NCBI RefSeq assembly: GCF_013407855.1
Contig: NZ_JACBZH010000001.1
Location: 496,001 to 560,000, forward strand
Source: Actinopolymorpha rutila
GTDB lineage: Bacteria; Actinomycetota; Actinomycetes; Propionibacteriales; Actinopolymorphaceae
DNA length: 64,000 nt
Reading direction: 5' to 3'
The notes under the pieces were generated by a model that ran no database searches, was not told the DNA's origin, and was given only the letters and a program-made list of their open reading frames with translations. Every line of letters begins with the position of its first letter. Within the stretch, counting starts at the first letter, position 1. The translations under genes were made by a program, and so were the position numbers. Of this stretch, positions 1-64,000 are shown piece after piece.

Positions 1-171
1 CACGAGTTCGACGGATACGAGACCTGGGACGATTCCGAAGAAGCGCGTGCGGCATTCGAGCGGGGCGCTGCCGAAGCGCAGCGAGCAGAGCGTCCTGCGC
101 AGTCGCAGGGTGCGACTTTCGCTCGTCACGCAAGGGAAACCACCGGCTTCCGGTCCGTCGCCGACGGATGA
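1..171 (+). CDS. C-terminal end of an unknown protein (partial)
   Basis: Frame 1 is open from the first base to a TGA at 169-171, giving 56 residues of a protein whose start lies outside the window. The segment is acidic, then rich in Ala, Glu, Gln and Arg (residues 14-38), which suggests a soluble helical tail. I do not recognise a family. A hairpin starts at the stop codon, which supports this being a real gene end. Third positions are G/C rich, as in a coding frame of this genome. Confidence 0.5.
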   Translation, partial: HEFDGYETWDDSEEARAAFERGAAEAQRAERPAQSQGATFARHARETTGFRSVADG

Positions 172-188
172 GCCTCGCGGCTCTTTCT
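170..188 (+). terminator. Short hairpin with T-rich tail after the partial gene
   Basis: GAGCC (170-174) pairs perfectly with GGCTC (179-183) around a TCGC loop and is followed by TTTCT. The stem begins inside the TGA stop codon of the preceding frame. A five-pair stem is short, so this is a plausible intrinsic terminator, not a certain one. Confidence 0.45.
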
Positions 189-260
189 GGTAGCCGGCCG
201 CCCTTCGGGGATGCGGCGACTCCGTTTATCTGAATTACGTACCTGGAAAGCGAGACGTAG

Positions 261-422
261 ATGAGTCAGACGCTGGTCGTGTTTCTTTTTGGTGGCTTGT
301 TCGCCTGTGCGCTCGCGCATTTCCTGCGCGGTGGGAGTAGTCGTATCGCGCGAATAGCGGCAGTGGTCCTGTTCGGACTCGGCCTGCTTTTCGCGCTGCT
401 TCCCGCGCTGCACCTCGGTTAG
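261..422 (+). CDS. Small two-helix membrane protein of unknown function
   Basis: ATG to TAG encodes 53 residues. Two hydrophobic stretches (about residues 4-19 and 30-50) flank a short basic loop with RGGSSR, the pattern of a helical hairpin membrane protein. There is no strong Shine-Dalgarno sequence (GAAAGCGAG lies upstream). It is convergent with the PAP2 gene, with 19 bp between the stop codons. I recognise no family; the coding call rests on composition, hydrophobicity and a clean fit between its neighbours. Confidence 0.5.
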   Translation: MSQTLVVFLFGGLFACALAHFLRGGSSRIARIAAVVLFGLGLLFALLPALHLG

Positions 423-441
423 TTTCCCCAAGGGTTCCGGC

Positions 442-1428
442 TCAGTTCCCTCGGTCCACCGCGCCCTCCGCTGTCGAGGTGGCCGCACCGGCCGAGGGAG
501 CAGCCGGGACCCGTAGGTTCCCCACGAGGGTCTCGACCAGGCCCGGCCGGTCGAGATCCGGAACGACCCGGTGCAACGTCGACAGCACCACTGCCAGTGC
601 CAGACAGGTCGCCCCGGCGACACCGCTCACGCCGCCGACGTACGCTCCGATGAGTTGGCCCGGGTCGAGGTCGACCGGTGGCGTCAGGCCCCCTCGGTCG
701 GCGAGTCCGATGGCGAGGACCGCGACCACCAGGAATGCTCCACCCACCAGGGCGAGCCAGGCGACGGTGCGGTGGTGGGGGTTGGAAGGCTCGCGAACGG
801 GTTCGTGACGTTGACCCAGGACGAGGAGATACCCGGCCGCGGCGGCCCAGATCCCGACGATGAGTAGCGCTGCCAGGGCGTCGCTCGGCCGGTGCCACCC
901 GGCGGACAACGTCGCGATCCCGGTGAGCGAGGCGTAGACGGCGCCGAGGATCGCGGCCAGCCCACGCAGCCGGGGCGGAAGGACCAGCACCGCGGCGACG
1001 GCGATGGACGCGGCGACCGTCACGTGCCCGCTCGGCATGCTGTTGGGCGCGCCGATGTTGGTGCCGGCGATCCCGAGGTCGGGCCGGTCGATCACGTAGT
1101 CCTTGAGTACCTGACTGGTGAGGTTCGCGCCCGCGACGAGCACGGTGGCGACCAGCGCCAGCCGGATCCGGCGGCGGACGAGGGCGATGAACGCGACGAC
1201 GGCCGTCGCCACCACCAGGGACGCCAGCGAGACGGCGTCGAGTACGCCGGTGACGAGTCCCTGGGCCTGGTCCCGGCCCATGCTGCTCGCCCGGAGAACG
1301 CTCGCGTCCAGCACCTGGCCGTGCGGGGTGCGGATGAAGACCCACCACACGAGCACGAGCACCGCCGCCTGCGCGAGCACGAGTACGACCAGCCATCCGG
1401 CGACCAGGCTCTTGACGAGGCGCTGCAT
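442..1428 (-). CDS. PAP2-family membrane phosphatase
   Basis: This 328-residue polytopic membrane protein has the phosphatidic acid phosphatase type 2 signature: K109 with R115-P116, then PSGH at 132-135, then H179 with D183. The PSGH and second His regions form the phosphohistidine active site in this family. The usual SR before the last His is absent here (SAGWH), a departure in motif three. Likely substrates are lipid phosphates or undecaprenyl pyrophosphate at the outer membrane face, by family only. I chose ATG at 1428 because AAGG stands at the right distance before it and the first helix starts at residue 8; the frame stays open upstream to 1698 but that part looks like spacer. Confidence 0.8.
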   Translation of the reverse strand: MQRLVKSLVAGWLVVLVLAQAAVLVLVWWVFIRTPHGQVLDASVLRASSMGRDQAQGLVTGVLDAVSLASLVVATAVVAFIALVRRRIRLALVATVLVAGANLTSQVLKDYVIDRPDLGIAGTNIGAPNSMPSGHVTVAASIAVAAVLVLPPRLRGLAAILGAVYASLTGIATLSAGWHRPSDALAALLIVGIWAAAAGYLLVLGQRHEPVREPSNPHHRTVAWLALVGGAFLVVAVLAIGLADRGGLTPPVDLDPGQLIGAYVGGVSGVAGATCLALAVVLSTLHRVVPDLDRPGLVETLVGNLRVPAAPSAGAATSTAEGAVDRGN

Positions 1429-1743
1429 CTGGTCAGCCTTCCGATCGGTTGCGTGAAGGTGCCGAGCCCCCGCGAGCCCGGCGGTACGGGGGAGACCGAC
1501 TGGCCCACGGCGGGCCCGGCACTGCTGCAGTAACGCACGAACCCCGGTCTGGGTCACGCCCGTGGTTTGACCGCTATCGGCCATCTGGCGGCGGGGTCGC
1601 CGGTCGCTCGGTTCGCCGGCCACCCGGGGCCGGTTGCGGTCGTGGTCCCCCTCGGCCGGGCGGTCGTTGGCAGGCTGGCGTACGCATGGATCGTCCACGT
1701 ACGCGCGGCGGGCCTTCCAGGGTCCGGCGGAGAGGGGGACGCG
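1429..1743. other. 315-bp intergenic region between divergent genes
   Basis: This gap lies between the divergent PAP2 and Gfo/Idh/MocA starts and must hold both promoters. It is GC rich. I see no convincing -35/-10 pair, no inverted repeat of note and no hidden small gene. Both neighbouring frames stay open into it, which is usual for GC-rich DNA and is not evidence of longer proteins. Confidence 0.6.
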
Positions 1744-2892
1744 ATGAACGACCGGCCGGTGTACTCCGCCGCGGTGATCGGATGCGGGACCGGCGGGATG
1801 CTCAGCGTCCGCGCGCTCGCCGCCTCGGAGCGGTTCCGGCTGGTGGCCGCGTGCGACCTACGGGCAGACGTGCGGGACAAGCTCGCGGCCGAGTACCCGG
1901 GGATTCGCACCTACGCCGACCATCGCGAGTTGCTCGCCGACGTGTCCGCGGCCGCCGGGACCGACCACGCGATCGACGTCGTGTGCGTGTCGACGTACGC
2001 CCCCACGCACGAGGAGATCGCGCTGGCCGCGCTGGCGACCCGTCCGCGCGGCCTGCTGGTGGAGAAACCGCTCGGCGACACGGCCGCGGCGGGCCGGCGC
2101 ATCGTCGACGCGGTCACCCGGAGCGGGACGCCGCTCGCCGTTCCCCACGGACTGCTCGCCCGGCCGACCTCGCTGGAGATCCTGCGCCGGGTGCGGGCCG
2201 GGGACATCGGCGAAGTCCGGCTGGTGGAGATCGAGTGTGCCGGCTGGGACATCATCAACGCCGGCATCCACTGGTTCCAGTACGCCGTCAACCTGCTCGT
2301 CGCCGACCCGTTCGCCGGCGTGCTGGCGACGTGCGACACCTCGAGCCGGACGTTCCGCGACGGCATGCGGGTGGAGACCGAGGCGGTGACGTACGCCTGG
2401 ACACGCGGCGGTGCCCGGGTCGTCCTGCACAGCGGCGATCACGTCGCGCAGAGCCGGCCCGGCAAGGACACGCTGTTCCGCGTCGTGGGCACCGACGGAC
2501 TGGTGGAGTTCTGGGGATGGGAGAACGGCTACCGGATCGTCGCGGGCTCCGGTCCCGCCGACGTCGGTCCGTTCCCCGACGCGGACCGGTCGCCGCACCA
2601 GGTGCACCTGGAGGAGCTGGCCCGCCAGATCGACGAGGGCAGCCCGGGGCACGGCCCGGGCCACAGTCCGGACCACAGTCCGGACTACACGGTCGCGGAC
2701 ACCTCGCTGCGGGCGCTGGAGCTGTGCGAGGCGGCGTACCTCTCGCACCGGCACCGGTGTGTGGTCACGTTCCCACTGTCGGAGTTCGTGCTTCCGGAGT
2801 TCGTGCCGCCCGGGGCGTCGGACTGGGACCCGGGTACGCCGTACCCCGGCGAGGGCGGCGGTCGCGACGGCCGCCGGCTGGAGGCACGATGA
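1744..2892 (+). CDS. Gfo/Idh/MocA-family oxidoreductase
   Basis: A 382-residue NAD(P)-dependent dehydrogenase. The Rossmann glycine motif GCGTGG lies at about residues 12-17, the family EKPL motif at about 108, and a GIHWF segment near 174 supplies the likely catalytic His. Family members oxidise or epimerise sugars, inositols or amino sugars. ATG at 1744 is preceded by GGAGAGGGGG; the frame is open upstream but lacks homology-like sequence. Near residue 302 there is a small repeat of HSPD units. The stop overlaps the start of the next gene by four bases (ATGA), so the two are translationally coupled and probably act on one substrate. The exact sugar cannot be read from sequence. Confidence 0.85.
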   Translation: MNDRPVYSAAVIGCGTGGMLSVRALAASERFRLVAACDLRADVRDKLAAEYPGIRTYADHRELLADVSAAAGTDHAIDVVCVSTYAPTHEEIALAALATRPRGLLVEKPLGDTAAAGRRIVDAVTRSGTPLAVPHGLLARPTSLEILRRVRAGDIGEVRLVEIECAGWDIINAGIHWFQYAVNLLVADPFAGVLATCDTSSRTFRDGMRVETEAVTYAWTRGGARVVLHSGDHVAQSRPGKDTLFRVVGTDGLVEFWGWENGYRIVAGSGPADVGPFPDADRSPHQVHLEELARQIDEGSPGHGPGHSPDHSPDYTVADTSLRALELCEAAYLSHRHRCVVTFPLSEFVLPEFVPPGASDWDPGTPYPGEGGGRDGRRLEAR

Positions 2893-3998
2893 CCACCATG
2901 ACTCCCATGAGCACTTCGAGAACAATCTTCGGTGTGGTCGGCAGCGGCTGGCGGACGGAGTTCTACCTGCGGATCGCCGCCGCGTTGCCGGACCGGTTCG
3001 GCGTCGCCGGAGTGGTCGCCCGCAGAGCCGAACGCGCGAAGGAACTCCGGGAACAGTTCGGCGTACCGACGTTCGACTCGATGGAGGCGCTGCTCGACGA
3101 CGGAAGCCCGGACTTCGTGGTCACGTCGGTGTCGTGGGCGGCCAACCCCGGCCTCGTGGTGGAGCTTGCCCGGCGCGGTGTTCCGGTGCTGAGCGAGACG
3201 CCACCGGCGCCCGACCTGGACGGGATGCGGGCGCTGTGGGACGAGGTCGGCGACACCGCGATCGTGGAGGTCGCCGAGCAGTATCCGTTCCTTCCGGAGT
3301 ACGCCGCGCGGGTGGCGGTGTGTCGTTCGGGCCTGCTCGGCAAGGTGACCTCGGCCCACCTGTCGGCCACCCAGACCTACCACGCGATCGCGGTCCTGCG
3401 TACGTTGCTGGACGTCGGTTTCGCCGACGCGGAGGTGGCCGGGACCGCGTTCACCAACCGGCTCCAGCGCGGTCCCGACCGCGACGGCTGGCCCGTCCGG
3501 GAGGAGCTGGTGGACGCCGACCAGGTGATCGCGACGCTGGACTTCGGCGACCGGCTAGGCGTCTACGACTTCACCGCAGGGCAGTGGTTCCACCCGATCC
3601 TCGGCAACCGGATCGTCGTACGCGGCGAACGCGGCGAGGTGATCGACGACCGGCTCACCTACCTGCCCGACCCGTCCGTTCCCGTGCAGACGTCGTTCAC
3701 GCGCCAGCAGACCGGACTCGGCGGTGACCTGGAGGGGTTCCACCTTCGGGCGTTGTACGCGGGGGAGCGTCGCGTGTACGCCAACCCGTACGCACCGGCG
3801 CGGCTGCCCGACGAGGAGATCGCGATCGCCACCTGCCTGACCGGGTTGGCCGAGCGGGTCCGTTCCGGCGGGCAGCCGTCGGGTGGATACTCGCTGGCGG
3901 ACGCGTGCCAGGACCACTACCTCGGCCTGGTGGTGTCGGAGGCCGTGGCGTCGGGGACGCGGATCCGCACCACCCGCCAGCCCTGGGCCCGCGACTGA
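2889..3998 (+). CDS. Gfo/Idh/MocA-family oxidoreductase, second of a coupled pair
   Basis: A 369-residue paralogue of the upstream enzyme. The Rossmann motif GSGWRT sits near residue 18. The usual EKP motif reads SETPP (about residue 102), so the Lys that helps catalysis in this family is not conserved and the activity may be altered. The start overlaps the upstream stop (ATGA); ATGs at codons 4 and 7 are alternatives. A degenerate partner beside a canonical enzyme could be a structural or regulatory subunit, or an enzyme on a different intermediate; this is inference. The pair is followed by a regulated glycan-enzyme gene. Confidence 0.8.
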   Translation: MTTMTPMSTSRTIFGVVGSGWRTEFYLRIAAALPDRFGVAGVVARRAERAKELREQFGVPTFDSMEALLDDGSPDFVVTSVSWAANPGLVVELARRGVPVLSETPPAPDLDGMRALWDEVGDTAIVEVAEQYPFLPEYAARVAVCRSGLLGKVTSAHLSATQTYHAIAVLRTLLDVGFADAEVAGTAFTNRLQRGPDRDGWPVREELVDADQVIATLDFGDRLGVYDFTAGQWFHPILGNRIVVRGERGEVIDDRLTYLPDPSVPVQTSFTRQQTGLGGDLEGFHLRALYAGERRVYANPYAPARLPDEEIAIATCLTGLAERVRSGGQPSGGYSLADACQDHYLGLVVSEAVASGTRIRTTRQPWARD

Positions 3999-4072
3999 CC
4001 GGCGTACGCACACTTCACGAACGAGGGCCGGCCCGAGCCGGTGACCGGGTGCGGTCAGCCGATCGTGGTTCG

Positions 4073-4102
4073 TTGACGGCGTCGCGGGGCGGCTCCTAGC
4101 CT
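4073..4102 (+). promoter_or_regulatory. Promoter of the DUF4185 gene
   Basis: TTGACG (4073-4078) and TAGCCT (4097-4102) are separated by 18 bp, a reasonable sigma-70-type promoter. The predicted start of transcription, near 4109, places the palindrome at 4114-4125 just downstream, a position where a bound repressor blocks transcription. Confidence 0.5.
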
Positions 4103-4113
4103 CCGGCCAGTGT

Positions 4114-4125
4114 GAAATCGATTTC
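4114..4125. promoter_or_regulatory. LacI-type operator palindrome
   Basis: GAAATCGATTTC is a perfect 12-bp palindrome with a central CG, the form bound by many LacI-family sugar repressors. It is AT rich in a very GC-rich context and lies between the promoter and the DUF4185 start. No LacI-type gene with a classical LacI DNA-binding domain is in the window, so the repressor would be encoded elsewhere. Confidence 0.6.
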
Positions 4126-4155
4126 TGGCCGCTGATCGGGAACGGGAGCCGGGCT

Positions 4156-5757
4156 ATGCGACGTAGGACACTCCTCACCACAGCCGCGCTGGCGGGTCCG
4201 CTGGCCGCCGTTGCCGGACCGCAGGCGGCCAGCGCCGAGGGGCCGGACAACGGACCCGGCGGCCAGCCCGCGCCGAAGTCCGTCGGCGCGGCGGCACCGA
4301 TGCTGGCGCCCGGGCCGAGCGTGCCCGGCCCGACCCTGGCGGAGAAGGTCGCCAAGCTGACCGGACCCGACTCCATCAACCACACCGACACCCGCTACCA
4401 GGTGATGGGGACCGACCTCGGCGCGATGTGGGACAACGGCTCGGGCCAGGTGCTGATGGCGTTCGGCGACACCTTCGGCGAGGGCCAGGTCGGCGGCGGG
4501 CAGTTCGGCCAGGACTGGCGTTCGAACGTTCTCGCGCGCTCGTCCGACCACGACCTGTCCGACGGGATGACGTTCGACGACATGGTGGTGGACCGGCCCG
4601 GGCACGCCAAGGAACTGCTGGCGTCGAAGAAGGCCGACAACGACGAGATCACCGTCATCCCCAACTCCGGCGTCAGCGTCGGGAAGCGGCAGTTCCTGCA
4701 CTACTTCTCGCAGAACAACTGGGGTCCGTGGAACACCAACTACGGCGGCATCGCGTACTCCGACGACAACGGGCAGAACTGGACCAAGAGCGACGTCCGC
4801 TGGCAGAACTCCGCGCCGTTGTGGGGTCGCGGCTTCCAGTTGGGTTCGCTGGTACGCCAGGGCGGCTTCGTCTACCTGTTCGGCACCGGCAGCGGCCGGC
4901 TGTACGACATCAGGTTGGCCCGCGTGCCGGAGGCCCGGGTGCTCGACATGAGTGCCTGGAGGTACTGGAACGCGCACGCCTGGACGGCCCGGGAGGCCGA
5001 CGCCGTTCCCGTGGTCGCGGCGCCGTCGGGTGAGATGTCCGTGCTGTACAACGAGTATCTCGGCCGGTGGCTGATGATGTACCTCGACGAGTACCGCGCC
5101 GCCATCGTGATGCGCGAGGCGCCGGACATCACCGGCCCGTGGAGCGGCGCGCGGGTGGTCGTCCGCGGTGGCGACGGTGGCGAGTACCCCGCGCTGTACG
5201 CGCCGTTCATGCATCCGTGGTCGGCGGCCTCCGGCGGCCGGGACCTGTACTTCGCGATGTCGCAGTGGGGTCCGTACAACGTCTTCCTCATGCGCACCCG
5301 GCTCGACCGGGCCGTGGACACCGCCAACCTGATCAGTGATCCGGGGTTCGAGGAACAGCCCGACCGGCAGGTGCGGGTGCCGTGGTTCGTCTGCGGCCAG
5401 GGCGGCATCGACCGCGACGGCCAGCAGTCGTACGCCGGGAAGAACAACGGGTACGTGCGCGCGGCACAGGGCTGGAACGCCCTCACCCAGTCGGTCGTGG
5501 TGCAACCGGCCCGCCGGCACCGGCTCACCGCCTGGGTGCGGTCCTCCGCACGCGACGTTCCGGACGGAGCACTGGGGGTGCGTGGCCGGCGCGGGGAGAT
5601 CGCCCGGACGTCGTTCGGGCACCTGGGCAACTACACGAAGGTGAGCGTGGACTTCGACCCCGGCGACAACGCCGACATCGAGGTCTTCGCCGGCTTCTGG
5701 GGAGCGGGCGCGGACGCCTGGGTGCAGGTCGACCAGGTGTCGCTCGTCGCGCTGTAG
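4156..5757 (+). CDS. Tat-exported DUF4185 protein with C-terminal carbohydrate-binding-like domain
   Basis: 533 residues. The N-terminus MRRRTLLTTAAL followed by a hydrophobic stretch and AxA near residue 26 is a twin-arginine-like signal peptide. Residues about 60-390 match a DUF4185 beta-propeller (motifs GDTFG, WGRGFQLGS, MYLDEYR). Residues about 395-533 form a beta-sandwich starting NLISDPGFEE, typical of carbohydrate-binding modules. Some DUF4185 proteins were shown to be endo-D-arabinanases (family GH183), so a secreted glycan hydrolase is likely, but substrate is not proven. It follows the Gfo/Idh/MocA pair and has its own operator-bearing promoter. The start is fixed by the signal peptide. 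Confidence 0.8.
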   Translation: MRRRTLLTTAALAGPLAAVAGPQAASAEGPDNGPGGQPAPKSVGAAAPMLAPGPSVPGPTLAEKVAKLTGPDSINHTDTRYQVMGTDLGAMWDNGSGQVLMAFGDTFGEGQVGGGQFGQDWRSNVLARSSDHDLSDGMTFDDMVVDRPGHAKELLASKKADNDEITVIPNSGVSVGKRQFLHYFSQNNWGPWNTNYGGIAYSDDNGQNWTKSDVRWQNSAPLWGRGFQLGSLVRQGGFVYLFGTGSGRLYDIRLARVPEARVLDMSAWRYWNAHAWTAREADAVPVVAAPSGEMSVLYNEYLGRWLMMYLDEYRAAIVMREAPDITGPWSGARVVVRGGDGGEYPALYAPFMHPWSAASGGRDLYFAMSQWGPYNVFLMRTRLDRAVDTANLISDPGFEEQPDRQVRVPWFVCGQGGIDRDGQQSYAGKNNGYVRAAQGWNALTQSVVVQPARRHRLTAWVRSSARDVPDGALGVRGRRGEIARTSFGHLGNYTKVSVDFDPGDNADIEVFAGFWGAGADAWVQVDQVSLVAL

Positions 5758-5763
5758 GAGATA

Positions 5764-5781
5764 TATAAGCGCTGTTATAGT
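5764..5781 (+). promoter_or_regulatory. MarR autoregulatory site with leaderless -10 box
   Basis: TATAA (5764-5768) and TTATA (5775-5779) form an inverted repeat around GCGCTG. The second arm runs into TATAGT (5776-5781), which stands 7 nt before the MarR ATG. The repeat thus covers the -10 box. An AT-rich palindrome at the start of a marR gene usually is its own operator. Confidence 0.55.
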
Positions 5782-5788
5782 TCCGGGC

Positions 5789-6322
5789 ATGGTCTCTCCA
5801 CCGCCCGCGGGCGACCGCGCGCGCAAGTCTGCCCAGCGCCCGGACCCCACCGAGGTGAGCCACTGGCGGCCACTGCACCTGCTGCTGGCCGCCATGGACG
5901 ACGAGATCGCCGCGCTCTACGCCGAGCGTGGCGTGACCGGGATCCGCCCGCGGTTCACCAGGCCGCTGATCCGGCTCGGCAGGGAGGGCCCGATGACCAT
6001 CCGGGCGCTCTCCGAGGCACTCGGCGTCAGTCACTCCGCGATGAGCCAGACGGTGTCGGCGCTGCGCCGGGAAGGGTTCGTACGCAGCACGCCGGGCGCC
6101 GACGCCCGCACCCGCGAGGTGGCGGTGACTTCGCGCGCCCGCGAGGTGCTGCCGTTCCTCGAGGCGGAGTGGCGGGCCACCGAGCGCGCCGTCGCCGATC
6201 TCGAGGGCGAGATTCCGTACCCGCTGAGCCAGGTGGTCCGCGACCTGCAGGCAGCGCTGGACCAGCGGTCGTTCGGGGACCGGATCGCCGCGCACCTGGA
6301 CGACGAGGTCGGTACGCCGTGA
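5789..6322 (+). CDS. MarR-family transcriptional regulator
   Basis: 177 residues with the winged-helix core of the MarR family: TIRALSEALGVSHSAMSQTVSALRREG-type helices at about residues 70-97, and the wing with the D-A-R-T motif near 108. The first 30 residues are a charged extension. It overlaps the following MFS gene by four bases (GTGA), so regulator and transporter are coupled; the likely job is ligand-relieved repression of the pair. The transcript is probably leaderless because TATAGT ends 7 nt before ATG. Ligand unknown. Confidence 0.85.
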   Translation: MVSPPPAGDRARKSAQRPDPTEVSHWRPLHLLLAAMDDEIAALYAERGVTGIRPRFTRPLIRLGREGPMTIRALSEALGVSHSAMSQTVSALRREGFVRSTPGADARTREVAVTSRAREVLPFLEAEWRATERAVADLEGEIPYPLSQVVRDLQAALDQRSFGDRIAAHLDDEVGTP

Positions 6323-7602
6323 GCTTCGTCGACGGGTTCATCGACGGGCTCATCGACACCCGGCCGCTGCGGTCCGGTCCGGCGTTCCGGCGACTGTGGG
6401 TGGGCACCACGCTGTCCCGCCTCGGCGGGCAGCTGACCATGGTGGCGGTGCTCTACCAGGTGTGGGAGCTGACGGGGAGTCCGGCGGCCGTCGGTGTGCT
6501 CGGCCTCGTGCAGGCGGTGCCGATGGTGGTGTTCGGACTGGTCGGCGGGTCGCTGGCGGACGCGGTCGACCGCCGCCGCCTCGTCCTGCTCACGACCACC
6601 GGGCAGTTGGTCGTCGCGGGGATGCTGGCGGTGCAGGCGTTGACCGAACTGCGTTCGTACGCCGTCCTGCTGATCCTCGTGGCGGCACAGAGTGCGGGCG
6701 GGGCGCTGGGCGCGCCGGCGCGGCGTACTTTCGTGCCGAGGTTGCTGCCCGCCGACCAGGTGACCGCGGGGGTGGCGTTGTTCCACGTCAGCTTCCAGCT
6801 CGCCATGCTCGGCGGCCCGGCGCTGGGCGGCCTGCTCATCGCGCACGCCGGGGTGGGGGTCTGCTACCTGGTGGACGCGGTCGCCTTCCTCGCCGCGCTG
6901 TACGGCGTACGCGGGTTGCCGGCGATGCGACCGGCCGGCCAGGCCGCTCGCCCAGGCATCCGTACCGTCTGGGAGGGCTGGCGGTTCGTCGCGACCAGGC
7001 CGGCGTTGGGTGGCGCGTTCCTCACCGACGTCTTCGCCACCGTGCTGGCCATGCCGGTCGCGTTGTTCCCGGTGGTCAACGCCGAGCGGTTCGGCGGCCG
7101 GCCGGAGACGCTGGGGTTGTTCTTCACCGCGATCGCGGTGGGCGGGGTGTGCGCGGGTGCGGTGTCGGGACGCGTCGCGCGGTCCGGCCGGCCCGGCGTG
7201 GTGATGCTGATGACCGCGGCGGTGTGGGGCGTGGGCCTGGCGGGGTTCGGGCTCGCGTCGTACCTCTGGCTCGCGCTGGGCTGCCTGGCGGTGGCCGGCG
7301 CGGCGGACACCTTCTCGGTGATCTCCCGGGGATCGATCGTGCAGCTGGCGACGCCCGACTCCCACCGGGGTCGGGTCAGTGCGGTCGAGCACATCGTCGG
7401 GGTTTCCGGGCCCGACGTCGGCAACTTCCGGGCCGGGCTCGTCGGCGATCTCACCTCGGCGACGTTCGCCCTCGTGGCCGGCGGGGTCATGTGTGTGGCC
7501 GGAGTGGCCGGGGTCGCCGCCACCAACCGGAGCCTGCGGAGGTTCACCCCGACGGTCGAGGAGGTCGAGGAGTCCGAAGAGGGGTTGCGCGCGGCGGTGT
7601 GA
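6319..7602 (+). CDS. MFS transporter, EntS/MFS_3 type
   Basis: 427 residues with about 12 hydrophobic segments. The loop motif GGSLADAVDRRR (about residues 75-86) is the MFS motif A variant of drug and siderophore exporters, and the R-G-R-V-S-A-V-E segment near 351 resembles the enterobactin exporter EntS group. GTG at 6319 overlaps the MarR stop; an ATG far upstream in the same frame lies inside the MarR gene and is unlikely. Paired with a MarR regulator, it probably exports a toxic compound or siderophore; the direction is inferred from family. Confidence 0.8.
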   Translation: MSFVDGFIDGLIDTRPLRSGPAFRRLWVGTTLSRLGGQLTMVAVLYQVWELTGSPAAVGVLGLVQAVPMVVFGLVGGSLADAVDRRRLVLLTTTGQLVVAGMLAVQALTELRSYAVLLILVAAQSAGGALGAPARRTFVPRLLPADQVTAGVALFHVSFQLAMLGGPALGGLLIAHAGVGVCYLVDAVAFLAALYGVRGLPAMRPAGQAARPGIRTVWEGWRFVATRPALGGAFLTDVFATVLAMPVALFPVVNAERFGGRPETLGLFFTAIAVGGVCAGAVSGRVARSGRPGVVMLMTAAVWGVGLAGFGLASYLWLALGCLAVAGAADTFSVISRGSIVQLATPDSHRGRVSAVEHIVGVSGPDVGNFRAGLVGDLTSATFALVAGGVMCVAGVAGVAATNRSLRRFTPTVEEVEESEEGLRAAV

Positions 7603-7620
7603 CTCCGCCATGCTGCTCCG

Positions 7621-7646
7621 AAACTACTTCGACCTCGAACTTGTTT
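7621..7646. repeat. 26-bp imperfect inverted repeat, operator or terminator
   Basis: From AAACTACTTCGA to TCGAACTTGTTT around a CC centre, 10 of 12 base pairs match. It sits 18 nt after the MFS stop and 38 nt before the next ATG, and is AT rich for this genome. The two-base centre favours a protein-binding site over an RNA hairpin, although TTTT follows. Confidence 0.4.
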
Positions 7647-7684
7647 TGGGTGCTGGTACGTGGTCGTGGCGAACGGAGCCCCGC

Positions 7685-8674
7685 ATGGCAAGGCGATTCC
7701 CGCTGTGGGTGACAGCTTCTGTGGTTGCGTTGACGGTGGGGTTCGGTGTGGCGGCACCGGCCCAGGCAGCTCACGCGGCTACGCGGCACGGTCCGCCGCG
7801 GCCGCCGGACACCTACGTCGTGTCCGAGGAGCCCGGTGTGGTGCCGGAGGGAATCGCCGTGCAGCGGGACGGTCGGATGTACGTGACGTCGGACGCCACC
7901 GGCGCGCTGTTCGCGGGCGACGTACGCGTGCCGTCGATGCGCCCGTTCGCCGTCGGCGCGGTCGACCGGCCGAGTTCGCGCGGCGTGCACACCGACGGGT
8001 CGGGGCGGGTGTGGTCGGTCGGCGCCGGCACCCTGACCGTGCACTCGCGTAACGGCAGGCTGCTGGCCACGCGCAGCGCACCCGACGGTCCGCTCGGAGC
8101 GGCCGACCTGAACGACCTGGCGATCACCGCCGACGCGGTGTACGTCACCGACTGGGCCAACCCGATCGTCTACCGCGCACAGCTCCGGCACGGCCGACCG
8201 GGCCCGCTGCAACCCTGGGTTGACATGCGTTCCGCGTTCCCGCAGTTCCCGGCGCAGTACTGGCTGCTGAACGGCATCGTGGCCGACGCGGCCGGTGACA
8301 CCGTGCTGGTGGCCTCGAACGGCACCGAGGCTGTCTGGCGGATCGACGTCGCCACCCGCACCGTCTCCCAGGTCGACCTGGGTGGGCACAGCTTCGGCGC
8401 CGACGGCATGGTGCTGGCCGGCCGGCGGCTGTACGCGGTGCTCAACTACGGCGCGCCGAACGGCGTCTACGTCGCCGATCTCGATCCCGAGCTGCGGGCG
8501 GGCACCGTCACCCACCAGATCCTGACCGACGCCGACGGGGAGGCGTTCGACCTGCCCACCACCCTCGCCCGCTACCGGTGCCGGCTGTACGTGGTGAACA
8601 GCCAGGGTGACCACCGGCCTGGCCAACCGCCCTACACGGTGAGCGCCGTCGCCGACCCCACGTGCGGTGAGTGA
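7685..8674 (+). CDS. Secreted beta-propeller protein, SMP-30/gluconolactonase-like
   Basis: 329 residues. A basic start (MARRF), a hydrophobic core and AQA-AHA near residue 30 form a Sec signal peptide, so the protein is exported. The rest shows propeller-blade repeats (EGIAVQRDGRMYVT, LNDLAITADAVYVTDW, NGIVADAAGDTVLVAS) like the SMP-30/gluconolactonase/NHL group. Such proteins hydrolyse lactones or bind metals, but no catalytic set can be assigned here. GGAG precedes ATG 7685 by 6 nt. Its last 8 bases overlap the next MarR gene, suggesting co-expression. Confidence 0.65.
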   Translation: MARRFPLWVTASVVALTVGFGVAAPAQAAHAATRHGPPRPPDTYVVSEEPGVVPEGIAVQRDGRMYVTSDATGALFAGDVRVPSMRPFAVGAVDRPSSRGVHTDGSGRVWSVGAGTLTVHSRNGRLLATRSAPDGPLGAADLNDLAITADAVYVTDWANPIVYRAQLRHGRPGPLQPWVDMRSAFPQFPAQYWLLNGIVADAAGDTVLVASNGTEAVWRIDVATRTVSQVDLGGHSFGADGMVLAGRRLYAVLNYGAPNGVYVADLDPELRAGTVTHQILTDADGEAFDLPTTLARYRCRLYVVNSQGDHRPGQPPYTVSAVADPTCGE

Positions 8675-9134
8675 GCGCCGGCCGAGGCGGCCACGCGTCC
8701 TGGACCAGCGCGGCGGCAACGTCGTCCTCGACCTGTTCGTTCTGCACCAGCACCTGGGCAGCCTGCTGGCGGCGGCGCTGGAGCCGACCGGTGTGACGCC
8801 TGCGCAGTACGCGGTGTACGGCCAGCTCGGGCAACGCGACCAGACGCCGAGTGAACTCGGCCGCACCCTCGGGCTGCCGTTGCCCACGTTGTCGGGCCAC
8901 CTCGCGGCGATGGACCGGCGCGGCGACATCGCCCGCACCCGCAGCGACCGCGACGGGCGTTCCCACGTCGTCGCCCTGACCGAGGCGGGCCGGGCGCGGC
9001 TGGAGGAGTGCCGGCCGAGGATGCGGCAGGCGGTGGCGGCGCTGAACGCTGAGCTCGGCGGCCGGGGCGCGGCCGAGGGAGTACGCGACGTGCTCGCCGG
9101 GCTGGACGACGCGATCCGGGCCGTCACGCCCTAG
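8667..9134 (+). CDS. MarR-family transcriptional regulator
   Basis: 155 residues with a MarR winged helix: TPSELGRTLGLPLPTLSGHLAAMDRRG at about 56-82 as recognition region and the D-R-D-G-R wing near 92. GTG at 8667 lies inside the end of the propeller gene (8-bp overlap), so it is probably in the same transcript. It is convergent with the VOC gene, 7 bp apart. Target and ligand unknown; the upstream secreted protein is the only coupled partner. Confidence 0.8.
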   Translation: MSERRPRRPRVLDQRGGNVVLDLFVLHQHLGSLLAAALEPTGVTPAQYAVYGQLGQRDQTPSELGRTLGLPLPTLSGHLAAMDRRGDIARTRSDRDGRSHVVALTEAGRARLEECRPRMRQAVAALNAELGGRGAAEGVRDVLAGLDDAIRAVTP

Positions 9135-9141
9135 GTCTGTC

Positions 9142-9597
9142 CTAGACAACGTCGAACTCGTTGCCCTCCGGGTCCTGCAGCAGGGCGGCGTAGTGCCCCA
9201 TGCCCGGCACATCCGTGATCCGAAGCACGCCGGCGCCGGCCTCGACCAGTCTTTCCACTGTGGAGGCGACCCGCTGCCTACGGACCGCCAACGGGACGTC
9301 GCGCCCGCCGCCGACCTTCAGGTCGAGGTGGATTCGGTTCTTGGTGGCCTTGGGTTCCGGTACCTGCTGGAACCACACCCGGGGCCCGAGCCCTGCGGGA
9401 TCGACGATCGACTCCGGGCTGTCGCCCGCACCAACAGGCAACTCCTCCTCCGGCACGCCCATAGCTGCCCAGTACTCCCGCCACGTGGCATGGCTCCCCG
9501 GTGGGGGTTCGGGAATGTATCCCAGAGCTTCGCTCCAGAACGCCACCAGCCTCCGCGGGTCGGCACAGTCGATCGTGAGTTGCAGCGTCAGCTCCAT
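9142..9597 (-). CDS. VOC-family glyoxalase-like protein
   Basis: 151 residues in two beta-alpha-beta-beta-beta halves, typical of vicinal oxygen chelate proteins. Signature pieces are LTIDCADPRRLVAFWSEALGY at the start, NRIHLDLKVG in the middle and LQDPEGNEFDVV at the end. This subgroup (glyoxalase-like, DUF1801-unrelated) is common in actinomycetes and includes resistance and isomerase-type proteins; metal ligands would be the D/H near residue 9, the H of RIHLD and the E of PEGNEF. No clear ribosome site stands before ATG 9597, so a start at an upstream in-frame Met is possible. Confidence 0.75.
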   Translation of the reverse strand: MELTLQLTIDCADPRRLVAFWSEALGYIPEPPPGSHATWREYWAAMGVPEEELPVGAGDSPESIVDPAGLGPRVWFQQVPEPKATKNRIHLDLKVGGGRDVPLAVRRQRVASTVERLVEAGAGVLRITDVPGMGHYAALLQDPEGNEFDVV

Positions 9598-9677
9598 GAC
9601 CAGAGCCTGACAGACGCGTCCGACATGCATGCTGGGCCTACCGCGCCGACGACAGCGACGCACCTTCGCAGAAGGTT

Positions 9678-10340
9678 CTAGCGCAGGACGCTGGTGATGC
9701 CGCCCCACAGGTGGGCGCGGAACGTCTCGTCCTCGTAGGCCACCGGCGCGTGCCCGAGCGAGGTGTACCACGCCTTCGCCCGGCCCACCTGCGTCCGCCA
9801 GCAGATCGGGTGGTCGGGGCCCATCCCGGACGAGCCGGCGTCGTAGTCGTCCTCGTTCACGGTCGCCAGGACGTCGACGGTTCCGCGCGGGTTGGTGTCG
9901 AAGGCGTACCACTCCTCGTGCCAGGACCACGGGGTGGGCAACGGCCTGGTGGAGGGGTCGTCGGTGCGTTCGACCTGGATCCGGGCGGTCTGCAACTCGC
10001 GAGGATGGGAGGTGAAGCGCGCGCCCACCAGCCGGTCGAACAACGGCCAGTCGCGTTCTGCGTCGGAGGCCACGTGGATCCCGGCGTACCCGCCGCCGCT
10101 CGCGGTGAACTCCTCGTACGCCTGCCGCTGGGCGGCGTCCAGCAGCCCGGTCCCGGACGTCTGCAGCCACACCACCGCGGCGTACCCGCTCAGGTTGGCC
10201 GACGTGAACGCGTCACCGGACTCGGTGTGGTCGAGGTCGACCGATGCGTCCGCGGCGAGGTTGCGCAACGCGGCGACGCCCGCCTCGATGGACTCGTGCC
10301 GGTAGCCGGCCGTACGCGAGAACACCAACAGCCTGGTCAT
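9678..10340 (-). CDS. ThuA-like trehalose-utilisation-family protein
   Basis: 220 residues covering one ThuA domain, a class I glutamine-amidotransferase-like fold. Hallmarks are LLVFSRTAGYRHESI at the N-terminus, the GGGYAGIHVASDAE segment near 88-101, and PICWRTQVGRAKAWYTSLGHAP near 172-193. ThuA proteins accompany sugar (trehalose, disaccharide) metabolism and often Gfo/Idh/MocA genes; the reaction is not established. TAGGGT lies 6 nt before ATG, so the mRNA is probably leaderless. It is divergent from the dehalogenase gene. Confidence 0.85.
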   Translation of the reverse strand: MTRLLVFSRTAGYRHESIEAGVAALRNLAADASVDLDHTESGDAFTSANLSGYAAVVWLQTSGTGLLDAAQRQAYEEFTASGGGYAGIHVASDAERDWPLFDRLVGARFTSHPRELQTARIQVERTDDPSTRPLPTPWSWHEEWYAFDTNPRGTVDVLATVNEDDYDAGSSGMGPDHPICWRTQVGRAKAWYTSLGHAPVAYEDETFRAHLWGGITSVLR

Positions 10341-10346
10341 GGCGCG

Positions 10347-10352
10347 ACCCTA
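10347..10352 (-). promoter_or_regulatory. -10 box of thuA-like gene (leaderless)
   Basis: On the minus strand TAGGGT is separated from the ATG by 6 nt, the spacing at which transcription starts at or next to the start codon. Confidence 0.5.
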
Positions 10353-10428
10353 CGGTCTGCGTGGCACCACCCGCCTCGCCGGCGTCACACTTCGGAACCT
10401 GGGTGGCCGGGTTGGCCAGGGCGGCCCC

Positions 10429-10434
10429 TAGGGT
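10429..10434 (+). promoter_or_regulatory. -10 box of the dehalogenase gene (leaderless)
   Basis: TAGGGT ends 7 nt before ATG 10442. It is the same hexamer as in the divergent ThuA-like promoter. No Shine-Dalgarno sequence is present, as expected for a leaderless message. Confidence 0.5.
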
Positions 10435-10441
10435 CTGGCCC

Positions 10442-11170
10442 ATGGCAGAGCTGGAGATCGACGCCCTCGTGTTCGACGTCCTCGGCACGCTCGTGGACGA
10501 GCCCGCCGGCATCCGCGCGGGTATCCATGAGCTGGCCCCCTCGCTGGAGGATTCCGGGCTCGAGCAGCTTCTGAGGTTGTGGCAGCAGCACATCGAGCGC
10601 GAGCAGGGCCGGGTGCTCGACGGGGACCGGGCCTACGTCACCACCGAGGTCCTCGATGGGGAGGCCGCCCGGCTGGTCGCCGACGCCGCCGGAGTCGACG
10701 ACCCGGCCGCGGTGGCGAGGCTGGCCCGGTCGGGCCGACGGCTTCCGCCGTGGCCCGACACCGTGACCGGGCTCGCCGAGATCGCCGAGCGGTTTCCGCT
10801 GATCGGGCTGTCCAGCGCGAGCCGCACCGCGCTGCTGGAACTCAACGCCCACGCCGGACTGCGCTGGCACCAGGCGCTGTCCGCCGAGGACGCCCGCACC
10901 TACAAGCCGGACCCGGCCGTCTACCGTTTGGCGGTCGACGTCTCCGGACGGCCGCCGGAGCGGTTGCTGATGGTCGCCGCGCACGCCTGGGATCTGCGCG
11001 GCGCGCAGCGCCTCGGCCTGCGCACCGCCTACGTTTCCCGGCCCGTCGGGGACCCGCCCTCGCAGTCGGACGAGTTCGACCTCCACGCCGACGACCTGGC
11101 CAGCCTGGTCCACCAACTCGACCGGCACCAGGGCACGCGAACCGGCCATGATTCGCAGGACAGACGCTAG
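10442..11170 (+). CDS. Haloacid dehalogenase, type II
   Basis: 242 residues of the HAD superfamily. Motif I FDVLGTLVDE gives nucleophile D12; motif II is GLSSAS; the conserved Lys lies in TYKPDP; and the segment VAAHAWDLRGAQRLGLRTAYV is diagnostic of the L-2-haloacid dehalogenase type II group. The enzyme would hydrolyse 2-haloalkanoates or a phosphate ester. The stop TAG (11168-11170) is part of the CTAG repeated on both sides of the insertion sequence, so the gene is full length despite the insertion. Confidence 0.85.
   Translation: MAELEIDALVFDVLGTLVDEPAGIRAGIHELAPSLEDSGLEQLLRLWQQHIEREQGRVLDGDRAYVTTEVLDGEAARLVADAAGVDDPAAVARLARSGRRLPPWPDTVTGLAEIAERFPLIGLSSASRTALLELNAHAGLRWHQALSAEDARTYKPDPAVYRLAVDVSGRPPERLLMVAAHAWDLRGAQRLGLRTAYVSRPVGDPPSQSDEFDLHADDLASLVHQLDRHQGTRTGHDSQDRR
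11167..11170. repeat. Left copy of the 4-bp target duplication (CTAG)
   Basis: CTAG directly precedes the left terminal repeat of the IS and recurs directly after the right one at 12850-12853. It contains the stop codon of the dehalogenase gene. Confidence 0.75.
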
Positions 11171-11214
11171 CCTCGGGATTTCACGTCGCGGGTGGTGTGT
11201 GCGGCGTGTAACGC

Positions 11215-11287
11215 ACGAAGTGCCTTCCATGCTCGGGAAACTTGGGATTGCGACGTCGCAAGTAGCACCGAGTGGAAGGCACTTCGT
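11215..11287 (+). repeat. Long foldback hairpin over the transposase ribosome site
   Basis: A perfect 15-bp inverted repeat (11215-11229 with 11273-11287), extended by CTCGG/CCGAG with a small bulge, encloses a perfect 14-bp palindrome (11248-11261). The right arm contains GGAAGG (11274-11279), the only ribosome-binding sequence before GTG 11290. A transcript entering from the upstream gene would fold and hide that site. Confidence 0.75.
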
Positions 11288-11289
11288 AG

Positions 11290-12702
11290 GTGAAGCGTAT
11301 CCCGGCTGTGGGTGTGGTGTTGGACTCGGCTCGTGAGTCGTTGGTGTCGAGTTCGGGTGGGCTGTTGCTGGCACAGACGGTGCGGGTGTCGGGGCTGGCG
11401 GATGCGTTGTCTGCGGCGCTGGCGCCGTGGCGTGGCCGGCGGGCGGTTCATGATCCGGGCAAGGTGATCTGTGATCTGGCGACCGCGGTCGCGTTGGGTG
11501 GGGACTGCCTTGCCGATCTGGGCGTGGTGCGGGCCCAGCCGGGGCTGTTCGGGCAGGTGGCCTCTGCCCCGACCGTCTCCCGGCTGATCGCCGCCCTGGC
11601 CGGTGACGTCGACGCGTCGCTGGCAGCGATCCGGACCGCGCACGCCGCCGCCCGGGACGCGGCCTGGGCGGCCCGGCGGCCGCTGCCCGGACGCGCGGGC
11701 TCTCGCGGTGGCGGGCAGGTGATCGTGGACATCGACTCCACCCTGGTCACCGCGCATTCGGACAAGGAACTGGCGGGGCCGACCTACAAGCGTGGGTTCG
11801 GGTTCGCGCCGATGTGCGCGTTCGTCGACCACGGCGAACACGGCACCGGGGAGACGCTGGCCCTGGCGTTGCGGCCGGGGCCGGCTTCCCCGCAAAACGT
11901 CGCCGATCACATCGATGCCCTGGATCTGGCGCTGGCCCAGCTCCCCGAGCACGAGCGGGCCCAGGTGCTGGTCCGCGCAGATTCTGGGGCGTGTTCGAAG
12001 AAGTTCCTGGGCCACGTCACCGATAAGGGTCTGGAGTACTCGATCGGCTACGCGGCTCACCCCACGGTCAAGGCCGCGGTCGAGGCGATCCCGGTCCAGG
12101 CGTGGCGGGCAGCCCTCGACGGCGACGGCGACCCCCGCGAGGGCGCCCAGGTCGCCGAACTCACCGCCTGGATGCCCACCCCGGTGCGATCTACCCGCCC
12201 GGGCCCACAGGAGTGGCCGGACGGTATGCGGGTGATCGCCCGCCGAGAACGCCCCCACCCCGGCGCCCAACTCCGGCTGACCGACATCGACGGGTGGCGC
12301 ATCACCTGCTTTGCCACCAACACCAAAGGTTCCGGCTGGACCTTGCCGGTGCTGGAGGTCCGCCACCGTCAACGCGCCCGCGCCGAGGACCGCATCCGCT
12401 GCCTCAAAGACACCGGTATGGCCAACCTGCCCTTCGCCGACTACGACCGCAACCAGATCTGGCTGGCAATCGTGGCCCTGGCCTCCGACCTGCTCACCTG
12501 GACCCAGACCCTGGCCTGGCCCGACCAGCCACCCAGCCAGCCGCAGGTGCGCCGCTGGGAACCCAAACGGATCCGGCTACGCATCCTGTCCGTGGCCGGG
12601 CGCATCATCGCCACCGGCCGGCGACAACTCCTGCGACTACCCCGCGACTGGCCCTGGAACCCGCTCATCGACACCGGCTGGGCCACCCTCAACACCACCT
12701 GA
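11290..12702 (+). CDS. IS1380-family transposase
   Basis: 470 residues, the usual size for the family. The DDE catalytic set can be read as D in VDIDSTL (about 152), D in RADSGAC (about 235) and E in RAEDRIR (about 362), followed by the conserved GMANLPF and a C-terminal basic region. The N-terminal part (1-130) carries the DNA-binding segment. GTG 11290 is preceded by GGAAGG at 10 nt, buried in the foldback stem. No frameshift or internal stop is present, so the element may be active. Codon use matches the host. Confidence 0.9.
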   Translation: MKRIPAVGVVLDSARESLVSSSGGLLLAQTVRVSGLADALSAALAPWRGRRAVHDPGKVICDLATAVALGGDCLADLGVVRAQPGLFGQVASAPTVSRLIAALAGDVDASLAAIRTAHAAARDAAWAARRPLPGRAGSRGGGQVIVDIDSTLVTAHSDKELAGPTYKRGFGFAPMCAFVDHGEHGTGETLALALRPGPASPQNVADHIDALDLALAQLPEHERAQVLVRADSGACSKKFLGHVTDKGLEYSIGYAAHPTVKAAVEAIPVQAWRAALDGDGDPREGAQVAELTAWMPTPVRSTRPGPQEWPDGMRVIARRERPHPGAQLRLTDIDGWRITCFATNTKGSGWTLPVLEVRHRQRARAEDRIRCLKDTGMANLPFADYDRNQIWLAIVALASDLLTWTQTLAWPDQPPSQPQVRRWEPKRIRLRILSVAGRIIATGRRQLLRLPRDWPWNPLIDTGWATLNTT

Positions 12703-12740
12703 GAACAGACCCCAATCCCTACCACCAGGACCAAGGAGAA

Positions 12741-12759
12741 CCGGCGACCACAGCGCCGG
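12741..12759 (+). terminator. Hairpin downstream of the transposase
   Basis: CCGGCG (12741-12746) pairs with CGCCGG (12754-12759) around a 7-nt loop, 38 nt after the transposase stop. There is no T run, so termination strength is uncertain. Confidence 0.3.
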
Positions 12760-12849
12760 AAACCACCCCTGCCCACCACCAGGCGAAGGACAGCACCCCG
12801 ACCGAAACCACGACCACACCTCGATGACCAGCCAGATGAAAGATCGAGG

Positions 12850-12853
12850 CTAG
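12850..12853. repeat. Right copy of the 4-bp target duplication (CTAG)
   Basis: The second CTAG abuts the right IS end. Read on the minus strand its first three bases give the TAG stop of the SDR gene. Confidence 0.75.
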
Positions 12854-13656
12854 GCGAAGCCGCCGTTGCTCATCAGGAGCTGGCCGTTGATCCACTGCCC
12901 GCGCGGTGAACACAGGAAGTCGACGAGGTTCGCGGTGTCCTGTGGTGTGCCGAGGCGGCCGAGCGGCGTCTGTCGGATGCCGCTCGCCCGGATCTCGTCG
13001 CTCATCCAGCCGGTGTCCACCGGGCCGGGATTGATCACGTTGGCACTGACGCCGAGCTGGGCGAACTCGCGGGCGGCGGCGAGCGTGATCCGGTCGAGCG
13101 CCCCCTTGCTCGCGCCGTAGGGCAGGTTGCCGACGTAGTGGTCGCTGGTCAGGCTGATGATCCGGCCGGTGCCGGGCTCGCCGGCGAAGCGCCGGCCGTA
13201 CTCGCGGATCAGCAGCCAGGTGGCGCGCGCGTTGACCGCGAAGTGCCGGTCGAAGCTCTCGACCGTGGTGTCGAGCAACCCGGAGTCGACCGACTCGCAG
13301 TGACACATCACCAGTGCGGTGACGCCGCCGAGTCGGCGTTCGGCCTCGTCGAACACCGCCGCCGGGGCGTCCGGGTCGGACAGGTCCGCCTCGATGGCCG
13401 CCGTGGCCGCGCCGTGCTCGGCGAGATCGTCGGCGATCGCCTGCGTCGCACCGTCCTCGACGCCCCAGGACATGCGCTGGTCGTAGGGCGTCCAGTAGGT
13501 GAACGCGATGTCCCAGCCCGAGTCGGCCAGTTGGCGGGCAATGCCCGCGCCGATTCCGACCGTCCGGCCGACGCCGGTGACCAGTGCCACCGGGCGGCCC
13601 GGACCGGACTCATCGGGTTCTGCGGACGCCTGGATCGTTCGTTCGTTGTGGCTCAT
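12850..13656 (-). CDS. Short-chain dehydrogenase/reductase
   Basis: 268 residues with the classical SDR layout: cofactor loop TGVGRTVGIGAG (about 27-38), D in EADLSDP, catalytic Ser in SLTSDHY and the Tyr-Lys pair in YGASKGAL, then NPGPVDTGW and a C-terminal GQLLMSNGG. The first 20 residues are an extra charged tail. Substrate cannot be deduced. The gene ends exactly at the IS; its stop codon comes from the duplicated CTAG, so before the insertion it overlapped the convergent dehalogenase stop by two bases. Confidence 0.85.
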   Translation of the reverse strand: MSHNERTIQASAEPDESGPGRPVALVTGVGRTVGIGAGIARQLADSGWDIAFTYWTPYDQRMSWGVEDGATQAIADDLAEHGAATAAIEADLSDPDAPAAVFDEAERRLGGVTALVMCHCESVDSGLLDTTVESFDRHFAVNARATWLLIREYGRRFAGEPGTGRIISLTSDHYVGNLPYGASKGALDRITLAAAREFAQLGVSANVINPGPVDTGWMSDEIRASGIRQTPLGRLGTPQDTANLVDFLCSPRGQWINGQLLMSNGGFA

Positions 13657-13757
13657 CGCGCAGGATTGTGCTGGACCGGTCGATGGCGGAGCAACCGCGT
13701 TTCGGCAGCAGCCGGTGAGGTCCGGCGGTCGCCGGCGATCGGTGATCTACGCCCAGC

Positions 13758-14165
13758 TCAGCTCCCGGCGATGTTGACCATCCACGGGGTGCCGAACCGG
13801 TCGGTGCACATGCCGAACTCGTCGCCCCACATCTGCTTCTCCAGCGGAATGGCCACCTGGCCTCCGTCGGACAGCTGCTGCCAGTAGCCGCGCAGGGTGT
13901 CGGTGTCGTCTCCGCTCAGGCTGACCGTCATGTTGTTGCCCGGCTGGTGCTCCATGCCCGGCGGGTTGTCCGCGCCCATGAGGGTGAAGCCGTTGTCGGC
14001 CTCCAGCATGGCGTGCATGATCTTGTCGGCGCCCGGCGCGTCCGGCGTACCGAACTCACCGAAGGTGTTCATGGCGAGGTTTCCCCCGAAGACGCGCTGG
14101 TAGAACTCCATGGCTTCCCGGGCGTTGCCGGGGAAGCTGATGTAGGGGTTGAGTCGAGAGGCCAT
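13758..14165 (-). CDS. PhnB-like VOC-family protein
   Basis: 135 residues starting MASRLNPYISFPGNAREAMEFYQRVFGG, the signature of the PhnB / 3-demethylubiquinone methyltransferase-like subgroup of VOC proteins, and ending DRFGTPWMVN. Function in this subgroup is unknown; many are linked to ECF-sigma/YCII modules such as the one at 52.1-53.8 kb. A strong AGGAGG stands 5 nt before ATG. It is codirectional with the SDR gene, 101 bp upstream of it. Confidence 0.8.
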   Translation of the reverse strand: MASRLNPYISFPGNAREAMEFYQRVFGGNLAMNTFGEFGTPDAPGADKIMHAMLEADNGFTLMGADNPPGMEHQPGNNMTVSLSGDDTDTLRGYWQQLSDGGQVAIPLEKQMWGDEFGMCTDRFGTPWMVNIAGS

Positions 14166-14184
14166 GGATCCTCCTTGATTCCGG

Positions 14185-14272
14185 CCTTCGTTGCGGTGTC
14201 AGCGGCGTGAGGCGTGAGCCCAGCCCTGTGGGACAGCATTCGCAGACTAGCGGGCGCCACCCCCAACGAAGG
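14185..14272. repeat. Distant 9-bp inverted repeat before the PhnB-like gene
   Basis: CCTTCGTTG (14185-14193) and CAACGAAGG (14264-14272) are exact inverted copies 70 bp apart. The hairpin at 14281-14297 again uses CGAAGG/CCTTCG. The arms could be paired operator half-sites, but chance cannot be excluded in GC-rich DNA. Confidence 0.3.
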
Positions 14273-14280
14273 TGAACCCG

Positions 14281-14297
14281 CGAAGGCGTCGCCTTCG
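14281..14297 (-). terminator. Hairpin after the GH3 gene
   Basis: CGAAGGC (14281-14287) and GCCTTCG (14291-14297) form a perfect 7-bp stem with a 3-nt loop, starting 3 nt after the GH3 stop codon on the minus strand. No T run follows, as is common in actinomycete terminators. Confidence 0.5.
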
Positions 14298-14300
14298 TCG

Positions 14301-16607
14301 TCACGAAGTGGCGCGGTCGAGCCGGGTACCGAGGTCGGCGAGCGTGGCGTGGTCGAGCCCGAGACCGGGGAACGACGCCAGCGTGCTCATCGGCATCGTG
14401 CCCACCACCCGGACGAGCCCCGGGTCGCGCAGGATCGGCAGGTCGAGGCCCTGGAGGAGTTCGTTTCCCCGAGGGTCGGCCAGCCACTCGGCCAGGGTGG
14501 AGTCGGCGGTCAGCGGCAACGCGATCGACGGAGCGTCCAGCCGGATCGTGGTGGCTGCGCGCAGGTCGCGGGAGGACGTGCCCACCGCGATCTCGAAGTC
14601 GCCCGCCTCGACCACCCAGTCGTGATGGCGAACCGACCAGTACGCGAACGCCCGCCGGTCCAGCGTCATCGTGGCCGTACGGCTCTCGCCGGGCTCCAGC
14701 GCGACCTTGGCGAAGCCCTTCAGCTCCCGCACCGGCCGGGTGACCGAGCACTCCGGGTCCCGTACGTAGACCTGGACGACCTCCGCACCGGCGAGCGGCC
14801 CGGTGTTCGTCACGGTCACCGACACCTCGACCGCCAGGTCGTCACCGGCGACGGACCCGCTGGTGCGCACGGACAGGCCGCCGACGTCGAACGTGGTGTA
14901 CGACAGGCCGTGCCCGAACGGGTAGCTGACCTCCTGCGCGGAACGGTCGTGGGCGCGGTAACCGACGAACACACCTTCGCCGTACCGCACGACGCCGCTG
15001 TCGCCGGGGAAGTTGAGGAACGACGAGCTGTCCTCCAGGCGTACGGGAATCGTCTCGGCCAGCTTCCCCGACGGGTTGGCCCGGCCGGTGAGCAGGTCGG
15101 CGACGGCGCCGCCCGCGGCCTGCCCGGACAGCCAGCTCTCCAGGATCGCGTCGGCGTCGCCGTCCCAGGTGGAGGTGCGGACCGCGGAGCCGTTGGACAG
15201 CACCACGGTCAGCGGCCGGTCGTTCGCCTCCCGCAGCGCTGCCAGGAGCGCCAGTTGGCCGGCCGGCAGGTCCAGGTGCGTACGGTCGAAGCCCTCGGAC
15301 TCCTCGGCGGCAGGCAGGCCGAGGAACACGACCACCCGGTCGGCGGCGCGCGCGACCCGCACGGCCTCGGACCGCAGCCGCTCGTCCTCGCCGGCCGCCC
15401 CGTCCGCGGCTTCACCGCCCAGGCCGTACCCCGGTGCGAAGACGATCTCGACGTCCGACCCGAGGCGGTCGCGCAACTCCTCGACCGGCACGTCCACCCG
15501 GGTCGGGTTGACCTCGGAGCTGCCCCCGCCCTGGAAGCGCGGCGTCCGGGCGAGCTCGCCGACGACCGCGACCGTGGCGCCCGGCTCCGTACGCAGCGGC
15601 AGCGCGCCGCGCTCGTTCTTCAGCAGGACCGCGGACTCCAGCGCGGCCAGGTGGGCCACCCGGTGGTGTTCGTCCTCGTCGAAGGTGACCGGCTCCGCGT
15701 CCGCGGCCCCGATCGCGGACGTCGACCGGTCCACCAGCGTCAGCACCCGGGCCACCGCGTCGTCGAGTACGGACTCCGCCAGCCACCCCTCGCGCACCGC
15801 GGCGACCACCGCGGCCGGGCTCAGCTCGAGGTTCGGCGGCATCTCCAGGTCCAGGCCGGCCTCCAGGGAGCGCACCCGGTCGTGCACCGCGCCCCAGTCG
15901 GAGACGACCAGCCCGGCGAAGCCCCACTCCTCCCGCAGCACCGTCGTCAGCAGCCGGCGGTGCTCGGAGGCGTACGTCCCGTTGACCTTGTTGTAGGCAC
16001 ACATCACGGTCCACGGCTGCTCGGTGCGCACGATGTGCTCGAACGCCGGCAGGTAGATCTCGCGCAGCGTCCGCTCGTCCACCTCGGCGCTCACCCGGAG
16101 CCGGTCGTCCTCCTGGTTGTTGGCGGCGAAGTGCTTCACCGAGGTGCCGACGCCCTGGCTCTGCACGCCGCGGACGAGGGCCGCGCCGAGCCGCCCGGCG
16201 AGGAAGGGGTCCTCGGAGTAGTACTCGAAGTTGCGCCCGCACAACGGCGACCGCTTGATGTTCACGCCGGGGCCGAGGACGACGGACACGCCCCACCGGC
16301 GCGCCTCGGTGCCGAGCGCCCGGCCCACGGTCTCGATCAGCCGGGTGTTCCAGGAGCTTGCGATGCCGGCCGCCGGCGGGAAGCACGTCGCCGGGACGCT
16401 GCCGGACAGGCCCACGTGATCGGCCTCGGACAGCTGGGTACGCAGGCCGTGCGGGCCGTCCGACACCATGATCGCCGGGATGCCCAGGCGCTCGACCGGT
16501 GTGGTGTGCCAGAAGTCCGAACCGCTGACCAGCGCGGCCTTCTCCGCCAGGGTGAGCTGGCCGACCGCGGCCGGCGCGGGCGGGAGGGAACCGTGGGTCT
16601 CGGACAT
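14301..16607 (-). CDS. Glycoside hydrolase family 3 (beta-glucosidase-like)
   Basis: 768 residues with the three-part beta-glucosidase layout: TIM-barrel GH3 N domain (about 25-300, KHFAANNQE at 158-166, nucleophile D237 in LVVSDWGA), GH3 C domain (about 335-570), and a fibronectin-III-like domain (about 600-690), then a C-terminal tail. There is no signal peptide, so it acts inside the cell on imported oligosaccharides. GGGAGG precedes ATG 16607. Exact sugar (glucose, xylose or other) is not readable. A longer frame upstream lacks a ribosome site. It is divergent from the aldo/keto reductase. Confidence 0.9.
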   Translation of the reverse strand: MSETHGSLPPAPAAVGQLTLAEKAALVSGSDFWHTTPVERLGIPAIMVSDGPHGLRTQLSEADHVGLSGSVPATCFPPAAGIASSWNTRLIETVGRALGTEARRWGVSVVLGPGVNIKRSPLCGRNFEYYSEDPFLAGRLGAALVRGVQSQGVGTSVKHFAANNQEDDRLRVSAEVDERTLREIYLPAFEHIVRTEQPWTVMCAYNKVNGTYASEHRRLLTTVLREEWGFAGLVVSDWGAVHDRVRSLEAGLDLEMPPNLELSPAAVVAAVREGWLAESVLDDAVARVLTLVDRSTSAIGAADAEPVTFDEDEHHRVAHLAALESAVLLKNERGALPLRTEPGATVAVVGELARTPRFQGGGSSEVNPTRVDVPVEELRDRLGSDVEIVFAPGYGLGGEAADGAAGEDERLRSEAVRVARAADRVVVFLGLPAAEESEGFDRTHLDLPAGQLALLAALREANDRPLTVVLSNGSAVRTSTWDGDADAILESWLSGQAAGGAVADLLTGRANPSGKLAETIPVRLEDSSSFLNFPGDSGVVRYGEGVFVGYRAHDRSAQEVSYPFGHGLSYTTFDVGGLSVRTSGSVAGDDLAVEVSVTVTNTGPLAGAEVVQVYVRDPECSVTRPVRELKGFAKVALEPGESRTATMTLDRRAFAYWSVRHHDWVVEAGDFEIAVGTSSRDLRAATTIRLDAPSIALPLTADSTLAEWLADPRGNELLQGLDLPILRDPGLVRVVGTMPMSTLASFPGLGLDHATLADLGTRLDRATS

Positions 16608-16649
16608 GGTGCCTCCCTGGTAGCCGTGGGCCGGGGCCGTCGTGCTGGC

Positions 16650-16655
16650 ACTGTA
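16650..16655 (-). promoter_or_regulatory. Candidate -10 box of the GH3 gene
   Basis: TACAGT on the minus strand lies 42 nt before the GH3 ATG, leaving a short leader that contains the Shine-Dalgarno sequence. No good -35 hexamer is visible. Confidence 0.35.
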
Positions 16656-16674
16656 ACCCCGCCCACCCGCCAGG

Positions 16675-16680
16675 TAGGTT
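16675..16680 (+). promoter_or_regulatory. -10 box of the aldo/keto reductase gene (leaderless)
   Basis: TAGGTT ends 6 nt before ATG 16687 and no Shine-Dalgarno sequence is present. Confidence 0.5.
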
Positions 16681-16686
16681 CGGCGG

Positions 16687-17583
16687 ATGCGATCCGAGGA
16701 GATCACCGCGGCCGACGCGGGCACCTGGAAGCTCGGCGACGTCACCGTCAACCGGATGGGCTTCGGCTCGATGCGGATCACCGCGAACCCCGACCGTGAG
16801 GTCGCCCTCGCCGTGCTGCGCCGGGCCGTCGAGCTCGGCGTGAACCACCTCGACACCGCCGCGTTCTACGTGTCACCGGGCGGCACGCTCGGCGTCGGTA
16901 CCGGTCCTGCGCGCTATGCCACCGAGCTGATCCGGGCCGCGCTCTCGCCGTATCCCGACGACATCGTGGTGGCCACCAAGGTCGGCCCCGGCATCGACCC
17001 GGACAAGGGCTTCTACCAGGCGACCACGCCCGCCCAACTGCGCAGCCAGGTCGAGGAGAACCTCCGCCGCCTCGGCCGCGACCACCTCGACCTGGTGAAC
17101 CTGCGGATCATCAAGAAGGCCGGGCACGACTCGATCGCGGAGCGGTTCGGCGCGCTGGCGCAGCTGCGCGACGAGGGGCTGATCCGGCACCTCGGCCTGT
17201 CGAACGTACGTCAGGACCACCTTGACGAGGCCGGGGCCATCGCACCGGTGGTCTGCGTACAGAACCCCTACGGGCTCGACTTCAAAAGGGAGGAGGACGC
17301 TCTCGTCCGCACCTGCGAGGAGCGGGGAATCGCGTACGTCCCGTTCTTCGCCATCGCCGGCGCCGGCCGGGAGGCGGGCGCGGCGTCCGGCCACAGCGAG
17401 GCGGTCCACGCCGTGGCCCGGGCGCACGGGGTCACGCCGCATCAGGTACGCCTGGCCTGGACCCTGCACCAGGGCCGGCACGTGCTGGCGATCCCGGGGA
17501 CCGGCGACCCGAAGCATCTTGCCGACAACGTGGCCGCCGGCGCGCTGCGGTTCACCGCCGACGAGCTGGCCGGCCTGGGCTGA
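16687..17583 (+). CDS. Aldo/keto reductase with altered catalytic His
   Basis: 298 residues in the AKR (alpha/beta)8 layout. Of the usual Asp-Tyr-Lys-His tetrad, D56 (HLDTAAFY), Y61 and K98 (VATKVG) are present. The position of the His (normally in a DLYxLH-like strand) reads LDLVNLR, so Arg140 replaces it. Proteins with this change exist in actinobacteria and are still annotated as reductases; activity may differ. The TGA stop begins a tandem repeat that separates it from the convergent phosphatase gene. Confidence 0.8.
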   Translation: MRSEEITAADAGTWKLGDVTVNRMGFGSMRITANPDREVALAVLRRAVELGVNHLDTAAFYVSPGGTLGVGTGPARYATELIRAALSPYPDDIVVATKVGPGIDPDKGFYQATTPAQLRSQVEENLRRLGRDHLDLVNLRIIKKAGHDSIAERFGALAQLRDEGLIRHLGLSNVRQDHLDEAGAIAPVVCVQNPYGLDFKREEDALVRTCEERGIAYVPFFAIAGAGREAGAASGHSEAVHAVARAHGVTPHQVRLAWTLHQGRHVLAIPGTGDPKHLADNVAAGALRFTADELAGLG

Positions 17584-17627
17584 CTTCGGGCTGACTTCGG
17601 GCTGACTTCGGGCTGACTTCGGGCTGA
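17577..17627. repeat. 11-bp tandem repeat at convergent gene ends
   Basis: The unit TGACTTCGGGC occurs four times in a row from 17581, with a partial copy at each end. Each unit contains TGA, and because 11 is not a multiple of three the array places a stop in all three plus-strand frames. The first TGA ends the reductase gene and the last partial copy (TGACTA) supplies the stop of the minus-strand phosphatase. Confidence 0.85.
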
Positions 17628-18293
17628 CTACGAACCGTCGGACAGCTGGGCCGGTAGGTCGAGTACGTCGTCCGGATCGACGGCGAGATCTCCCCACGCG
17701 ACGGCGGCCAGCCCGCCCCGATGCGACCGCGCCGTCACCGTCTCGGTGTTGGCGAGCGGATGCGCCAGAGCCCAGCGTGGGGTGACGTTGGCGAGTACGT
17801 CGGACAGCGCGCAGCGATACAACCCGCCGTGCCCGACCAGGACCGTCGTACCCGCCTGGGTCGCCACCTCGTCGACCAGCGACCGGAGCCGCGCCCGGAT
17901 CTCGTGCAGGTTCTCGCCTCCGGCCACCCGATGGTCGCCCTCGTTGCGCACCAGCCAGGCCTTCAGCACCTCGTCGTGCTCACGCCAGTGCGCGGGATCG
18001 CCGCTTCCCTCGTAGGAGCCGACGTCGAACTCACGAAGGGCGTCGGAGACGACGACGGGTACCCCGAGTTCGTGACCGAGGATCCGCGCCGTCTGCACGG
18101 CCCGCAGCAAAGGGCTCGAGCGGATGCGGTCCACCGTGGTCCGGCCCGCCAGCCGACGCGCGAGCGCGACCGCCTGCTCGCGGCCGCGGTCGGTCAGCGG
18201 GTGACTCGGCTCGTGATTGGCGAACACGTTCAGCAGGTTCGCGCGGCTCTCCCCGTGGCGGGCGAAGATCAGGCTCACCGATTCATACTGCAC
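17628..18293 (-). CDS. Histidine phosphatase superfamily protein
   Basis: 221 residues of the phosphoglycerate-mutase-like fold. The phosphoacceptor motif is ARHGES (H13); a second His lies in LVGHGGLY; the proton-donor region DVGSYEGSGD is present. The family removes phosphates from sugars, nucleotides or proteins; substrate unknown. The first possible start is GTG 18293, which leaves only 2 bp to the divergent ATG at 18296; GTG 18278 is an alternative that would leave more room for promoters. The stop codon comes from the tandem repeat. Confidence 0.8.
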   Translation of the reverse strand: MQYESVSLIFARHGESRANLLNVFANHEPSHPLTDRGREQAVALARRLAGRTTVDRIRSSPLLRAVQTARILGHELGVPVVVSDALREFDVGSYEGSGDPAHWREHDEVLKAWLVRNEGDHRVAGGENLHEIRARLRSLVDEVATQAGTTVLVGHGGLYRCALSDVLANVTPRWALAHPLANTETVTARSHRGGLAAVAWGDLAVDPDDVLDLPAQLSDGS

Positions 18294-18295
18294 AC

Positions 18296-18853
18296 ATGCC
18301 AGCGATTCGGGTACCGCCGACTCAGATGCCGCAGACGGAGAGCGCGGTGATCGTGCCGGTACGCGAGGCGGAGCCGGTCGTGGGTCACCTTCGGTCCCGG
18401 CTGGACCCGTCCGCGGCCTGGGGCGTCCCCGCGCACGTGACGGTCCTCTACCCGTTCGTCCCGCCGGAACGCATCGACGCCGAGGTGCTGGCCGCGCTGG
18501 GCGAGGCGATCCGCACGGTCGCGTCCTTCCGGGCTACGTTCACCCGCGTCGAGTGGTTCGCGGACCAGGTGGTGTGGCTGGCCCCGGAGCCGGCCGGGGC
18601 GTTCGCCGACCTCACCGCCGCGGTGTGCGAACGCTTCCCGGAGTATCCGCCGTACGGCGGTGCGTTCGCCGAGGTGGTGCCCCATCTCACCGTCGGCGAC
18701 GGTGCTCCGGCGGCCGAACTCCGCCGGGCGGAAGAGCTTGTGCGCGGCCACCTCCCGATCAGTACGGAGGTGGCCGCGGCACAGGTCTTCTGCGGGTCGC
18801 CGGATCCCGACTCGTGGCACCCGATCGTCGAGCTTCCACTCGGCCGACCCTGA
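18296..18853 (+). CDS. 2'-5' RNA ligase-like 2H phosphoesterase
   Basis: 185 residues with the two HxT motifs of the 2H superfamily: HVT at 47-49 and HLT at 130-132. Members open cyclic 2',3'- or join 2',5'-phosphodiesters in RNA or nucleotides. CATACT lies 6 nt before ATG 18296, so the message may be leaderless; ATG 18326 is an alternative start closer to the fold. It is divergent from the histidine phosphatase and convergent with GH76. Confidence 0.8.
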   Translation: MPAIRVPPTQMPQTESAVIVPVREAEPVVGHLRSRLDPSAAWGVPAHVTVLYPFVPPERIDAEVLAALGEAIRTVASFRATFTRVEWFADQVVWLAPEPAGAFADLTAAVCERFPEYPPYGGAFAEVVPHLTVGDGAPAAELRRAEELVRGHLPISTEVAAAQVFCGSPDPDSWHPIVELPLGRP

Positions 18854-18868
18854 GGTGGGAGCTTCCCG

Positions 18869-20068
18869 TCAGGTCAGCTTGCGGTAGTCGGCCGGCGACC
18901 AGCCGAGCATCGCCTCGATCCGGACCATGCCCGACTGCTCCAGCAGGGTGACCGGGTTGTCGCCGTCGAACCGGTAGAGCCCGGTGTCGGCGTCGCGGAA
19001 CCGCTGGTACGACTGGTCGGCGTACCACTGCATCGCCTCGCGGTAGGCGGGGTCCGGGCGAAGCGTGGACAGCTGCAGCAGGTTGGCGAAGAAGATCGCG
19101 TGGAACCGCGCCGGCTGGGTGAAGTAGCGCTCGTTCTCGGCGTAGAACGCGAGCGCCTTCTTCGCGGTGTCCTCTGCCTGGTCGAGGAAGACCCGGCTGC
19201 CGGTCGCCCGGTGGAGCAGGACACCGGCACCGATCATGACGCCCTGGTTGTAGGACCACTGCGACTTCTGGATGTTGCCGGCGAGGTCGACGTGGTCCCA
19301 GTACAGGCCGTTCGGGGCCAGCATGTACGACCGCGTCCAGTCGTACATCCGGGTGGACCACTCGAGGTAGCGCGGCTCCCTGGTGGCGAGGTAGAGGTGG
19401 AGGCCCACCTCCGCGCCGGGCGCGTTGGAGACGGTGTTGCGGTCATGGCTCCAGGGCGCCTGGGTCCAGAACACCCCGCCGGGGCACGGATGCGTCGGGT
19501 CGTCGTCCCAGCCGAACACCACCAGGTCGAAGATCTGTGCCGCGCGGCGCAGCGAGGGCGCGTGCCCTCCCGACGTCCTCAGGTGGCGTTGCAGGTCGGC
19601 CAGGCCGATCCACTCGTTGTCGTCGTAGAACTTGTCCCCGCCCTGGCCGAGCGGCGGGCGCAGGTAGGAGTCGTAGCCGGGCGGGTCGGTCTGCGCGTTC
19701 CAGTACTTCTCCACCGCGGTGAACCGGTCGGCGACGTCGGCGGTGTACCCGCTGCCCATACCCGGCAGCCCGGCCACGTCCAGCGTCGCGACCATCGCCT
19801 GGGAGAACGGCCAGACGTAGGAGTACTGATTGCCGCCGGCGTGGGGGTACTCCTCCAGGTAGAGCGACGTCTTCGGGTCGTAGAAGTACTTCTGCAGCGC
19901 GGCGTAGGTGTCCCGCGCACGAAGGGCGTAGCGGCGTAGGTCGCGGGTCGGGACCGTGTCGGCGTAGGCAGGAGTGGTGGCGACCGCGCCGACCGCCGCG
20001 GTCGTGGCCGCGGCCACTCCGCCGAGCAGGACGGCCCGTCGCGACGGGGCGCTGAAGTGCTGGGTCAC
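18869..20068 (-). CDS. Tat-exported glycoside hydrolase family 76 (alpha-1,6-mannanase-like)
   Basis: 399 residues. SRRAVLLGG at 9-17 and AYA near 36 form a twin-arginine signal. The rest is an (alpha/alpha)6 barrel with the GH76 catalytic Asp pair in FYDDNEW (149-150). GH76 enzymes cut alpha-1,6-mannan, found in yeast mannan and in actinobacterial lipomannan. GTG 20068 has GGAGG 7 nt upstream; the frame extends further but that part has no signal features. It is divergent from a GntR/LacI-type regulator, which probably controls it. Confidence 0.85.
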   Translation of the reverse strand: MTQHFSAPSRRAVLLGGVAAATTAAVGAVATTPAYADTVPTRDLRRYALRARDTYAALQKYFYDPKTSLYLEEYPHAGGNQYSYVWPFSQAMVATLDVAGLPGMGSGYTADVADRFTAVEKYWNAQTDPPGYDSYLRPPLGQGGDKFYDDNEWIGLADLQRHLRTSGGHAPSLRRAAQIFDLVVFGWDDDPTHPCPGGVFWTQAPWSHDRNTVSNAPGAEVGLHLYLATREPRYLEWSTRMYDWTRSYMLAPNGLYWDHVDLAGNIQKSQWSYNQGVMIGAGVLLHRATGSRVFLDQAEDTAKKALAFYAENERYFTQPARFHAIFFANLLQLSTLRPDPAYREAMQWYADQSYQRFRDADTGLYRFDGDNPVTLLEQSGMVRIEAMLGWSPADYRKLT

Positions 20069-20117
20069 GGGAAACCTCCGAGTCGATGTGCCGCCTGGCA
20101 CGGGACTCAACGTGCAC

Positions 20118-20128
20118 TGGATATACCA
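20118..20128. promoter_or_regulatory. Candidate operator before GH76
   Basis: TGGATATACCA is a near palindrome (one mismatched pair) 50 bp upstream of the GH76 start. Its half-site TACCA/TGGTA recurs near the regulator start, suggesting a shared protein. Confidence 0.4.
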
Positions 20129-20228
20129 ACAAGTCAACGGCTGCTTTCGTCCGTATGCGGTCATCGCCGCCTCGCCGCCAATCCCCTTGTGTGGTGGAGG
20201 ATTGGCGCTGAGAGAGCACCGGTTCGAG

Positions 20229-20260
20229 TTGGTATGTCGGTGCCCCACAAATGGTATGTG
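20229..20260. promoter_or_regulatory. Two direct half-sites before the GntR/LacI-type regulator
   Basis: TGGTATGT occurs at 20230-20237 and 20252-20259, 22 bp (two helical turns) apart, just before the regulator start. The half-site matches that at 20118-20128, so the divergent genes may be controlled from one set of sites. Confidence 0.4.
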
Positions 20261-20279
20261 AACGAAGTCTGGAGACCCG

Positions 20280-21425
20280 GTGCCCGAGCACTTCCTGTAC
20301 GAGCGCCTCTACGAGTTCGTGCTGGAGGAGATTTCGGAGAGCCGGCTGTGCCCCGGCGACCGGGTGCCGTCGGAGACCGAACTGGCCGAGCGGTTCGGCG
20401 TCAGCCGCATCACCTCCAAGCGGGCGCTGCGGATGCTCGCCGATGCCGGCGTGGTCGACCGCCGCCGCGGCAAGGGGTCGTTCGTGTCCGCCGACGCGCA
20501 CCGCCTGGACGCCGTACGGGAAGCGGAGAGCCCGGCGGCGCCGGCCGTCGGTGAGCGCGCAGGCGGAACGGGGTGCCTGGCGCTGCTGCTGCCCGACGCG
20601 TCCGAGACGTACGGCCTGGACCTGATGTGTGCCATCGAGGAACGTGCCGCCGAGCACGGCTACCACCTCGTTGTACGGCGAACCCGCGACAGCCAGCAGG
20701 TCGAGGAGGATGCGATCCGCGCGCTCGCCGGTGGGACCGTGGACGGGATGCTCGTCTTCCCGGTGCACGGGGAGTTCTACAACGCGAGTCTCGTCCGGCT
20801 CGTCCTGGACGGTTCCCCGCTGGTGCTGGTGGACCGTTACCTGCCCGGCATCCCGGCGTGTGCGGTGTGCACCGACAACGCGGCCGCGTGCCGGGTGCTG
20901 ACGGAGTACGTACTCGACCAGGGGCACACCGAGGTCGCGTTCGTGTCGCCGCCCGTCGAGAACACCACCAGCATCGAGGAACGCATCCAGGGTTACCGAT
21001 CCGCGTTGCACGAGCGCGGTCTCCCGGCCTCCGCCGAGCGCTGCTTCACCGGCCTGCAGAGCACCCTGCCCGAGCCCGGCTCGGACAGCGAGGCGGGCGC
21101 GGACCGGGCCGCGATCCGCGAGTTCCTCGACCGCGAACCGGCCGTGACGGGGTTCGTCGTCTGCGAGTACAACCTCGCGGTCCTGTTGCGGGAGGTGCTG
21201 GCGGAGGTGGGCCGCCGCGATCCGGTGGGCCGCGGCGATCCCGCCGGCTACCTGATCGCCTGCTTCGACTCACCCTGGTCGCGGGCGGCCGCGGCCTCGT
21301 TCCCCCACATCAGGCAGGGCCAGCAGGAGATGGGGCGGCGAGCGGTGGACCTGCTCGTCGCCCAGCTGAACGGCGAGGACGTACCCCGCCGGTCCACCGT
21401 TCCGTTCGAGCTGGTGACTCCGTAG
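20280..21425 (+). CDS. GntR-type DNA-binding domain with LacI-type sugar-sensing domain (AraR-like)
   Basis: 381 residues. Residues 5-70 are a GntR winged helix (SETELAERFGVSRITSKRALRMLADAG, then RRRGKGSFV). Residues about 95-380 are a periplasmic-binding-like domain of the LacI/GalR kind (GCLALLLPD, VDGMLVFPV, LVLVDRYLPG, IQGYRSAL). This layout is that of AraR-type regulators that leave DNA when a sugar binds. GGAG stands 5 nt before GTG 20280. It is divergent from GH76 and followed codirectionally by another exported glycan enzyme, so it likely senses a mannan or related breakdown sugar. Confidence 0.85.
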   Translation: MPEHFLYERLYEFVLEEISESRLCPGDRVPSETELAERFGVSRITSKRALRMLADAGVVDRRRGKGSFVSADAHRLDAVREAESPAAPAVGERAGGTGCLALLLPDASETYGLDLMCAIEERAAEHGYHLVVRRTRDSQQVEEDAIRALAGGTVDGMLVFPVHGEFYNASLVRLVLDGSPLVLVDRYLPGIPACAVCTDNAAACRVLTEYVLDQGHTEVAFVSPPVENTTSIEERIQGYRSALHERGLPASAERCFTGLQSTLPEPGSDSEAGADRAAIREFLDREPAVTGFVVCEYNLAVLLREVLAEVGRRDPVGRGDPAGYLIACFDSPWSRAAAASFPHIRQGQQEMGRRAVDLLVAQLNGEDVPRRSTVPFELVTP

Positions 21426-21561
21426 GCGCAGATCCGGGCTCTGAGGAGGATGCGGCGCGGCGCGTTCACGAGTTGGGGCCGGATGTGGCCGGTCGTCCGT
21501 GCTGTGCCCGGCGGCGGATCCCGGTATCTCTGGATCGAGTACGCGTGCCGAGGAGGACCCG

Positions 21562-23541
21562 ATGCACGACGAACGCTCCACGCACCCTGACCGGCGGACG
21601 CTGCTGAAGGCGATGGGAGCGGGCGCGATCGCCGCCACCGCGCCGATCGCAGGGGGAGCGGTCCCGGCAGCGGCCGCGACCGGTGAGGCAGCGGCCGCCC
21701 GAGCGGCCGCGGTGACCCGAACGGCTGCGGCGCCGGCGATCACCCCCGAGGAACTCGCCCACCTGCCGCTGGTCGGAGGCAAGGAGTTCCCGATCGGACT
21801 GTGGTGGCCACCGCCGCCGCTGCAGACTACGCTCGCGCGCTATCAGGAGATCAAGGACGCGGGGTTCACCTACACCCACAGCAACAACTACCTGTGGGCC
21901 GACGCCTACATCCAGAAGTACGCGCTCGGCATCGCCGACCAGGTGGGGCTCACGCTCGTCGTCGACGACCCGACCGTGCGCTGGATGCGCAACGACTTCC
22001 GCATTTCCACCGAGGGCGGCGACTTCACCCTCACCCCGGACCAGGCGGCGACCAAGCTGAAGCAGGTGCTGGACACCTACCGTCCGCGCAGCTTCTGGGA
22101 GCTCCAGGGCGGTCGGCTGCTGCAGAACGGCGGCACGGGCAACGGCAGCGCCGGGCTGTCCCGCGACGGTGCGGACTGGTCGGACTACACGTTCGCGTTC
22201 GACGTCGCGCCCCGGCAGACCGGTGGCGGCGGGAAGTACGCCCAGGCAGGGTGGGCGTTTCGCGCGCAGGACCCGGCCAACGCCTACGTCTGGTTGCTGT
22301 CCAACTCCGCCTACACCACACCGGCGGCGCCCGGTTACCTGACCAAGGTGGCGTTCGTGAACGGCAGCCCCGCCTGGGTTCGGCCCGTGCCGCTCACGAT
22401 CGCGGTCACCGACGGCACGTGGTACCACGTCGAGACGAAGGTCGCCGGGGACACCATCACCACGTCGATCAACGGCACGGTGGTCGACACCACGACCGAC
22501 GCGACGTATGCCCGCGGCCGGGTCGGGTTCCGCGAGGCCGGCCCGGAGTCCGCGCTGTTCGACAACGTGAAGGTCACCGCGGCCGACGGCAAGGTGCTGT
22601 TGACAGACGACTTCTCCGGCAACCTCGAAGCCTGGAACGCACCCAACGCCGGCGGCTCCCCGGCGTTCGCCGGACTCGACATCTACGACGAACCCTCGCC
22701 GGACAGGTTCGAGACGCTCGCCCACCTGGTGCGGATCACCCGGGAGCTCGACCCGAACGCCCTGCCCTACATCAACCTGCTGCCCTCCAACGACCAGAAC
22801 TACGTGCGGCAGTTCGTCGATGTCGTCAAGCCGGTGTTGCTCTCCTTCGACCGCTATCCGCTGATGGCCGACGGCACCGACGACCCGGGTTACTTCCTCA
22901 ACTGGAAGATCGTCCGTGAGGAGGGCCTGCGGGCCGGCCTGCCGACGTGGATCTTCATCCAGACCGGGGCGTACGGCAACCGCCGCCAGCCGACCGCGGC
23001 CGAACTGCTGTGGCAGATCAACGTCAGCCTCGCCTACGGCGCGAAGGGCATTCAGTACTTCACCTACTGGACACCAGATCCGGCCCGTGGCGAGGGGTTC
23101 CAGCCCGCGCTGATCACCGTGGACGGCAAGCGCACCGACCGCTACGACGCGGCGCGGAACATCAACCTGCGCTGGCTCGCCCCGGTCGGGCGCGAGCTGA
23201 AGCCGCTGGTGTCGGAGTCGGTGACCCACGCCCACGACGACCCGCTGCCGGCCGGCGCGACCGCGTGGACGCCGGACGAGGTGGTGAAGTCGGTGCAGGG
23301 TGACGCGGTCGTGCTGGGCAGGTTCGTCGACGCCGAGCGGACCGGTGCCCGCTGGCTGCTGATCGCCAACCGGTCGCACTCCAAGCGGTGCGTGAGCCAG
23401 GTCGAGCTCGACCCGGCGACGGTCGGGAAGGTCGCGAGGTTCGACCCCAGGACCGGGACCTACGTCGGCCAGGACCGGCTGCGGCTGACCGCGAACCTCG
23501 ACGCGGGCGCGGCGGTCCTCTACCGGCTCCAGAAGGGCTGA
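21562..23541 (+). CDS. Tat-exported TIM-barrel glycosidase-like protein with inserted lectin-like domain
   Basis: 659 residues. DRRTLLK at 11-17 and AAAA near 41 give a strong Tat signal. Residues about 65-175 start a TIM barrel (LWWPPPPLQT, GFTYTHSNNYLW); residues about 176-352 look like an inserted laminin-G/DUF1080-type sandwich (SFWELQGGRLLQNG to DNVKVTAADGKVLL); the barrel resumes at FAGLDIYDEPSPDRF (possible acid Glu) and LLSFDRYPLM, ending with a beta-sandwich tail. The fold resembles beta-galactosidase-type enzymes, but I cannot name a family. GGAGG precedes ATG 21562. It lies 136 bp after the AraR-like regulator. Confidence 0.6.
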   Translation: MHDERSTHPDRRTLLKAMGAGAIAATAPIAGGAVPAAAATGEAAAARAAAVTRTAAAPAITPEELAHLPLVGGKEFPIGLWWPPPPLQTTLARYQEIKDAGFTYTHSNNYLWADAYIQKYALGIADQVGLTLVVDDPTVRWMRNDFRISTEGGDFTLTPDQAATKLKQVLDTYRPRSFWELQGGRLLQNGGTGNGSAGLSRDGADWSDYTFAFDVAPRQTGGGGKYAQAGWAFRAQDPANAYVWLLSNSAYTTPAAPGYLTKVAFVNGSPAWVRPVPLTIAVTDGTWYHVETKVAGDTITTSINGTVVDTTTDATYARGRVGFREAGPESALFDNVKVTAADGKVLLTDDFSGNLEAWNAPNAGGSPAFAGLDIYDEPSPDRFETLAHLVRITRELDPNALPYINLLPSNDQNYVRQFVDVVKPVLLSFDRYPLMADGTDDPGYFLNWKIVREEGLRAGLPTWIFIQTGAYGNRRQPTAAELLWQINVSLAYGAKGIQYFTYWTPDPARGEGFQPALITVDGKRTDRYDAARNINLRWLAPVGRELKPLVSESVTHAHDDPLPAGATAWTPDEVVKSVQGDAVVLGRFVDAERTGARWLLIANRSHSKRCVSQVELDPATVGKVARFDPRTGTYVGQDRLRLTANLDAGAAVLYRLQKG

Positions 23542-23542
23542 C

Positions 23543-23548
23543 TACCCT
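23543..23548 (+). promoter_or_regulatory. -10 box of the AfsR-like gene (leaderless)
   Basis: TACCCT ends 7 nt before GTG 23556 and starts right after the upstream stop codon. No Shine-Dalgarno sequence is present. Confidence 0.45.
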
Positions 23549-23555
23549 ACGACGG

Positions 23556-26500
23556 GTGACGATCGAGCTGACCCTGCTGTCGCGGGTGGCGTTCCGCGGC
23601 CGGGAGATCAGCGGCACCCGGTTGCGTGGTCTGCTCGCTCTGCTCGCGGCCGATCTGCGCGCCGGCTGCGGCACCGCCCGGCTGATCGACGGGCTGTGGC
23701 CGGAGGAGCGCGCGGAGGATCGACCGGACAATCCGGCCAAGGCGCTGCAGGTCCTCGTCTCCCGGGCCCGGGCTCAGCTCGGCTCCGACGTGATCGCCAG
23801 TGTGCCCACCGGTTATCGGCTCACCCTCGCGGCCGAGCGGGTGGACGCCGCCGCGGTCCAGCTCGCCGCGGCAGCCGCCACCGAGAGCCTCCGGGCCGGC
23901 GACCAGGTCGCCGCGCTCCGGCACGCCGAGGAGGGGCTGGCGCTGTGGGACGGACCGCCGGCGCCGGACGGGTCAGACGTCTGCGATCCGGTGGAGCGGC
24001 TGCGCGCCGGCCGCATGCCGACGTACTGGACGCTGGCGCGCACCCGGGCGCTCGCCGCGGCGCGGCTGGGACGCCACGCCGAGGTGGTCGAGGCGCTCAC
24101 CGAGCTGGCCGGCCGCAACCCGCGGGACGAGGAGGTCCTGCTCGAACTCCTGCGCGCCGAGGCCGCCACCGCCGGTCCGGCCGCGGCGCTGGACAGGTAC
24201 GAGGCGCACCGGCGGACGCTTGCCGACGAGCTCGGCACGGACCCCGGGGCCGCACTGCGCGCCGAGCACCAGCGCCTGCTGCGCGCTGGCCAGCCGACTG
24301 TGCGGCACGGCATTCTGTACGAGCCGAACCAACTGCTGGGGCGCGATGCCGACGTGGCGGCGGTGACCGGTCTGCTGGGCACGTCGCGGGTGACCTCGAT
24401 CGTCGGCCCGGGCGGCCTGGGCAAGACCCGGTTGGCGTATTTCGTCGGTCGCGAGGCCCAGCAGCGGGTCGTGCACGTCGCCGCGCTGGCCGGCGTTGTC
24501 GCCGACGAGGACGTCGTACGGGAGGTCGCCGCCGGTCTCGGGGTGAGCGAGGGACGCCGGAGCCCCGTCGGGAAGCTCACCGGTGGCGCTCCCGACGCTA
24601 CCGACCTGGTGGCCGGAATCGCGGCCGCGCTGGGTGCCGAGCCCGCGCTGCTGGTCCTCGACAACTGCGAGCACGTCCTGCGAGGTGCCGCCGGTCTCGT
24701 GAGCGCGCTGGTGTCCTCGACCAGGGACCTTCGGGTGCTGACCACCAGCAGGGCACCTCTCGGCCTGTCGTCGGAGTCGGTGTACCCCCTGCCCGAGCTC
24801 GACCTGGCGACGACTGTCGAGCTGTTCGGCCAACGAGCCCGGGCGGCCCGGCCCACCGCCGACCTGCCCGCCGAGGCGGTCGCGGACGTGTGCCGGCACC
24901 TGGACGGTCTGCCCCTGGCGGTGGAGCTGGCCGCGGCCCGGGTGCGGGCGCTGTCGGTTCCGGAGATCGCCCGCCGGCTGGAGGACCGTTTCGCCGTACT
25001 TCGCGGCGGGGCACGGGACGCGCCCGAACGCCACCAGACCCTGCACGCGGTCGTCGAGTGGAGCTGGAACCTCCTCGATCCGGCCGGGCAGGCGGCCATG
25101 CGGACGCTGTCGATCTTCGTGGACGGCTTCACTGCAGACGCAGCCTGTCAACTGCTCCTTGGCGGCGGTGCATCCGCGGAGCCGGCACAGGGTGTCAAGG
25201 ACGGGTTGGCGATGGTGGAGCACCTCGTCGACCAGTCGTTGCTGAAGGTGGTCGACACACCCACCGGCACGCGCTTCCGGATGCTGGAGACCGTACGCGA
25301 GTTCGCCACCGAGCGGCGGCGGAAAGCCGGTGAGGACGACGAGATCACCCGGCGCTTCCTGGCGTGGACGTGTGACTTCGCGCGCACCCACCACGAGACG
25401 CCGTTCGGCGACCAGCCGTTCTCGAAGGACTGGCCGGTGCGCGCCGAGCAGGACAACCTCGTCCAGGCGCTGCGGCTCGGGCTGGCCAGGGACGACGGCG
25501 CGGCGATCGCCGCGGCGACCGCGCTCCTCACCGGGCTGTGGACCTTGGAGTCGGCCTACTCCCGGCTGCCGGAGCTCGTGGACACCGTCTGGCCGCTGTC
25601 GCACTTCCGTCCGCCGCCGGACCTGGTGGAAGTGACCCGGACGGCCGCGACGATGAACGTCATGTGCATGTTCATGTTGCGCGGCCCGAGTTCGGGCCGC
25701 GAGTTGTTCACCCTCCGCCGGTTGCCGACGGCCCCGCCGGACACTCCGGTTCGGGCGGCGGCCGCCGTGCTCCGGGAGGCGCCGAGCCTGCTCGCCCCGG
25801 ACGGAGCAGCCCTCGCCGCGCTGTGTGCCAGCCCGCAACCGCTGCTTGCGGTGTTCGCCAACATCCTGGCCACCTACGTACACGAGCACGGCGGTGATCC
25901 GGCGGCGGCACTTGCTGCCGCGGCGTCGATCCTTTCCGTTGTGGAGAGGGAGGATCTGCCCTGGGTCAGGGTTCTCGCCCACACCCGGGTCGCCGAGCTG
26001 GCGCTGCAGATCGGGCAGGGGGAGCTGGCCGAACACCACCTGGTGGCGGCCCTCGACGTACTGGAGGGACAAAACTGGCCGGACGTGTTCAAGATCCGCT
26101 GGGCACTCGTGCTGGCCACCCTCCAGCGTGGTGTCGTGGACGAGGCCGAACACTGGCTGGAGCAGACCAAACTCAGCCGTTACGAGGACCTCGACGACAT
26201 GGTCACCTTCGACCTCGGGGTCCGCGCGGAGATCCGACTGGCCCGCGGTGACGTCGAGGGTGGCCTGCGCGAGTGGCGGCGTGCCGTCGATGTCTTCCAC
26301 GGCGGGTACGACCACAGCTTCCGGCTGGAGTCGATCGGACTGAACCCGTGGGGCGTGCAGGTCCGCGCGGTCGCGGTCGCGGCACATGCCCGGCACGGCA
26401 GGCCGGATCTGATCCGGGGCATCGTGGACGAACTTCCCGGCCTGCTGACCCTGATGCTGAACTACCCGGTCGACAGCCCGCCGGCGTACTTCGTGGAGTC

Positions 26501-26834
26501 CCCGATCCACGGCACGGTCCTGGTGGCGCTGGCCCTGGTCGACCTGCGCCGCGCGGCCGGTGCCGATGACGTCGGAGCCGGCGGACGCAAGGCCCGGTTG
26601 ACACGTTCGGCGGTACGGATGATCGCCCTTGCCGAACGCTTCCGCTTCGCACGGGAGTTCGCGGTCACCATGTCCGGTGTGGAACTACGTCGGATCGCGG
26701 AGGAAGCCGACAGTTCGGCGTACGACGAAGCAGTCTCGTCGTACGCCGAACTCGAGCAGCACGAACTCCGTGCCGCCGCCCTGAGAGCGCTGTCGGATCG
26801 CGAGCAGGCGCAGAGCCTTCCAGGGACCGACTGA
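23556..26834 (+). CDS. AfsR/SARP-like transcriptional regulator (wHTH-BTAD-NB-ARC-TPR)
   Basis: 1092 residues. An OmpR-type winged helix (about 1-85, with LRGLLALLAADL and ALQVLVSRARAQLG) is followed by a bacterial transcriptional activation domain (about 90-245), an NB-ARC ATPase (Walker A GPGGLGKT near 283, Walker B ALLVLDNCEHV, GLPLAVELAA), and a long helical repeat region to the end. Such proteins activate secondary-metabolism or export genes when ATP and phosphorylation signals allow. It is convergent with a DrrAB-like exporter operon whose upstream region has the 11-bp direct repeats SARP proteins bind. The two stop codons lie within one TGACGTCA palindrome. Confidence 0.85.
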   Translation: MTIELTLLSRVAFRGREISGTRLRGLLALLAADLRAGCGTARLIDGLWPEERAEDRPDNPAKALQVLVSRARAQLGSDVIASVPTGYRLTLAAERVDAAAVQLAAAAATESLRAGDQVAALRHAEEGLALWDGPPAPDGSDVCDPVERLRAGRMPTYWTLARTRALAAARLGRHAEVVEALTELAGRNPRDEEVLLELLRAEAATAGPAAALDRYEAHRRTLADELGTDPGAALRAEHQRLLRAGQPTVRHGILYEPNQLLGRDADVAAVTGLLGTSRVTSIVGPGGLGKTRLAYFVGREAQQRVVHVAALAGVVADEDVVREVAAGLGVSEGRRSPVGKLTGGAPDATDLVAGIAAALGAEPALLVLDNCEHVLRGAAGLVSALVSSTRDLRVLTTSRAPLGLSSESVYPLPELDLATTVELFGQRARAARPTADLPAEAVADVCRHLDGLPLAVELAAARVRALSVPEIARRLEDRFAVLRGGARDAPERHQTLHAVVEWSWNLLDPAGQAAMRTLSIFVDGFTADAACQLLLGGGASAEPAQGVKDGLAMVEHLVDQSLLKVVDTPTGTRFRMLETVREFATERRRKAGEDDEITRRFLAWTCDFARTHHETPFGDQPFSKDWPVRAEQDNLVQALRLGLARDDGAAIAAATALLTGLWTLESAYSRLPELVDTVWPLSHFRPPPDLVEVTRTAATMNVMCMFMLRGPSSGRELFTLRRLPTAPPDTPVRAAAAVLREAPSLLAPDGAALAALCASPQPLLAVFANILATYVHEHGGDPAAALAAAASILSVVEREDLPWVRVLAHTRVAELALQIGQGELAEHHLVAALDVLEGQNWPDVFKIRWALVLATLQRGVVDEAEHWLEQTKLSRYEDLDDMVTFDLGVRAEIRLARGDVEGGLREWRRAVDVFHGGYDHSFRLESIGLNPWGVQVRAVAVAAHARHGRPDLIRGIVDELPGLLTLMLNYPVDSPPAYFVESPIHGTVLVALALVDLRRAAGADDVGAGGRKARLTRSAVRMIALAERFRFAREFAVTMSGVELRRIAEEADSSAYDEAVSSYAELEQHELRAAALRALSDREQAQSLPGTD

Positions 26835-26836
26835 CG

Positions 26837-27628
26837 TCAGTGGGTCGGGTCGCGGTCGTAGCGGGCGCGGGCCCAGACGTAGCCGAGGACGATGATCCCG
26901 GCGCCCCAGGCGGTGGCGATCAACGCGCTGTTGCCGATCGGCGTACCCAGCAGCAGACCGCGCACGGTCTCGATGAACGGAGTGAACGGCTGGTACTCCG
27001 CGAACCACCGCAGCCCGGGCGGCATCGAGTCGGTGGGTACGAAACCGCTGCCCAGGAAGGGCAACATCATCAACGGCATCGGTGTGTTGCTGGCGCTCTC
27101 GACACTCTTGGCCACCATGCCGAGAGCGACCGTGAACCACGTGAGGGCAAGGCTGAACATCACCAGGACGCCGGTCAGGGCGAGCCACTCGGCGAAGGTG
27201 GCGTTCGGCCGGAATCCCACCAGCAGGGCGACCACGAGGACCACGGCCAGGGCGAGCACGCTCTGGAGGACGGCGCCGAGGACGTGCCCGGTGAGGACCG
27301 AGGCCCGGCTGATCGCCATCGTCCGGAACCGCGCGATGATGCCCTCGGTCATGTCCATCGCCACCGCGATCGCGGTGCCCTGGGCGGTGGCGGCGAGTGC
27401 CATCGCCAGGATGCCGGGCACGACGTAGTTGACGTACTGCTGGCGCCCTCCTTCGATGCTGCCGAGCCCCGCTCCGAGCGTCCCCCCGAAGACGTACACG
27501 AACAACAGCAGGAAGGTGACCGGGACGCCGATGAGCATCAGCGTCACCGAGGGGTAGCGCTGCATGTGCCTGAAGTTGCGGCGCAGCATCGTCGCGGAGT
27601 CGGCAACCGCGTAGGACAGACTGCTCAT
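26837..27628 (-). CDS. ABC-2 type transporter permease, DrrB-like
   Basis: 263 residues with six hydrophobic segments. The N-terminal MLRRNFRHMQRYPSV, the YVNYVVPGILAMALA segment and the FTPFIETVRGLLLGTPIG tail are typical of daunorubicin-resistance DrrB-type permeases. It overlaps the ATPase gene by four bases (ATGA), so subunits are made together. It probably exports a hydrophobic drug or lipid. Substrate unknown. Confidence 0.85.
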   Translation of the reverse strand: MSSLSYAVADSATMLRRNFRHMQRYPSVTLMLIGVPVTFLLLFVYVFGGTLGAGLGSIEGGRQQYVNYVVPGILAMALAATAQGTAIAVAMDMTEGIIARFRTMAISRASVLTGHVLGAVLQSVLALAVVLVVALLVGFRPNATFAEWLALTGVLVMFSLALTWFTVALGMVAKSVESASNTPMPLMMLPFLGSGFVPTDSMPPGLRWFAEYQPFTPFIETVRGLLLGTPIGNSALIATAWGAGIIVLGYVWARARYDRDPTH

Positions 27629-28632
27629 CGGGTGAGTTCCTTCCGGGAGTCGGCGGAGCCGGCGGCGTGCTCGGCGGCGGCTTCGGCCGGGTCGGCGGCG
27701 GGCCGGCCGGTGAGGGCCAGGAAGACGTCGTCGAGGTCGGGCGTGTGCACCGACAGGTCGTCGACCTCGATGCCCGCGCGGTCAAGTCGTTCCAGCAGCG
27801 CGCGCAGCGACCGCACCCCACCGTCACCGGCGACCTGCAGGGTGAGCGCGTCGTCGTCCCGGGCCGCGTCGCCGAGGACGCGGGCGGCTTCGTCGAGTCT
27901 GAGCGCGTCGGCGAACTCCAGCTTGACGTGGCCGCCGGGCACCATCCGCTTGAGCTCGGACGCGGTGCCCTGGGCCACCAGCTTCCCGTGGTCGAGCAGG
28001 GCGATCCGGTCCGCGAGCTGGTCGGCCTCCTCGAGGTACTGCGTGGTGAGGAAGATCGTCGTCCCGCCGGCGACGAGGCGGCGGATGACGTCCCACATCG
28101 TGCGCCGGCTGCGGGGGTCCAGACCGGTGGTCGGCTCGTCGAGGAAGATGACCTGCGGGGTGCCGACCAGGGTCATCGCCAGGTCGAGGCGGCGGCGCAT
28201 ACCGCCCGAGTAGGTCGAGGCCTGCTTGCGGGCGGCGTCCACCAGGTCGAACTGTTCGAGCAGTTCTGCCGTACGCCGTCGCCCTCGAGCCCGGCCCAGG
28301 TGCCGCAGGTCGGCCATCAGGGTGAGGTTCTCCTCGCCGGTGAGGAGGTTGTCCACCGCCGAGAACTGGCCGGTCACCCCGATCACCGCGCGCACCGCGT
28401 CGGGGTCCCTGCTCAGGTCGGCCCCGGCGATCCGGGCCTGGCCGGCGTCGGCGGTGATCAACGTGGAGAGGATCTGGGCGGCGGTCGTCTTGCCGGCGCC
28501 GTTCGGCCCGAGCAGGGAGAAGATCGTTCCCTCGGCGATGCTCAGGTCGATCCCGTCGAGAACGACCTTCTCTCCGAACGACTTGCGCAGCCCGGTCGCC
28601 TCGATCGCCGGCCCGGATGCGGGAGTTCTCAT
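27625..28632 (-). CDS. ABC transporter ATPase, DrrA-like
   Basis: 335 residues. Walker A GPNGAGKT (about 43-50), Q-loop in VTGQFSAV, signature YSGGMRRRLDLA, Walker B VIFLDEPTTGLD and the switch His region (FLTTQYLEEAD, with Gln in place of the usual His) define a DrrA-type nucleotide-binding subunit with a C-terminal DUF4162-like domain. The Gln in the switch is normal for DrrA relatives. GAGGAAG precedes ATG 28632. Three 11-bp repeats 60-90 bp upstream are a likely activator site. Confidence 0.88.
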   Translation of the reverse strand: MRTPASGPAIEATGLRKSFGEKVVLDGIDLSIAEGTIFSLLGPNGAGKTTAAQILSTLITADAGQARIAGADLSRDPDAVRAVIGVTGQFSAVDNLLTGEENLTLMADLRHLGRARGRRRTAELLEQFDLVDAARKQASTYSGGMRRRLDLAMTLVGTPQVIFLDEPTTGLDPRSRRTMWDVIRRLVAGGTTIFLTTQYLEEADQLADRIALLDHGKLVAQGTASELKRMVPGGHVKLEFADALRLDEAARVLGDAARDDDALTLQVAGDGGVRSLRALLERLDRAGIEVDDLSVHTPDLDDVFLALTGRPAADPAEAAAEHAAGSADSRKELTR

Positions 28633-28690
28633 GCTTCCTCGTCTCGTCAGTTGTGGCGTGGGTGCCACGACTGGGACGAGGGTGCCCGGG

Positions 28691-28756
28691 CCGGCCTTCA
28701 CTGCGGTTTCACGACGGTTTCACGGCCCGCGAGGTCCTGGTCGGCTGGTGAAACCG
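28691..28756 (-). promoter_or_regulatory. Triple 11-bp direct repeat, SARP-type box, upstream of the DrrAB-like operon
   Basis: TTCAC recurs at 28697, 28708 and 28719, exactly 11 bp apart; the two outer-strand units share CGGTTTCAC (28704-28712, 28715-28723). An inverted copy GTGAAACCG lies at 28748-28756. Read towards drrA the units are GTGAAACCGTC, GTGAAACCGCA and GTGAAGGCCGG. SARP/AfsR and OmpR-type regulators bind repeats with this period, next to the -35 region. Confidence 0.6.
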
Positions 28757-28773
28757 GGGTTGGACTCCGGCGC

Positions 28774-29823
28774 TCAGGCTTCGTGGAAGGGGAGCCAGCC
28801 GGTGCGTTCGTGCCAGTGCCGACCGGCGCGCAGGTGGGCGACGTAGGCACGCTGGAGGGTCGAGTTCTGCGGAAGGTCGTCGAGCAGGTCGGCGGTGACC
28901 TCCGGCCCGGGTGCGGAGCGTTCGAAGACGTAGCCGAGCACCACGTGGTCGGCGTCGCCCTCGTCGGTCTCGCGCAGGAACGGCAACACGTGGAACCGTT
29001 GCTGGAAGCGCACGATGTTGGCGGCCGGCGGGAGGTACTCGCCCAGTTGCGGGTCGAGCAGCCAGGATCGGCAGGTGAAGAACGCCACCGGCTCCTCGGG
29101 AAAGTAGCGCCCGAAGAAGTCCCGGGCCTCGGCCAGCGACCGGTCGCAGGCGTCGGCGTCCAGCCGCCCGGTCGCCGGGATGTGCACCGCCACGGCGTAC
29201 CCACAGGCGCCGTTGCCGAACGACACCGCACCGCGGTTGAAGTCCAGCCGCCCGAACGAGAACTGCGCCCCGCGCAGATGGACCTGCGGAGTCCAGGAGC
29301 TGAACAGGCTCAGCCCGCTGTGCCCGGTGATGGTGCGGTGGGCCCGCATGCCCTGGCCGACGCCCAGGCTGGCCCAGCTCACCTCCTCGGGGATGCCCCG
29401 CCCGGCGTGGTAGGCCAGCACCTTCGGCAGCGCGGCGAGATACAGCCAGACGTACAGGTGCGCGCCGACCGGCCCGGTGCTCGCGGGCAGCGCCGGCCAC
29501 CCGGGCAGGCCCTCGATGGGCAGGCACTCGCCGAGGACGGACACCTGGTGGCGGTACATCCGGTCGAGCACCCACCACAGCGCCTGGTGCCGCTGCGGAT
29601 CAGGTCGGGCCGCCAGCGTGTCCGCCCTGTCGCGCGGGTCGGCGCCGAGCCGGGTGAGCAGCCGGTCGGCGGTGTCGTCGTCGGGCAGCACCGGGCCGTC
29701 CTCACCGGCCTGGGAGCCCGCATGCTCGCGTTCGGACAACCAGCGCACAGCCTCCGGGGACAGCCCGAGTTCGTCCCGCACCATCGCGAGGTCCCGGCTC
29801 ACGTCCGGCGGCGTCGACGTCAT
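28774..29823 (-). CDS. GNAT-like acyltransferase (NAT_N plus GNAT_C type)
   Basis: 349 residues. The N-terminal helical half (1-160) is followed by a GNAT-like half with RGAQFSFGRLDFNRG, VAVHIPATGRLDADACDRSLAEARDFF-type helix and FTCRSWLLDPQL, the pattern of actinobacterial and firmicute acyltransferases of the NAT_N/GNAT_C pair. The acyl donor and acceptor are unknown. GGGAGGA precedes ATG 29823. It is codirectional with the DrrAB-like operon, with the SARP-like repeats in the 141-bp gap between them. Confidence 0.65.
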   Translation of the reverse strand: MTSTPPDVSRDLAMVRDELGLSPEAVRWLSEREHAGSQAGEDGPVLPDDDTADRLLTRLGADPRDRADTLAARPDPQRHQALWWVLDRMYRHQVSVLGECLPIEGLPGWPALPASTGPVGAHLYVWLYLAALPKVLAYHAGRGIPEEVSWASLGVGQGMRAHRTITGHSGLSLFSSWTPQVHLRGAQFSFGRLDFNRGAVSFGNGACGYAVAVHIPATGRLDADACDRSLAEARDFFGRYFPEEPVAFFTCRSWLLDPQLGEYLPPAANIVRFQQRFHVLPFLRETDEGDADHVVLGYVFERSAPGPEVTADLLDDLPQNSTLQRAYVAHLRAGRHWHERTGWLPFHEA

Positions 29824-29987
29824 GTGTCCTCCCTTGGTCCGGCGGGGCTCGGATGGGCAGCCTTCCAGGCGGGGCACCCGGTGCGCCCGGCGTGCCCGAC
29901 ACGCTACCGTGCCAGGGAGTCCAGCGAAGATCCTCGGCGTACGACGGCACACGCCGCTGCACGCCCCGGTCAGTGAGGGAGAAATCC

Positions 29988-31013
29988 TTGCCGGACAAGG
30001 CGAAAGTCCTTCTCGACCCGCACTTCCGGAAGATGACGGAGATCTTCTCCGCCGCCGACCTGGAGCGTCTGCACGACACCGGGGAGGTGGTGTGGGGGCG
30101 CGACGACCCGATGCCGCCCGAGGAGGCCCGCAGGGCGCTGGCCGAGGCGACGGCAGTGGTGTGCTCGCAGTGGCGGTACGGACCGCTGCCCGACGCGCCC
30201 GACCTGCGCGCGGTGGTCAGCGTCTCCGGCGCGTTCCCGAACGACCTGGACTACCAGGCATGCTGGGCGCGGGGGATCCGTGTGCTGTCGGCGGCACCGG
30301 CGTTCGGGCGGCAGGTGGCCGAGATGGCGCTGGGGCTCGCGCTCGCGTCCTGCCGGGAGATCGCCGCCGGAGACGCCGCGATGCGATCCGGTGAGGAGCA
30401 GTGGCTGCACGCCGGCAACGCGAACACCTTCATGCTGTACGACGCTCCGGTCGGGTTCATCGGCTTCGGCGCGCTCGCGCGGAGCCTGCGGCCGTTGCTG
30501 GTGCCGTTCGACGTACGGATCAAGGTGTACGACCCGTGGCTGGGCGACGGTTTCCTGCGGCGCCAGGGCGTCGAGCCCTCGTCGCTGCCGGAGCTGCTGG
30601 AGACGTCGCGGTTCGTCTTCGTGCTGGCCGCGCCGAGCAGCGAGAACCAGGCGTTGCTGTCGCGGGAGCTGCTCGAGCGGGTCCGGCCCGATGCCGTCGT
30701 AGTGCTGGTCAGCCGGGCGCACGTGGTCGACTTCGACGCGTTGACCGAACTCGTCCTGGCCGGGCGCTTCCGCGCCGCGGTCGACGTGTTCCCCGACGAG
30801 CCGCTCGCGCCCGACCACCCGATCCGCGGCGCCCGCGGCGCGGTGCTGTCCGCGCACCGAGCCGGGTCGGTGCGCGAGGGTATGTGGGACATCGGCCAGA
30901 TGGTGGTCGACGACCTGGAAGCGATCGTCGCCGGCCTGCCGCCGCGCCGGCTGCTGGCCGCCGAACCCGAGCTCGTCGGCCGGGTGGTCTCCGGTCATGG
31001 CCTGAAGCGGTAG
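29988..31013 (+). CDS. D-isomer-specific 2-hydroxyacid dehydrogenase family protein
   Basis: 341 residues. The NAD-binding Rossmann motif GFIGFGALA lies at about 152-160; the catalytic Arg is in LVSRAHVVD, the Glu in DVFPDEPL, and the His in LSAHRAGS. The family includes phosphoglycerate dehydrogenase and formate dehydrogenase relatives, reducing 2-oxoacids. TTG 29988 is chosen because GAGGGAG stands 8 nt before it; GTG 29973 in the same frame is an alternative. Its 3' end overlaps the convergent kdpE gene by 19 bp. Confidence 0.8.
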   Translation: MPDKAKVLLDPHFRKMTEIFSAADLERLHDTGEVVWGRDDPMPPEEARRALAEATAVVCSQWRYGPLPDAPDLRAVVSVSGAFPNDLDYQACWARGIRVLSAAPAFGRQVAEMALGLALASCREIAAGDAAMRSGEEQWLHAGNANTFMLYDAPVGFIGFGALARSLRPLLVPFDVRIKVYDPWLGDGFLRRQGVEPSSLPELLETSRFVFVLAAPSSENQALLSRELLERVRPDAVVVLVSRAHVVDFDALTELVLAGRFRAAVDVFPDEPLAPDHPIRGARGAVLSAHRAGSVREGMWDIGQMVVDDLEAIVAGLPPRRLLAAEPELVGRVVSGHGLKR

Positions 31014-31684
31014 CCCCGGCCGGGCTCGGTGATCAGGTGCCGCGGCGCGGCCGGTTGGCGTTCGAGCTTGCGCCGCAACTGCGCCATGTAGACGCGCAGG
31101 TAGTTGGTCTCGGTGGCGTACTCCGGTCCCCACACCTCCTGCAGCAGTTGGCGCTGGCCGATCAGCCGGTCGGGGGCGCGCACCAGCGTCTCCAGCAGAT
31201 GCCACTCGGTCGGCGTGAGGCGTACCTCCTGACCGTCGCGGATCACCCGCTTGGCGGCCAGGTCCACGGTGAACGCCTCGGTGGTCACCACGGGCTCGCC
31301 GTCCGGCCCGGGCTGTCCCCGGCGGACGGCGGCCCGCAGCCGGGCCAGCAACTCGTCCATGCCGAACGGCTTCGTCACGTAGTCGTCTGCGCCCGCGTCC
31401 AGGGCGGTGACCTTCTCGGTCGAGGACTGCCGCGCGGACAGGACGAGGATCGGCACCTGCGTCCAGCCGCGCAGCCCGCGGATCACATCGACACCGTCCA
31501 TGTCCGGCAGGCCGAGGTCGAGTACGACGAGCTGCGGGTGGCGGCGGGCGGCGACGTCGAGCGCGGCCCGCCCCTCCGCCACCACGTCGACGTCGTACTC
31601 CCGGGCCCGCAGGTTGATCGCGAGCGCACGGGCCAGCTGGGGGTCGTCCTCGACGACGAGCAGCCGAACCTGCGAGGTGGTCAC
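30995..31684 (-). CDS. kdpE: KdpE response regulator of the potassium operon
   Basis: 229 residues: receiver domain (acidic pocket EDD at 12-14, phospho-Asp D56 in VVLDLGLPD, K in VTKPFG) and OmpR-type winged helix (TPTEWHLLETLVR, YLRVYMAQLRRKLE, GRGYRF). It is the last gene of the kdp operon and overlaps kdpD by four bases (GTGA). It should be phosphorylated by KdpD and activate the operon when potassium is low. The 11-bp direct repeat at 38929-38947 is its likely target. Confidence 0.95.
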   Translation of the reverse strand: MTTSQVRLLVVEDDPQLARALAINLRAREYDVDVVAEGRAALDVAARRHPQLVVLDLGLPDMDGVDVIRGLRGWTQVPILVLSARQSSTEKVTALDAGADDYVTKPFGMDELLARLRAAVRRGQPGPDGEPVVTTEAFTVDLAAKRVIRDGQEVRLTPTEWHLLETLVRAPDRLIGQRQLLQEVWGPEYATETNYLRVYMAQLRRKLERQPAAPRHLITEPGRGYRFRP

Positions 31685-34233
31685 CGTGCCGTCCTGTCCG
31701 CGTCGTCAGGGTTGTACGCCTGGGCGGCGGGCAGCGTCAGCACCATGGTGAGCCCGCCGGCCGGGGTGTCCTCCGCGTACAGCGTGCCACCGTTGGCCTC
31801 GGCGAACCCGCGGGCCACCGCGAGGCCCAGCCCGACACCGGTGCCGGCGGGTGCGTCACCGAGCCGCTGGAAGGGCTCGAAGATGTGGTCCTTGGCCTCG
31901 TCGGGTACGCCGGGACCGCGGTCGGCGACCCGGATCTCCACCTGGTCGCGCAGCGCGCTGGCCGTGAGCAGCACGGGCTCGCCGGGCGGGTTGTGGCGTA
32001 CGGCGTTCTCGACGATGTTGGCGACCGCGCGTTCGACCAGCCCGGTGTCCACCCGGACGGCCGGCAGGTCCTCCGGCAAGGCCACCTTGACAGACTGCGG
32101 TGGTACGCCGATCAGCGCGGCCGGGACCACCTCGTCCAGGCTCACGTCGCGGAGCATCGGGCGGACCGCCTCGGCCTGGATCCGGCTCATGTCGAGCAGG
32201 TTCGCGACCAGCCGGTCCAGCCGGTCGGCGGACTCCTCGATGCCGGCGAGGAGTTCGGCCTGGTCCTCCTCCGACAGCTCGACGTCGGTCTGGCGCAGGC
32301 TGCTCACCGCTGCCTTCACCGCCGCCAGCGGGGTGCGCAGGTCGTGGGAGACGGCGGCGAGCAGCGCGGTCCGGATCCGGTTGCCCTCGGCGAGCTTGCC
32401 GGCCCGGCCGGCCTGTTCGGCCAACCGCTGGCGTTCCAGGACGACGGCGAGGTGCTCGGCGAAGGCCTCCAGCACCCGGCGGTCCGAGGCCGGCAGCACC
32501 CGCCCGGACAGGGCCAGCACCAGCGAGTCGGTCACCGCCGCGTCCGCGTCCGCCTGTCCCGGGCTGCTGGCGGGGTCGGTGCCCACGCTGCCCAGCACCT
32601 TCCACTGGTCGTCGGCGCCGTCGGCGCCGTCGGCGCCCTCGACGGGTCCGCGTTCGAGTAGCGCGGCCGAGGCCATCCCGAACGTCTCCCGCGCCTGCCC
32701 CAGCAGGGATTCCAGCCCGTCGGAGCCGCGCACGGCGTTGCCGGCAAGGGTGGACAACGTGGCCGCCTCGGCCTTGGCCCGGGCCGCCTGACTCGCCCGC
32801 CGCGCGGCCAGGTCCACGACGATCGCGACCGCGACCGCGATGACCACGAAGATCACCAGCGCGACGACGTTCTGGCTCTTGGCGATGGTGAGGGTGTGCA
32901 GCGGCGGGGTGAAGAAGTAGTTCAGCAGCAACGACCCCATCACCGCCGCGACTGCCGCCGGTGCGATCCCGCCGACGAGGGCGTTCGCCACCGCGAGGGC
33001 GAGGAACAACAGCACCTGGACGGTGAGCGTGGCCGAGTCCCGGGTCGACGCCAGCAGCAGGGTCAGCACCGGTGGCCCCACCAGCGCCAGGATCCAGCTG
33101 CCGACGATGCGCCGCCTGCTCAACGGCGTACGAGGCGTCTGCAACCGGCCCTTGCCGATCTGCTCGTGAGTGACCAGGTGGACGTCGATGTCGCCGGACC
33201 TCGGGGTCAGCACCGTCGCGACGTCCGGCCGGAACAGGTGCCGGAAGCGGTTGCGCCGGCTGCTGCCGAGCACGAGCTGGGTGGCGTTGACGCCGGAGGC
33301 GAAGTCGAGCAGCGCGGTGGGCACGTCGTCGCCGAGCACCTGGTGGTAGGTGCCGCCCAGGCTCTCCACGAGAGTGCGAAGCCGGCCGAGGGTCTGCGGC
33401 GACGGCGCGGCCAGGCCGTCACCGCTGGCCACGTGGACCGCGAGCAACTCGCCGCCGGCGCCACGCGCGGCGATCCGCGCCGCCCGCCGCAGCACGGTCT
33501 CACCCTCCGGCCCGCCGGTGAGCGCGACGACGACGCGTTCGCGGGCCGGCCACGCCGCCGTGATGTCGTGCTCGGCGCGGTAGCGCGCGAGCCCCTCGTC
33601 CACCCGGTCGGCCAGCCACAGCAGGGCCAGCTCCCGCAGCGCGGTGAGGTTGCCGGCACGGAAGTAGTTGGCGAGTGCCGCGTCGATCTTCTCCGGCGGG
33701 TAGACGTTGCCGTGCGCGAGCCGGCGGCGCAGCGACTCCGGTGACATGTCCCGCAGCTCGATCTGGTCCGCGCGCCGGACCACCTCGTCCGGGATCGTCT
33801 CCCGCTGCCGCACCCCGGTGATCGCCTCGACCACGTCGTTGAGCGACTCGAGGTGCTGGATGTTGACCGTGGTGACCACGTCGATGCCCGCGTCCAGCAG
33901 CTCCTCGACGTCCTGCCAGCGTTTGGCGTTGCGGGAGCCGGGGACGTTGGTGTGCGCGATCTCGTCCACCAGTACCTGCTCGGGCCGGCGGCGGATGATC
34001 GCGTCCACGTCCATCTCGTCGAACGTCCGGCCGCGGTACTCGACGGCGTGCCGCGGCACGACCTCCAGCCCGGCGACGAGCTGCTCGGTCAGCACGCGGC
34101 CGTGGCACTCGACGAAGCCGACCACCACGTCGGTGCCTCGGTCCGCGCGCCGGTGTCCCTCACCGAGCATGGCGTACGTCTTGCCCACCCCGGGTGCCGC
34201 GCCGAGGTAGACCCGAAACTTCCCGCGCGCCAT
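31681..34233 (-). CDS. kdpD: KdpD sensor histidine kinase
   Basis: 850 residues in the KdpD order: N-terminal KdpD domain with Walker-like APGVGKTYAM (13-22), universal-stress-like domain (to about 370), four transmembrane helices (about 385-490), GAF-like region, then HisKA (phospho-His in VSHDLRTPL) and ATPase (ENAVRHNP, GVGLGLAVARG). It senses potassium limitation or turgor and, in some bacteria, c-di-AMP through the universal-stress domain. ATG 34233 is 4 nt from the kdpC stop. Confidence 0.95.
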   Translation of the reverse strand: MARGKFRVYLGAAPGVGKTYAMLGEGHRRADRGTDVVVGFVECHGRVLTEQLVAGLEVVPRHAVEYRGRTFDEMDVDAIIRRRPEQVLVDEIAHTNVPGSRNAKRWQDVEELLDAGIDVVTTVNIQHLESLNDVVEAITGVRQRETIPDEVVRRADQIELRDMSPESLRRRLAHGNVYPPEKIDAALANYFRAGNLTALRELALLWLADRVDEGLARYRAEHDITAAWPARERVVVALTGGPEGETVLRRAARIAARGAGGELLAVHVASGDGLAAPSPQTLGRLRTLVESLGGTYHQVLGDDVPTALLDFASGVNATQLVLGSSRRNRFRHLFRPDVATVLTPRSGDIDVHLVTHEQIGKGRLQTPRTPLSRRRIVGSWILALVGPPVLTLLLASTRDSATLTVQVLLFLALAVANALVGGIAPAAVAAVMGSLLLNYFFTPPLHTLTIAKSQNVVALVIFVVIAVAVAIVVDLAARRASQAARAKAEAATLSTLAGNAVRGSDGLESLLGQARETFGMASAALLERGPVEGADGADGADDQWKVLGSVGTDPASSPGQADADAAVTDSLVLALSGRVLPASDRRVLEAFAEHLAVVLERQRLAEQAGRAGKLAEGNRIRTALLAAVSHDLRTPLAAVKAAVSSLRQTDVELSEEDQAELLAGIEESADRLDRLVANLLDMSRIQAEAVRPMLRDVSLDEVVPAALIGVPPQSVKVALPEDLPAVRVDTGLVERAVANIVENAVRHNPPGEPVLLTASALRDQVEIRVADRGPGVPDEAKDHIFEPFQRLGDAPAGTGVGLGLAVARGFAEANGGTLYAEDTPAGGLTMVLTLPAAQAYNPDDADRTAR

Positions 34234-34236
34234 CGG

Positions 34237-34854
34237 CTATCGCGTTCGTGCCTGCTGGTTGTGGTGAACCAGGTCGCGTAGCTCGCGCAAGGCGAGGTTG
34301 ACACCGACGACGTTGACGCCGGGCTCACCGAGGAAGCCCAGTGAGGGCCGATCGGTGTTCTCGTCGACCAGCCTGGCGACCTGGCTCGGTGTGAGCTGGT
34401 TGGCCCGGGCCACCCGGGACAGCTGCACTCGTGCGTACGCCGGGGAGATGTGCGGGTCGAGGCCACTGCCGCTGGCGGTCACCGCGTCCGGCGGCACGGC
34501 CGAGAGCGCGACGCCGTTCTCCTTCGCCACCTGCGCCCTGCGCTCGCGGACCAGCTTCACCAGTTCGGGGTTGGTGGGGCCGAGGTTGGAGCCGTAGCTG
34601 TTCATCGCGTCGTACGGAGTGGCTCCGGTGGCCGACGGGCGGGAGTGGAACCATCGCGGACCGGTGAACTCCTGGCCGATCAGGCGGGAGCCGACGACCT
34701 GGCCGTCGCGGTGGATGAGCGAGCCGGCCGCCTGGTCGCGGAAGGCGACCTGGCCGACTCCCCACACGGCCAGCGGGTAGAGCACGCCGGTGATCACGGT
34801 CAGGACGAGCAGGACCCGAATCGCCGGGCCGAGCTGACGGATGGTTGCGTCCAC
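34237..34854 (-). CDS. kdpC: KdpC subunit of potassium-transporting ATPase
   Basis: 205 residues: one N-terminal transmembrane helix (about 11-33, VLLVLTVITGVLYP) and a periplasm-facing domain with GSxLIGQ-FTGPRWFHSRPSA, DPHISPAYA and LVDENT motifs, all standard for KdpC. GTG 34854 starts 4 nt after the kdpB stop. KdpC stabilises the KdpAB complex and raises ATP affinity. Confidence 0.95.
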   Translation of the reverse strand: MDATIRQLGPAIRVLLVLTVITGVLYPLAVWGVGQVAFRDQAAGSLIHRDGQVVGSRLIGQEFTGPRWFHSRPSATGATPYDAMNSYGSNLGPTNPELVKLVRERRAQVAKENGVALSAVPPDAVTASGSGLDPHISPAYARVQLSRVARANQLTPSQVARLVDENTDRPSLGFLGEPGVNVVGVNLALRELRDLVHHNQQARTR

Positions 34855-34858
34855 GGGG

Positions 34859-36978
<2,120 letters not shown>

Positions 36979-36982
<4 letters not shown>

Positions 36983-38640
36983 GACAGACCTTCCGCAAGA
37001 GGACCGAGGGCCAGGGCGGGGAAGAACGTCAGGCCGGTGACGATCAGGGTCACGCCGGTGAGCATGCCGACGAACAGCGGCGAGTTCGTCCGCAGCGTTC
37101 CGGCCGTCTCCGGCACCGGTTTCTGCCGGGCCAGCGAGCCCGCCAGTGCCAGCACGAACACGATCGGGACGAACCGGCCGAACAGCATGCACAACCCGAG
37201 CGCCACGTTGTAGAACGGCGTACCCGCGGTGAGGCCGGCGAACGCCGAGCCGTTGTTGTTGGTCGCGGAGGCGAAGGCGTACAGCACCTCCGACAGCCCG
37301 TGCGCGCCCGGGTTCAGGATGGACGAGCGGCCGGTGGACAACGTCAGCGCGAGTCCGGTACCGATCAGCACCAGCAGCGGCATGGTCAGGATGTAGAGCG
37401 CGACCAGCTTCATCTCCCGGGCGCGGATCTTCTTGCCCAGGTACTCCGGCGTACGCCCGACCATCAGGCCGGCGACGAACACCGCCACGACCGCCAGCAC
37501 CAGCAGGCCGTACAGCCCGGAGCCGACGCCACCGGGCGCGACCTCGCCAAGGAGCATGGCGAGGATGGTCACCCCGCCGCCGAGCGCGGTGTAGGAGTCG
37601 TGCATCGAGTTGACCGAGCCGGTGGACGTCAGGGTCGTCGACACCGCGAAGGCCGGTGAGGACGACAGGCCGAACCTGGTCTCCTTGCCTTCCATCGCAC
37701 CGCCCGCGAGTTGCAGGGCCGCGCCGGGGTGGGCGAACTCGGCCGCGTAGCAGGCAACGACGAAGCCGAGCCAGACGATGCCCATCACGGCGACGATCGC
37801 GTAACCCTGCTTGAGGTTTCCCACCATCCGGCCGAACGTCGCCGGCAGCGAGAACGGGATCACCGTGAGCAGGAAGATGATCAGCAGGTTGGTGAAGCCG
37901 GTGGGATTCTCGAAGGGATGCGCGTCGTTGGCGTTGAAGGGTCCGCCGCCGTTGGTGCCGAGGTCCTTGATCGCTTCCTGGGAAGCGACGGCGCCACCCG
38001 GCAGGTGCTGGGTCGACCCGGCCAGCGTGTGCACCGTGGTCGGGTCGCTGAAGTTCTGGATGACGCCGCCGGCCAGCAGGACGATCGCGGCGACGAACGC
38101 GATGGGCAGCAGGATGCGCAGCGTGCCGCGGACGAGGTCGACCCAGAAGTTGCCCAGCTGACCGGTGCCGTGCCGGACGAAGCCGCGGACGAGGGCGACC
38201 GCCACCGCCATGCCGACCGCGGCGGACGCGAAGTTCTGCACGGTGAGGCCTGCCATCTGGGTGAGGTAGCTCATCGTGGACTCACCGGAGTACCACTGCC
38301 AGTTGGTGTTGGTGACGAACGACACCGCGGTGTTGAACGCGCCGTCCGGCGGCACCGGCTTCATCCCCACCGACAGGGGCAGCCAGCTCTGCAGCCGCTG
38401 CATGGCGTACAGGAACAGTACAGACACCAGGGAGAACGCCAGCACGCTCGCGGCGTAGCCCGTCCACCGCTGGTCGGCGTCGGGGTCGATCCGCAGGGCG
38501 CGGTAGATGAGGCGTTCGACCTTCAGATGGCGATCGCTCTGGTACACCCGTGCCATGTAGTCGCCCAGTGGGCGGTGAACGACGGCGTACGCGGCGACGA
38601 GGGTCGCCACGAGGAGGACGGCGGTGAGGCCCGGGGACAT
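36979..38640 (-). CDS. kdpA: KdpA, potassium-binding channel subunit
   Basis: 553 residues with about ten transmembrane helices and the four selectivity-filter-like loops of KdpA (for example [60 protein letters not shown]). It binds and translocates potassium within KdpFABC. ATG 38640 directly follows the kdpF stop codon (TAG-ATG) and GGAG stands 9 nt before it. Confidence 0.97.
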
Positions 38641-38730
38641 CTAGAACTTCTCCGGTTTCACGAGGGCGAGGAGGAGGTAGACGATCAGCGCGACCGCGAG
38701 GACGAGGCCGACGACGTTGGCGAGGCTCAC
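38641..38730 (-). CDS. kdpF: KdpF small subunit
   Basis: 29 residues, a single hydrophobic helix (about 4-24) ending VKPEKF, which matches the KdpF tail (RPExF). It stabilises the KdpFABC complex in the membrane. GTG 38730 overlaps the stop of an even smaller upstream frame by four bases, and its own stop abuts the kdpA ATG. It is too short for most gene finders. Confidence 0.9.
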   Translation of the reverse strand: MSLANVVGLVLAVALIVYLLLALVKPEKF

Positions 38731-38810
38731 AGCTTCGCCGCCCCCTTGAGGATGCCGACGACAACGCAGAACGCGATGATCGTCAGGGCGACGAACAACA
38801 GGTCACTCAC
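38727..38810 (-). CDS. 27-residue membrane micro-ORF upstream of kdpF
   Basis: GTG to TGA encodes one hydrophobic helix (about residues 4-20, DLLFVALTIIAFCVVVGIL) with a basic end (KGAAKL). GAAGGG lies 6 nt before the start. The stop overlaps the kdpF start by four bases (GTGA), the coupling used throughout this operon. It is the first open frame after the presumed kdp promoter. It may be an extra subunit, a second KdpF-like peptide, or a leader peptide. I do not know a described function. Confidence 0.6.
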   Translation of the reverse strand: MSDLLFVALTIIAFCVVVGILKGAAKL

Positions 38811-38928
38811 GGGGTGCCCTTCTCTGCCGATCTTTCGATGGGTGACCGGACGACCCGAAACCCACTCAAGTGGACCGATGCCCTCCGCCGGCTGCGCCTT
38901 AACGGCGTCCATACGGGATGGCCGGTGA

Positions 38929-38947
38929 TCTTGACGCGTTCTTGACG
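38929..38947 (-). promoter_or_regulatory. 11-bp-period direct repeat, likely KdpE site
   Basis: TCTTGACG occurs at 38929-38936 and 38940-38947 (plus-strand reading; CGTCAAGA towards kdp), exactly 11 bp apart, about 120 bp before the first kdp frame and just after the upstream transporter stop. OmpR/PhoB-type regulators, including KdpE, bind direct repeats of this period. Confidence 0.5.
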
Positions 38948-38949
38948 GC

Positions 38950-40908
38950 TCAGCCCACGTGGACGTGCGGGCGCCGGGCCGGGTCGGGCTCGGCCTCGCG
39001 CAGAACCTCCCGGGTGACCGGGGCGACCTCGCCCACGCCGATGAGGAGGAACCTCGCGAGGTTGGTGAGCGGGTTGCCCTCGGTCCACTCGAAGTGGATG
39101 TGCGGGCGGCTCCCGGTGCGGTCGCGGACGTCCAGCAGGAGGGCGGCCAGTGCGTTGGGCACTGTGGAGCTTTCCATCCGCAGTACGCGGAACTTGCCGT
39201 GCAGCACCAGGCCGTGCACGTTCAGACTGGACTCGAACTCCGACGGGTCGCGGACGACGACCTCGGCGAAGATGATGTCGTCCTCGACGGGGACGTCGCC
39301 CTCGGCCCGCATCTGGCGGATCTTCTCGCGGTACTCCGCGACGTCACCACGGCCGGGTTCGTTCGCGATCAGCCGCACCCGGCGGCGCGCGCAGTCACGG
39401 ACGAACCGCTGCGCCGTCTCGTCGAGGGTGACCTCGGTGACCCGTAGCTCGAAGGCACGGTAGGAACGGGACAGCAGCGAGACCGCGAGGATGGCGGCGA
39501 TGAAGCAGGCGCCGATCTTCACCCCGTCCGGTCGTTCGGCGATGTTGGCCAGGGTCGTGTAGACGAAGACCGCCACGATCACCCCGAACGCCGTGGTCCA
39601 GTGGTGTTCGCGGGCGCGTCGGGCGGCGATGGTCACCGCGACGGCGGCAGAGGTGATCAGGACGAGCACACCGGTCGCGTACGCCCCGCCCTGAGCGTTC
39701 ACGTCCGCCTGGAAGATCCAGGTGATGAGGAACGCCACACCGGTCAGGACCAGCACCATCGGCCGGGTGGCCTGCGCCCAGTGCGGCGCCATGCCGTACC
39801 TCGGCAGGTATCGCGGCAGCAGGTTCAGCAGTCCGGCCATCGCCGACGCCCCGGCGAACCACAGGATCGCGATCGTCGAGAGGTCGTACACGCTGCCGAA
39901 TCCACCTCCGAGGTACTCGTGTGCGACATAGGCCAGCGCCCGGCCGTACGCGGGCTGCCCGGGTTGGAAGTCCTTGGCCGGAATGAGCAACGTGGTGACG
40001 ATGCTGCTCGTGATCAGGAAGACGCTCATGATCAGCGCGGCGGTGGTGAGGAGTTTCCGGGTGCCCCGGATCCGGCCGGTCGGTCGTTCCTCGGTGTCGG
40101 AGGCGTCACCCTCGATGTGCGGCATCACGGCCACGCCGGTCTCGAACCCCGACAGGCCCAGCGCCAGCTTGGGAAACACCAACAGCGCAAGGGCGATCAT
40201 CAGGAACACGTCACCATGCTGGGTGGTCAGCGCGACCCCCCAGTCGGCGACGACGTGCGGGGTGGTGACCACGTGCCACAGGCCGACTGTCACGACGACG
40301 GCGTTCAACGACAGGTAGACCGCGACCAGGGCCACCGCCACCCCGATCGCCTCCTTGAACCCCTTCAGGAAGACCGCTCCGAGGACGGCCAGGAAGACCA
40401 GGGTGATGCCGACCTGGTGGTTGCCGAAAGCCGCCGGCACGTGCGGGTTCTCGATGACGTGCTCGGTGGCGTCCGCGGCGGACAGGGTCATGGTGATGAC
40501 GAAGTCGGTGGCGGCGAACCCGAGCAACCCCAGGACGAACAGCTTGCCCTTCCAGAACGGCAGCAGGCGTTCCAGCATCGCGATCGACCCCATGCCGTGC
40601 GGGCTCTCCCGCGCCACCCGGCGATAGACCGGCAGCGCGCCGAAGAGGGTCACCAGCACCAGGACGACCGTGGCCAACGGGGAGAGCAGGCCGGCGGCGA
40701 GCACCGCGATCCCGGGCTGGTATCCGAGCGTGGAGAAGTAGTCCAGGCCGGTCAGGCACATCACCTTCCACCAGGGGCTGCGTGGATGTGAGTTGCCCGG
40801 TTCGCTGAACGCCGCCAGCCGTTGGGACCGGCGTGGCATTCCCTCCAGCAGCCACTGGCGCAAACGTCGCGAAACCGGCCGGGAACCGGCGTTGCTGGCT
40901 TCGGCCAC
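38950..40908 (-). CDS. APC-superfamily transporter with cytoplasmic C-terminal domain, probable potassium uptake
   Basis: 652 residues. About 12 hydrophobic helices (65-510) begin with [17 protein letters not shown], a motif like the substrate-binding start of APC/KimA-type permeases. Residues about 520-652 are a soluble domain with alternating strands. It is annotated as an amino-acid permease in many genomes, but it stands directly upstream of kdp on the same strand, 139 bp away, which argues for potassium transport as in the KUP/KimA group. This is inference from position. GTG 40908 has GGGAGC upstream. Confidence 0.65.
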
Positions 40909-41029
40909 GGCGTGCTCCCGTCTCGCCGCCGTCGAGCGGACGTCGAGGAGGGCTCCTTCTCACACTAGGAGAGGCTGGCCCGCCGCGAGACGCGATCGCG
41001 TCATCCCACGGCCATCGGGCACGCATCGG

Positions 41030-41061
41030 GCGGCCCGGGCGAATCGGACGCGCCGGGCCGC
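41030..41061 (-). terminator. Strong GC hairpin after the secreted PPC-like gene
   Basis: GCGGCCCGG (41030-41038) pairs with CCGGGCCGC (41053-41061), a perfect 9-bp stem with a 14-nt loop, starting 6 nt after the stop codon on the minus strand. There is no T run. It isolates this gene from the transporter-kdp locus. Confidence 0.55.
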
Positions 41062-41067
41062 TCCTCG

Positions 41068-42429
41068 CTACTCCGTGGCGGAGGTCAGCACCAGGCGGCC
41101 GTAGTCGCCGTACAACCCGCCCACCTGGACGTAGTACGTCGTTCCGGCGGTCGTGGGCAGGTCGACCCGGCCCTGAAGCGAGGTGCGCGGCAGCGGGAAG
41201 CCGGGGCCGTCGTCGTCGCCGCACGCGACGGGTTCGAGTCCGTCGGCGGTGGCGGTGTAGACGGCGAGCACGGTGTCGAAGTCGCTGCGGGCTGTGTCGA
41301 GATGGATGGTCCCGCCAGTGCCCTGCACGGCGTACCAGAGAGTGCGGCCCACCGGCCCGTCCGCACACGGCAGGTCCGCCTCGGCGACCTCGGCGGCACC
41401 CCGAGTGGAGTCGCGGACCGTGGCGCCAGGCGTCAGCGTGGCCGCGGTCGCGAGGGTGTCGTTGCTCGGCGCGGGCCCGCTGGGCTTGGGTCCCTGGGAC
41501 GCGCTGATGTGCTCACGGGTGAGGATCTCCAGGTGCTCGCACGTGGCGTCGACCGAACCCCACGGCAGGTCCGCCTTGGCGGTCACCGCGTACGGCGTGG
41601 CCTTCTGCACCACGCGGGCGATGGAGGTACGCAGGATGCCGGTGGTGGTCTCGCCGCTGGGCCGCGCGGTCACCGAGACGGGAACGTCCGCGATCACCTC
41701 GGCGGTCTCGGAGTCGCGCAGCGGAAGCGTCGCCACGAACTCGTCCGCCGGCTCGACCGGGCCGAACAGGTTGTACTGGCGGCCGTCGTGCTCGACTTCC
41801 ACGGAAAGGAAGTACTCGCCCTCGGCGGGGCCGAACAACCCGACCAACGCGTTGCCCTCGCAGCGCGCCGAGTCGAACAGGTGCCGCTCGGACCGGACGG
41901 TCGCCGCCGGTGAGTTGGACCGGTACGTCACCAGCGTGGACGAGCCGGTGCAGTCCAGGGCCTGGACGGTGTAGCGGGGCAGGTCGAGGGTGGGCCTGAC
42001 GGCCAGGGTGGAGGCGACGGTGTGCGACTTCACGTGCTGGTTGCCGTTGTCGTTACGCCCGTCGGTCTCGACCTGCGCGGTGGCCGTCGTCGTCGCGGTG
42101 AACGCGCCACTGCCGGCCGGCTCACCCTCGGCGTTGTAGACGTCCAGGGTGTACGAGGGTGAGCCGTCGTTCCAGTTGCCGGTGCCGTACGCGCTCAGCA
42201 CAGGAGCGTCGTCCGGGCCGACCGACACGTACGCGAAGTCGCCGAACTCGGAGGACGCGCCCGCGGTGACGAACACCTGCTCGCCGGTCGTGGTGGTCCC
42301 CGAGCACTGCAGCCCGGCATGGAAGGACGTCTGTGTGGTGGGTGGTGCCGCGGTGGCCGAGGAGACGGCCATCCCGCTGGCGACCATGGCGATCGCGGCG
42401 ACGCCCGCGACTCGGCCGAGCCTGTTCAT
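41068..42429 (-). CDS. Secreted protein with C-terminal PPC-like domain
   Basis: 453 residues. MNRLGRVAGVAAIAMVAS and ATAAP near residue 28 are a Sec signal peptide. Residues about 33-320 are Thr-rich beta structure with a few Cys and no family I recognise. Residues about 335-453 (NDTLATAATLTPG, TLWYAVQGTGGTIHLDTARSDFDTVLAVYTA, TYYVQVGG) match bacterial pre-peptidase C-terminal (PPC) domains, which bind collagen or glycans. It has no visible catalytic domain. GGGGGGA lies 4 nt before ATG. Confidence 0.6.
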   Translation of the reverse strand: MNRLGRVAGVAAIAMVASGMAVSSATAAPPTTQTSFHAGLQCSGTTTTGEQVFVTAGASSEFGDFAYVSVGPDDAPVLSAYGTGNWNDGSPSYTLDVYNAEGEPAGSGAFTATTTATAQVETDGRNDNGNQHVKSHTVASTLAVRPTLDLPRYTVQALDCTGSSTLVTYRSNSPAATVRSERHLFDSARCEGNALVGLFGPAEGEYFLSVEVEHDGRQYNLFGPVEPADEFVATLPLRDSETAEVIADVPVSVTARPSGETTTGILRTSIARVVQKATPYAVTAKADLPWGSVDATCEHLEILTREHISASQGPKPSGPAPSNDTLATAATLTPGATVRDSTRGAAEVAEADLPCADGPVGRTLWYAVQGTGGTIHLDTARSDFDTVLAVYTATADGLEPVACGDDDGPGFPLPRTSLQGRVDLPTTAGTTYYVQVGGLYGDYGRLVLTSATE

Positions 42430-42561
42430 CTGTCCCCCCGCAACGGATCCGGTGACGGCACCGGCCGACGCCCGCTGTCGTCCGGTGGCGAAGATCGTAA
42501 AGCAGGCGGTGGGTGTGTGTAATGGTTTCGGAAAAAGCCGGTCAGAGCACGTAGCCAGGGT

Positions 42562-44202
42562 TCACAGATCGAACGACAGGACGGTGACCGAGTGGGGCGG
42601 GAAGTCGTACTCGCCGGACGGTACGTCCACCCGGCCGCGCCGGCGGACGCCGACGTTGTCGGGGTTGCTCAGGCTGTTGGCGGCGAGCACGTCGTCGACG
42701 TCGGCGCCGAGGTCGCGGACGTCCGCGCTGGACGGCAACGACTCGGCCCTGCCGTCCAGGACGATGCGTGCCCGAATCGGTGCCGCCCGGTACCGGTTGA
42801 TGACCGCGACGCGCAGGGAACGCCGGTCCTCGGTGAGAGTCGCGCTCACGTCGAGGTAGGCGACGACGGCGGGACGTGTGGTGTGCCGGCCGCCGCGCTC
42901 GCGTTCGTCGCCCTGGCGTACTGCGGTGGATCGGGCAGGGCCGTCGACCTGTGTCGCGAGCGCCCGGCTGCCCAGGGAGTTCTGGTACAGGTCCCACACG
43001 TGGTAGGACGCCGACTTCACCGCGCCGCCGGGCCGGGCGACCACAAGGCCGTTGGCATTGACCAGGTTGACCGTGTTCGCCATCGTCGGCGGTACGGGGA
43101 GGCCTGCGCCACGGTGCAGGGTGTGGAACACCCCGGCGTAGAACAACGCGTCCGCGAGCGTTCGGGGGCTCCAGCGGTTGACCCGGAGGTTCGTCGGTGA
43201 CTCGTCGGGCGCGGCGACGTCACGGGGTACGACCCCGCCGTCGTCGGAGGGGAGCGGCTCGGGCCAGCTCGCGGGCTCCAGATGCCGGATGTTCCACTCG
43301 TCCAGCGCCAGTGCCAACGGCCGGTTGACACCAGCCTTCGCGGCCAGGTCGGCGACGAGGTGGGAGTAGTCCTGGATGCGTTGCTCGAAGTACGCAGGCT
43401 GCGCCACCACCGCGTCGTAGTCGTCGTCACCGGACGCCGCCGAGAACAGATGCGTACTCGCGGCGTACAGGTGGAGCGAGACGTAGTCGACCAGGTTCCC
43501 CGCCTGCTCCAGCAGCGGACGGGTCCACTCCTCCTGCTGCCACGGGATCCCGACCGCCACCAGCTTGAGGTCGGGGTCGACCAGCCGCATGAACCGCGCG
43601 TGCTCGCGGGCCGCGGCGGCGTACTCCTCCGCCGTGCGGTGGCCGTACTGCCAAGGTCCGTAGACCTCGTTGCCGATCCCCCAGTAGCGGACGCCGTACG
43701 GCTCGCGCCGGCCGTTCTCCACTCGTCGTCTGGTGTACGCCGTGTCGGCCCGGCTGTTGGTGTACTCCACCCAGCGCACCGCCTCGTCGACGTCCCGGCA
43801 GCTGTGCACGAGGTAGGGCTCCGTGCCGACTTCGGCGCACCAGGCCAGGAACTCGTCGGTGCCGAAGCGGTTGGTCTCCAGTCCGCCCCAGGCCAGCTCC
43901 AGCCGGCGCGGCCGCGAGTCGCGTGGGCCGATGCCGTCCTCCCAGTGGTACGGCGACGCGAAGTTGCCGCCCGGCCAGCGAACGACCGGCAGGCCGAGCT
44001 CCTGGCACAGTGTCAACACGTCCTTGCGCAGACCGTTTCGGACGCCGGGCCCGTCGTAGGACAACGGGGAGCCCTCGTCGAAGACACCGCCCTCGATGTT
44101 GCCGAAGAACGACGACTCGAGGAAGTGCCCGTAGATCTGCGGGTCGATGCGGCCGACCTCGCGGCTCCGGTCGATCAGGATGGTCGCGGACGGCTGGGTC
44201 AC
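42562..44202 (-). CDS. Alpha-L-arabinofuranosidase, GH51
   Basis: 546 residues. TIM barrel with acid/base E179 (WGIGNEVYGPW) and nucleophile E302 (LALDEWNI), both in GH51 context, plus VVRWPGGNF and a C-terminal beta-sandwich (about 395-546). It releases terminal alpha-L-arabinofuranose inside the cell; there is no signal peptide. GTG 44202 follows GGGAGAG. It is downstream of the sulfatase on the same strand (89 bp), likely in one regulon. Confidence 0.92.
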   Translation of the reverse strand: MTQPSATILIDRSREVGRIDPQIYGHFLESSFFGNIEGGVFDEGSPLSYDGPGVRNGLRKDVLTLCQELGLPVVRWPGGNFASPYHWEDGIGPRDSRPRRLELAWGGLETNRFGTDEFLAWCAEVGTEPYLVHSCRDVDEAVRWVEYTNSRADTAYTRRRVENGRREPYGVRYWGIGNEVYGPWQYGHRTAEEYAAAAREHARFMRLVDPDLKLVAVGIPWQQEEWTRPLLEQAGNLVDYVSLHLYAASTHLFSAASGDDDYDAVVAQPAYFEQRIQDYSHLVADLAAKAGVNRPLALALDEWNIRHLEPASWPEPLPSDDGGVVPRDVAAPDESPTNLRVNRWSPRTLADALFYAGVFHTLHRGAGLPVPPTMANTVNLVNANGLVVARPGGAVKSASYHVWDLYQNSLGSRALATQVDGPARSTAVRQGDERERGGRHTTRPAVVAYLDVSATLTEDRRSLRVAVINRYRAAPIRARIVLDGRAESLPSSADVRDLGADVDDVLAANSLSNPDNVGVRRRGRVDVPSGEYDFPPHSVTVLSFDL

Positions 44203-44241
44203 GAGTGCTCTCCCTGGGGCGGTCGTCCTGCTGCGGCTTGG

Positions 44242-44270
44242 GAAAGGTGGGTCACCTGCTCGCCCCTTTC
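44242..44270 (-). repeat. Hairpin between sulfatase and GH51 genes
   Basis: GAAAGG (44242-44247) pairs with CCTTTC (44265-44270), with two further G-C pairs after a one-base bulge. It could reduce read-through from the sulfatase to GH51 or be a protein site; evidence is weak. Confidence 0.25.
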
Positions 44271-44291
44271 GACATCAGGGCAGTGCGGTAG

Positions 44292-45731
44292 TCACGGGAG
44301 CGTCGTGTCGACCAGCGCCGCCAGGACTGCCGCCTGGAGGTCCTGTCGCGCCTCGGAATACCTCGGATCGGCCGAGAGGTCGTGCAACTCGTGGGGGTCC
44401 GTGTCGAGGTCGAAGAGTTCGGTGAAGACGGTCCCGTCCCGGTGGATGGTGACGAGCTTGCGCTGTCCGTCGGTGACGGTGAGGAAGCCCTCGCCCTCCG
44501 CGAAGACGTACCGATGCCCGGCGCCGTCGAGGTTCCGGCCGTCCGGCACGGCTCCGCTCGGTGTGCCATCACCGGAGGTCCCATCCGCGGAGACACCCGC
44601 GGCCTCGACGAGCGTGGGGTGGACGTCGACGAGACTGGTGAGCCGGTCCGTGCGCGTCCCCGCGCCGGCGCGTCCCGGTCGCCGCAGCAACAGCGGGACG
44701 TGCAGGACATCCTCGTACGCGCAGGCGTTCTTGCCCCAGAATCCATGGTTGCCGAGCATCTCGCCGTGGTCGCAGGTGAAGATCACCAGGAGGTTGTCGC
44801 CGAACCGCTCCTCCGCGGCGCGCAGGATCTCGCCGATCTGGTCATCGATCAGGGCGACGTTCGCGAGGTAGTGCAGGCGCAACCGATGCCAGTAGTCCTC
44901 GTCCCGGTCGTGGTAGCCCGCGCCTTCCACCGCCCCCGCGGCCGAACCGTGGAAGCTCCGATAGTGGAAGCGACGAGGGTCGCTCCACTCCTCGGGCACG
45001 ACCGTCGCCTCGCCGACCAGTGTCTCGTCCACCCGGCTGAGGTACTCCTTCGGCGGGTCGAAGGGAAAGTGTGGCCCGCTGAACGACACCCAGCCGAAGA
45101 ACGGCCTGCTGTCGTCGTGTGACCCGATCCACTCGCACGCCTTGCGGCCGACCCAGGCGTCCGGATGCCACTCCGCAGGCCCGGGGAACGTGAACACCTT
45201 GCGGGCCTCACGGTCCCAGACGGCGGATCGGTAGTCGGCGAGATGCCCCGCCGCGTCGAGCTCGCGGGCGTAGTCGTCGTAGAACCAGACCGAGACCTGC
45301 TTGTCGTCCTGCAGTGCGAGGTGTTCGATGCCGAGACTCTCGTAGTACGCCCGGAACTCGTCGTACGGCAGAGTGCGGTCGGGCCGGGTGCTGCCGTACG
45401 GCACCGGCGTGTAGTGGCACTTGCCGATGTGCCCGACGGTGTAACCGGCCGTGCCGAGAGTGGTGTAGAGGTTGGGAATGTCCGCCGACAGGGTGGTGTC
45501 CCGGAAGTTGCTGTACGCTTGGTGGTTGCGCGGATAGCGGCCGGTGACGAGGGACGCGCGACTCGGCAGACACCACGGGCTCGCCGTGTAGGCGCGGTCG
45601 AAGACGGTGCCCGCATCGGCCAGCGCGTCGAGGTGTGGTGTCGCCACCGCCTGCCCGCCGTAACATCCGAGCGCGTCCCGGCGAAGTTCGTCGGCGGTGA
45701 TCAAGAGTATGGCCGGGCGGTCACCGGTCAC
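44292..45731 (-). CDS. Sulfatase (formylglycine type)
   Basis: 479 residues of the arylsulfatase/choline-sulfatase-like family. The modification motif CLPSR starts at C54, which must be converted to formylglycine; metal ligands are in ITADELRRD (D14) and FTCDHGEMLGNHG. It has no signal peptide, so it acts on an imported sulfated sugar or ester. The maturation enzyme is not in the window. GTG 45731 is preceded by GAGGA at 10 nt. It shares strand and neighbourhood with GH51 and a Gfo/Idh/MocA gene, consistent with sulfated glycan use. Confidence 0.88.
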   Translation of the reverse strand: MTGDRPAILLITADELRRDALGCYGGQAVATPHLDALADAGTVFDRAYTASPWCLPSRASLVTGRYPRNHQAYSNFRDTTLSADIPNLYTTLGTAGYTVGHIGKCHYTPVPYGSTRPDRTLPYDEFRAYYESLGIEHLALQDDKQVSVWFYDDYARELDAAGHLADYRSAVWDREARKVFTFPGPAEWHPDAWVGRKACEWIGSHDDSRPFFGWVSFSGPHFPFDPPKEYLSRVDETLVGEATVVPEEWSDPRRFHYRSFHGSAAGAVEGAGYHDRDEDYWHRLRLHYLANVALIDDQIGEILRAAEERFGDNLLVIFTCDHGEMLGNHGFWGKNACAYEDVLHVPLLLRRPGRAGAGTRTDRLTSLVDVHPTLVEAAGVSADGTSGDGTPSGAVPDGRNLDGAGHRYVFAEGEGFLTVTDGQRKLVTIHRDGTVFTELFDLDTDPHELHDLSADPRYSEARQDLQAAVLAALVDTTLP

Positions 45732-45885
45732 GTCGGCACGTCCTCGCGGTAGTAGGTCGTCGTGTGTTCGGAATCCGAACCCGTCTGTCGTCGCGTGGCG
45801 GCGATGGTGTCAAGCGCGGCTTGCCAGGCCGGATCGGCGGCTCGGTAGACGATGAGCCGCCGGGTCGATACCTTCGTCGAGGACT

Positions 45886-45901
45886 GGTAAAGAACGTTAC
45901 C
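45886..45901. promoter_or_regulatory. 16-bp inverted repeat before the sulfatase gene
   Basis: GGTAA (45886-45890) and TTACC (45897-45901) flank AGAACG. The site is AT rich and lies in the 191-bp gap between the Gfo/Idh/MocA stop and the sulfatase start. It resembles a regulator-binding site; the regulator is not known. Confidence 0.4.
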
Positions 45902-45922
45902 TGTTGTGAGAACTCCGGGCGG

Positions 45923-46963
45923 TCAGGCGTAGCCGGTCTGGCGGCGGGCTTCCTCGATGATCCCGATCTGTCGCCGGACGCTCTCCGGCGTGACGAACAA
46001 GTCCGCGCCCGTACGCAGGGTCGCCTCCAGCCGGTCGTAGTAGCGCAACGCGGCCGACCTGGTGCCGCGGCCCAGCGTGCGGACCTCCTCCTGCCAGTCG
46101 ATCGTCTCGCCGCTGCCGTACCGTCGGCCCGCCGCCGGGCCCTCGTCCAGGTGTGGCGCGTTCGCGGCAGCGGCATCGAACCACCGGATCGTGAACGTCT
46201 GCCCGTCGCCGACCAGCGCGCCGGTGGTGCCGGTGATCTGCCAGCCCGGCTGGGGAATCGCCATGCACATGCTGGACTCGACCTCGGCCAGCGGCCCGCT
46301 CGGTCCCCGCAAGGTCAGCTTGACATGGTCCTCGGCGTCGCCCCGGCCGACCGTGTGCCGCAGGTCCGCGAACACCTCCGTCGGTTCCTCGCCCAGCAGC
46401 AGAAGGACCTGGTCGAGTACGTGCGGAACGGTGTTGGACAGTTCGCCGCCGCCGTACTTGCGAAGCGTCTGCCAGTCGGCCCGTCGCTGGAAGCGGTGCA
46501 CCGTACGCCGGAGCAGAACCAGCTTCCCCAGCAGGCCGGAAGCCAGGACGTCCCGTACGAAGTCGAAGTCGACGTCCAGGCGGCGCGGCAGGTAGCAGGT
46601 GAGCAGCCGGTCGGCCCGGTCGGCGGCGGCGATGAGTTCGTCCATCTCCGCCACCGACGCGGCCATCGGCTTCTCCACGACGACATGGGCGCCGGCTTCG
46701 AGCGCGGCGACGGTGAGTGGGACGTGGGTGTGGGAGGGCGAGGCGACGACCACGATGTCCAGGCCCTCGGTGCCGATCACACCCTCCGGGTCGGTGTGGG
46801 AGGCACAGCCGAAGCGCTCCTCGGCCTCCTGCCGTCGCTCCGCCACCGGGTCGGCGACCGCGGCCACCTCGAACCCCTCGTGGTCGGCGATCGCGTCGGC
46901 ATGGATGTTCCACCCGCTCCTGCCCAGCCCGATGATCCCGACCCGAACCGGTGCGTCCGCCAT
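45923..46963 (-). CDS. Gfo/Idh/MocA-family oxidoreductase
   Basis: 346 residues. Rossmann motif GLGRSGW at 12-18, VVVEKPMA near 95-102 with the conserved Lys, and NTVPHVLDQ near 178 with the likely catalytic His. Full family features are present, unlike the second copy at 2889-3998. GGAGGGG precedes ATG 46963. It is upstream of the sulfatase and GH51 on the same strand and may process the released sugar. Confidence 0.87.
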   Translation of the reverse strand: MADAPVRVGIIGLGRSGWNIHADAIADHEGFEVAAVADPVAERRQEAEERFGCASHTDPEGVIGTEGLDIVVVASPSHTHVPLTVAALEAGAHVVVEKPMAASVAEMDELIAAADRADRLLTCYLPRRLDVDFDFVRDVLASGLLGKLVLLRRTVHRFQRRADWQTLRKYGGGELSNTVPHVLDQVLLLLGEEPTEVFADLRHTVGRGDAEDHVKLTLRGPSGPLAEVESSMCMAIPQPGWQITGTTGALVGDGQTFTIRWFDAAAANAPHLDEGPAAGRRYGSGETIDWQEEVRTLGRGTRSAALRYYDRLEATLRTGADLFVTPESVRRQIGIIEEARRQTGYA

Positions 46964-47136
46964 GCCAGCCCCTCCGTCGTGCCTGTCGTGTTTGGCTGAG
47001 TACGGCCGGTGTCGTCACGGCCGTTGTGGTCAGCCTGCCGCCTGGACCGGGCGCGGTCCAAGCCGGCGGCCTGTGACGGCCAGAACCGGTCCGGCGGGCG
47101 CTCCGGGGACTCTCAGGTCCCGTTCAAGCAGCGCAC

Positions 47137-47142
47137 GTAGCC
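47137..47142 (+). promoter_or_regulatory. -10 box of the lipid kinase gene (leaderless)
   Basis: TAGCCT ends 7 nt before ATG 47150; there is no Shine-Dalgarno sequence. Confidence 0.5.
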
Positions 47143-47149
47143 TGGCCGG

Positions 47150-48088
47150 ATGGCAGGAGAGAAGCGGTTCGATCAGGTCGCGCTGGTGGTGAACTCCGGG
47201 TCGAGGAGCGGGGCCGCGGCGTTCGAGGAGGCCCAAGGGCGGCTCGGCGACCTCGGCGTACCGCTCGGTGAGTGCTATCAGGTCACCGACGGCACCCGGC
47301 TGCCGGAGGTCGTCGCCGAGGTCGCGGACCACCACGATCTGGTGATCGTCGGCGGCGGGGACGGCACGCTGAGTACGGCCGTCGACCACCTCGCGCCGCG
47401 CCGGGTCGCCCTCGGCGTGCTTCCGCTGGGAACGGCGAACGACTTCGCCCGTACGCTCCGGATCCCGTTCGACCTCGCCGGCGCCTGCGAGACGATCGCG
47501 CACGGCAAGGTGGTCGACGTCGACCTCGGCCGGATCGGCGACAACTACTTCGTCAACGTGGCCTCGGCCGGGCTTTCCGTCGGCGTCACCCGGGCCCTCA
47601 CCCCCAGGATGAAGCGCCGGCTGGGGCCGTTGGCGTACCCCCTCGCGGCGGGTCGTGCCTACCGCGCCCACCGGCCGTTCCGGGCCTGGCTGGAGTTCCC
47701 GGACGGCGACCACGCTCCGATGGAACTCGACGACCTGCTCCAGGTCGCGGTCGGCAACGGCCGGCACTACGGCGGCGGCAACGTCGTCTCGCCCACCGCG
47801 GGCATCGACGACAACACCCTGGACGTGTACGCCATCCCGGCGGGCCATCTCCGGGACCATCTCAGCATCGCGCGGCTCCTGCGGGACGGAAGTTTCGTCC
47901 GGCACCAGAACGTCGTGCACGTGACCACGCGCCGGCTGAACCTCCACTCCGAGCCCGAGCAGGCGGTGAACGTCGACGGCGAGGTGGTGGCGACCACCCC
48001 GCAGGAGTTCAGCGTGCAACGGAACGCGCTGGTCGTGCTCGTACCCCAGGAGTCCGACGCCGCGCGGCTGGACCCGCACCATCCCTGA
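47150..48088 (+). CDS. Diacylglycerol/sphingosine kinase-like lipid kinase
   Basis: 312 residues of the DAGK catalytic family (YegS/BmrU type). The nucleotide loop is GGGDGT at 68-73, followed by LPLGTANDFAR near 97-107 and the substrate half with NVASAGLSVGVT. Members phosphorylate diacylglycerol or related lipids using ATP. It stands alone on its strand, divergent from the Gfo/Idh/MocA gene and convergent with the VOC gene. Confidence 0.87.
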   Translation: MAGEKRFDQVALVVNSGSRSGAAAFEEAQGRLGDLGVPLGECYQVTDGTRLPEVVAEVADHHDLVIVGGGDGTLSTAVDHLAPRRVALGVLPLGTANDFARTLRIPFDLAGACETIAHGKVVDVDLGRIGDNYFVNVASAGLSVGVTRALTPRMKRRLGPLAYPLAAGRAYRAHRPFRAWLEFPDGDHAPMELDDLLQVAVGNGRHYGGGNVVSPTAGIDDNTLDVYAIPAGHLRDHLSIARLLRDGSFVRHQNVVHVTTRRLNLHSEPEQAVNVDGEVVATTPQEFSVQRNALVVLVPQESDAARLDPHHP

Positions 48089-48117
48089 CGCGGGAACCCA
48101 GCTGGGGCCAGCCGGGA

Positions 48118-48567
48118 CTACTGGACGCAGAACACGTTGCCCTCCGGGTCGGTCATGACCACGTGGTCGGTCCCCGGCTCCGACACCACCCGCAGCACCT
48201 TCGCGCCGTGCTCCCGCAGCCGGGACACCTCGTCGTCGCGACGCCCGGGCTCGGCGTGCACGTCGAGGTGGAGTTTGTTCTTGCCCGGTGTCGGGTCGGG
48301 CACGGCCTGGAACAGCAGCCGCCGGCCCAGGCCCACCCCGGTCGATTCGTCCACCGGGTCGTCGGGATGGCGTACGGCGGCGGCGTGCAACCACACCTTG
48401 CGCCCGTCCACCTCGGTGTACTGCGCGTCGGTGACGACGCCCGCGCCGAGCAAACGGTCGATCAGTGCGGAGTGGTCCTCCACCTCGTAGCCGAGGGCGA
48501 ACGCCCAGAAGTCGGCCAGTCGCAGCGGCTCCGCGCAGTCGACGACGAGCTTCCAGTGCAGAGCCAT
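48118..48567 (-). CDS. VOC-family glyoxalase-like protein
   Basis: 149 residues, same subgroup as the protein at 9142-9597: start LHWKLVVDCAEPLRLADFWAFALGY, middle NKLHLDVHA, end VMTDPEGNVFCVQ. It likely binds a small ligand or metal; function unknown. GGGAGGA precedes ATG 48567. It is divergent from a CGNR regulator with 40 bp between the starts, so the two probably share control. Confidence 0.8.
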   Translation of the reverse strand: MALHWKLVVDCAEPLRLADFWAFALGYEVEDHSALIDRLLGAGVVTDAQYTEVDGRKVWLHAAAVRHPDDPVDESTGVGLGRRLLFQAVPDPTPGKNKLHLDVHAEPGRRDDEVSRLREHGAKVLRVVSEPGTDHVVMTDPEGNVFCVQ

Positions 48568-48595
48568 GAGTCCTCCCGGTGAAGTCGACACCAGT

Positions 48596-48601
48596 TATAG
48601 T
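48596..48601 (+). promoter_or_regulatory. -10 box of the CGNR gene (leaderless)
   Basis: TATAGT ends 6 nt before GTG 48608. This spacing decides the start: an in-frame ATG at 48566 would lie upstream of the promoter and inside the divergent gene. Confidence 0.55.
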
Positions 48602-48607
48602 GGTTAC

Positions 48608-49276
48608 GTGTCCGTGCCCGCAACCGGTCTGCCCATGCACTCCCGGGACGGCGCCCAGTGGATCTTCGATCCGGGTGCCCTCTGCCTGGAGCTCCTGGTC
48701 ACCGGCGGGCCCGGGCCGCTGGCGAGGTGGGAGACGCTCGACCGACCCGAGGGCCTGCGCAGCTGGTTGGCGGACTCCCGGCTCCACCTCGACCCGGCGC
48801 AGGTGGACGTCACCGCCGAGGCGCTGGCATCGGCCCGCCGGGTACGCGACGCCCTGTGGCGCCTGGTCCACGACGCGGTCCACGGCGCGGTCCACGGCAG
48901 GGACGAGGACCCCGGCGGAGGCACGGACGAGGACTCGGGGCTGACGCCGACCCCAGCGGACCTGGCCGAGGTCAACCGTGCTGCCGCTCGCCCACCACTC
49001 GCGCCGCGGCTCGCCGCCGACGGAACGCACGGCTGGCAGCTTCCCGCCGACGTCGAGCAGGTGGTCTCGACCGTCGCCCGGGACGCGATCGACTTGCTGA
49101 CCGGCCCGTTCGCCGACCGGATCCGGGAGTGCGACGCGCACAACTGCCGGCTGGTCTTCGTGGACACCTCACGGCCCGGCCGGCGGCGGTGGTGCTCGAT
49201 GGAACGCTGCGGCAACCGCCACAAGCTCCGTGCGCTTCGCGCCCGTCGCGATCCGAAGGAGCAGTCGCCGTCCTGA
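48608..49276 (+). CDS. CGNR zinc-finger / ABATE-domain regulator
   Basis: 222 residues. The N-terminal ABATE domain (about 10-160, DGAQWIFDPGALCLELLVTGG) is thought to sense a ligand. The C-terminal CGNR motif has C-x4-C (CDAHNC) and C-x4-CGNR (CSMERCGNRHK), forming a zinc-binding DNA-binding unit. Members are taken to be transcription regulators. A short HGAVHGR repeat lies near residue 88. It likely controls itself and the divergent VOC gene. Confidence 0.8.
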   Translation: MSVPATGLPMHSRDGAQWIFDPGALCLELLVTGGPGPLARWETLDRPEGLRSWLADSRLHLDPAQVDVTAEALASARRVRDALWRLVHDAVHGAVHGRDEDPGGGTDEDSGLTPTPADLAEVNRAAARPPLAPRLAADGTHGWQLPADVEQVVSTVARDAIDLLTGPFADRIRECDAHNCRLVFVDTSRPGRRRWCSMERCGNRHKLRALRARRDPKEQSPS

Positions 49277-49401
49277 CGAAGGCCGTCCGCGCGCTGGGCC
49301 GTGCTGTGGGTCCTGAGCATGTCGCCCCACGCCTCGGGTAGGAGCGCCCTACAGCAACACGCCCTTGACAGGCGACGTCGGCGCGCGGGAGTGGGGACGA
49401 G

Positions 49402-50994
49402 ATGACCAGACATGCCAGCGTGTGGTTCGCCGGACCGGATGGGCCGACCTACCCGGCCCTGGACACCGACCTGGATGTCGATGTCGCGGTGGTCGGCGGC
49501 GGCCTGGTCGGCCTCACCACCGCACTGCTCGCCCAGCGCGCGGGCCTGCAGACCGTCGTACTCGAGGCCCGTCGGCTCGCCTCCGGGTCCTCCGGGCACA
49601 CCACCGCCAAGGTCACCACGCAACACGGCCTGATCTACGCCGAACTCGCCAAGCGGCACGGCTGGACCGCCGCCGGTCAGTACGCCGCGGCCAACTCGGC
49701 CGGCATGGAGCTGGTGACCGACCTGGTGGAGCGGTCCGGCATCGACTGCCAGCTGACCCGGGCGCCGTCCTACGCGTACACCCTGGACGAGGCGCGCGTC
49801 GGCGAGCTCGAGGCCGAGGTCGCCGCGGCCACCCGAGTCGGGCTCGATGCCACCCTGGCCGACACCGCCGAGCATCCTTTCGACGTCGCGGCCGCCGTCC
49901 GCTTCGACGACCAACTGCACTTCCACCCGGTCCGCTACCTGCGCGCGGTCGCGGCCGCCGCGGTCGAGGCCGGTGCCGGCATCCACGAGTCCACCCGGGT
50001 CACCGACGTGTCCGAGGGGCGCGACCACACGGTCACGGTGACCACGTCCTCCGGTGTGGTCCGGGCCCGGCACGTCGTGATGGCGACCCTGCTGCCGCTG
50101 GGCATGATCGGCGGGTACTTCGCCCGTACGCGGCCGCAGCGGTCGTACGGCCTGGCCGCGCGGCTGCGTGGTCCCGCACCGACCGCGATGGCGTTGTCGG
50201 TCGACCAGCCCACCCGGTCGACGCGGCCGTGGCTGGGCCCCGGCCCGAACGGCATCGTCGTCGTCGGCAACGGCCACGAGACGGGCGCGTCGGAGGTCGA
50301 CACCGAGGAACAGGTCCGCGACCTGGTGGAGTGGACGCGGAAGGTGTTCGACGTGGAGGACGTGGAGTACACCTGGTCCGCGCAGGACTTCACCACCCCC
50401 GACCACATCCCGTACGTCGGAGCCGCGCCCGGCCACCATGCGGTCTGGGTCGCCACCGGGTTCGGCAAGTGGGGGCTGAGCAACGGGTCCGCCGCCGCGA
50501 TGATGCTGGTCGACGCCATGTCCGGCCGCTCCAACCCGTGGGCGCCGGCGTTCGACGCCCGCCGGATCGGCGACGTACGCGGAGTGGTCAGGACGGTCAC
50601 CGACAACCTGCATGTCGGCAAGGAGTTCGTCGGCGGCTACCTCGGTACGCCCGAGTCGCGGACGCTGGACCAGGTGCTCCCGGGAACCGGTGGGCTGATC
50701 CGGGTGGGCGGACAGGCGATGGGCGTCTACCGCGACCCGGCCGGCAACCTGCACGGCGTACGACCGACCTGCTCGCACCTCGGCTGCCGGCTGCACTGGA
50801 ACGCGGCGGAGACCAGCTGGGACTGCAACTGCCACGGGTCCCGCTTCGATCCCGACGGTGCCGTCCTCACCGGCCCGGCGACCAGCCCGCTCCAGCCGCG
50901 CGACCCGGAGGCCACGGTGAACGCCCACCGGGACGAGGACGCGGAGGGCGACGACCCGGAGACGACGGACGCGGAGGGCCGGAGCAGCGCGTGA
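49402..50994 (+). CDS. FAD-dependent oxidoreductase with C-terminal Rieske domain
   Basis: 530 residues. Residues about 25-390 are a DAO-type flavin fold (VAVVGGGLVGLTTALLA, then ATGFGKWGLSNG near 352). Residues about 430-515 are a Rieske [2Fe-2S] domain with C457-x-H459 and C475-x2-H478. This YhfW-like fusion oxidises amines or other small molecules and passes electrons to the iron-sulfur cluster; the substrate is not known. The tail after 510 is acidic and disordered. GGAG and GGGG lie before ATG 49402. Confidence 0.88.
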   Translation: MTRHASVWFAGPDGPTYPALDTDLDVDVAVVGGGLVGLTTALLAQRAGLQTVVLEARRLASGSSGHTTAKVTTQHGLIYAELAKRHGWTAAGQYAAANSAGMELVTDLVERSGIDCQLTRAPSYAYTLDEARVGELEAEVAAATRVGLDATLADTAEHPFDVAAAVRFDDQLHFHPVRYLRAVAAAAVEAGAGIHESTRVTDVSEGRDHTVTVTTSSGVVRARHVVMATLLPLGMIGGYFARTRPQRSYGLAARLRGPAPTAMALSVDQPTRSTRPWLGPGPNGIVVVGNGHETGASEVDTEEQVRDLVEWTRKVFDVEDVEYTWSAQDFTTPDHIPYVGAAPGHHAVWVATGFGKWGLSNGSAAAMMLVDAMSGRSNPWAPAFDARRIGDVRGVVRTVTDNLHVGKEFVGGYLGTPESRTLDQVLPGTGGLIRVGGQAMGVYRDPAGNLHGVRPTCSHLGCRLHWNAAETSWDCNCHGSRFDPDGAVLTGPATSPLQPRDPEATVNAHRDEDAEGDDPETTDAEGRSSA

Positions 50995-51080
50995 ACCACC
51001 GATGAGTTTGCCCACCCCCGGGTGTCGGTACGGGAGAGCGTGATCCTCCCGACTCCGCTCACCGACCCCGGAGGTGCCCA

Positions 51081-51560
51081 GTGGTCCCCGACAAGCTCAC
51101 CACCTGCCTGTGGTTCGACGGCCAGGCCGAGGCCGCGGCCAACTACTACGTCTCGATCTTCAAGAACGCCTCGCTCGGCAGCATCGACCACTACAGCGAG
51201 GCCGGACCCGGCGAGGCCGGCTCCGTCATCACCGCCGAGTTCGAGCTGAACGGCCAGCAGTTCGTCGCGCTCAACGGCGGCCCGCAGTTCAGGTTCACCG
51301 AGGCGATCTCGTTCCAGATTCCGTGCGCGGACCAGGACGAGGTGGACTACTACTGGAACCGGCTCAGCGAGGGCGGGGAAGAGGGCCCGTGCGGCTGGCT
51401 GAAGGACCGGTTCGGGGTGTCCTGGCAGGTCGTGCCCACGATGCTGCCCAAGCTGCTGACCGACCCCGACCCGGAGCGGTCGAGGCGGGCGTACGAAGCG
51501 ATGTACACCATGCACAAGATCGACATCGCGGCGATGGAGAAGGCCGTCGCGGGCGGCTGA
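51081..51560 (+). CDS. PhnB-like VOC-family protein
   Basis: 159 residues starting KLTTCLWFDGQAEAAANYYVSIFKNASLG, the signature of the 3-demethylubiquinone methyltransferase-like VOC group, with FQIPCADQDEVDYYWNRLSEGG and GWLKDRFGVSWQVVP. GGAGG stands 7 nt before GTG 51081. Genes of this group often travel with YCII/ECF sigma modules such as the one that follows at 52.1 kb. Confidence 0.85.
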   Translation: MVPDKLTTCLWFDGQAEAAANYYVSIFKNASLGSIDHYSEAGPGEAGSVITAEFELNGQQFVALNGGPQFRFTEAISFQIPCADQDEVDYYWNRLSEGGEEGPCGWLKDRFGVSWQVVPTMLPKLLTDPDPERSRRAYEAMYTMHKIDIAAMEKAVAGG

Positions 51561-51596
51561 CCCGCGGCCCGTGCGACCCCCCCGGGTCCTCTCGGT

Positions 51597-51926
51597 CTAC
51601 TCCCCGGACACGGCCATCTCGCCGAGTTCGGACCAGTCGTCCCCGGGCACCTTGAAGTTGACGATGCGCGGCGTCTGGGCGAGATGGGGCGGCAGCGTCC
51701 GGCGTGCCTCCTGGAAGTGCGCCGACTGCACGTGCGCCGCGCCCGCGTCGTCGTCGCGGAACGCCTCGACCAGGACGTACTCCGTCGGGTCGTCCAGGCT
51801 GCGCGACCAGTCGAACCACAGGCAGCCGGGCTCGCTCCGCGTGGCCTGGGTGAAGTCGGCGACGATCGCGGGCCACCGGTCGGCGTCCTCGGGCCGTACG
51901 CGGAACTTCGCGGTGATGAAGATCAT
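51597..51926 (-). CDS. Antibiotic-biosynthesis-monooxygenase (ABM) fold protein
   Basis: 109 residues of a ferredoxin-like fold: IFITAKFRVRPEDADRW, SEPGCLWFDWSRSLDDPTEYVLVEAF, H in AAHVQSAHF, all typical of the ABM (YgiN-like) family, which includes quinol monooxygenases and heme-degrading relatives. GGGGAGG before ATG 51926 fixes the start; an in-frame start 33 nt upstream has no such site. It is opposite in strand to the flanking ECF-module genes. Confidence 0.75.
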   Translation of the reverse strand: MIFITAKFRVRPEDADRWPAIVADFTQATRSEPGCLWFDWSRSLDDPTEYVLVEAFRDDDAGAAHVQSAHFQEARRTLPPHLAQTPRIVNFKVPGDDWSELGEMAVSGE

Positions 51927-52030
51927 GGGTCGCCTCCCCGTGTCCGGTTTCTCCGTCACGCCACACCGTAGCGGGAGGGCCCGGCAGGGGAAGACGCCAG
52001 TAAAAGTGGTGCGCGATCCTGGTCGGGAAG

Positions 52031-52060
52031 TGTCCGGCCGGCCGCGTCGGCCTCGACGTC
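52031..52060 (+). promoter_or_regulatory. Candidate ECF-type promoter before the YCII gene
   Basis: TGTCCG (52031-52036) and CGACGTC (52054-52060) are 17 bp apart. ECF42 promoters have a TGTCGA-like -35 and a CG(A/T)C-like -10 from what I recall, so this is a candidate autoregulated promoter with two -35 mismatches. Confidence 0.3.
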
Positions 52061-52110
52061 AGGGGTGAGCGGTGCCGAACCCCGGCGCCACGCCGAGAGG
52101 GAGTGAACCC

Positions 52111-52527
52111 GTGAAGTACATGATCCTGACGTACGCCTCACAGCAGGACTACGACGGCATGGCCGGCAAGGGCGGGGACCAGCCGGCCTGGTCGGAGGAG
52201 GACTTCGCCGCGATGGGCGCGTTCATGGAGAAGTTCAACGCCGACCTCGCCGAGTCCGGTGAGCTGGTCGAGACGCGTGGCCTGGACGCGCCGGTGCACA
52301 CCCGGCGGCTGGGGTCGAGGGACGGCCGGCCGGTGGTGACGGACGGGCCGTACGCGGAGACCCAGGAGGTGCTCGCCGGCTACTGGATCGTGGAGTGCGA
52401 CAGCTTCGACCGGGCGACCGAACTCGCTGCCCGGCTGGCCGACTGCCCCGGACCGGAGTCGGTCCGGGCCACCGCGTACGCCGACGTCCGGCCGGTGGTG
52501 GAGTCCAGGTCCGAGCTGGAGGCGTGA
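52111..52527 (+). CDS. YCII-related (DGPF) protein
   Basis: 138 residues of the YCII family: VKYMILTYASQ at the start and DGPYAETQEVLAGYWIVE near 79-96, the DGPF-type motif. These proteins are the usual partners of ECF42 sigma factors. The stop is 3 bp before the sigma start. Their role is not settled; a ferredoxin-like fold with an active His/Asp pair has been proposed for the family. GTG 52111 is preceded by GAGAGGGAG. Confidence 0.85.
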   Translation: MKYMILTYASQQDYDGMAGKGGDQPAWSEEDFAAMGAFMEKFNADLAESGELVETRGLDAPVHTRRLGSRDGRPVVTDGPYAETQEVLAGYWIVECDSFDRATELAARLADCPGPESVRATAYADVRPVVESRSELEA

Positions 52528-52530
52528 GCG

Positions 52531-53772
52531 GTGACCGAGGTCGAGGACCTGCTGCGCACGCTGGCGCCGCGGGTCCTCGGCGCGGTCGTCCGGAGGTACG
52601 GCCACTTCGACACCGCCGAGGACGCCACCCAGGAGGCGCTGCTGGCCGCCGCCACCCGGTGGCCGGTCGACGGCGTACCGGACGACCCGCGCGCCTGGCT
52701 GGTCACCGTCGCCGCGCGCCGGCTCACCGACCTGCTGCGCAACGAGCAGGCCCGGCGACGGCGCGAGGACACCGTCGCCTCATGGGTGTTGCCCGACCAG
52801 TGGCTGACGCCGCCCGCCGACCGGCCCACCTCCGACACCGACGACTCGCTGATCCTGCTGTTCATGTGCTGCCATCCGGCGCTGTCGGCGGAGGCGCAGA
52901 TCGCGTTGACGCTGCGCGCCGTCGGCGGGCTGACCACGGCCGAGGTGGCTCGAGCGTTCCTCGTCTCCGAACAGACCATGGCCCGCCGGATCGGCCGGGC
53001 GAAACAGCGCGTCCGCGACAGCGGCGTGGCGTTCGGCATCCCGGCCGGTGCCGCACGCGACGACCGGCTGGCCGCTGTCCTGCACGTGCTCTACCTGATC
53101 TTCAACGAGGGGTACGCGAGTACGTCCGGGCCCGACCTGCACCGCGTGGAACTCGCCACCGAGGCGATCCGGCTGGCCCGGATGGTGCACCGGCTGCTGC
53201 CGGACGACAGCGAGGTGGCCGGGCTGCTCGCGCTCATGCTGCTCACCGACGCCCGGCGGGCCGCACGGGTCGGGCCGAACGGCGAGCTCGTCCCGATGGA
53301 CGAACAGGACCGCGGCCGCTGGAACGCCGACCAGATCGCCGAGGGGGTGGGTCTGGTCACCGCCGCGTTGCCGCGCGGCCACACCGGGCCGTACCAACTG
53401 CAGGCCGCGATCGCCGCGCTGCACGACGAGGCCCCGCGTGCCGAGGAGACCGACTGGCCGCAGATCGCCGCGTTGTACGGCCTGCTGCGCAAGCTCTCCG
53501 ACAACCCGGTGGTCGCGCTCAACCACGCCGTCGCGGTGGCCATGGTGGACGGTCCACGGGCCGGTCTTTCGCTGGTCGGGGCGCTGGAGTCCGACGGGCG
53601 ACTGGCCGGCGACCACCGGCTGCACGCGGTCCGGGGACACCTGCTGGAACGCGACGGTGATCCGGCCGGGGCCCGGGCGGCCTACCTCGCCGCCGCGGAC
53701 CGTACGTCCAGCCTTCCGCAGCAGCGGTACCTGCGCGCCCGCGCCGCCCGGCTGCCCGACGTCCAGGCGTGA
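52531..53772 (+). CDS. ECF42-like RNA polymerase sigma factor with C-terminal TPR-like extension
   Basis: 413 residues. Region 2 is at about 10-75 (YGHFDTAEDATQEALLAA, DDPRAWLVTVAARRLTDLLR), region 4 at about 115-170 (SAEAQIALTLRAVGGLTTAEVARAFLVSEQTMARRIGRAKQRV). Residues 180-413 are a helical extension (YLIFNEGYAS, LNHAVAVAMVDGPRAGL) that defines ECF42 and related groups and lacks a separate anti-sigma factor. The upstream YCII gene is 3 bp away, so the pair is one unit. It directs RNA polymerase to a small stress regulon. Confidence 0.88.
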   Translation: MTEVEDLLRTLAPRVLGAVVRRYGHFDTAEDATQEALLAAATRWPVDGVPDDPRAWLVTVAARRLTDLLRNEQARRRREDTVASWVLPDQWLTPPADRPTSDTDDSLILLFMCCHPALSAEAQIALTLRAVGGLTTAEVARAFLVSEQTMARRIGRAKQRVRDSGVAFGIPAGAARDDRLAAVLHVLYLIFNEGYASTSGPDLHRVELATEAIRLARMVHRLLPDDSEVAGLLALMLLTDARRAARVGPNGELVPMDEQDRGRWNADQIAEGVGLVTAALPRGHTGPYQLQAAIAALHDEAPRAEETDWPQIAALYGLLRKLSDNPVVALNHAVAVAMVDGPRAGLSLVGALESDGRLAGDHRLHAVRGHLLERDGDPAGARAAYLAAADRTSSLPQQRYLRARAARLPDVQA

Positions 53773-53800
53773 CCTGCACCGTGCTGTCGGCGGCGTCGCC

Positions 53801-53806
53801 TACGCT
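53801..53806 (+). promoter_or_regulatory. -10 box of the LigD-type polymerase gene (leaderless)
   Basis: TACGCT ends 6 nt before ATG 53813, and no Shine-Dalgarno sequence is present. Confidence 0.45.
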
Positions 53807-53812
53807 GCGGTC

Positions 53813-54784
53813 ATGACGTCGGAGGAGACGCGCGAGGGCGTGTCGCTCACCAACCTCGACCAGCCGCTGTTCGACGGGGCCGGGGCGACGAAGCGCGACC
53901 TGGTCGACTACCTCGACGTGGTCGGTGACCGGATCATCGCCGAGCTGGCCGGCCGACCGCTGTCGGTGGTGCGGGTGCTGCGCGGGCAGCCGCCGTTCAT
54001 GCAGAAGAACCTCCCGAAATACACCCCCTCGTGGGTGCGCAGCGTCTCGGTGTGGGCGGAGGCGTCCAAGCGGGAGATCCGGTACGCCCTGTGCGACGAC
54101 CGCCGGACGCTGCTGTGGTTCGGCAACCAGCGCGCGATCGAGTACCACCCCACGCTGTCCCGTGCCGACAGCGTCACCCACCCGACCGCCCTCATCCTCG
54201 ACATCGACCCGCCGGAGGGCGACGACCTCGCCGCGGGGTTCGGCCTGGCCGTCGCGGCGGCGAAGCTGGTCCGGCAGGCGCTGGCCGACGCCGGGCTGGC
54301 CGGAGCGGTGAAGACCAGCGGCGCCAAGGGCCTGCACGTGGTCGTCCCGCTCGCGTCGGGGCAGGACGTGTGGGACGTCGCGGCCGCGACCCGGGCGCTC
54401 GCCGTGCGCGCCCAGCGGCTCGATCCGTCCGTGGCCACCACCGCGTTCATCCGCGAGGACCGGGCCGGGAAGGTGTTCCTCGACTCGACCCGCGCCGGCG
54501 GGGCCACGGTCGTCGCGGCGTACAGCCCGCGCGTCCGGCCGGGTGTGCCGGTGTCCTACCCCGTCGGCTGGGACGTGCTCGACGACATCGCACCGGGTGA
54601 CTTCACCATCCACACCGTGCCCGAGCTGATCGGCGCGGGTGACCCGTGGGCCGAGCAGTTGCCGGCACCTCAGACCCTGCGTGCCGACCTCGTGGCCGAG
54701 GGGCACACGATCCCGGTGGCCCGCGTCCAGGCGATGCACGAGGGCAAGCGCCGCGCCCGTGCTCGGCGCGGGGAGTCCACCTAG
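53813..54784 (+). CDS. LigD-type polymerase/primase domain protein (stand-alone)
   Basis: 323 residues corresponding to the polymerase domain of ligase D. The catalytic DxD is D130-I-D132 in LILDIDPP; VKTSGAKGLHVVVPL and the later LDSTRAGGATVVAAYSPR are characteristic. The ligase and phosphoesterase parts are missing, and no Ku gene is in the window. Such PolD/PrimC-type proteins fill gaps or act in end-joining. Its TAG stop overlaps the convergent helicase stop inside CTAG. The longer frame upstream belongs to the sigma gene in another frame. Confidence 0.85.
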   Translation: MTSEETREGVSLTNLDQPLFDGAGATKRDLVDYLDVVGDRIIAELAGRPLSVVRVLRGQPPFMQKNLPKYTPSWVRSVSVWAEASKREIRYALCDDRRTLLWFGNQRAIEYHPTLSRADSVTHPTALILDIDPPEGDDLAAGFGLAVAAAKLVRQALADAGLAGAVKTSGAKGLHVVVPLASGQDVWDVAAATRALAVRAQRLDPSVATTAFIREDRAGKVFLDSTRAGGATVVAAYSPRVRPGVPVSYPVGWDVLDDIAPGDFTIHTVPELIGAGDPWAEQLPAPQTLRADLVAEGHTIPVARVQAMHEGKRRARARRGEST

Positions 54785-56970
54785 CCTACGGCGGTGTCGC
54801 GGAGCTCGGCCGGCAGCGGTTCAGCGTGTACGACGTGCAGGCTGGTGACCGCCCGGGTCAGCACGACGTACAACCGCGCCATCCCACGCGGCTCGGCCGC
54901 CACGATCCTGGCCGGCTCGGCGACCACCACCGCGTCGAACTCCAGTCCCTTGGCCAACATCGCGGGTACGCACACCAGCCGGGCCGTCTCCATCGCGTCG
55001 TCGGCGCTGCCGAGCAAGGCGGACGGGAGATTCCTGTCCAACAGGCCCGCTCGCAGTTCTGCGACGTCAGCGTCCGCCGCGATCATCGCGACCGAGCCCT
55101 CACCGGCCAGGGCGTTCCGGCAGGCGTCCGCGAGACTGTCAAGGAAGCCTTGCGGATCGGGGGATGCGGCGGGACGGGCGGAACTGATCCGCAGCGCGTC
55201 CGGCAGGGAACGGATCCCTGTCGGCCGGCCCAGGGCGGGCGCGATCGTCGGCAGCAGCCGGGCCGCGAAGTCGATGATCTCGCCCGGCACCCGGAATCCT
55301 CGTTCCAGCTCGACCAGCCGGGTCCCGGGCATCTCCAGGTGCTCGAAGACCTGCTCCCACGAACCCGTCGTCCACGCCGACGTCGCCTGGGCGAGGTCGC
55401 CCAGCACGGTCGCGGAGCCGGTACGGCAGCGCCGGCCGAGTGCCCGTAGCTGCATTGCCGACAGGTCCTGCGCCTCGTCCACGACCAGGTGACCGAGGGA
55501 ACCTGCCCGGCGTTCGATCAGGTCGGTGAGCTCGTCGAGCAGGACCAGCTCCGCCGGCGACCACTTCGCCGACTTCGCCGACCGCGGGGGCTTGGCCCAG
55601 GCCAGCTCGGCCCTCTCGTCCTCGGCGAGGTCGGCGCCGGCCGCGGCCGCGAGGAACGCGGCGTCCGACAGCAGCCGGAACAGCACCTGCTCCGGCGTCA
55701 CCTTCGGCCACACCTGGTCGACCAGCGCCTTCACCGGCCGCGACCGGGCCACGGCGTTCTGAACCCTGTCGTCGGGTGACTCGCCGCGGCGTTCCATCAG
55801 CACCAGCACCTCGTGTGCGATCCGCTGTGCGAGCGAGTTGCGTCCGGGTGCGTAGCGGGTCGCACCGCGCAGCGACTCGACGATCTCCTGGACGGCGTAG
55901 TCGTGCACGCGGTAGCGGTTGGCTCCCTTGGTGTAGAGGATTCCCTCGGTCGGCGTACCGACGTGCAGCCACAGCGCGCGCAGCAGAACGGCCGCCATCC
56001 GGGCGTCGCCCTTGAGCTGCTCGGCCCGCGGGTCCCCGGTGACCGTGCCGGCAGCGCCGGCGGTGCCTACAGTGCCGGGCTGGCCGAGCAGCTCTTCTAC
56101 GGTGGTCTGGCGTACGTCGACCTCACCGAGGGCGGGCAGCACCTTGCGGATGTAGGACAGGAACGAGCGGTTGGGCCCGACGATGACGACGCCGCCGCGG
56201 CTGAGGCGTTCGCGTTCGGTGTAGAGCAGGTAGGCGATCCGGTGCAGCCCGATCGCCGTCTTGCCGGTGCCCGGCGCGCCCTGAACGCAGATGGACGGCT
56301 GCAGGGGCGCGCGAACCAGGTCGTCCTGCTCGGGCTGGATGGTGGCCACGATGTCGCGCATCGGTCCGGTACGCGGCCGCTCGATCTCGGCCCGCAGGAA
56401 GGCGTCCGCCTCGGTGCTGCCGGCGTCGATGGCGTCCGAGGCCGTACCCGTGCCGTCGAGGATCTCGTCGTCGTAGGCGGTGAGGTCGGCCGCGTCGGAG
56501 AAGCCGTAGCGACGGCGCCGGTGGACGTGCTGCCGGTCGGTGCGGGTGGCGCGGTAGAAGGGGACCGAGACCCGCGCCCGCCAGTCGATGACCAGCGGCG
56601 CACCCGCCTCGTCGTGGACGTGCCGGCGGCCGATGTGGATCCGGTCGGCCGCCTCCGCCACGGTCCCGGCGTCGTAGTCGATCCGGCCGAAGAACAGCGG
56701 CACGTCGGGCAGGTCGACCAGGGACTGGGCGCGCAGCCAGCGGGCGCGGAGGTTCGACTCGTTGGTGAAGCGTTCGTCGTTGTCCTCGCCACCGATCAGC
56801 GGGGTCTCGGTGGCCACGACGTCCGCGTGCATGCGGCGCAGAGCCGCGCGGGCGGTGTCCAGGAAGGCGCGCTCGGTCCGGAGTTCGGGGTCGGGGTCGT
56901 GCGGTCGGTCGGGTTCGGCGGGTTGCGGCTCGTGCGGCCGGCCGGCCGGCGTGGTGACGTACTCGATCAT
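54781..56970 (-). CDS. HelR/HelD-type RNA polymerase-associated helicase
   Basis: 729 residues. Walker A GAPGTGKTA (231-239), the UvrD-like VVDEAQDLS motif, LVELERGFRVPGEI and VVLTRAVTSLHVVHA are in the order of HelD-type SF1 proteins, and the N-terminal 200 residues are the expected arm. HelD/HelR frees stalled RNA polymerase; HelR of Streptomyces protects it from rifamycins. I saw no rifamycin-associated palindrome upstream. Start ATG 56970 has AGG close by, and an upstream Met at 57072 is less likely. Confidence 0.8.
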   Translation of the reverse strand: MIEYVTTPAGRPHEPQPAEPDRPHDPDPELRTERAFLDTARAALRRMHADVVATETPLIGGEDNDERFTNESNLRARWLRAQSLVDLPDVPLFFGRIDYDAGTVAEAADRIHIGRRHVHDEAGAPLVIDWRARVSVPFYRATRTDRQHVHRRRRYGFSDAADLTAYDDEILDGTGTASDAIDAGSTEADAFLRAEIERPRTGPMRDIVATIQPEQDDLVRAPLQPSICVQGAPGTGKTAIGLHRIAYLLYTERERLSRGGVVIVGPNRSFLSYIRKVLPALGEVDVRQTTVEELLGQPGTVGTAGAAGTVTGDPRAEQLKGDARMAAVLLRALWLHVGTPTEGILYTKGANRYRVHDYAVQEIVESLRGATRYAPGRNSLAQRIAHEVLVLMERRGESPDDRVQNAVARSRPVKALVDQVWPKVTPEQVLFRLLSDAAFLAAAAGADLAEDERAELAWAKPPRSAKSAKWSPAELVLLDELTDLIERRAGSLGHLVVDEAQDLSAMQLRALGRRCRTGSATVLGDLAQATSAWTTGSWEQVFEHLEMPGTRLVELERGFRVPGEIIDFAARLLPTIAPALGRPTGIRSLPDALRISSARPAASPDPQGFLDSLADACRNALAGEGSVAMIAADADVAELRAGLLDRNLPSALLGSADDAMETARLVCVPAMLAKGLEFDAVVVAEPARIVAAEPRGMARLYVVLTRAVTSLHVVHAEPLPAELRDTAVG

Positions 56971-57286
56971 CAGGACCTGGGCTCCTCTGGTCGTGAGGAC
57001 GCGTGGGGAGTTGGGCGACCACGTGCTTGACGCGGCCGCATCTGCCGAGACGACGAAGAGATCGGCGGCCATCGACGAGGGTCCCGCCCCGGAAGAGGTC
57101 CGGTTCGATTCGATCCTTCGAGGATTACTCGAGAGCCACCCAGGAAGCCCGGTGACGCTACCAGGGCGGTTGCCGGTGCGCCAACGGTTATTCGCGCCCG
57201 GCCGATGGGTAGCTCGCACTGTGGCGGACAACTCCAGCTCCGTCGGACGCGGCGTACTTCTGTCGGGGCTTCGGTCAGGCACCAGG
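56971..57286. other. 316-bp divergent intergenic region (HelR / PhoD)
   Basis: The gap holds the promoters of both genes. A 13-bp inverted repeat, ATCCT-TCG-AGGAT (57113-57125), lies in its AT-richest part; I see no clear -35/-10 pair. No small gene is evident. The GTG at 57221 in the PhoD frame would lengthen that protein, but the Tat motif would then be too far from the N-terminus. Confidence 0.5.
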
Positions 57287-58909
57287 GTGAGTTGGTCCAC
57301 GCACGCGCGCACAGCGAACTCGGCCCGGTGGCAGCCCTCCCGGAGACGGTTCCTGGGTATCGGGGGAGGCGGCGCCGCCGCGGTGCTGCTCGGCACCGGG
57401 GTGTTCGTCGAGAACTCCGTGACGTCGGTCCCGCTCGGGGGTGCCGACCCCTTCACCCTCGGCGTCGCCTCCGGTGATCCGGCGCCGCACGGTGTGGTGC
57501 TGTGGACCCGGCTGGCGCCGGAGCCGCTGGCTCCCGACGGGAGCGGCGGGATGCCGCCGAGGCCCGTGCGGGTGGAGTACGAGGTGGCCGCCGACGAGCG
57601 GTTTGCTCGCGTCGTCCGGGGAGGCCGGGTGGTCGCCACTCCCGAACTCGGCCACTCGGTGCATCCGGAGATCGCCGGCCTGGAACCCGACCGGGTGTAC
57701 TACTACCGGTTCCGCGTCGGCGGGGCGCTCTCCCCGATCGGGCGGACGAGGACGACGCCGCCCGTCCCGTCCTCGCCGAGGGAGCTGACCTTCGCGTTCG
57801 CCAGCTGTCAGACGTGGCAGGACGGCTTCTTCACCGCGTACGACCATCTGGCGCGGGAGGACCTCGACCTGGTGGTCCATCTGGGCGACTACATCTACGA
57901 GCACGTGCCCGACCGCGACCGGCGCGGGGAGATCCGGGAGTCGGCGCTGCGCACCGAGGTGTTCGACCTGCCTGGGTACCGGCTGCAGTACGGCCTCTAC
58001 AAGTCCGAGGCGCCGCTGCGGGCCGCCCATGCCCGCTTCCCGTGGATCGTGACGTTGGACGACCACGAGGTGGAGGACGACTGGGCCGGCGACCATGCCG
58101 GGACCACTCCGGTGCCGAGCGCGGACCCGGTCGCGTTCCGCAGGCGCCGGGCGGCGGCGTTCCAGGCGATGTACGAGAACCAGCCGATGCGGCTCGCACA
58201 ACTCCCGTCAGGGCCGGCGATGCGCCTGCACCGGCGGTTGTCGTACGGGCGACTGGTCGACCTCACCATGCTGGACACCCGGCAGTACCGCGACGACCAG
58301 CCGTGCGACGGTGGGAGATCGGCCACCTGCCCCGAGCGGTTCGCGCCTGGCCGGAGCATCCTCGGCGCCCGGCAGCGTGAGTGGCTGCTGAACGGGTTCG
58401 CGACCTCGCCGGCCCGGTGGCAGGTGCTCGGCAACCAGGTTCCGATGGGGCAGGGCGACCTCGACCCCGGCCCGGCCACGGAGGTGTCGCTCGACCCGTG
58501 GGACGGCTACGTCGCCGAGCGCAACCGCGTGCTCGGCGCCGCCCGGGATCTCGGCGTACGGAACCTCGTGGTGATCACCGGCGACCGGCACCGCAACCAC
58601 GCCTGGGACCTCAAGGCCGACTACTCCGACCCCGAGTCGCCGACGGTGGGCAGCGAGTTCGTGGGCACGTCCGTCACCACCCGCGGGGACGGCGAGGAGG
58701 TCGACGCGCGAGGGCGCCTGGAGCTCGCGTCGAACCCGCACCTGAAGTTCTACAACGCCCGCCGCGGCTACGTCCGGGTGCACGTGGACAGGCAGCGGTG
58801 GAGCACCGACTTCCGGGTGCTGCCGTACGTCACCCGGCCGGGCGCGCCGATCAGCACCCGCGCGACCTGGGTGGTGGAGGACCGCCGGCCCGGCGTCCAG
58901 GAAGGGTGA
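57287..58909 (+). CDS. phoD: PhoD-family alkaline phosphatase/phosphodiesterase, Tat-exported
   Basis: 540 residues from GTG 57287. SRRRFLGIGGGG at about 19-30 is a Tat signal, which fits the folded metalloenzyme PhoD. Motifs are SGDPAPHGVVLWTRL, FASCQTWQDG, HLGDYIYE, LDDHEVEDDW and ITGDRHRNHAWDL, the metal and substrate ligands of PhoD (Fe/Ca type). It frees phosphate from organic esters outside the cell. The start is uncertain (GTG 57221 is an option). It is divergent from HelR. Confidence 0.85.
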   Translation: MSWSTHARTANSARWQPSRRRFLGIGGGGAAAVLLGTGVFVENSVTSVPLGGADPFTLGVASGDPAPHGVVLWTRLAPEPLAPDGSGGMPPRPVRVEYEVAADERFARVVRGGRVVATPELGHSVHPEIAGLEPDRVYYYRFRVGGALSPIGRTRTTPPVPSSPRELTFAFASCQTWQDGFFTAYDHLAREDLDLVVHLGDYIYEHVPDRDRRGEIRESALRTEVFDLPGYRLQYGLYKSEAPLRAAHARFPWIVTLDDHEVEDDWAGDHAGTTPVPSADPVAFRRRRAAAFQAMYENQPMRLAQLPSGPAMRLHRRLSYGRLVDLTMLDTRQYRDDQPCDGGRSATCPERFAPGRSILGARQREWLLNGFATSPARWQVLGNQVPMGQGDLDPGPATEVSLDPWDGYVAERNRVLGAARDLGVRNLVVITGDRHRNHAWDLKADYSDPESPTVGSEFVGTSVTTRGDGEEVDARGRLELASNPHLKFYNARRGYVRVHVDRQRWSTDFRVLPYVTRPGAPISTRATWVVEDRRPGVQEG

Positions 58910-58952
58910 CGGGCGGAACTCATCGCGGGAGGCGCGGGAGGCGCCGAGGTGG

Positions 58953-59933
58953 TCAGCGCCGGCGCGCGGCCTCCACCAGCTCGGTGCAGCCGTCGAGGAG
59001 GCGTTGCAGACCGAACTCGAACAGCGCGTCCAGGTCGAAGTCGTACTCCTTCTCGGCCAGCCGGGCGAAGGTCACCAACCGTTGTTCGGCGACGATCCGG
59101 TCGATGGCCGGCTGCTGGGTCGCCATCCACTCCTCGCTCGTCAGCCCGCTGGTCGCTTCCGCCTCCGCCTCGCTTTCCAGGTTGACGGCCGTGCCGCGCA
59201 CGTAGTTGAACAGCGTGAGATGCATGGTGAAAGCGGTCTGCAGGTCGAGTCCCTCGGCGAGCAGGCCGGCGAGCACCCATTCGGTGTACGGGAGGGCGTG
59301 CGGGGTCGCCTGCGGGCGGGTGATCGACATGGTGGGCGCGAGCCAGGGGTGCCGGCGGAAGAGCGTCCACAGCGTGCGGGCCACCAGGTCGAGCCGCGGC
59401 CGCCAGCCGTCCGGTGGCTCGGCTGGGAGCGGCGAGGCCGCCAGCACCGCGTCCATCATCCGCAGCAGCAGGTCGTCCTTGTCGCGCACGTGCCGGTACA
59501 GCGACATCGTGGCGACCCCGAGGTCGACGGCCACCCGGCGCATCGAGGCGGCCGAAACCCCCTCGGCGTCCGCGATGGCGATCGCCGCCTCGACGACGCG
59601 TTCGGTGGTGAGCGTCCGGTCGGTGGCCGCGGCGGGACGGCTCTCCTGCGAGGTTCGTGCGTCGGTGGCGGGGCCGGTCGTGGTCGTCGTCCGGGTGCCC
59701 GTCCGTCCGCGCTCGGCGACCACGGTGCCGACACCGGGCACGGCCCGCACCAGGCCGAGGTGGCGGAGCTCGGTGAGCGCCTTCGTGGCGGTCGCCATCG
59801 CCACGCCCCACTCGCGGGTGATCTCCCGGGTCGAGGGAACCCGGTCACCCGGTGCGAGCTCGCCGGCCTCGATGCGGCGCCGGAGCGCGGCGACGACCTC
59901 GTGGTACCGCGACGCTGTGGACGAATCTGCCAT
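58953..59933 (-). CDS. Hybrid regulator: GntR winged helix fused to TetR-type protein
   Basis: 326 residues with two DNA-binding domains. Residues about 8-72 are a GntR winged helix (RRIEAGELAPGDRVPSTREITREWGVAMATATKALTELRHLG). Residues about 105-155 are a TetR helix-turn-helix (TTERVVEAAIAIADAEGVSAASMRRVAVDLGVATMSLYRHVRDKDDLL), followed by a TetR_C-type ligand domain to the end. AGGAGGGAGG precedes ATG 59933. It is divergent from an FAD monooxygenase and flanked by three copies of TGCACTAGT, its likely operators. Ligand unknown. Confidence 0.85.
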   Translation of the reverse strand: MADSSTASRYHEVVAALRRRIEAGELAPGDRVPSTREITREWGVAMATATKALTELRHLGLVRAVPGVGTVVAERGRTGTRTTTTTGPATDARTSQESRPAAATDRTLTTERVVEAAIAIADAEGVSAASMRRVAVDLGVATMSLYRHVRDKDDLLLRMMDAVLAASPLPAEPPDGWRPRLDLVARTLWTLFRRHPWLAPTMSITRPQATPHALPYTEWVLAGLLAEGLDLQTAFTMHLTLFNYVRGTAVNLESEAEAEATSGLTSEEWMATQQPAIDRIVAEQRLVTFARLAEKEYDFDLDALFEFGLQRLLDGCTELVEAARRR

Positions 59934-59958
59934 CCGAGGGCCTCCCTCCTGTCGAGCT

Positions 59959-59970
59959 GTACTAGTGCAC
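59959..59970 (-). promoter_or_regulatory. Operator copy A near the hybrid regulator start
   Basis: GTACTAGTGCAC is the exact reverse complement of the site at 60049-60060 and lies 26 bp before the regulator ATG. Confidence 0.55.
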
Positions 59971-60048
59971 CGAGGCGGCGCTCAGCCTAGCGTTCCGGCG
60001 CCGGTCGGACTGCCGGGTCGTCCGGCCCAGGCGTGCAGATCGTGATCA

Positions 60049-60060
60049 GTGCACTAGTAC
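60049..60060 (+). promoter_or_regulatory. Operator copy B in the divergent region
   Basis: GTGCACTAGTAC contains the palindrome ACTAGT and the 9-bp core TGCACTAGT shared by all three copies. Confidence 0.55.
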
Positions 60061-60090
60061 GGCATCCTGTAGTCTCCTTGGAAGCAAGGC

Positions 60091-60119
60091 TTGCACTAGT
60101 CATGCGTACACCGTACAGT
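60091..60119 (+). promoter_or_regulatory. Promoter of the FAD monooxygenase with operator copy C over its -35
   Basis: TTGCAC (60091-60096) and TACAGT (60114-60119) are 17 bp apart, and the -10 ends 7 nt before ATG 60127, so the mRNA is leaderless. Operator copy C (TGCACTAGT, 60092-60100) covers the -35 box, exactly 42 bp (four turns) from copy B. Confidence 0.65.
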
Positions 60120-60126
60120 CACCGGC

Positions 60127-61335
60127 ATGTCGAACAGAACCGTCCTCGTGTCCGGCGCCAGCATCGCCGGCCCCGCCGCCGCGTACTGGCTACGCAGAGC
60201 CGGCTACAGCCCCACCGTCGTCGAGCGCGCGCCGGCACCCCGGCCCGGCGGGCAGGCGGTCGACCTTCGCGGTGCGGGGCGCACCGTGATCACCCGGATG
60301 GGCCTGATGGAGCGGGCGCGCACGCTCGGCCTGGACCAACGCGGCCTCGCCCTCGTCGACAGGCGGGGCCGGATCACCGCGCGGATGCCGGCGGACAGCT
60401 TCGGCGGCGAGGGTATCGTCTCCGAGATCGAGATCCTGCGCGGCGACCTGGCCGAGCTGCTGTACGACGCAACGCTGCCGGACACCGAATACCTCTTCGA
60501 CGACACCATCACCGACCTGCGCGAGGACGGCGACGGCGTGCTGGTGACCTTCGAACGCGCCGCTCCCCGCCGGTTCGACCTGGTGGTCGGCGCCGACGGG
60601 CTGCACTCGACCGTCCGCGCGCTGGCGTTCGGTCCCGAGGAGAGGTACGTCAGGCCGCTGGGCTGCTACACCGCGTGGTTCACCGTCACCGACGACATTG
60701 CGCTGGACGGCTGGTACCTCATGCACAACGCGCCCGGCGGGCTGGTGGCGTCCGCCCGGCCGGGCCGCCTGCCCGGTGAGGTGAAGGCCGGGTTGAGCTT
60801 CCGGTCCGAGCCGTTGTCGTACGACCGGCGTGACGTGCGCGGCCAGCAGGACGTCCTCGCGTCGAGGTTCGCACGCGTGGGGTGGGAGGTCCCGCGGCTG
60901 CTCGCCGGGATGCGCGCCTGCACCGACTTCGCGTTCGACTCGATCGGGCAGGTGCATCTCGACCACTGGTCCCGCGGGCGGGTAGTCCTGCTCGGCGACG
61001 CCGGCTACTGCCCGACACCGCTCACCGGTCTGGGGACGAGCGTCGCGCTGGTCGGTGCGTACGTGCTGGCCGGCGAACTCGCCGCCGCCGACGGCGACCA
61101 CGTGACCGCGTTCGCCCGCTACGAGGACCGCATCCGGTCCTACGTGACGAGTGCGCAGGAGCTCCCGCCGGGCGGTGTCTCGGGGTACGCGCCGATGAGT
61201 GCGCCGGCGATCTGGGCGCGTGGGCTGTCCATGCGGTGGATGACGCGCTGGCCGATGCGGCCGGTGATCGCCCGGCAGTTCGCCAAGGCGGCCGACATCG
61301 AGCTACCCGAGTACGCCTTCGCAAGCGTGGGTTGA
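60127..61335 (+). CDS. FAD-dependent monooxygenase, TetX-like
   Basis: 402 residues. The FAD Rossmann motif VSGASIAGPAAAYWL (8-22), the DG motif GADGLHSTVR near 155-164 and the GDAG motif VVLLGDAGYCPTPLTGLG near 288-305 define a class A flavoprotein hydroxylase. Related enzymes hydroxylate aromatic substrates or inactivate tetracyclines (TetX) and rifamycins (Rox); the subfamily cannot be fixed here. It is under a leaderless promoter overlapped by an operator of the divergent GntR-TetR hybrid, so it is probably induced by its substrate. Confidence 0.85.
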   Translation: MSNRTVLVSGASIAGPAAAYWLRRAGYSPTVVERAPAPRPGGQAVDLRGAGRTVITRMGLMERARTLGLDQRGLALVDRRGRITARMPADSFGGEGIVSEIEILRGDLAELLYDATLPDTEYLFDDTITDLREDGDGVLVTFERAAPRRFDLVVGADGLHSTVRALAFGPEERYVRPLGCYTAWFTVTDDIALDGWYLMHNAPGGLVASARPGRLPGEVKAGLSFRSEPLSYDRRDVRGQQDVLASRFARVGWEVPRLLAGMRACTDFAFDSIGQVHLDHWSRGRVVLLGDAGYCPTPLTGLGTSVALVGAYVLAGELAAADGDHVTAFARYEDRIRSYVTSAQELPPGGVSGYAPMSAPAIWARGLSMRWMTRWPMRPVIARQFAKAADIELPEYAFASVG

Positions 61336-61448
61336 CAGCGGTGTCCGGGAGCGGTCCGGGAGCGGTCCTCTAGTGGCCCCGACCGGCCAGGCCGGTCCCA
61401 GCCAGTCCGGTCGTGCTTCCTTGACCAGCGCGCTCCGGCGCGAGAACG

Positions 61449-62768
61449 ATGGCGGCCGTGAGCACAACCCGCGGTCCGCAGGTGAAGGACGACGAAGCTC
61501 TGGACCGGCGGCACTGGCGGTGGGCGGTGCTCGCGTCGATGGCCGACTACATCGACGCCGGCTCGATCGTGGCGGGCTCGGCCGGCCTTGCCCTGTGGGC
61601 CAGTGCGTACAACCTGAGCAGTGGTGCGGTCGGGCTGATCGCGGCGTTCAGCTCGAACGCCATCTCCGCCGGCGTCGGCTGCCTGATCGGCGGCTGGCTG
61701 GGTGACCGGGTGGGCCGCAAACGGGTCTACCAGTGGGACCTGCTGGTGTACGCGTTCGGCACGTTGTTCGTCATCTTCTCGCCCAGCCTGCCCGGCCTGC
61801 TGGTTGGCTTCGTCATCGTCGGGCTGGCGGTCGGCGCGGACATCCCCACCTCGTGGACGCTGATCGCGGAGTTCTCCCCGGCACGGGCGCGCGGAAAGAT
61901 GCTCGGGCTCACCAACGTCTTCTGGTCGCTCGGCCCGGTGCTGACGCTGGCACTCGCCTGGGCGCTCGCACCCCTTGGCCTGTTGGGGATCCGGATCGTC
62001 TTCGCGCACCTGCTGGTGGTGGCGCTGGTGACGTGGTTCTTCCGCCGCGGGATGGTCGAGTCCGAACGCTGGCGAAACGCCGGGCGGGTGGCCGGTGACG
62101 CGGTCGCGGGCGGCGCCAGGCAGGCGACGATGCGGTTGCGGGACTTCACCACTCGGGCCAATCTGCGGGCGTTCGCGTTCGTGTTCGCGATGTTCCTGCC
62201 GTGGAACCTCGTCGCGGGTACGGCCGGGTTCTTCTTCCCGTACATCCTGCGTACCGTCGGCGGCGCCGGCCAGGGGACCAGCGTGGCCCTGCAGGCGATG
62301 GGGTTCCTGATCGTGTCGATCACCACGTCGGTGGTGTTCATGCCGCTCAGCGACACCCGTCACCGGCGGCTGCTGTTCGGGATCGGCGCGGCGCTGCAGG
62401 CGATCGCGTACGGCGTGCTGTTCACGTTCCCGCTCGGGGTCACGGTCGCCGTCGTCTACCTCGTGGTGAACAACCTCGGCAGCGGTTTCGGGCAGGGGCC
62501 GTTCTTCCGGGTCTGGTCGACCGAGCTGTTCCCGACGCAGATCAGGGCGAGCTCGCAGGCGTTGCTGTACGGCGTGGTGCGGATCCTCATCGGTGGCTGG
62601 AGCTTCCTGGTGCCGGTGCTGGCGGCGACCGGATTCCACACGCTCGCGTTGATCCTGCTGTTGCTGCTGTTGCTGCTGGTCGCCAGCGGCGTGATCGGGC
62701 TGGTCTTCATGCCGCGGACGGCCGGCAAGACGCTCGAGGAGATCCAGGCCGAACGCGTGGCGGCGTGA
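61449..62768 (+). CDS. MFS transporter, sugar-porter-like
   Basis: 439 residues with about 12 hydrophobic helices and motif A in GGWLGDRVGRKRVY (about 79-92) plus the sugar-porter-type FSPARARGKMLG and TELFPTQIRASSQA segments. Substrate is probably a sugar, polyol or organic acid; direction unknown. It follows the monooxygenase by 113 bp on the same strand and could share its control. Start may be ATG 61449 or GTG 61458; neither has a strong ribosome site. Confidence 0.8.
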   Translation: MAAVSTTRGPQVKDDEALDRRHWRWAVLASMADYIDAGSIVAGSAGLALWASAYNLSSGAVGLIAAFSSNAISAGVGCLIGGWLGDRVGRKRVYQWDLLVYAFGTLFVIFSPSLPGLLVGFVIVGLAVGADIPTSWTLIAEFSPARARGKMLGLTNVFWSLGPVLTLALAWALAPLGLLGIRIVFAHLLVVALVTWFFRRGMVESERWRNAGRVAGDAVAGGARQATMRLRDFTTRANLRAFAFVFAMFLPWNLVAGTAGFFFPYILRTVGGAGQGTSVALQAMGFLIVSITTSVVFMPLSDTRHRRLLFGIGAALQAIAYGVLFTFPLGVTVAVVYLVVNNLGSGFGQGPFFRVWSTELFPTQIRASSQALLYGVVRILIGGWSFLVPVLAATGFHTLALILLLLLLLLVASGVIGLVFMPRTAGKTLEEIQAERVAA

Positions 62769-62791
62769 CGCAGCTTCGGCAGGATGACGGC

Positions 62792-63304
62792 ATGGCATGG
62801 ACTGCACCGCAGGTCGAACGAGGTTACGCGGAACCACTCGCCGGCGGCGAGCGCGCCGTCCTCGACGGGTGGCTGGACTGGCACCGAACCACCTTGCTGC
62901 ACAAGTGTGCCGGGCTGACCGGTGAGCAGTTGGCGCTCCGGGCGATCCCGGCGTCGAACCTCTCGCTGCTCGGGCTCCTTCGTCACGTGGCGGAGGTGGA
63001 GCGGATGTGGTTCCGCCGGAAGGTGGGCGGTGAGAACCTCCCGGAGCTCTACCCGGCCGGTGTGGACTTCGACGACGCCGACGGTGCTTCGGCCGAGGCC
63101 GACTACGCGACGCTGGTGGGCGAGATGGCGGCCTCTCGGGCAGCCGCTGCGGGGGTGGCGTTGGACACCGAGTTCGCGATGGAGGGGTGGGGCCGGCAGG
63201 TGTCGCTGCGGTGGATCCACGTCCACCTGATCGAGGAGTACGCCCGGCACAACGGTCACGCGGACCTGCTGCGGCAGAACGTCGACGGGGCCACCGGCGT
63301 CTGA
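62792..63304 (+). CDS. DinB-family protein (DUF664, mycothiol-dependent transferase-like)
   Basis: 170 residues in a four-helix DinB fold. The metal triad is likely His in LLRHVAEVERMWF and the HLIEEYARHNGHADLLR segment with two His. DUF664 members in actinomycetes include mycothiol transferases that conjugate or isomerise small molecules. ATG 62792 is 23 bp after the MFS stop, so co-transcription is likely. Confidence 0.8.
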   Translation: MAWTAPQVERGYAEPLAGGERAVLDGWLDWHRTTLLHKCAGLTGEQLALRAIPASNLSLLGLLRHVAEVERMWFRRKVGGENLPELYPAGVDFDDADGASAEADYATLVGEMAASRAAAAGVALDTEFAMEGWGRQVSLRWIHVHLIEEYARHNGHADLLRQNVDGATGV

Positions 63305-63324
63305 ACCCCTCGTCGCTTCCGAAG

Positions 63325-64000
63325 CTAGGGCGTTTCCGGGGACTCGAGGTGGGACAGGGCGATGTCGAGGTAGTGCTCGGCGTGCTCGGGTGGTCCGTGG
63401 CGGACTGCCCAGTCGACCAGGCCCAGACTCCAGTGCGCCCAGTACGCGCGAAGCATCACCGGGTCCACCTGTCGGCCGAGGATCTCGTCCAGGCGGACGA
63501 TGGCCTCCGGCTCGACCGACGGCCCGCCGGCCGGACGGGTGGCGAGCAGGAACGCGAGGTGGAACCGCAGCTTCAGCAGGGCGAACCACCGGTCACCGCG
63601 CCCGAGTCCGGCCCAGTCGACGATGCCGGTGACGGCCTCGCCGGTGGTGAAGAGGACGTTGCCGGGTACGAGATCCAGGTGCACCAGGTCGTCACCGGAC
63701 AGGTGCTGCGGCGAGGTGTCGCCGATCTCGCGGATCCACTTCAACAGCCGGCGGCTCCGGTCGTCGTACCGCTCCAGCGTCTCGTGCAGGCACCAGCCGT
63801 CCCCGCTTCTCCGCAGGTGAAGGTCGGGAACGTGGACATCCGATCGGTCGGCGAGAACCCCGGCCAGGCGGTCGTTCGCGGCGACGATGGCGTCGACCGT
63901 GTGTGCCGTGACGTGGGTGGGCGGGGCGCCTGGTAGCCGCTCCTGGACGATGACGGCGCCCTCGGACACCTCGGTGACGAGTTCGTGCCGGGGCACCGGT
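63325..64000 (-). CDS. Aminoglycoside phosphotransferase-family protein (5' end outside window)
   Basis: The frame is open to the window edge; 225 residues are visible. The Brenner-type catalytic loop HLDLVPGNVLF (Asp acting as base, with Asn for Mg) and the GIVDW metal motif define the APH/choline kinase-like fold. The N-terminal ATP-binding lobe is cut off; normal length is about 300. GTG 63996 is an internal codon, not a trusted start. Substrate (drug or sugar) unknown. It is convergent with the DinB gene, 20 bp apart. Confidence 0.8.
   Translation of the reverse strand, partial: PVPRHELVTEVSEGAVIVQERLPGAPPTHVTAHTVDAIVAANDRLAGVLADRSDVHVPDLHLRRSGDGWCLHETLERYDDRSRRLLKWIREIGDTSPQHLSGDDLVHLDLVPGNVLFTTGEAVTGIVDWAGLGRGDRWFALLKLRFHLAFLLATRPAGGPSVEPEAIVRLDEILGRQVDPVMLRAYWAHWSLGLVDWAVRHGPPEHAEHYLDIALSHLESPETP

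Follow-up and report, generated by a model that had tools for sequence, protein, structure and literature searches.

The window analysed here is a stretch of 64,000 nucleotides from Actinopolymorpha rutila, in which two convergent genes, one for a haloacid dehalogenase and one for an SDR-family oxidoreductase, are separated by an insertion sequence with CTAG on both sides. The features, in window coordinates, are as follows; the last is a site of the same kind without an element.

10442-11170, plus strand: haloacid dehalogenase type II (HAD), 242 aa (TIGR01428, 165 bits against a cut-off of 125.4; PF00702)
11167-11170: CTAG, left copy of the 4-bp target duplication, read from the sequence
11171-12849, plus strand: IS1380-family insertion sequence of 1679 bp, bounded by imperfect inverted repeats (11171-11186, 12834-12849)
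11290-12702, plus strand: IS1380 transposase, DDE type, 470 aa (matches to NF033539 and PF13701)
12850-12853: CTAG, right copy of the 4-bp target duplication, read from the sequence
12850-13656, minus strand: SDR-family oxidoreductase, 268 aa (PF13561, 132 bits)
54781-54784: CTAG common to the stops of two convergent genes, uninterrupted (gene calls and families)

The HAD gene, whose start was picked to match the orthologue in a related genome (G004), ends with the TAG at 11168-11170, inside the left CTAG, and the SDR gene on the opposite strand ends with the CTA at 12850-12852, inside the right CTAG, such that both frames are complete despite the insertion. Taking out the element and one CTAG in silico yields coding sequences that overlap by 4 bp and stop codons that overlap by 2 bp. 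These findings bear out the initial annotation, which had described an IS1380-like element with CTAG on both sides, a dehalogenase stop in one CTAG and an SDR stop in the other, restoration of both stops by the 4-bp duplication, and convergent genes with a two-base stop overlap once the element and one CTAG are removed; its coordinates for the element are exact, and the family follows from NF033539. The uninterrupted CTAG overlap that it reported at 54781-54784 is likewise found by gene calling, between a plus-strand gene with a LigD primase-polymerase domain (53813-54784) and a minus-strand gene for a UvrD-like helicase (54781-56970). The harmlessness of the insertion is real at the level of the reading frames.

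IS1380-family elements are about 1.7 kb long and duplicate 4 or 5 bp of their target. The window element has an imperfect pair of inverted repeats (CCTCGGGATTTCACGT and CCTCGATCTTTCATCT, which match at 11 of 16 positions), a length of 1679 bp, a single 470-aa transposase frame, and CTAG flanks at both of its copies in the source genome. The transposase scores 311 bits against NF033539, the curated IS1380 model with a cut-off of 180, and 220 bits against PF13701. It also matches the broad PF01609 model with 48.5 bits, a match that alone does not separate the IS5 family from the IS1380 family. We considered membership in the IS5 family and rejected it, as no IS5-type transposase is found and, among the NCBIfam models, that of IS1380 alone matches at E up to 0.001. 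In its transposase match, its ends beginning with CC, its 4-bp duplication and its length of about 1.7 kb, the window element is like the rest of the family; it is an ordinary IS1380-family member, and nothing marks a new group. A structure model of the transposase (pTM 0.76, mean pLDDT 72) places it closer in fold to Tn5 than to piggyBac, with Tn5 transposase making up the best five matches of a fold search (E up to 0.001) and piggyBac (6x67) at rank 6 with an E of 3.6e-3; a sequence-profile search for a solved relative finds none at E up to 1.

The source genome is a single contig of 6.95 Mb and carries a second, letter-identical copy of the element at G000:C1:1056632-1058310 (L159), again with CTAG on either side. 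An exact genome-wide search for the pattern of Py-T-A-Pu (hereafter YTAR) joined to the inverted repeat finds no ends beyond the four of these two copies. Judging from two identical copies at different places, we infer that the window element was active recently. The second copy lies in a divergent intergenic region, its CTAG 33 bp before an SMP-30-like gene (named from sequence), the expression of which it may alter.

To place these flanks in a wider setting, relatives were gathered from genome contigs (75 loci), from 57 genomes and from 391 genomes of the same order, both genome sets including the source genome, and the survey also took in further copies available as sequence stretches. Repeated insertions (e.g., L202, equal to L072, and L227, equal to L070, which we judged to be the same Kribbella insertions), loci of a later search (L247-L262) and background stretches were left out before the count, leaving 210 sources, 137 of which have a transposase match at E 1e-25. 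Ends were called with an inverted-repeat motif blind to the flanks, and both ends were called in 103 of the 137 copies, while 8 are cut short and 26 gave no resolved ends. Each of the 103 copies has its own flanks, shared with none of the others. Identical YTAR flanks are found in 52 of them (33 CTAG, 12 TTAG, 5 CTAA and 2 TTAA, the two own copies included, and with L085 (TTAA) counted here although a narrower end search picked another right end for it), and identical flanks that are not YTAR in 6 (CTGG twice, CCAG, CTTG, TTGG and TCAG), which makes YTAR the target in 52 of the 58 copies whose 4-bp flanks are the same on both sides. A further 16 of the 103 have unequal YTAR at the two ends, and 29 fit neither class. 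YTAR is present at one end in 25 of these 29, a pattern that miscalled ends or decay of the copies would produce, and some of them are probably of this kind. A profile of 45 target sites, the own copies excluded (and not the context set used below), reveals no clear signal outside the tetramer. Relaxed targets (CTGG, TTGG, CCAG and CTTG) are found at L223, L241, L242 (G367) and at L238, L239 (G091), and all five of these copies lie in predicted coding sequence.

The CTAG duplication at the window element is not a matter of chance, being the same in the second copy and falling within the YTAR set that accounts for 52 of 58 identical-flank copies. The initial annotation had proposed to record the target sites of other copies and see whether CTAG or convergent stops are preferred; the duplication of CTAG recurs, but the rule is YTAR rather than CTAG, and convergent stops are no part of it.

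The survival of both genes can be read from the tetramer itself. YTAR reads TAR on each strand and hence holds a stop codon in one frame per strand; given TAG or TAA on both strands of any YTAR, recognition of gene ends is unnecessary. In the accessible portion of PMC2174442, the tetramers fitting termination of convergent genes in a 4-bp overlap are CTAA, TTAA, CTAG and TTAG, a set that, as given there, is exactly YTAR, and a YTAR duplication therefore necessarily leaves both stops at any such overlap. We propose that an IS1380-family element with this target rule would insert at the CTAG ending the SDR gene, that a staggered cut and its repair would duplicate the four bases (the duplication is seen in the flanks, and the chemistry is that presumed from DDE transposases in general), and that the duplicate on each side would terminate whichever gene enters it in that frame, keeping both genes whole automatically. 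In a genome of 70% GC, YTAR would be rare and mostly outside coding sequence or at its ends, which would steer the element away from genes. We consider it very probable that the locus is to be explained in this way, by a YTAR-targeted insertion at the SDR gene's CTAG with a duplication that spares both genes, and by an avoidance of genes that stems from the rarity of the target.

Close SDR orthologues are found in three genomes of the same genus, at 88-91% identity, and the CTAG at the SDR stop is kept in G001, G002, G004 and the more distant G025. In G004, where a search for a relative of the window transposase finds none, HAD and SDR are adjacent without the element and the SDR end reads CTAGGCGAAG; the window minus the element and one CTAG aligns to this junction free of gaps, which indicates that the insertion was precise. 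The empty site that the initial annotation predicted is thus present as far as its CTAG junction goes, but the predicted overlap of HAD and SDR is not: HAD in G004 stops at a CTAG of its own, 33 nt upstream and in frame with the SDR's CTAG, such that the stops are 29 nt apart, and in G002 they are about 265 nt apart. In G001, a search of the 1.5 kb past the SDR gene returns no HAD match. By eye, the SDR neighbour there (L039) looks like the window gene at 9678-10340, as would follow from a loss or relocation of HAD.

Compared with its G004 orthologue, the window HAD extends further, reaching the SDR's CTAG, where it stops; the HAD-stop CTAG of G004 aligns to CACG in the window. Because HAD in G004 stops upstream without an overlap, HAD may have been extended either before or after the element came in, and a landing in stops already shared is one of two possible orders. 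In the other order, the insertion at the SDR's CTAG came first and HAD later lost its upstream stop, now ending at the in-frame TAG of the left duplicate. The upstream HAD stop of G004, which shares its frame with the SDR's CTAG, and the change between CTAG and CACG argue for this sequence of events, which nonetheless requires a mutation after an insertion that, with two identical copies in the genome, is apparently recent; we regard it as a serious possibility, though we lean slightly away from it. It bears on order only and is compatible with the explanation by YTAR targeting.

That explanation makes a statement about where YTAR is to be found, and we counted CTAG in a 464-kb sample of the source genome (the window plus twenty 20-kb stretches), which is 70.1% GC and 84% coding. 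CTAG occurs 106 times compared with 332 expected from trinucleotide counts, a ratio of 0.32 and the lowest of any tetramer. With 62 sites between genes, 18 inside coding sequence, 23 at a single stop and 3 at both stops, CTAG is mostly non-coding, so a CTAG-directed element would fall outside genes or at their ends about five times in six by target alone; this scarcity and mostly non-coding placement mean that YTAR specificity would keep the element out of genes. The context of actual insertions was obtained by gene-calling the joined flanks of 45 YTAR insertions, 7 of the 52 identical-YTAR copies being excluded (6 with a flank below 300 bases and 1 Mycobacterium locus), with a home-made caller trained on the source genome alone. 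Among the 45, of which 2 are at TTAA, 38 are intergenic (a class that may hide small or broken genes, given a home-made caller trained on one genome), 3 coding, 2 at both stops and 2 at one stop, while 249 background YTAR in the same flanks comprise 174 intergenic, 53 coding and 22 one-stop sites. The 3 coding hits are far fewer than flanks that are 66% coding would give (binomial p = 1e-16), and the shortage against background YTAR, 53 of 249 coding, is modest (Fisher p = 0.022; some of our Fisher tests use the background before deduplication, with 56/255 coding instead of 53/249) and may be explained by selection after insertion. That selection alone set the position, with insertion at random and only harmless copies surviving, is nevertheless most improbable: the coding shortage against background YTAR makes some selection likely, but random insertion would not yield YTAR in 52 of 58 identical-flank copies, and non-YTAR copies do occur in coding sequence (5 of 6, p = 1.4e-4 against YTAR insertions, the five coming from only two genomes, G091 and G367, and hence not being independent).

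The element might instead actively favour convergent gene ends, e.g., via supercoiling or terminator structure. Sites at both stops account for 2 of 45 insertions compared with 2 of 441 in the pooled background (Fisher p = 0.045, against the background before deduplication), and a preference for convergent gene ends is argued for REP-targeting elements in the available part of PMC1525189. The difference is lost once the index case is removed (1/44, p = 0.25), and sites at any stop are used at about the background rate (4/45 compared with 22/249), which speaks against a preference for convergent stops. The other both-stop case, moreover, is at the end of an IS630-type transposase fragment and not of a host gene, the source genome's second copy lies between divergent genes, and IS1380 elements are over-represented between same-direction genes, not convergent ones, in a large survey (PMC9208149, in the part of it available). 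We thus hold an active preference for convergent ends to be very unlikely, and return to YTAR targeting. Of the 106 CTAG sites in the 464-kb sample, 3 coincide with both stops of convergent genes, one of them being the window site with the element removed, and the presence of the window copy at a shared-stop site is roughly a 2-3% event per CTAG, noticed post hoc. The second insertion at a shared-stop CTAG, L069 (2872, 4527), has on its two sides an IS630-type (DDE_3) transposase fragment and a histidine-kinase-like gene, the kinase being named from sequence. These comparisons caution that a "preference for gene ends" should not be read straight from insertion maps.

The 16 copies with unequal YTAR flanks (e.g., L086, L215, L221 and L233) were examined in the same light. 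Overhangs of piggyBac carry over donor bases, and we considered such carry-over here; collinear relatives were sought for 4 of the 16. The two flanks of L215 match different places in G391, G281 and G067, in matches that end some hundreds of bases short of the element and may be to paralogues; the left flank of L221 is multi-copy in G038, where no copy adjoins the match of the right flank; and no informative relatives are found for L211 and L217, the latter lying among repeats. By hand, L244 and L246 (G271:C1:2227989-2240458) are seen to lie 11 kb apart with both outer flanks TTAG and both inner flanks CTAG, and a further transposase relative sits between them. Such flanks are as expected of recombination between copies, a composite transposon or an integrated circle. 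Among those examined (the four copies and the L244/L246 pair, 6 of the 16), no case supports donor-base carry-over, and recombination between copies at present accounts better for the unequal flanks.

The source genome also holds a second IS1380 group, with five copies of a 498-aa transposase (28% identity to that of the window), each with a 5-bp CTTAG duplication:

G000:C1, about 295-305 kb, 4164-4210 kb and 4449 kb: second-group copies L154-L158

Four of these five lie outside called genes and one in a weakly scored frame. Among 26 loci examined for ends of this type, 8 are resolved, a small set made up of the five own copies and one each with CTAAG, CTTAG and CTGAG elsewhere. The 464-kb sample contains 18 occurrences of CTTAG and CTAAG combined, of which 3 are coding. 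CTGAG, used by one copy, is coding in 144 of 218 occurrences, and being common in coding sequence it is at odds with the idea of a safe target. We suggest, tentatively and with more reserve than conviction, that in GC-rich actinobacteria the IS1380 family may have settled on stop-bearing palindromes as an addressing rule that serves as a safe-harbour device. Such a rule might, with the same reserve, cover both YTAR in the window clade and CTTAG/CTAAG in the second group, targets that are rare, mostly non-coding and self-repairing at gene ends. Should this connection prove general among GC-rich hosts, the tolerance of such elements there would have an explanation that is simple and can be tested. 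The point worth keeping is that the target set coincides with the set of shared-stop tetramers, together with what follows from this in GC-rich genomes; the present case shows how a mobile element can become almost harmless through a short palindromic target, with no need to recognise genes.

Among the open-access papers searched we recognise no account of YTAR specificity in IS1380 or of stop-codon palindromes as a safe target, which is weak evidence of absence, and IS1676 of Rhodococcus is a possible precedent. Among other elements with comparable targets, IS5 belongs to a different IS family and its host is not GC-rich, piggyBac excises seamlessly, and the target of REP-targeting insertion sequences is longer than four bases. 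IS5 of E. coli has, in the accessible part of PMC5493358, a duplication consensus of Py-T-A-Pu with CTAG at 15 of 24 listed targets, CTAA at 3 and TTAG at 3, and YTAR is likewise its target in the text available from PMC10359306; as far as these sources go, its rule is the same as that of the window element, with CTAG commonest. The usual target of piggyBac is TTAA, which belongs to the YTAR set, and TTAG and CTAA are listed as exceptions along with others (PMC10813416, in the part available); these reported targets would fit a T-A-centred target shared with the window element. A TTAA target as in the piggyBac superfamily was rejected for the window element, given targets that are YTAR, TTAA at only 2 of 45 sites and CTAG at both own copies. 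REP-targeting insertion sequences, as described in the available part of PMC1525189, insert outside genes, often between convergent genes and with little harm; their low-harm extragenic target is alike in this respect, but is a repeated palindromic element, compared with four bases for the window element. Within the same genus, a genome of 10.6 Mb (G003) carries 29 matches to the IS1380 transposase, at many places on its contig C1 and with at least two subgroups side by side.
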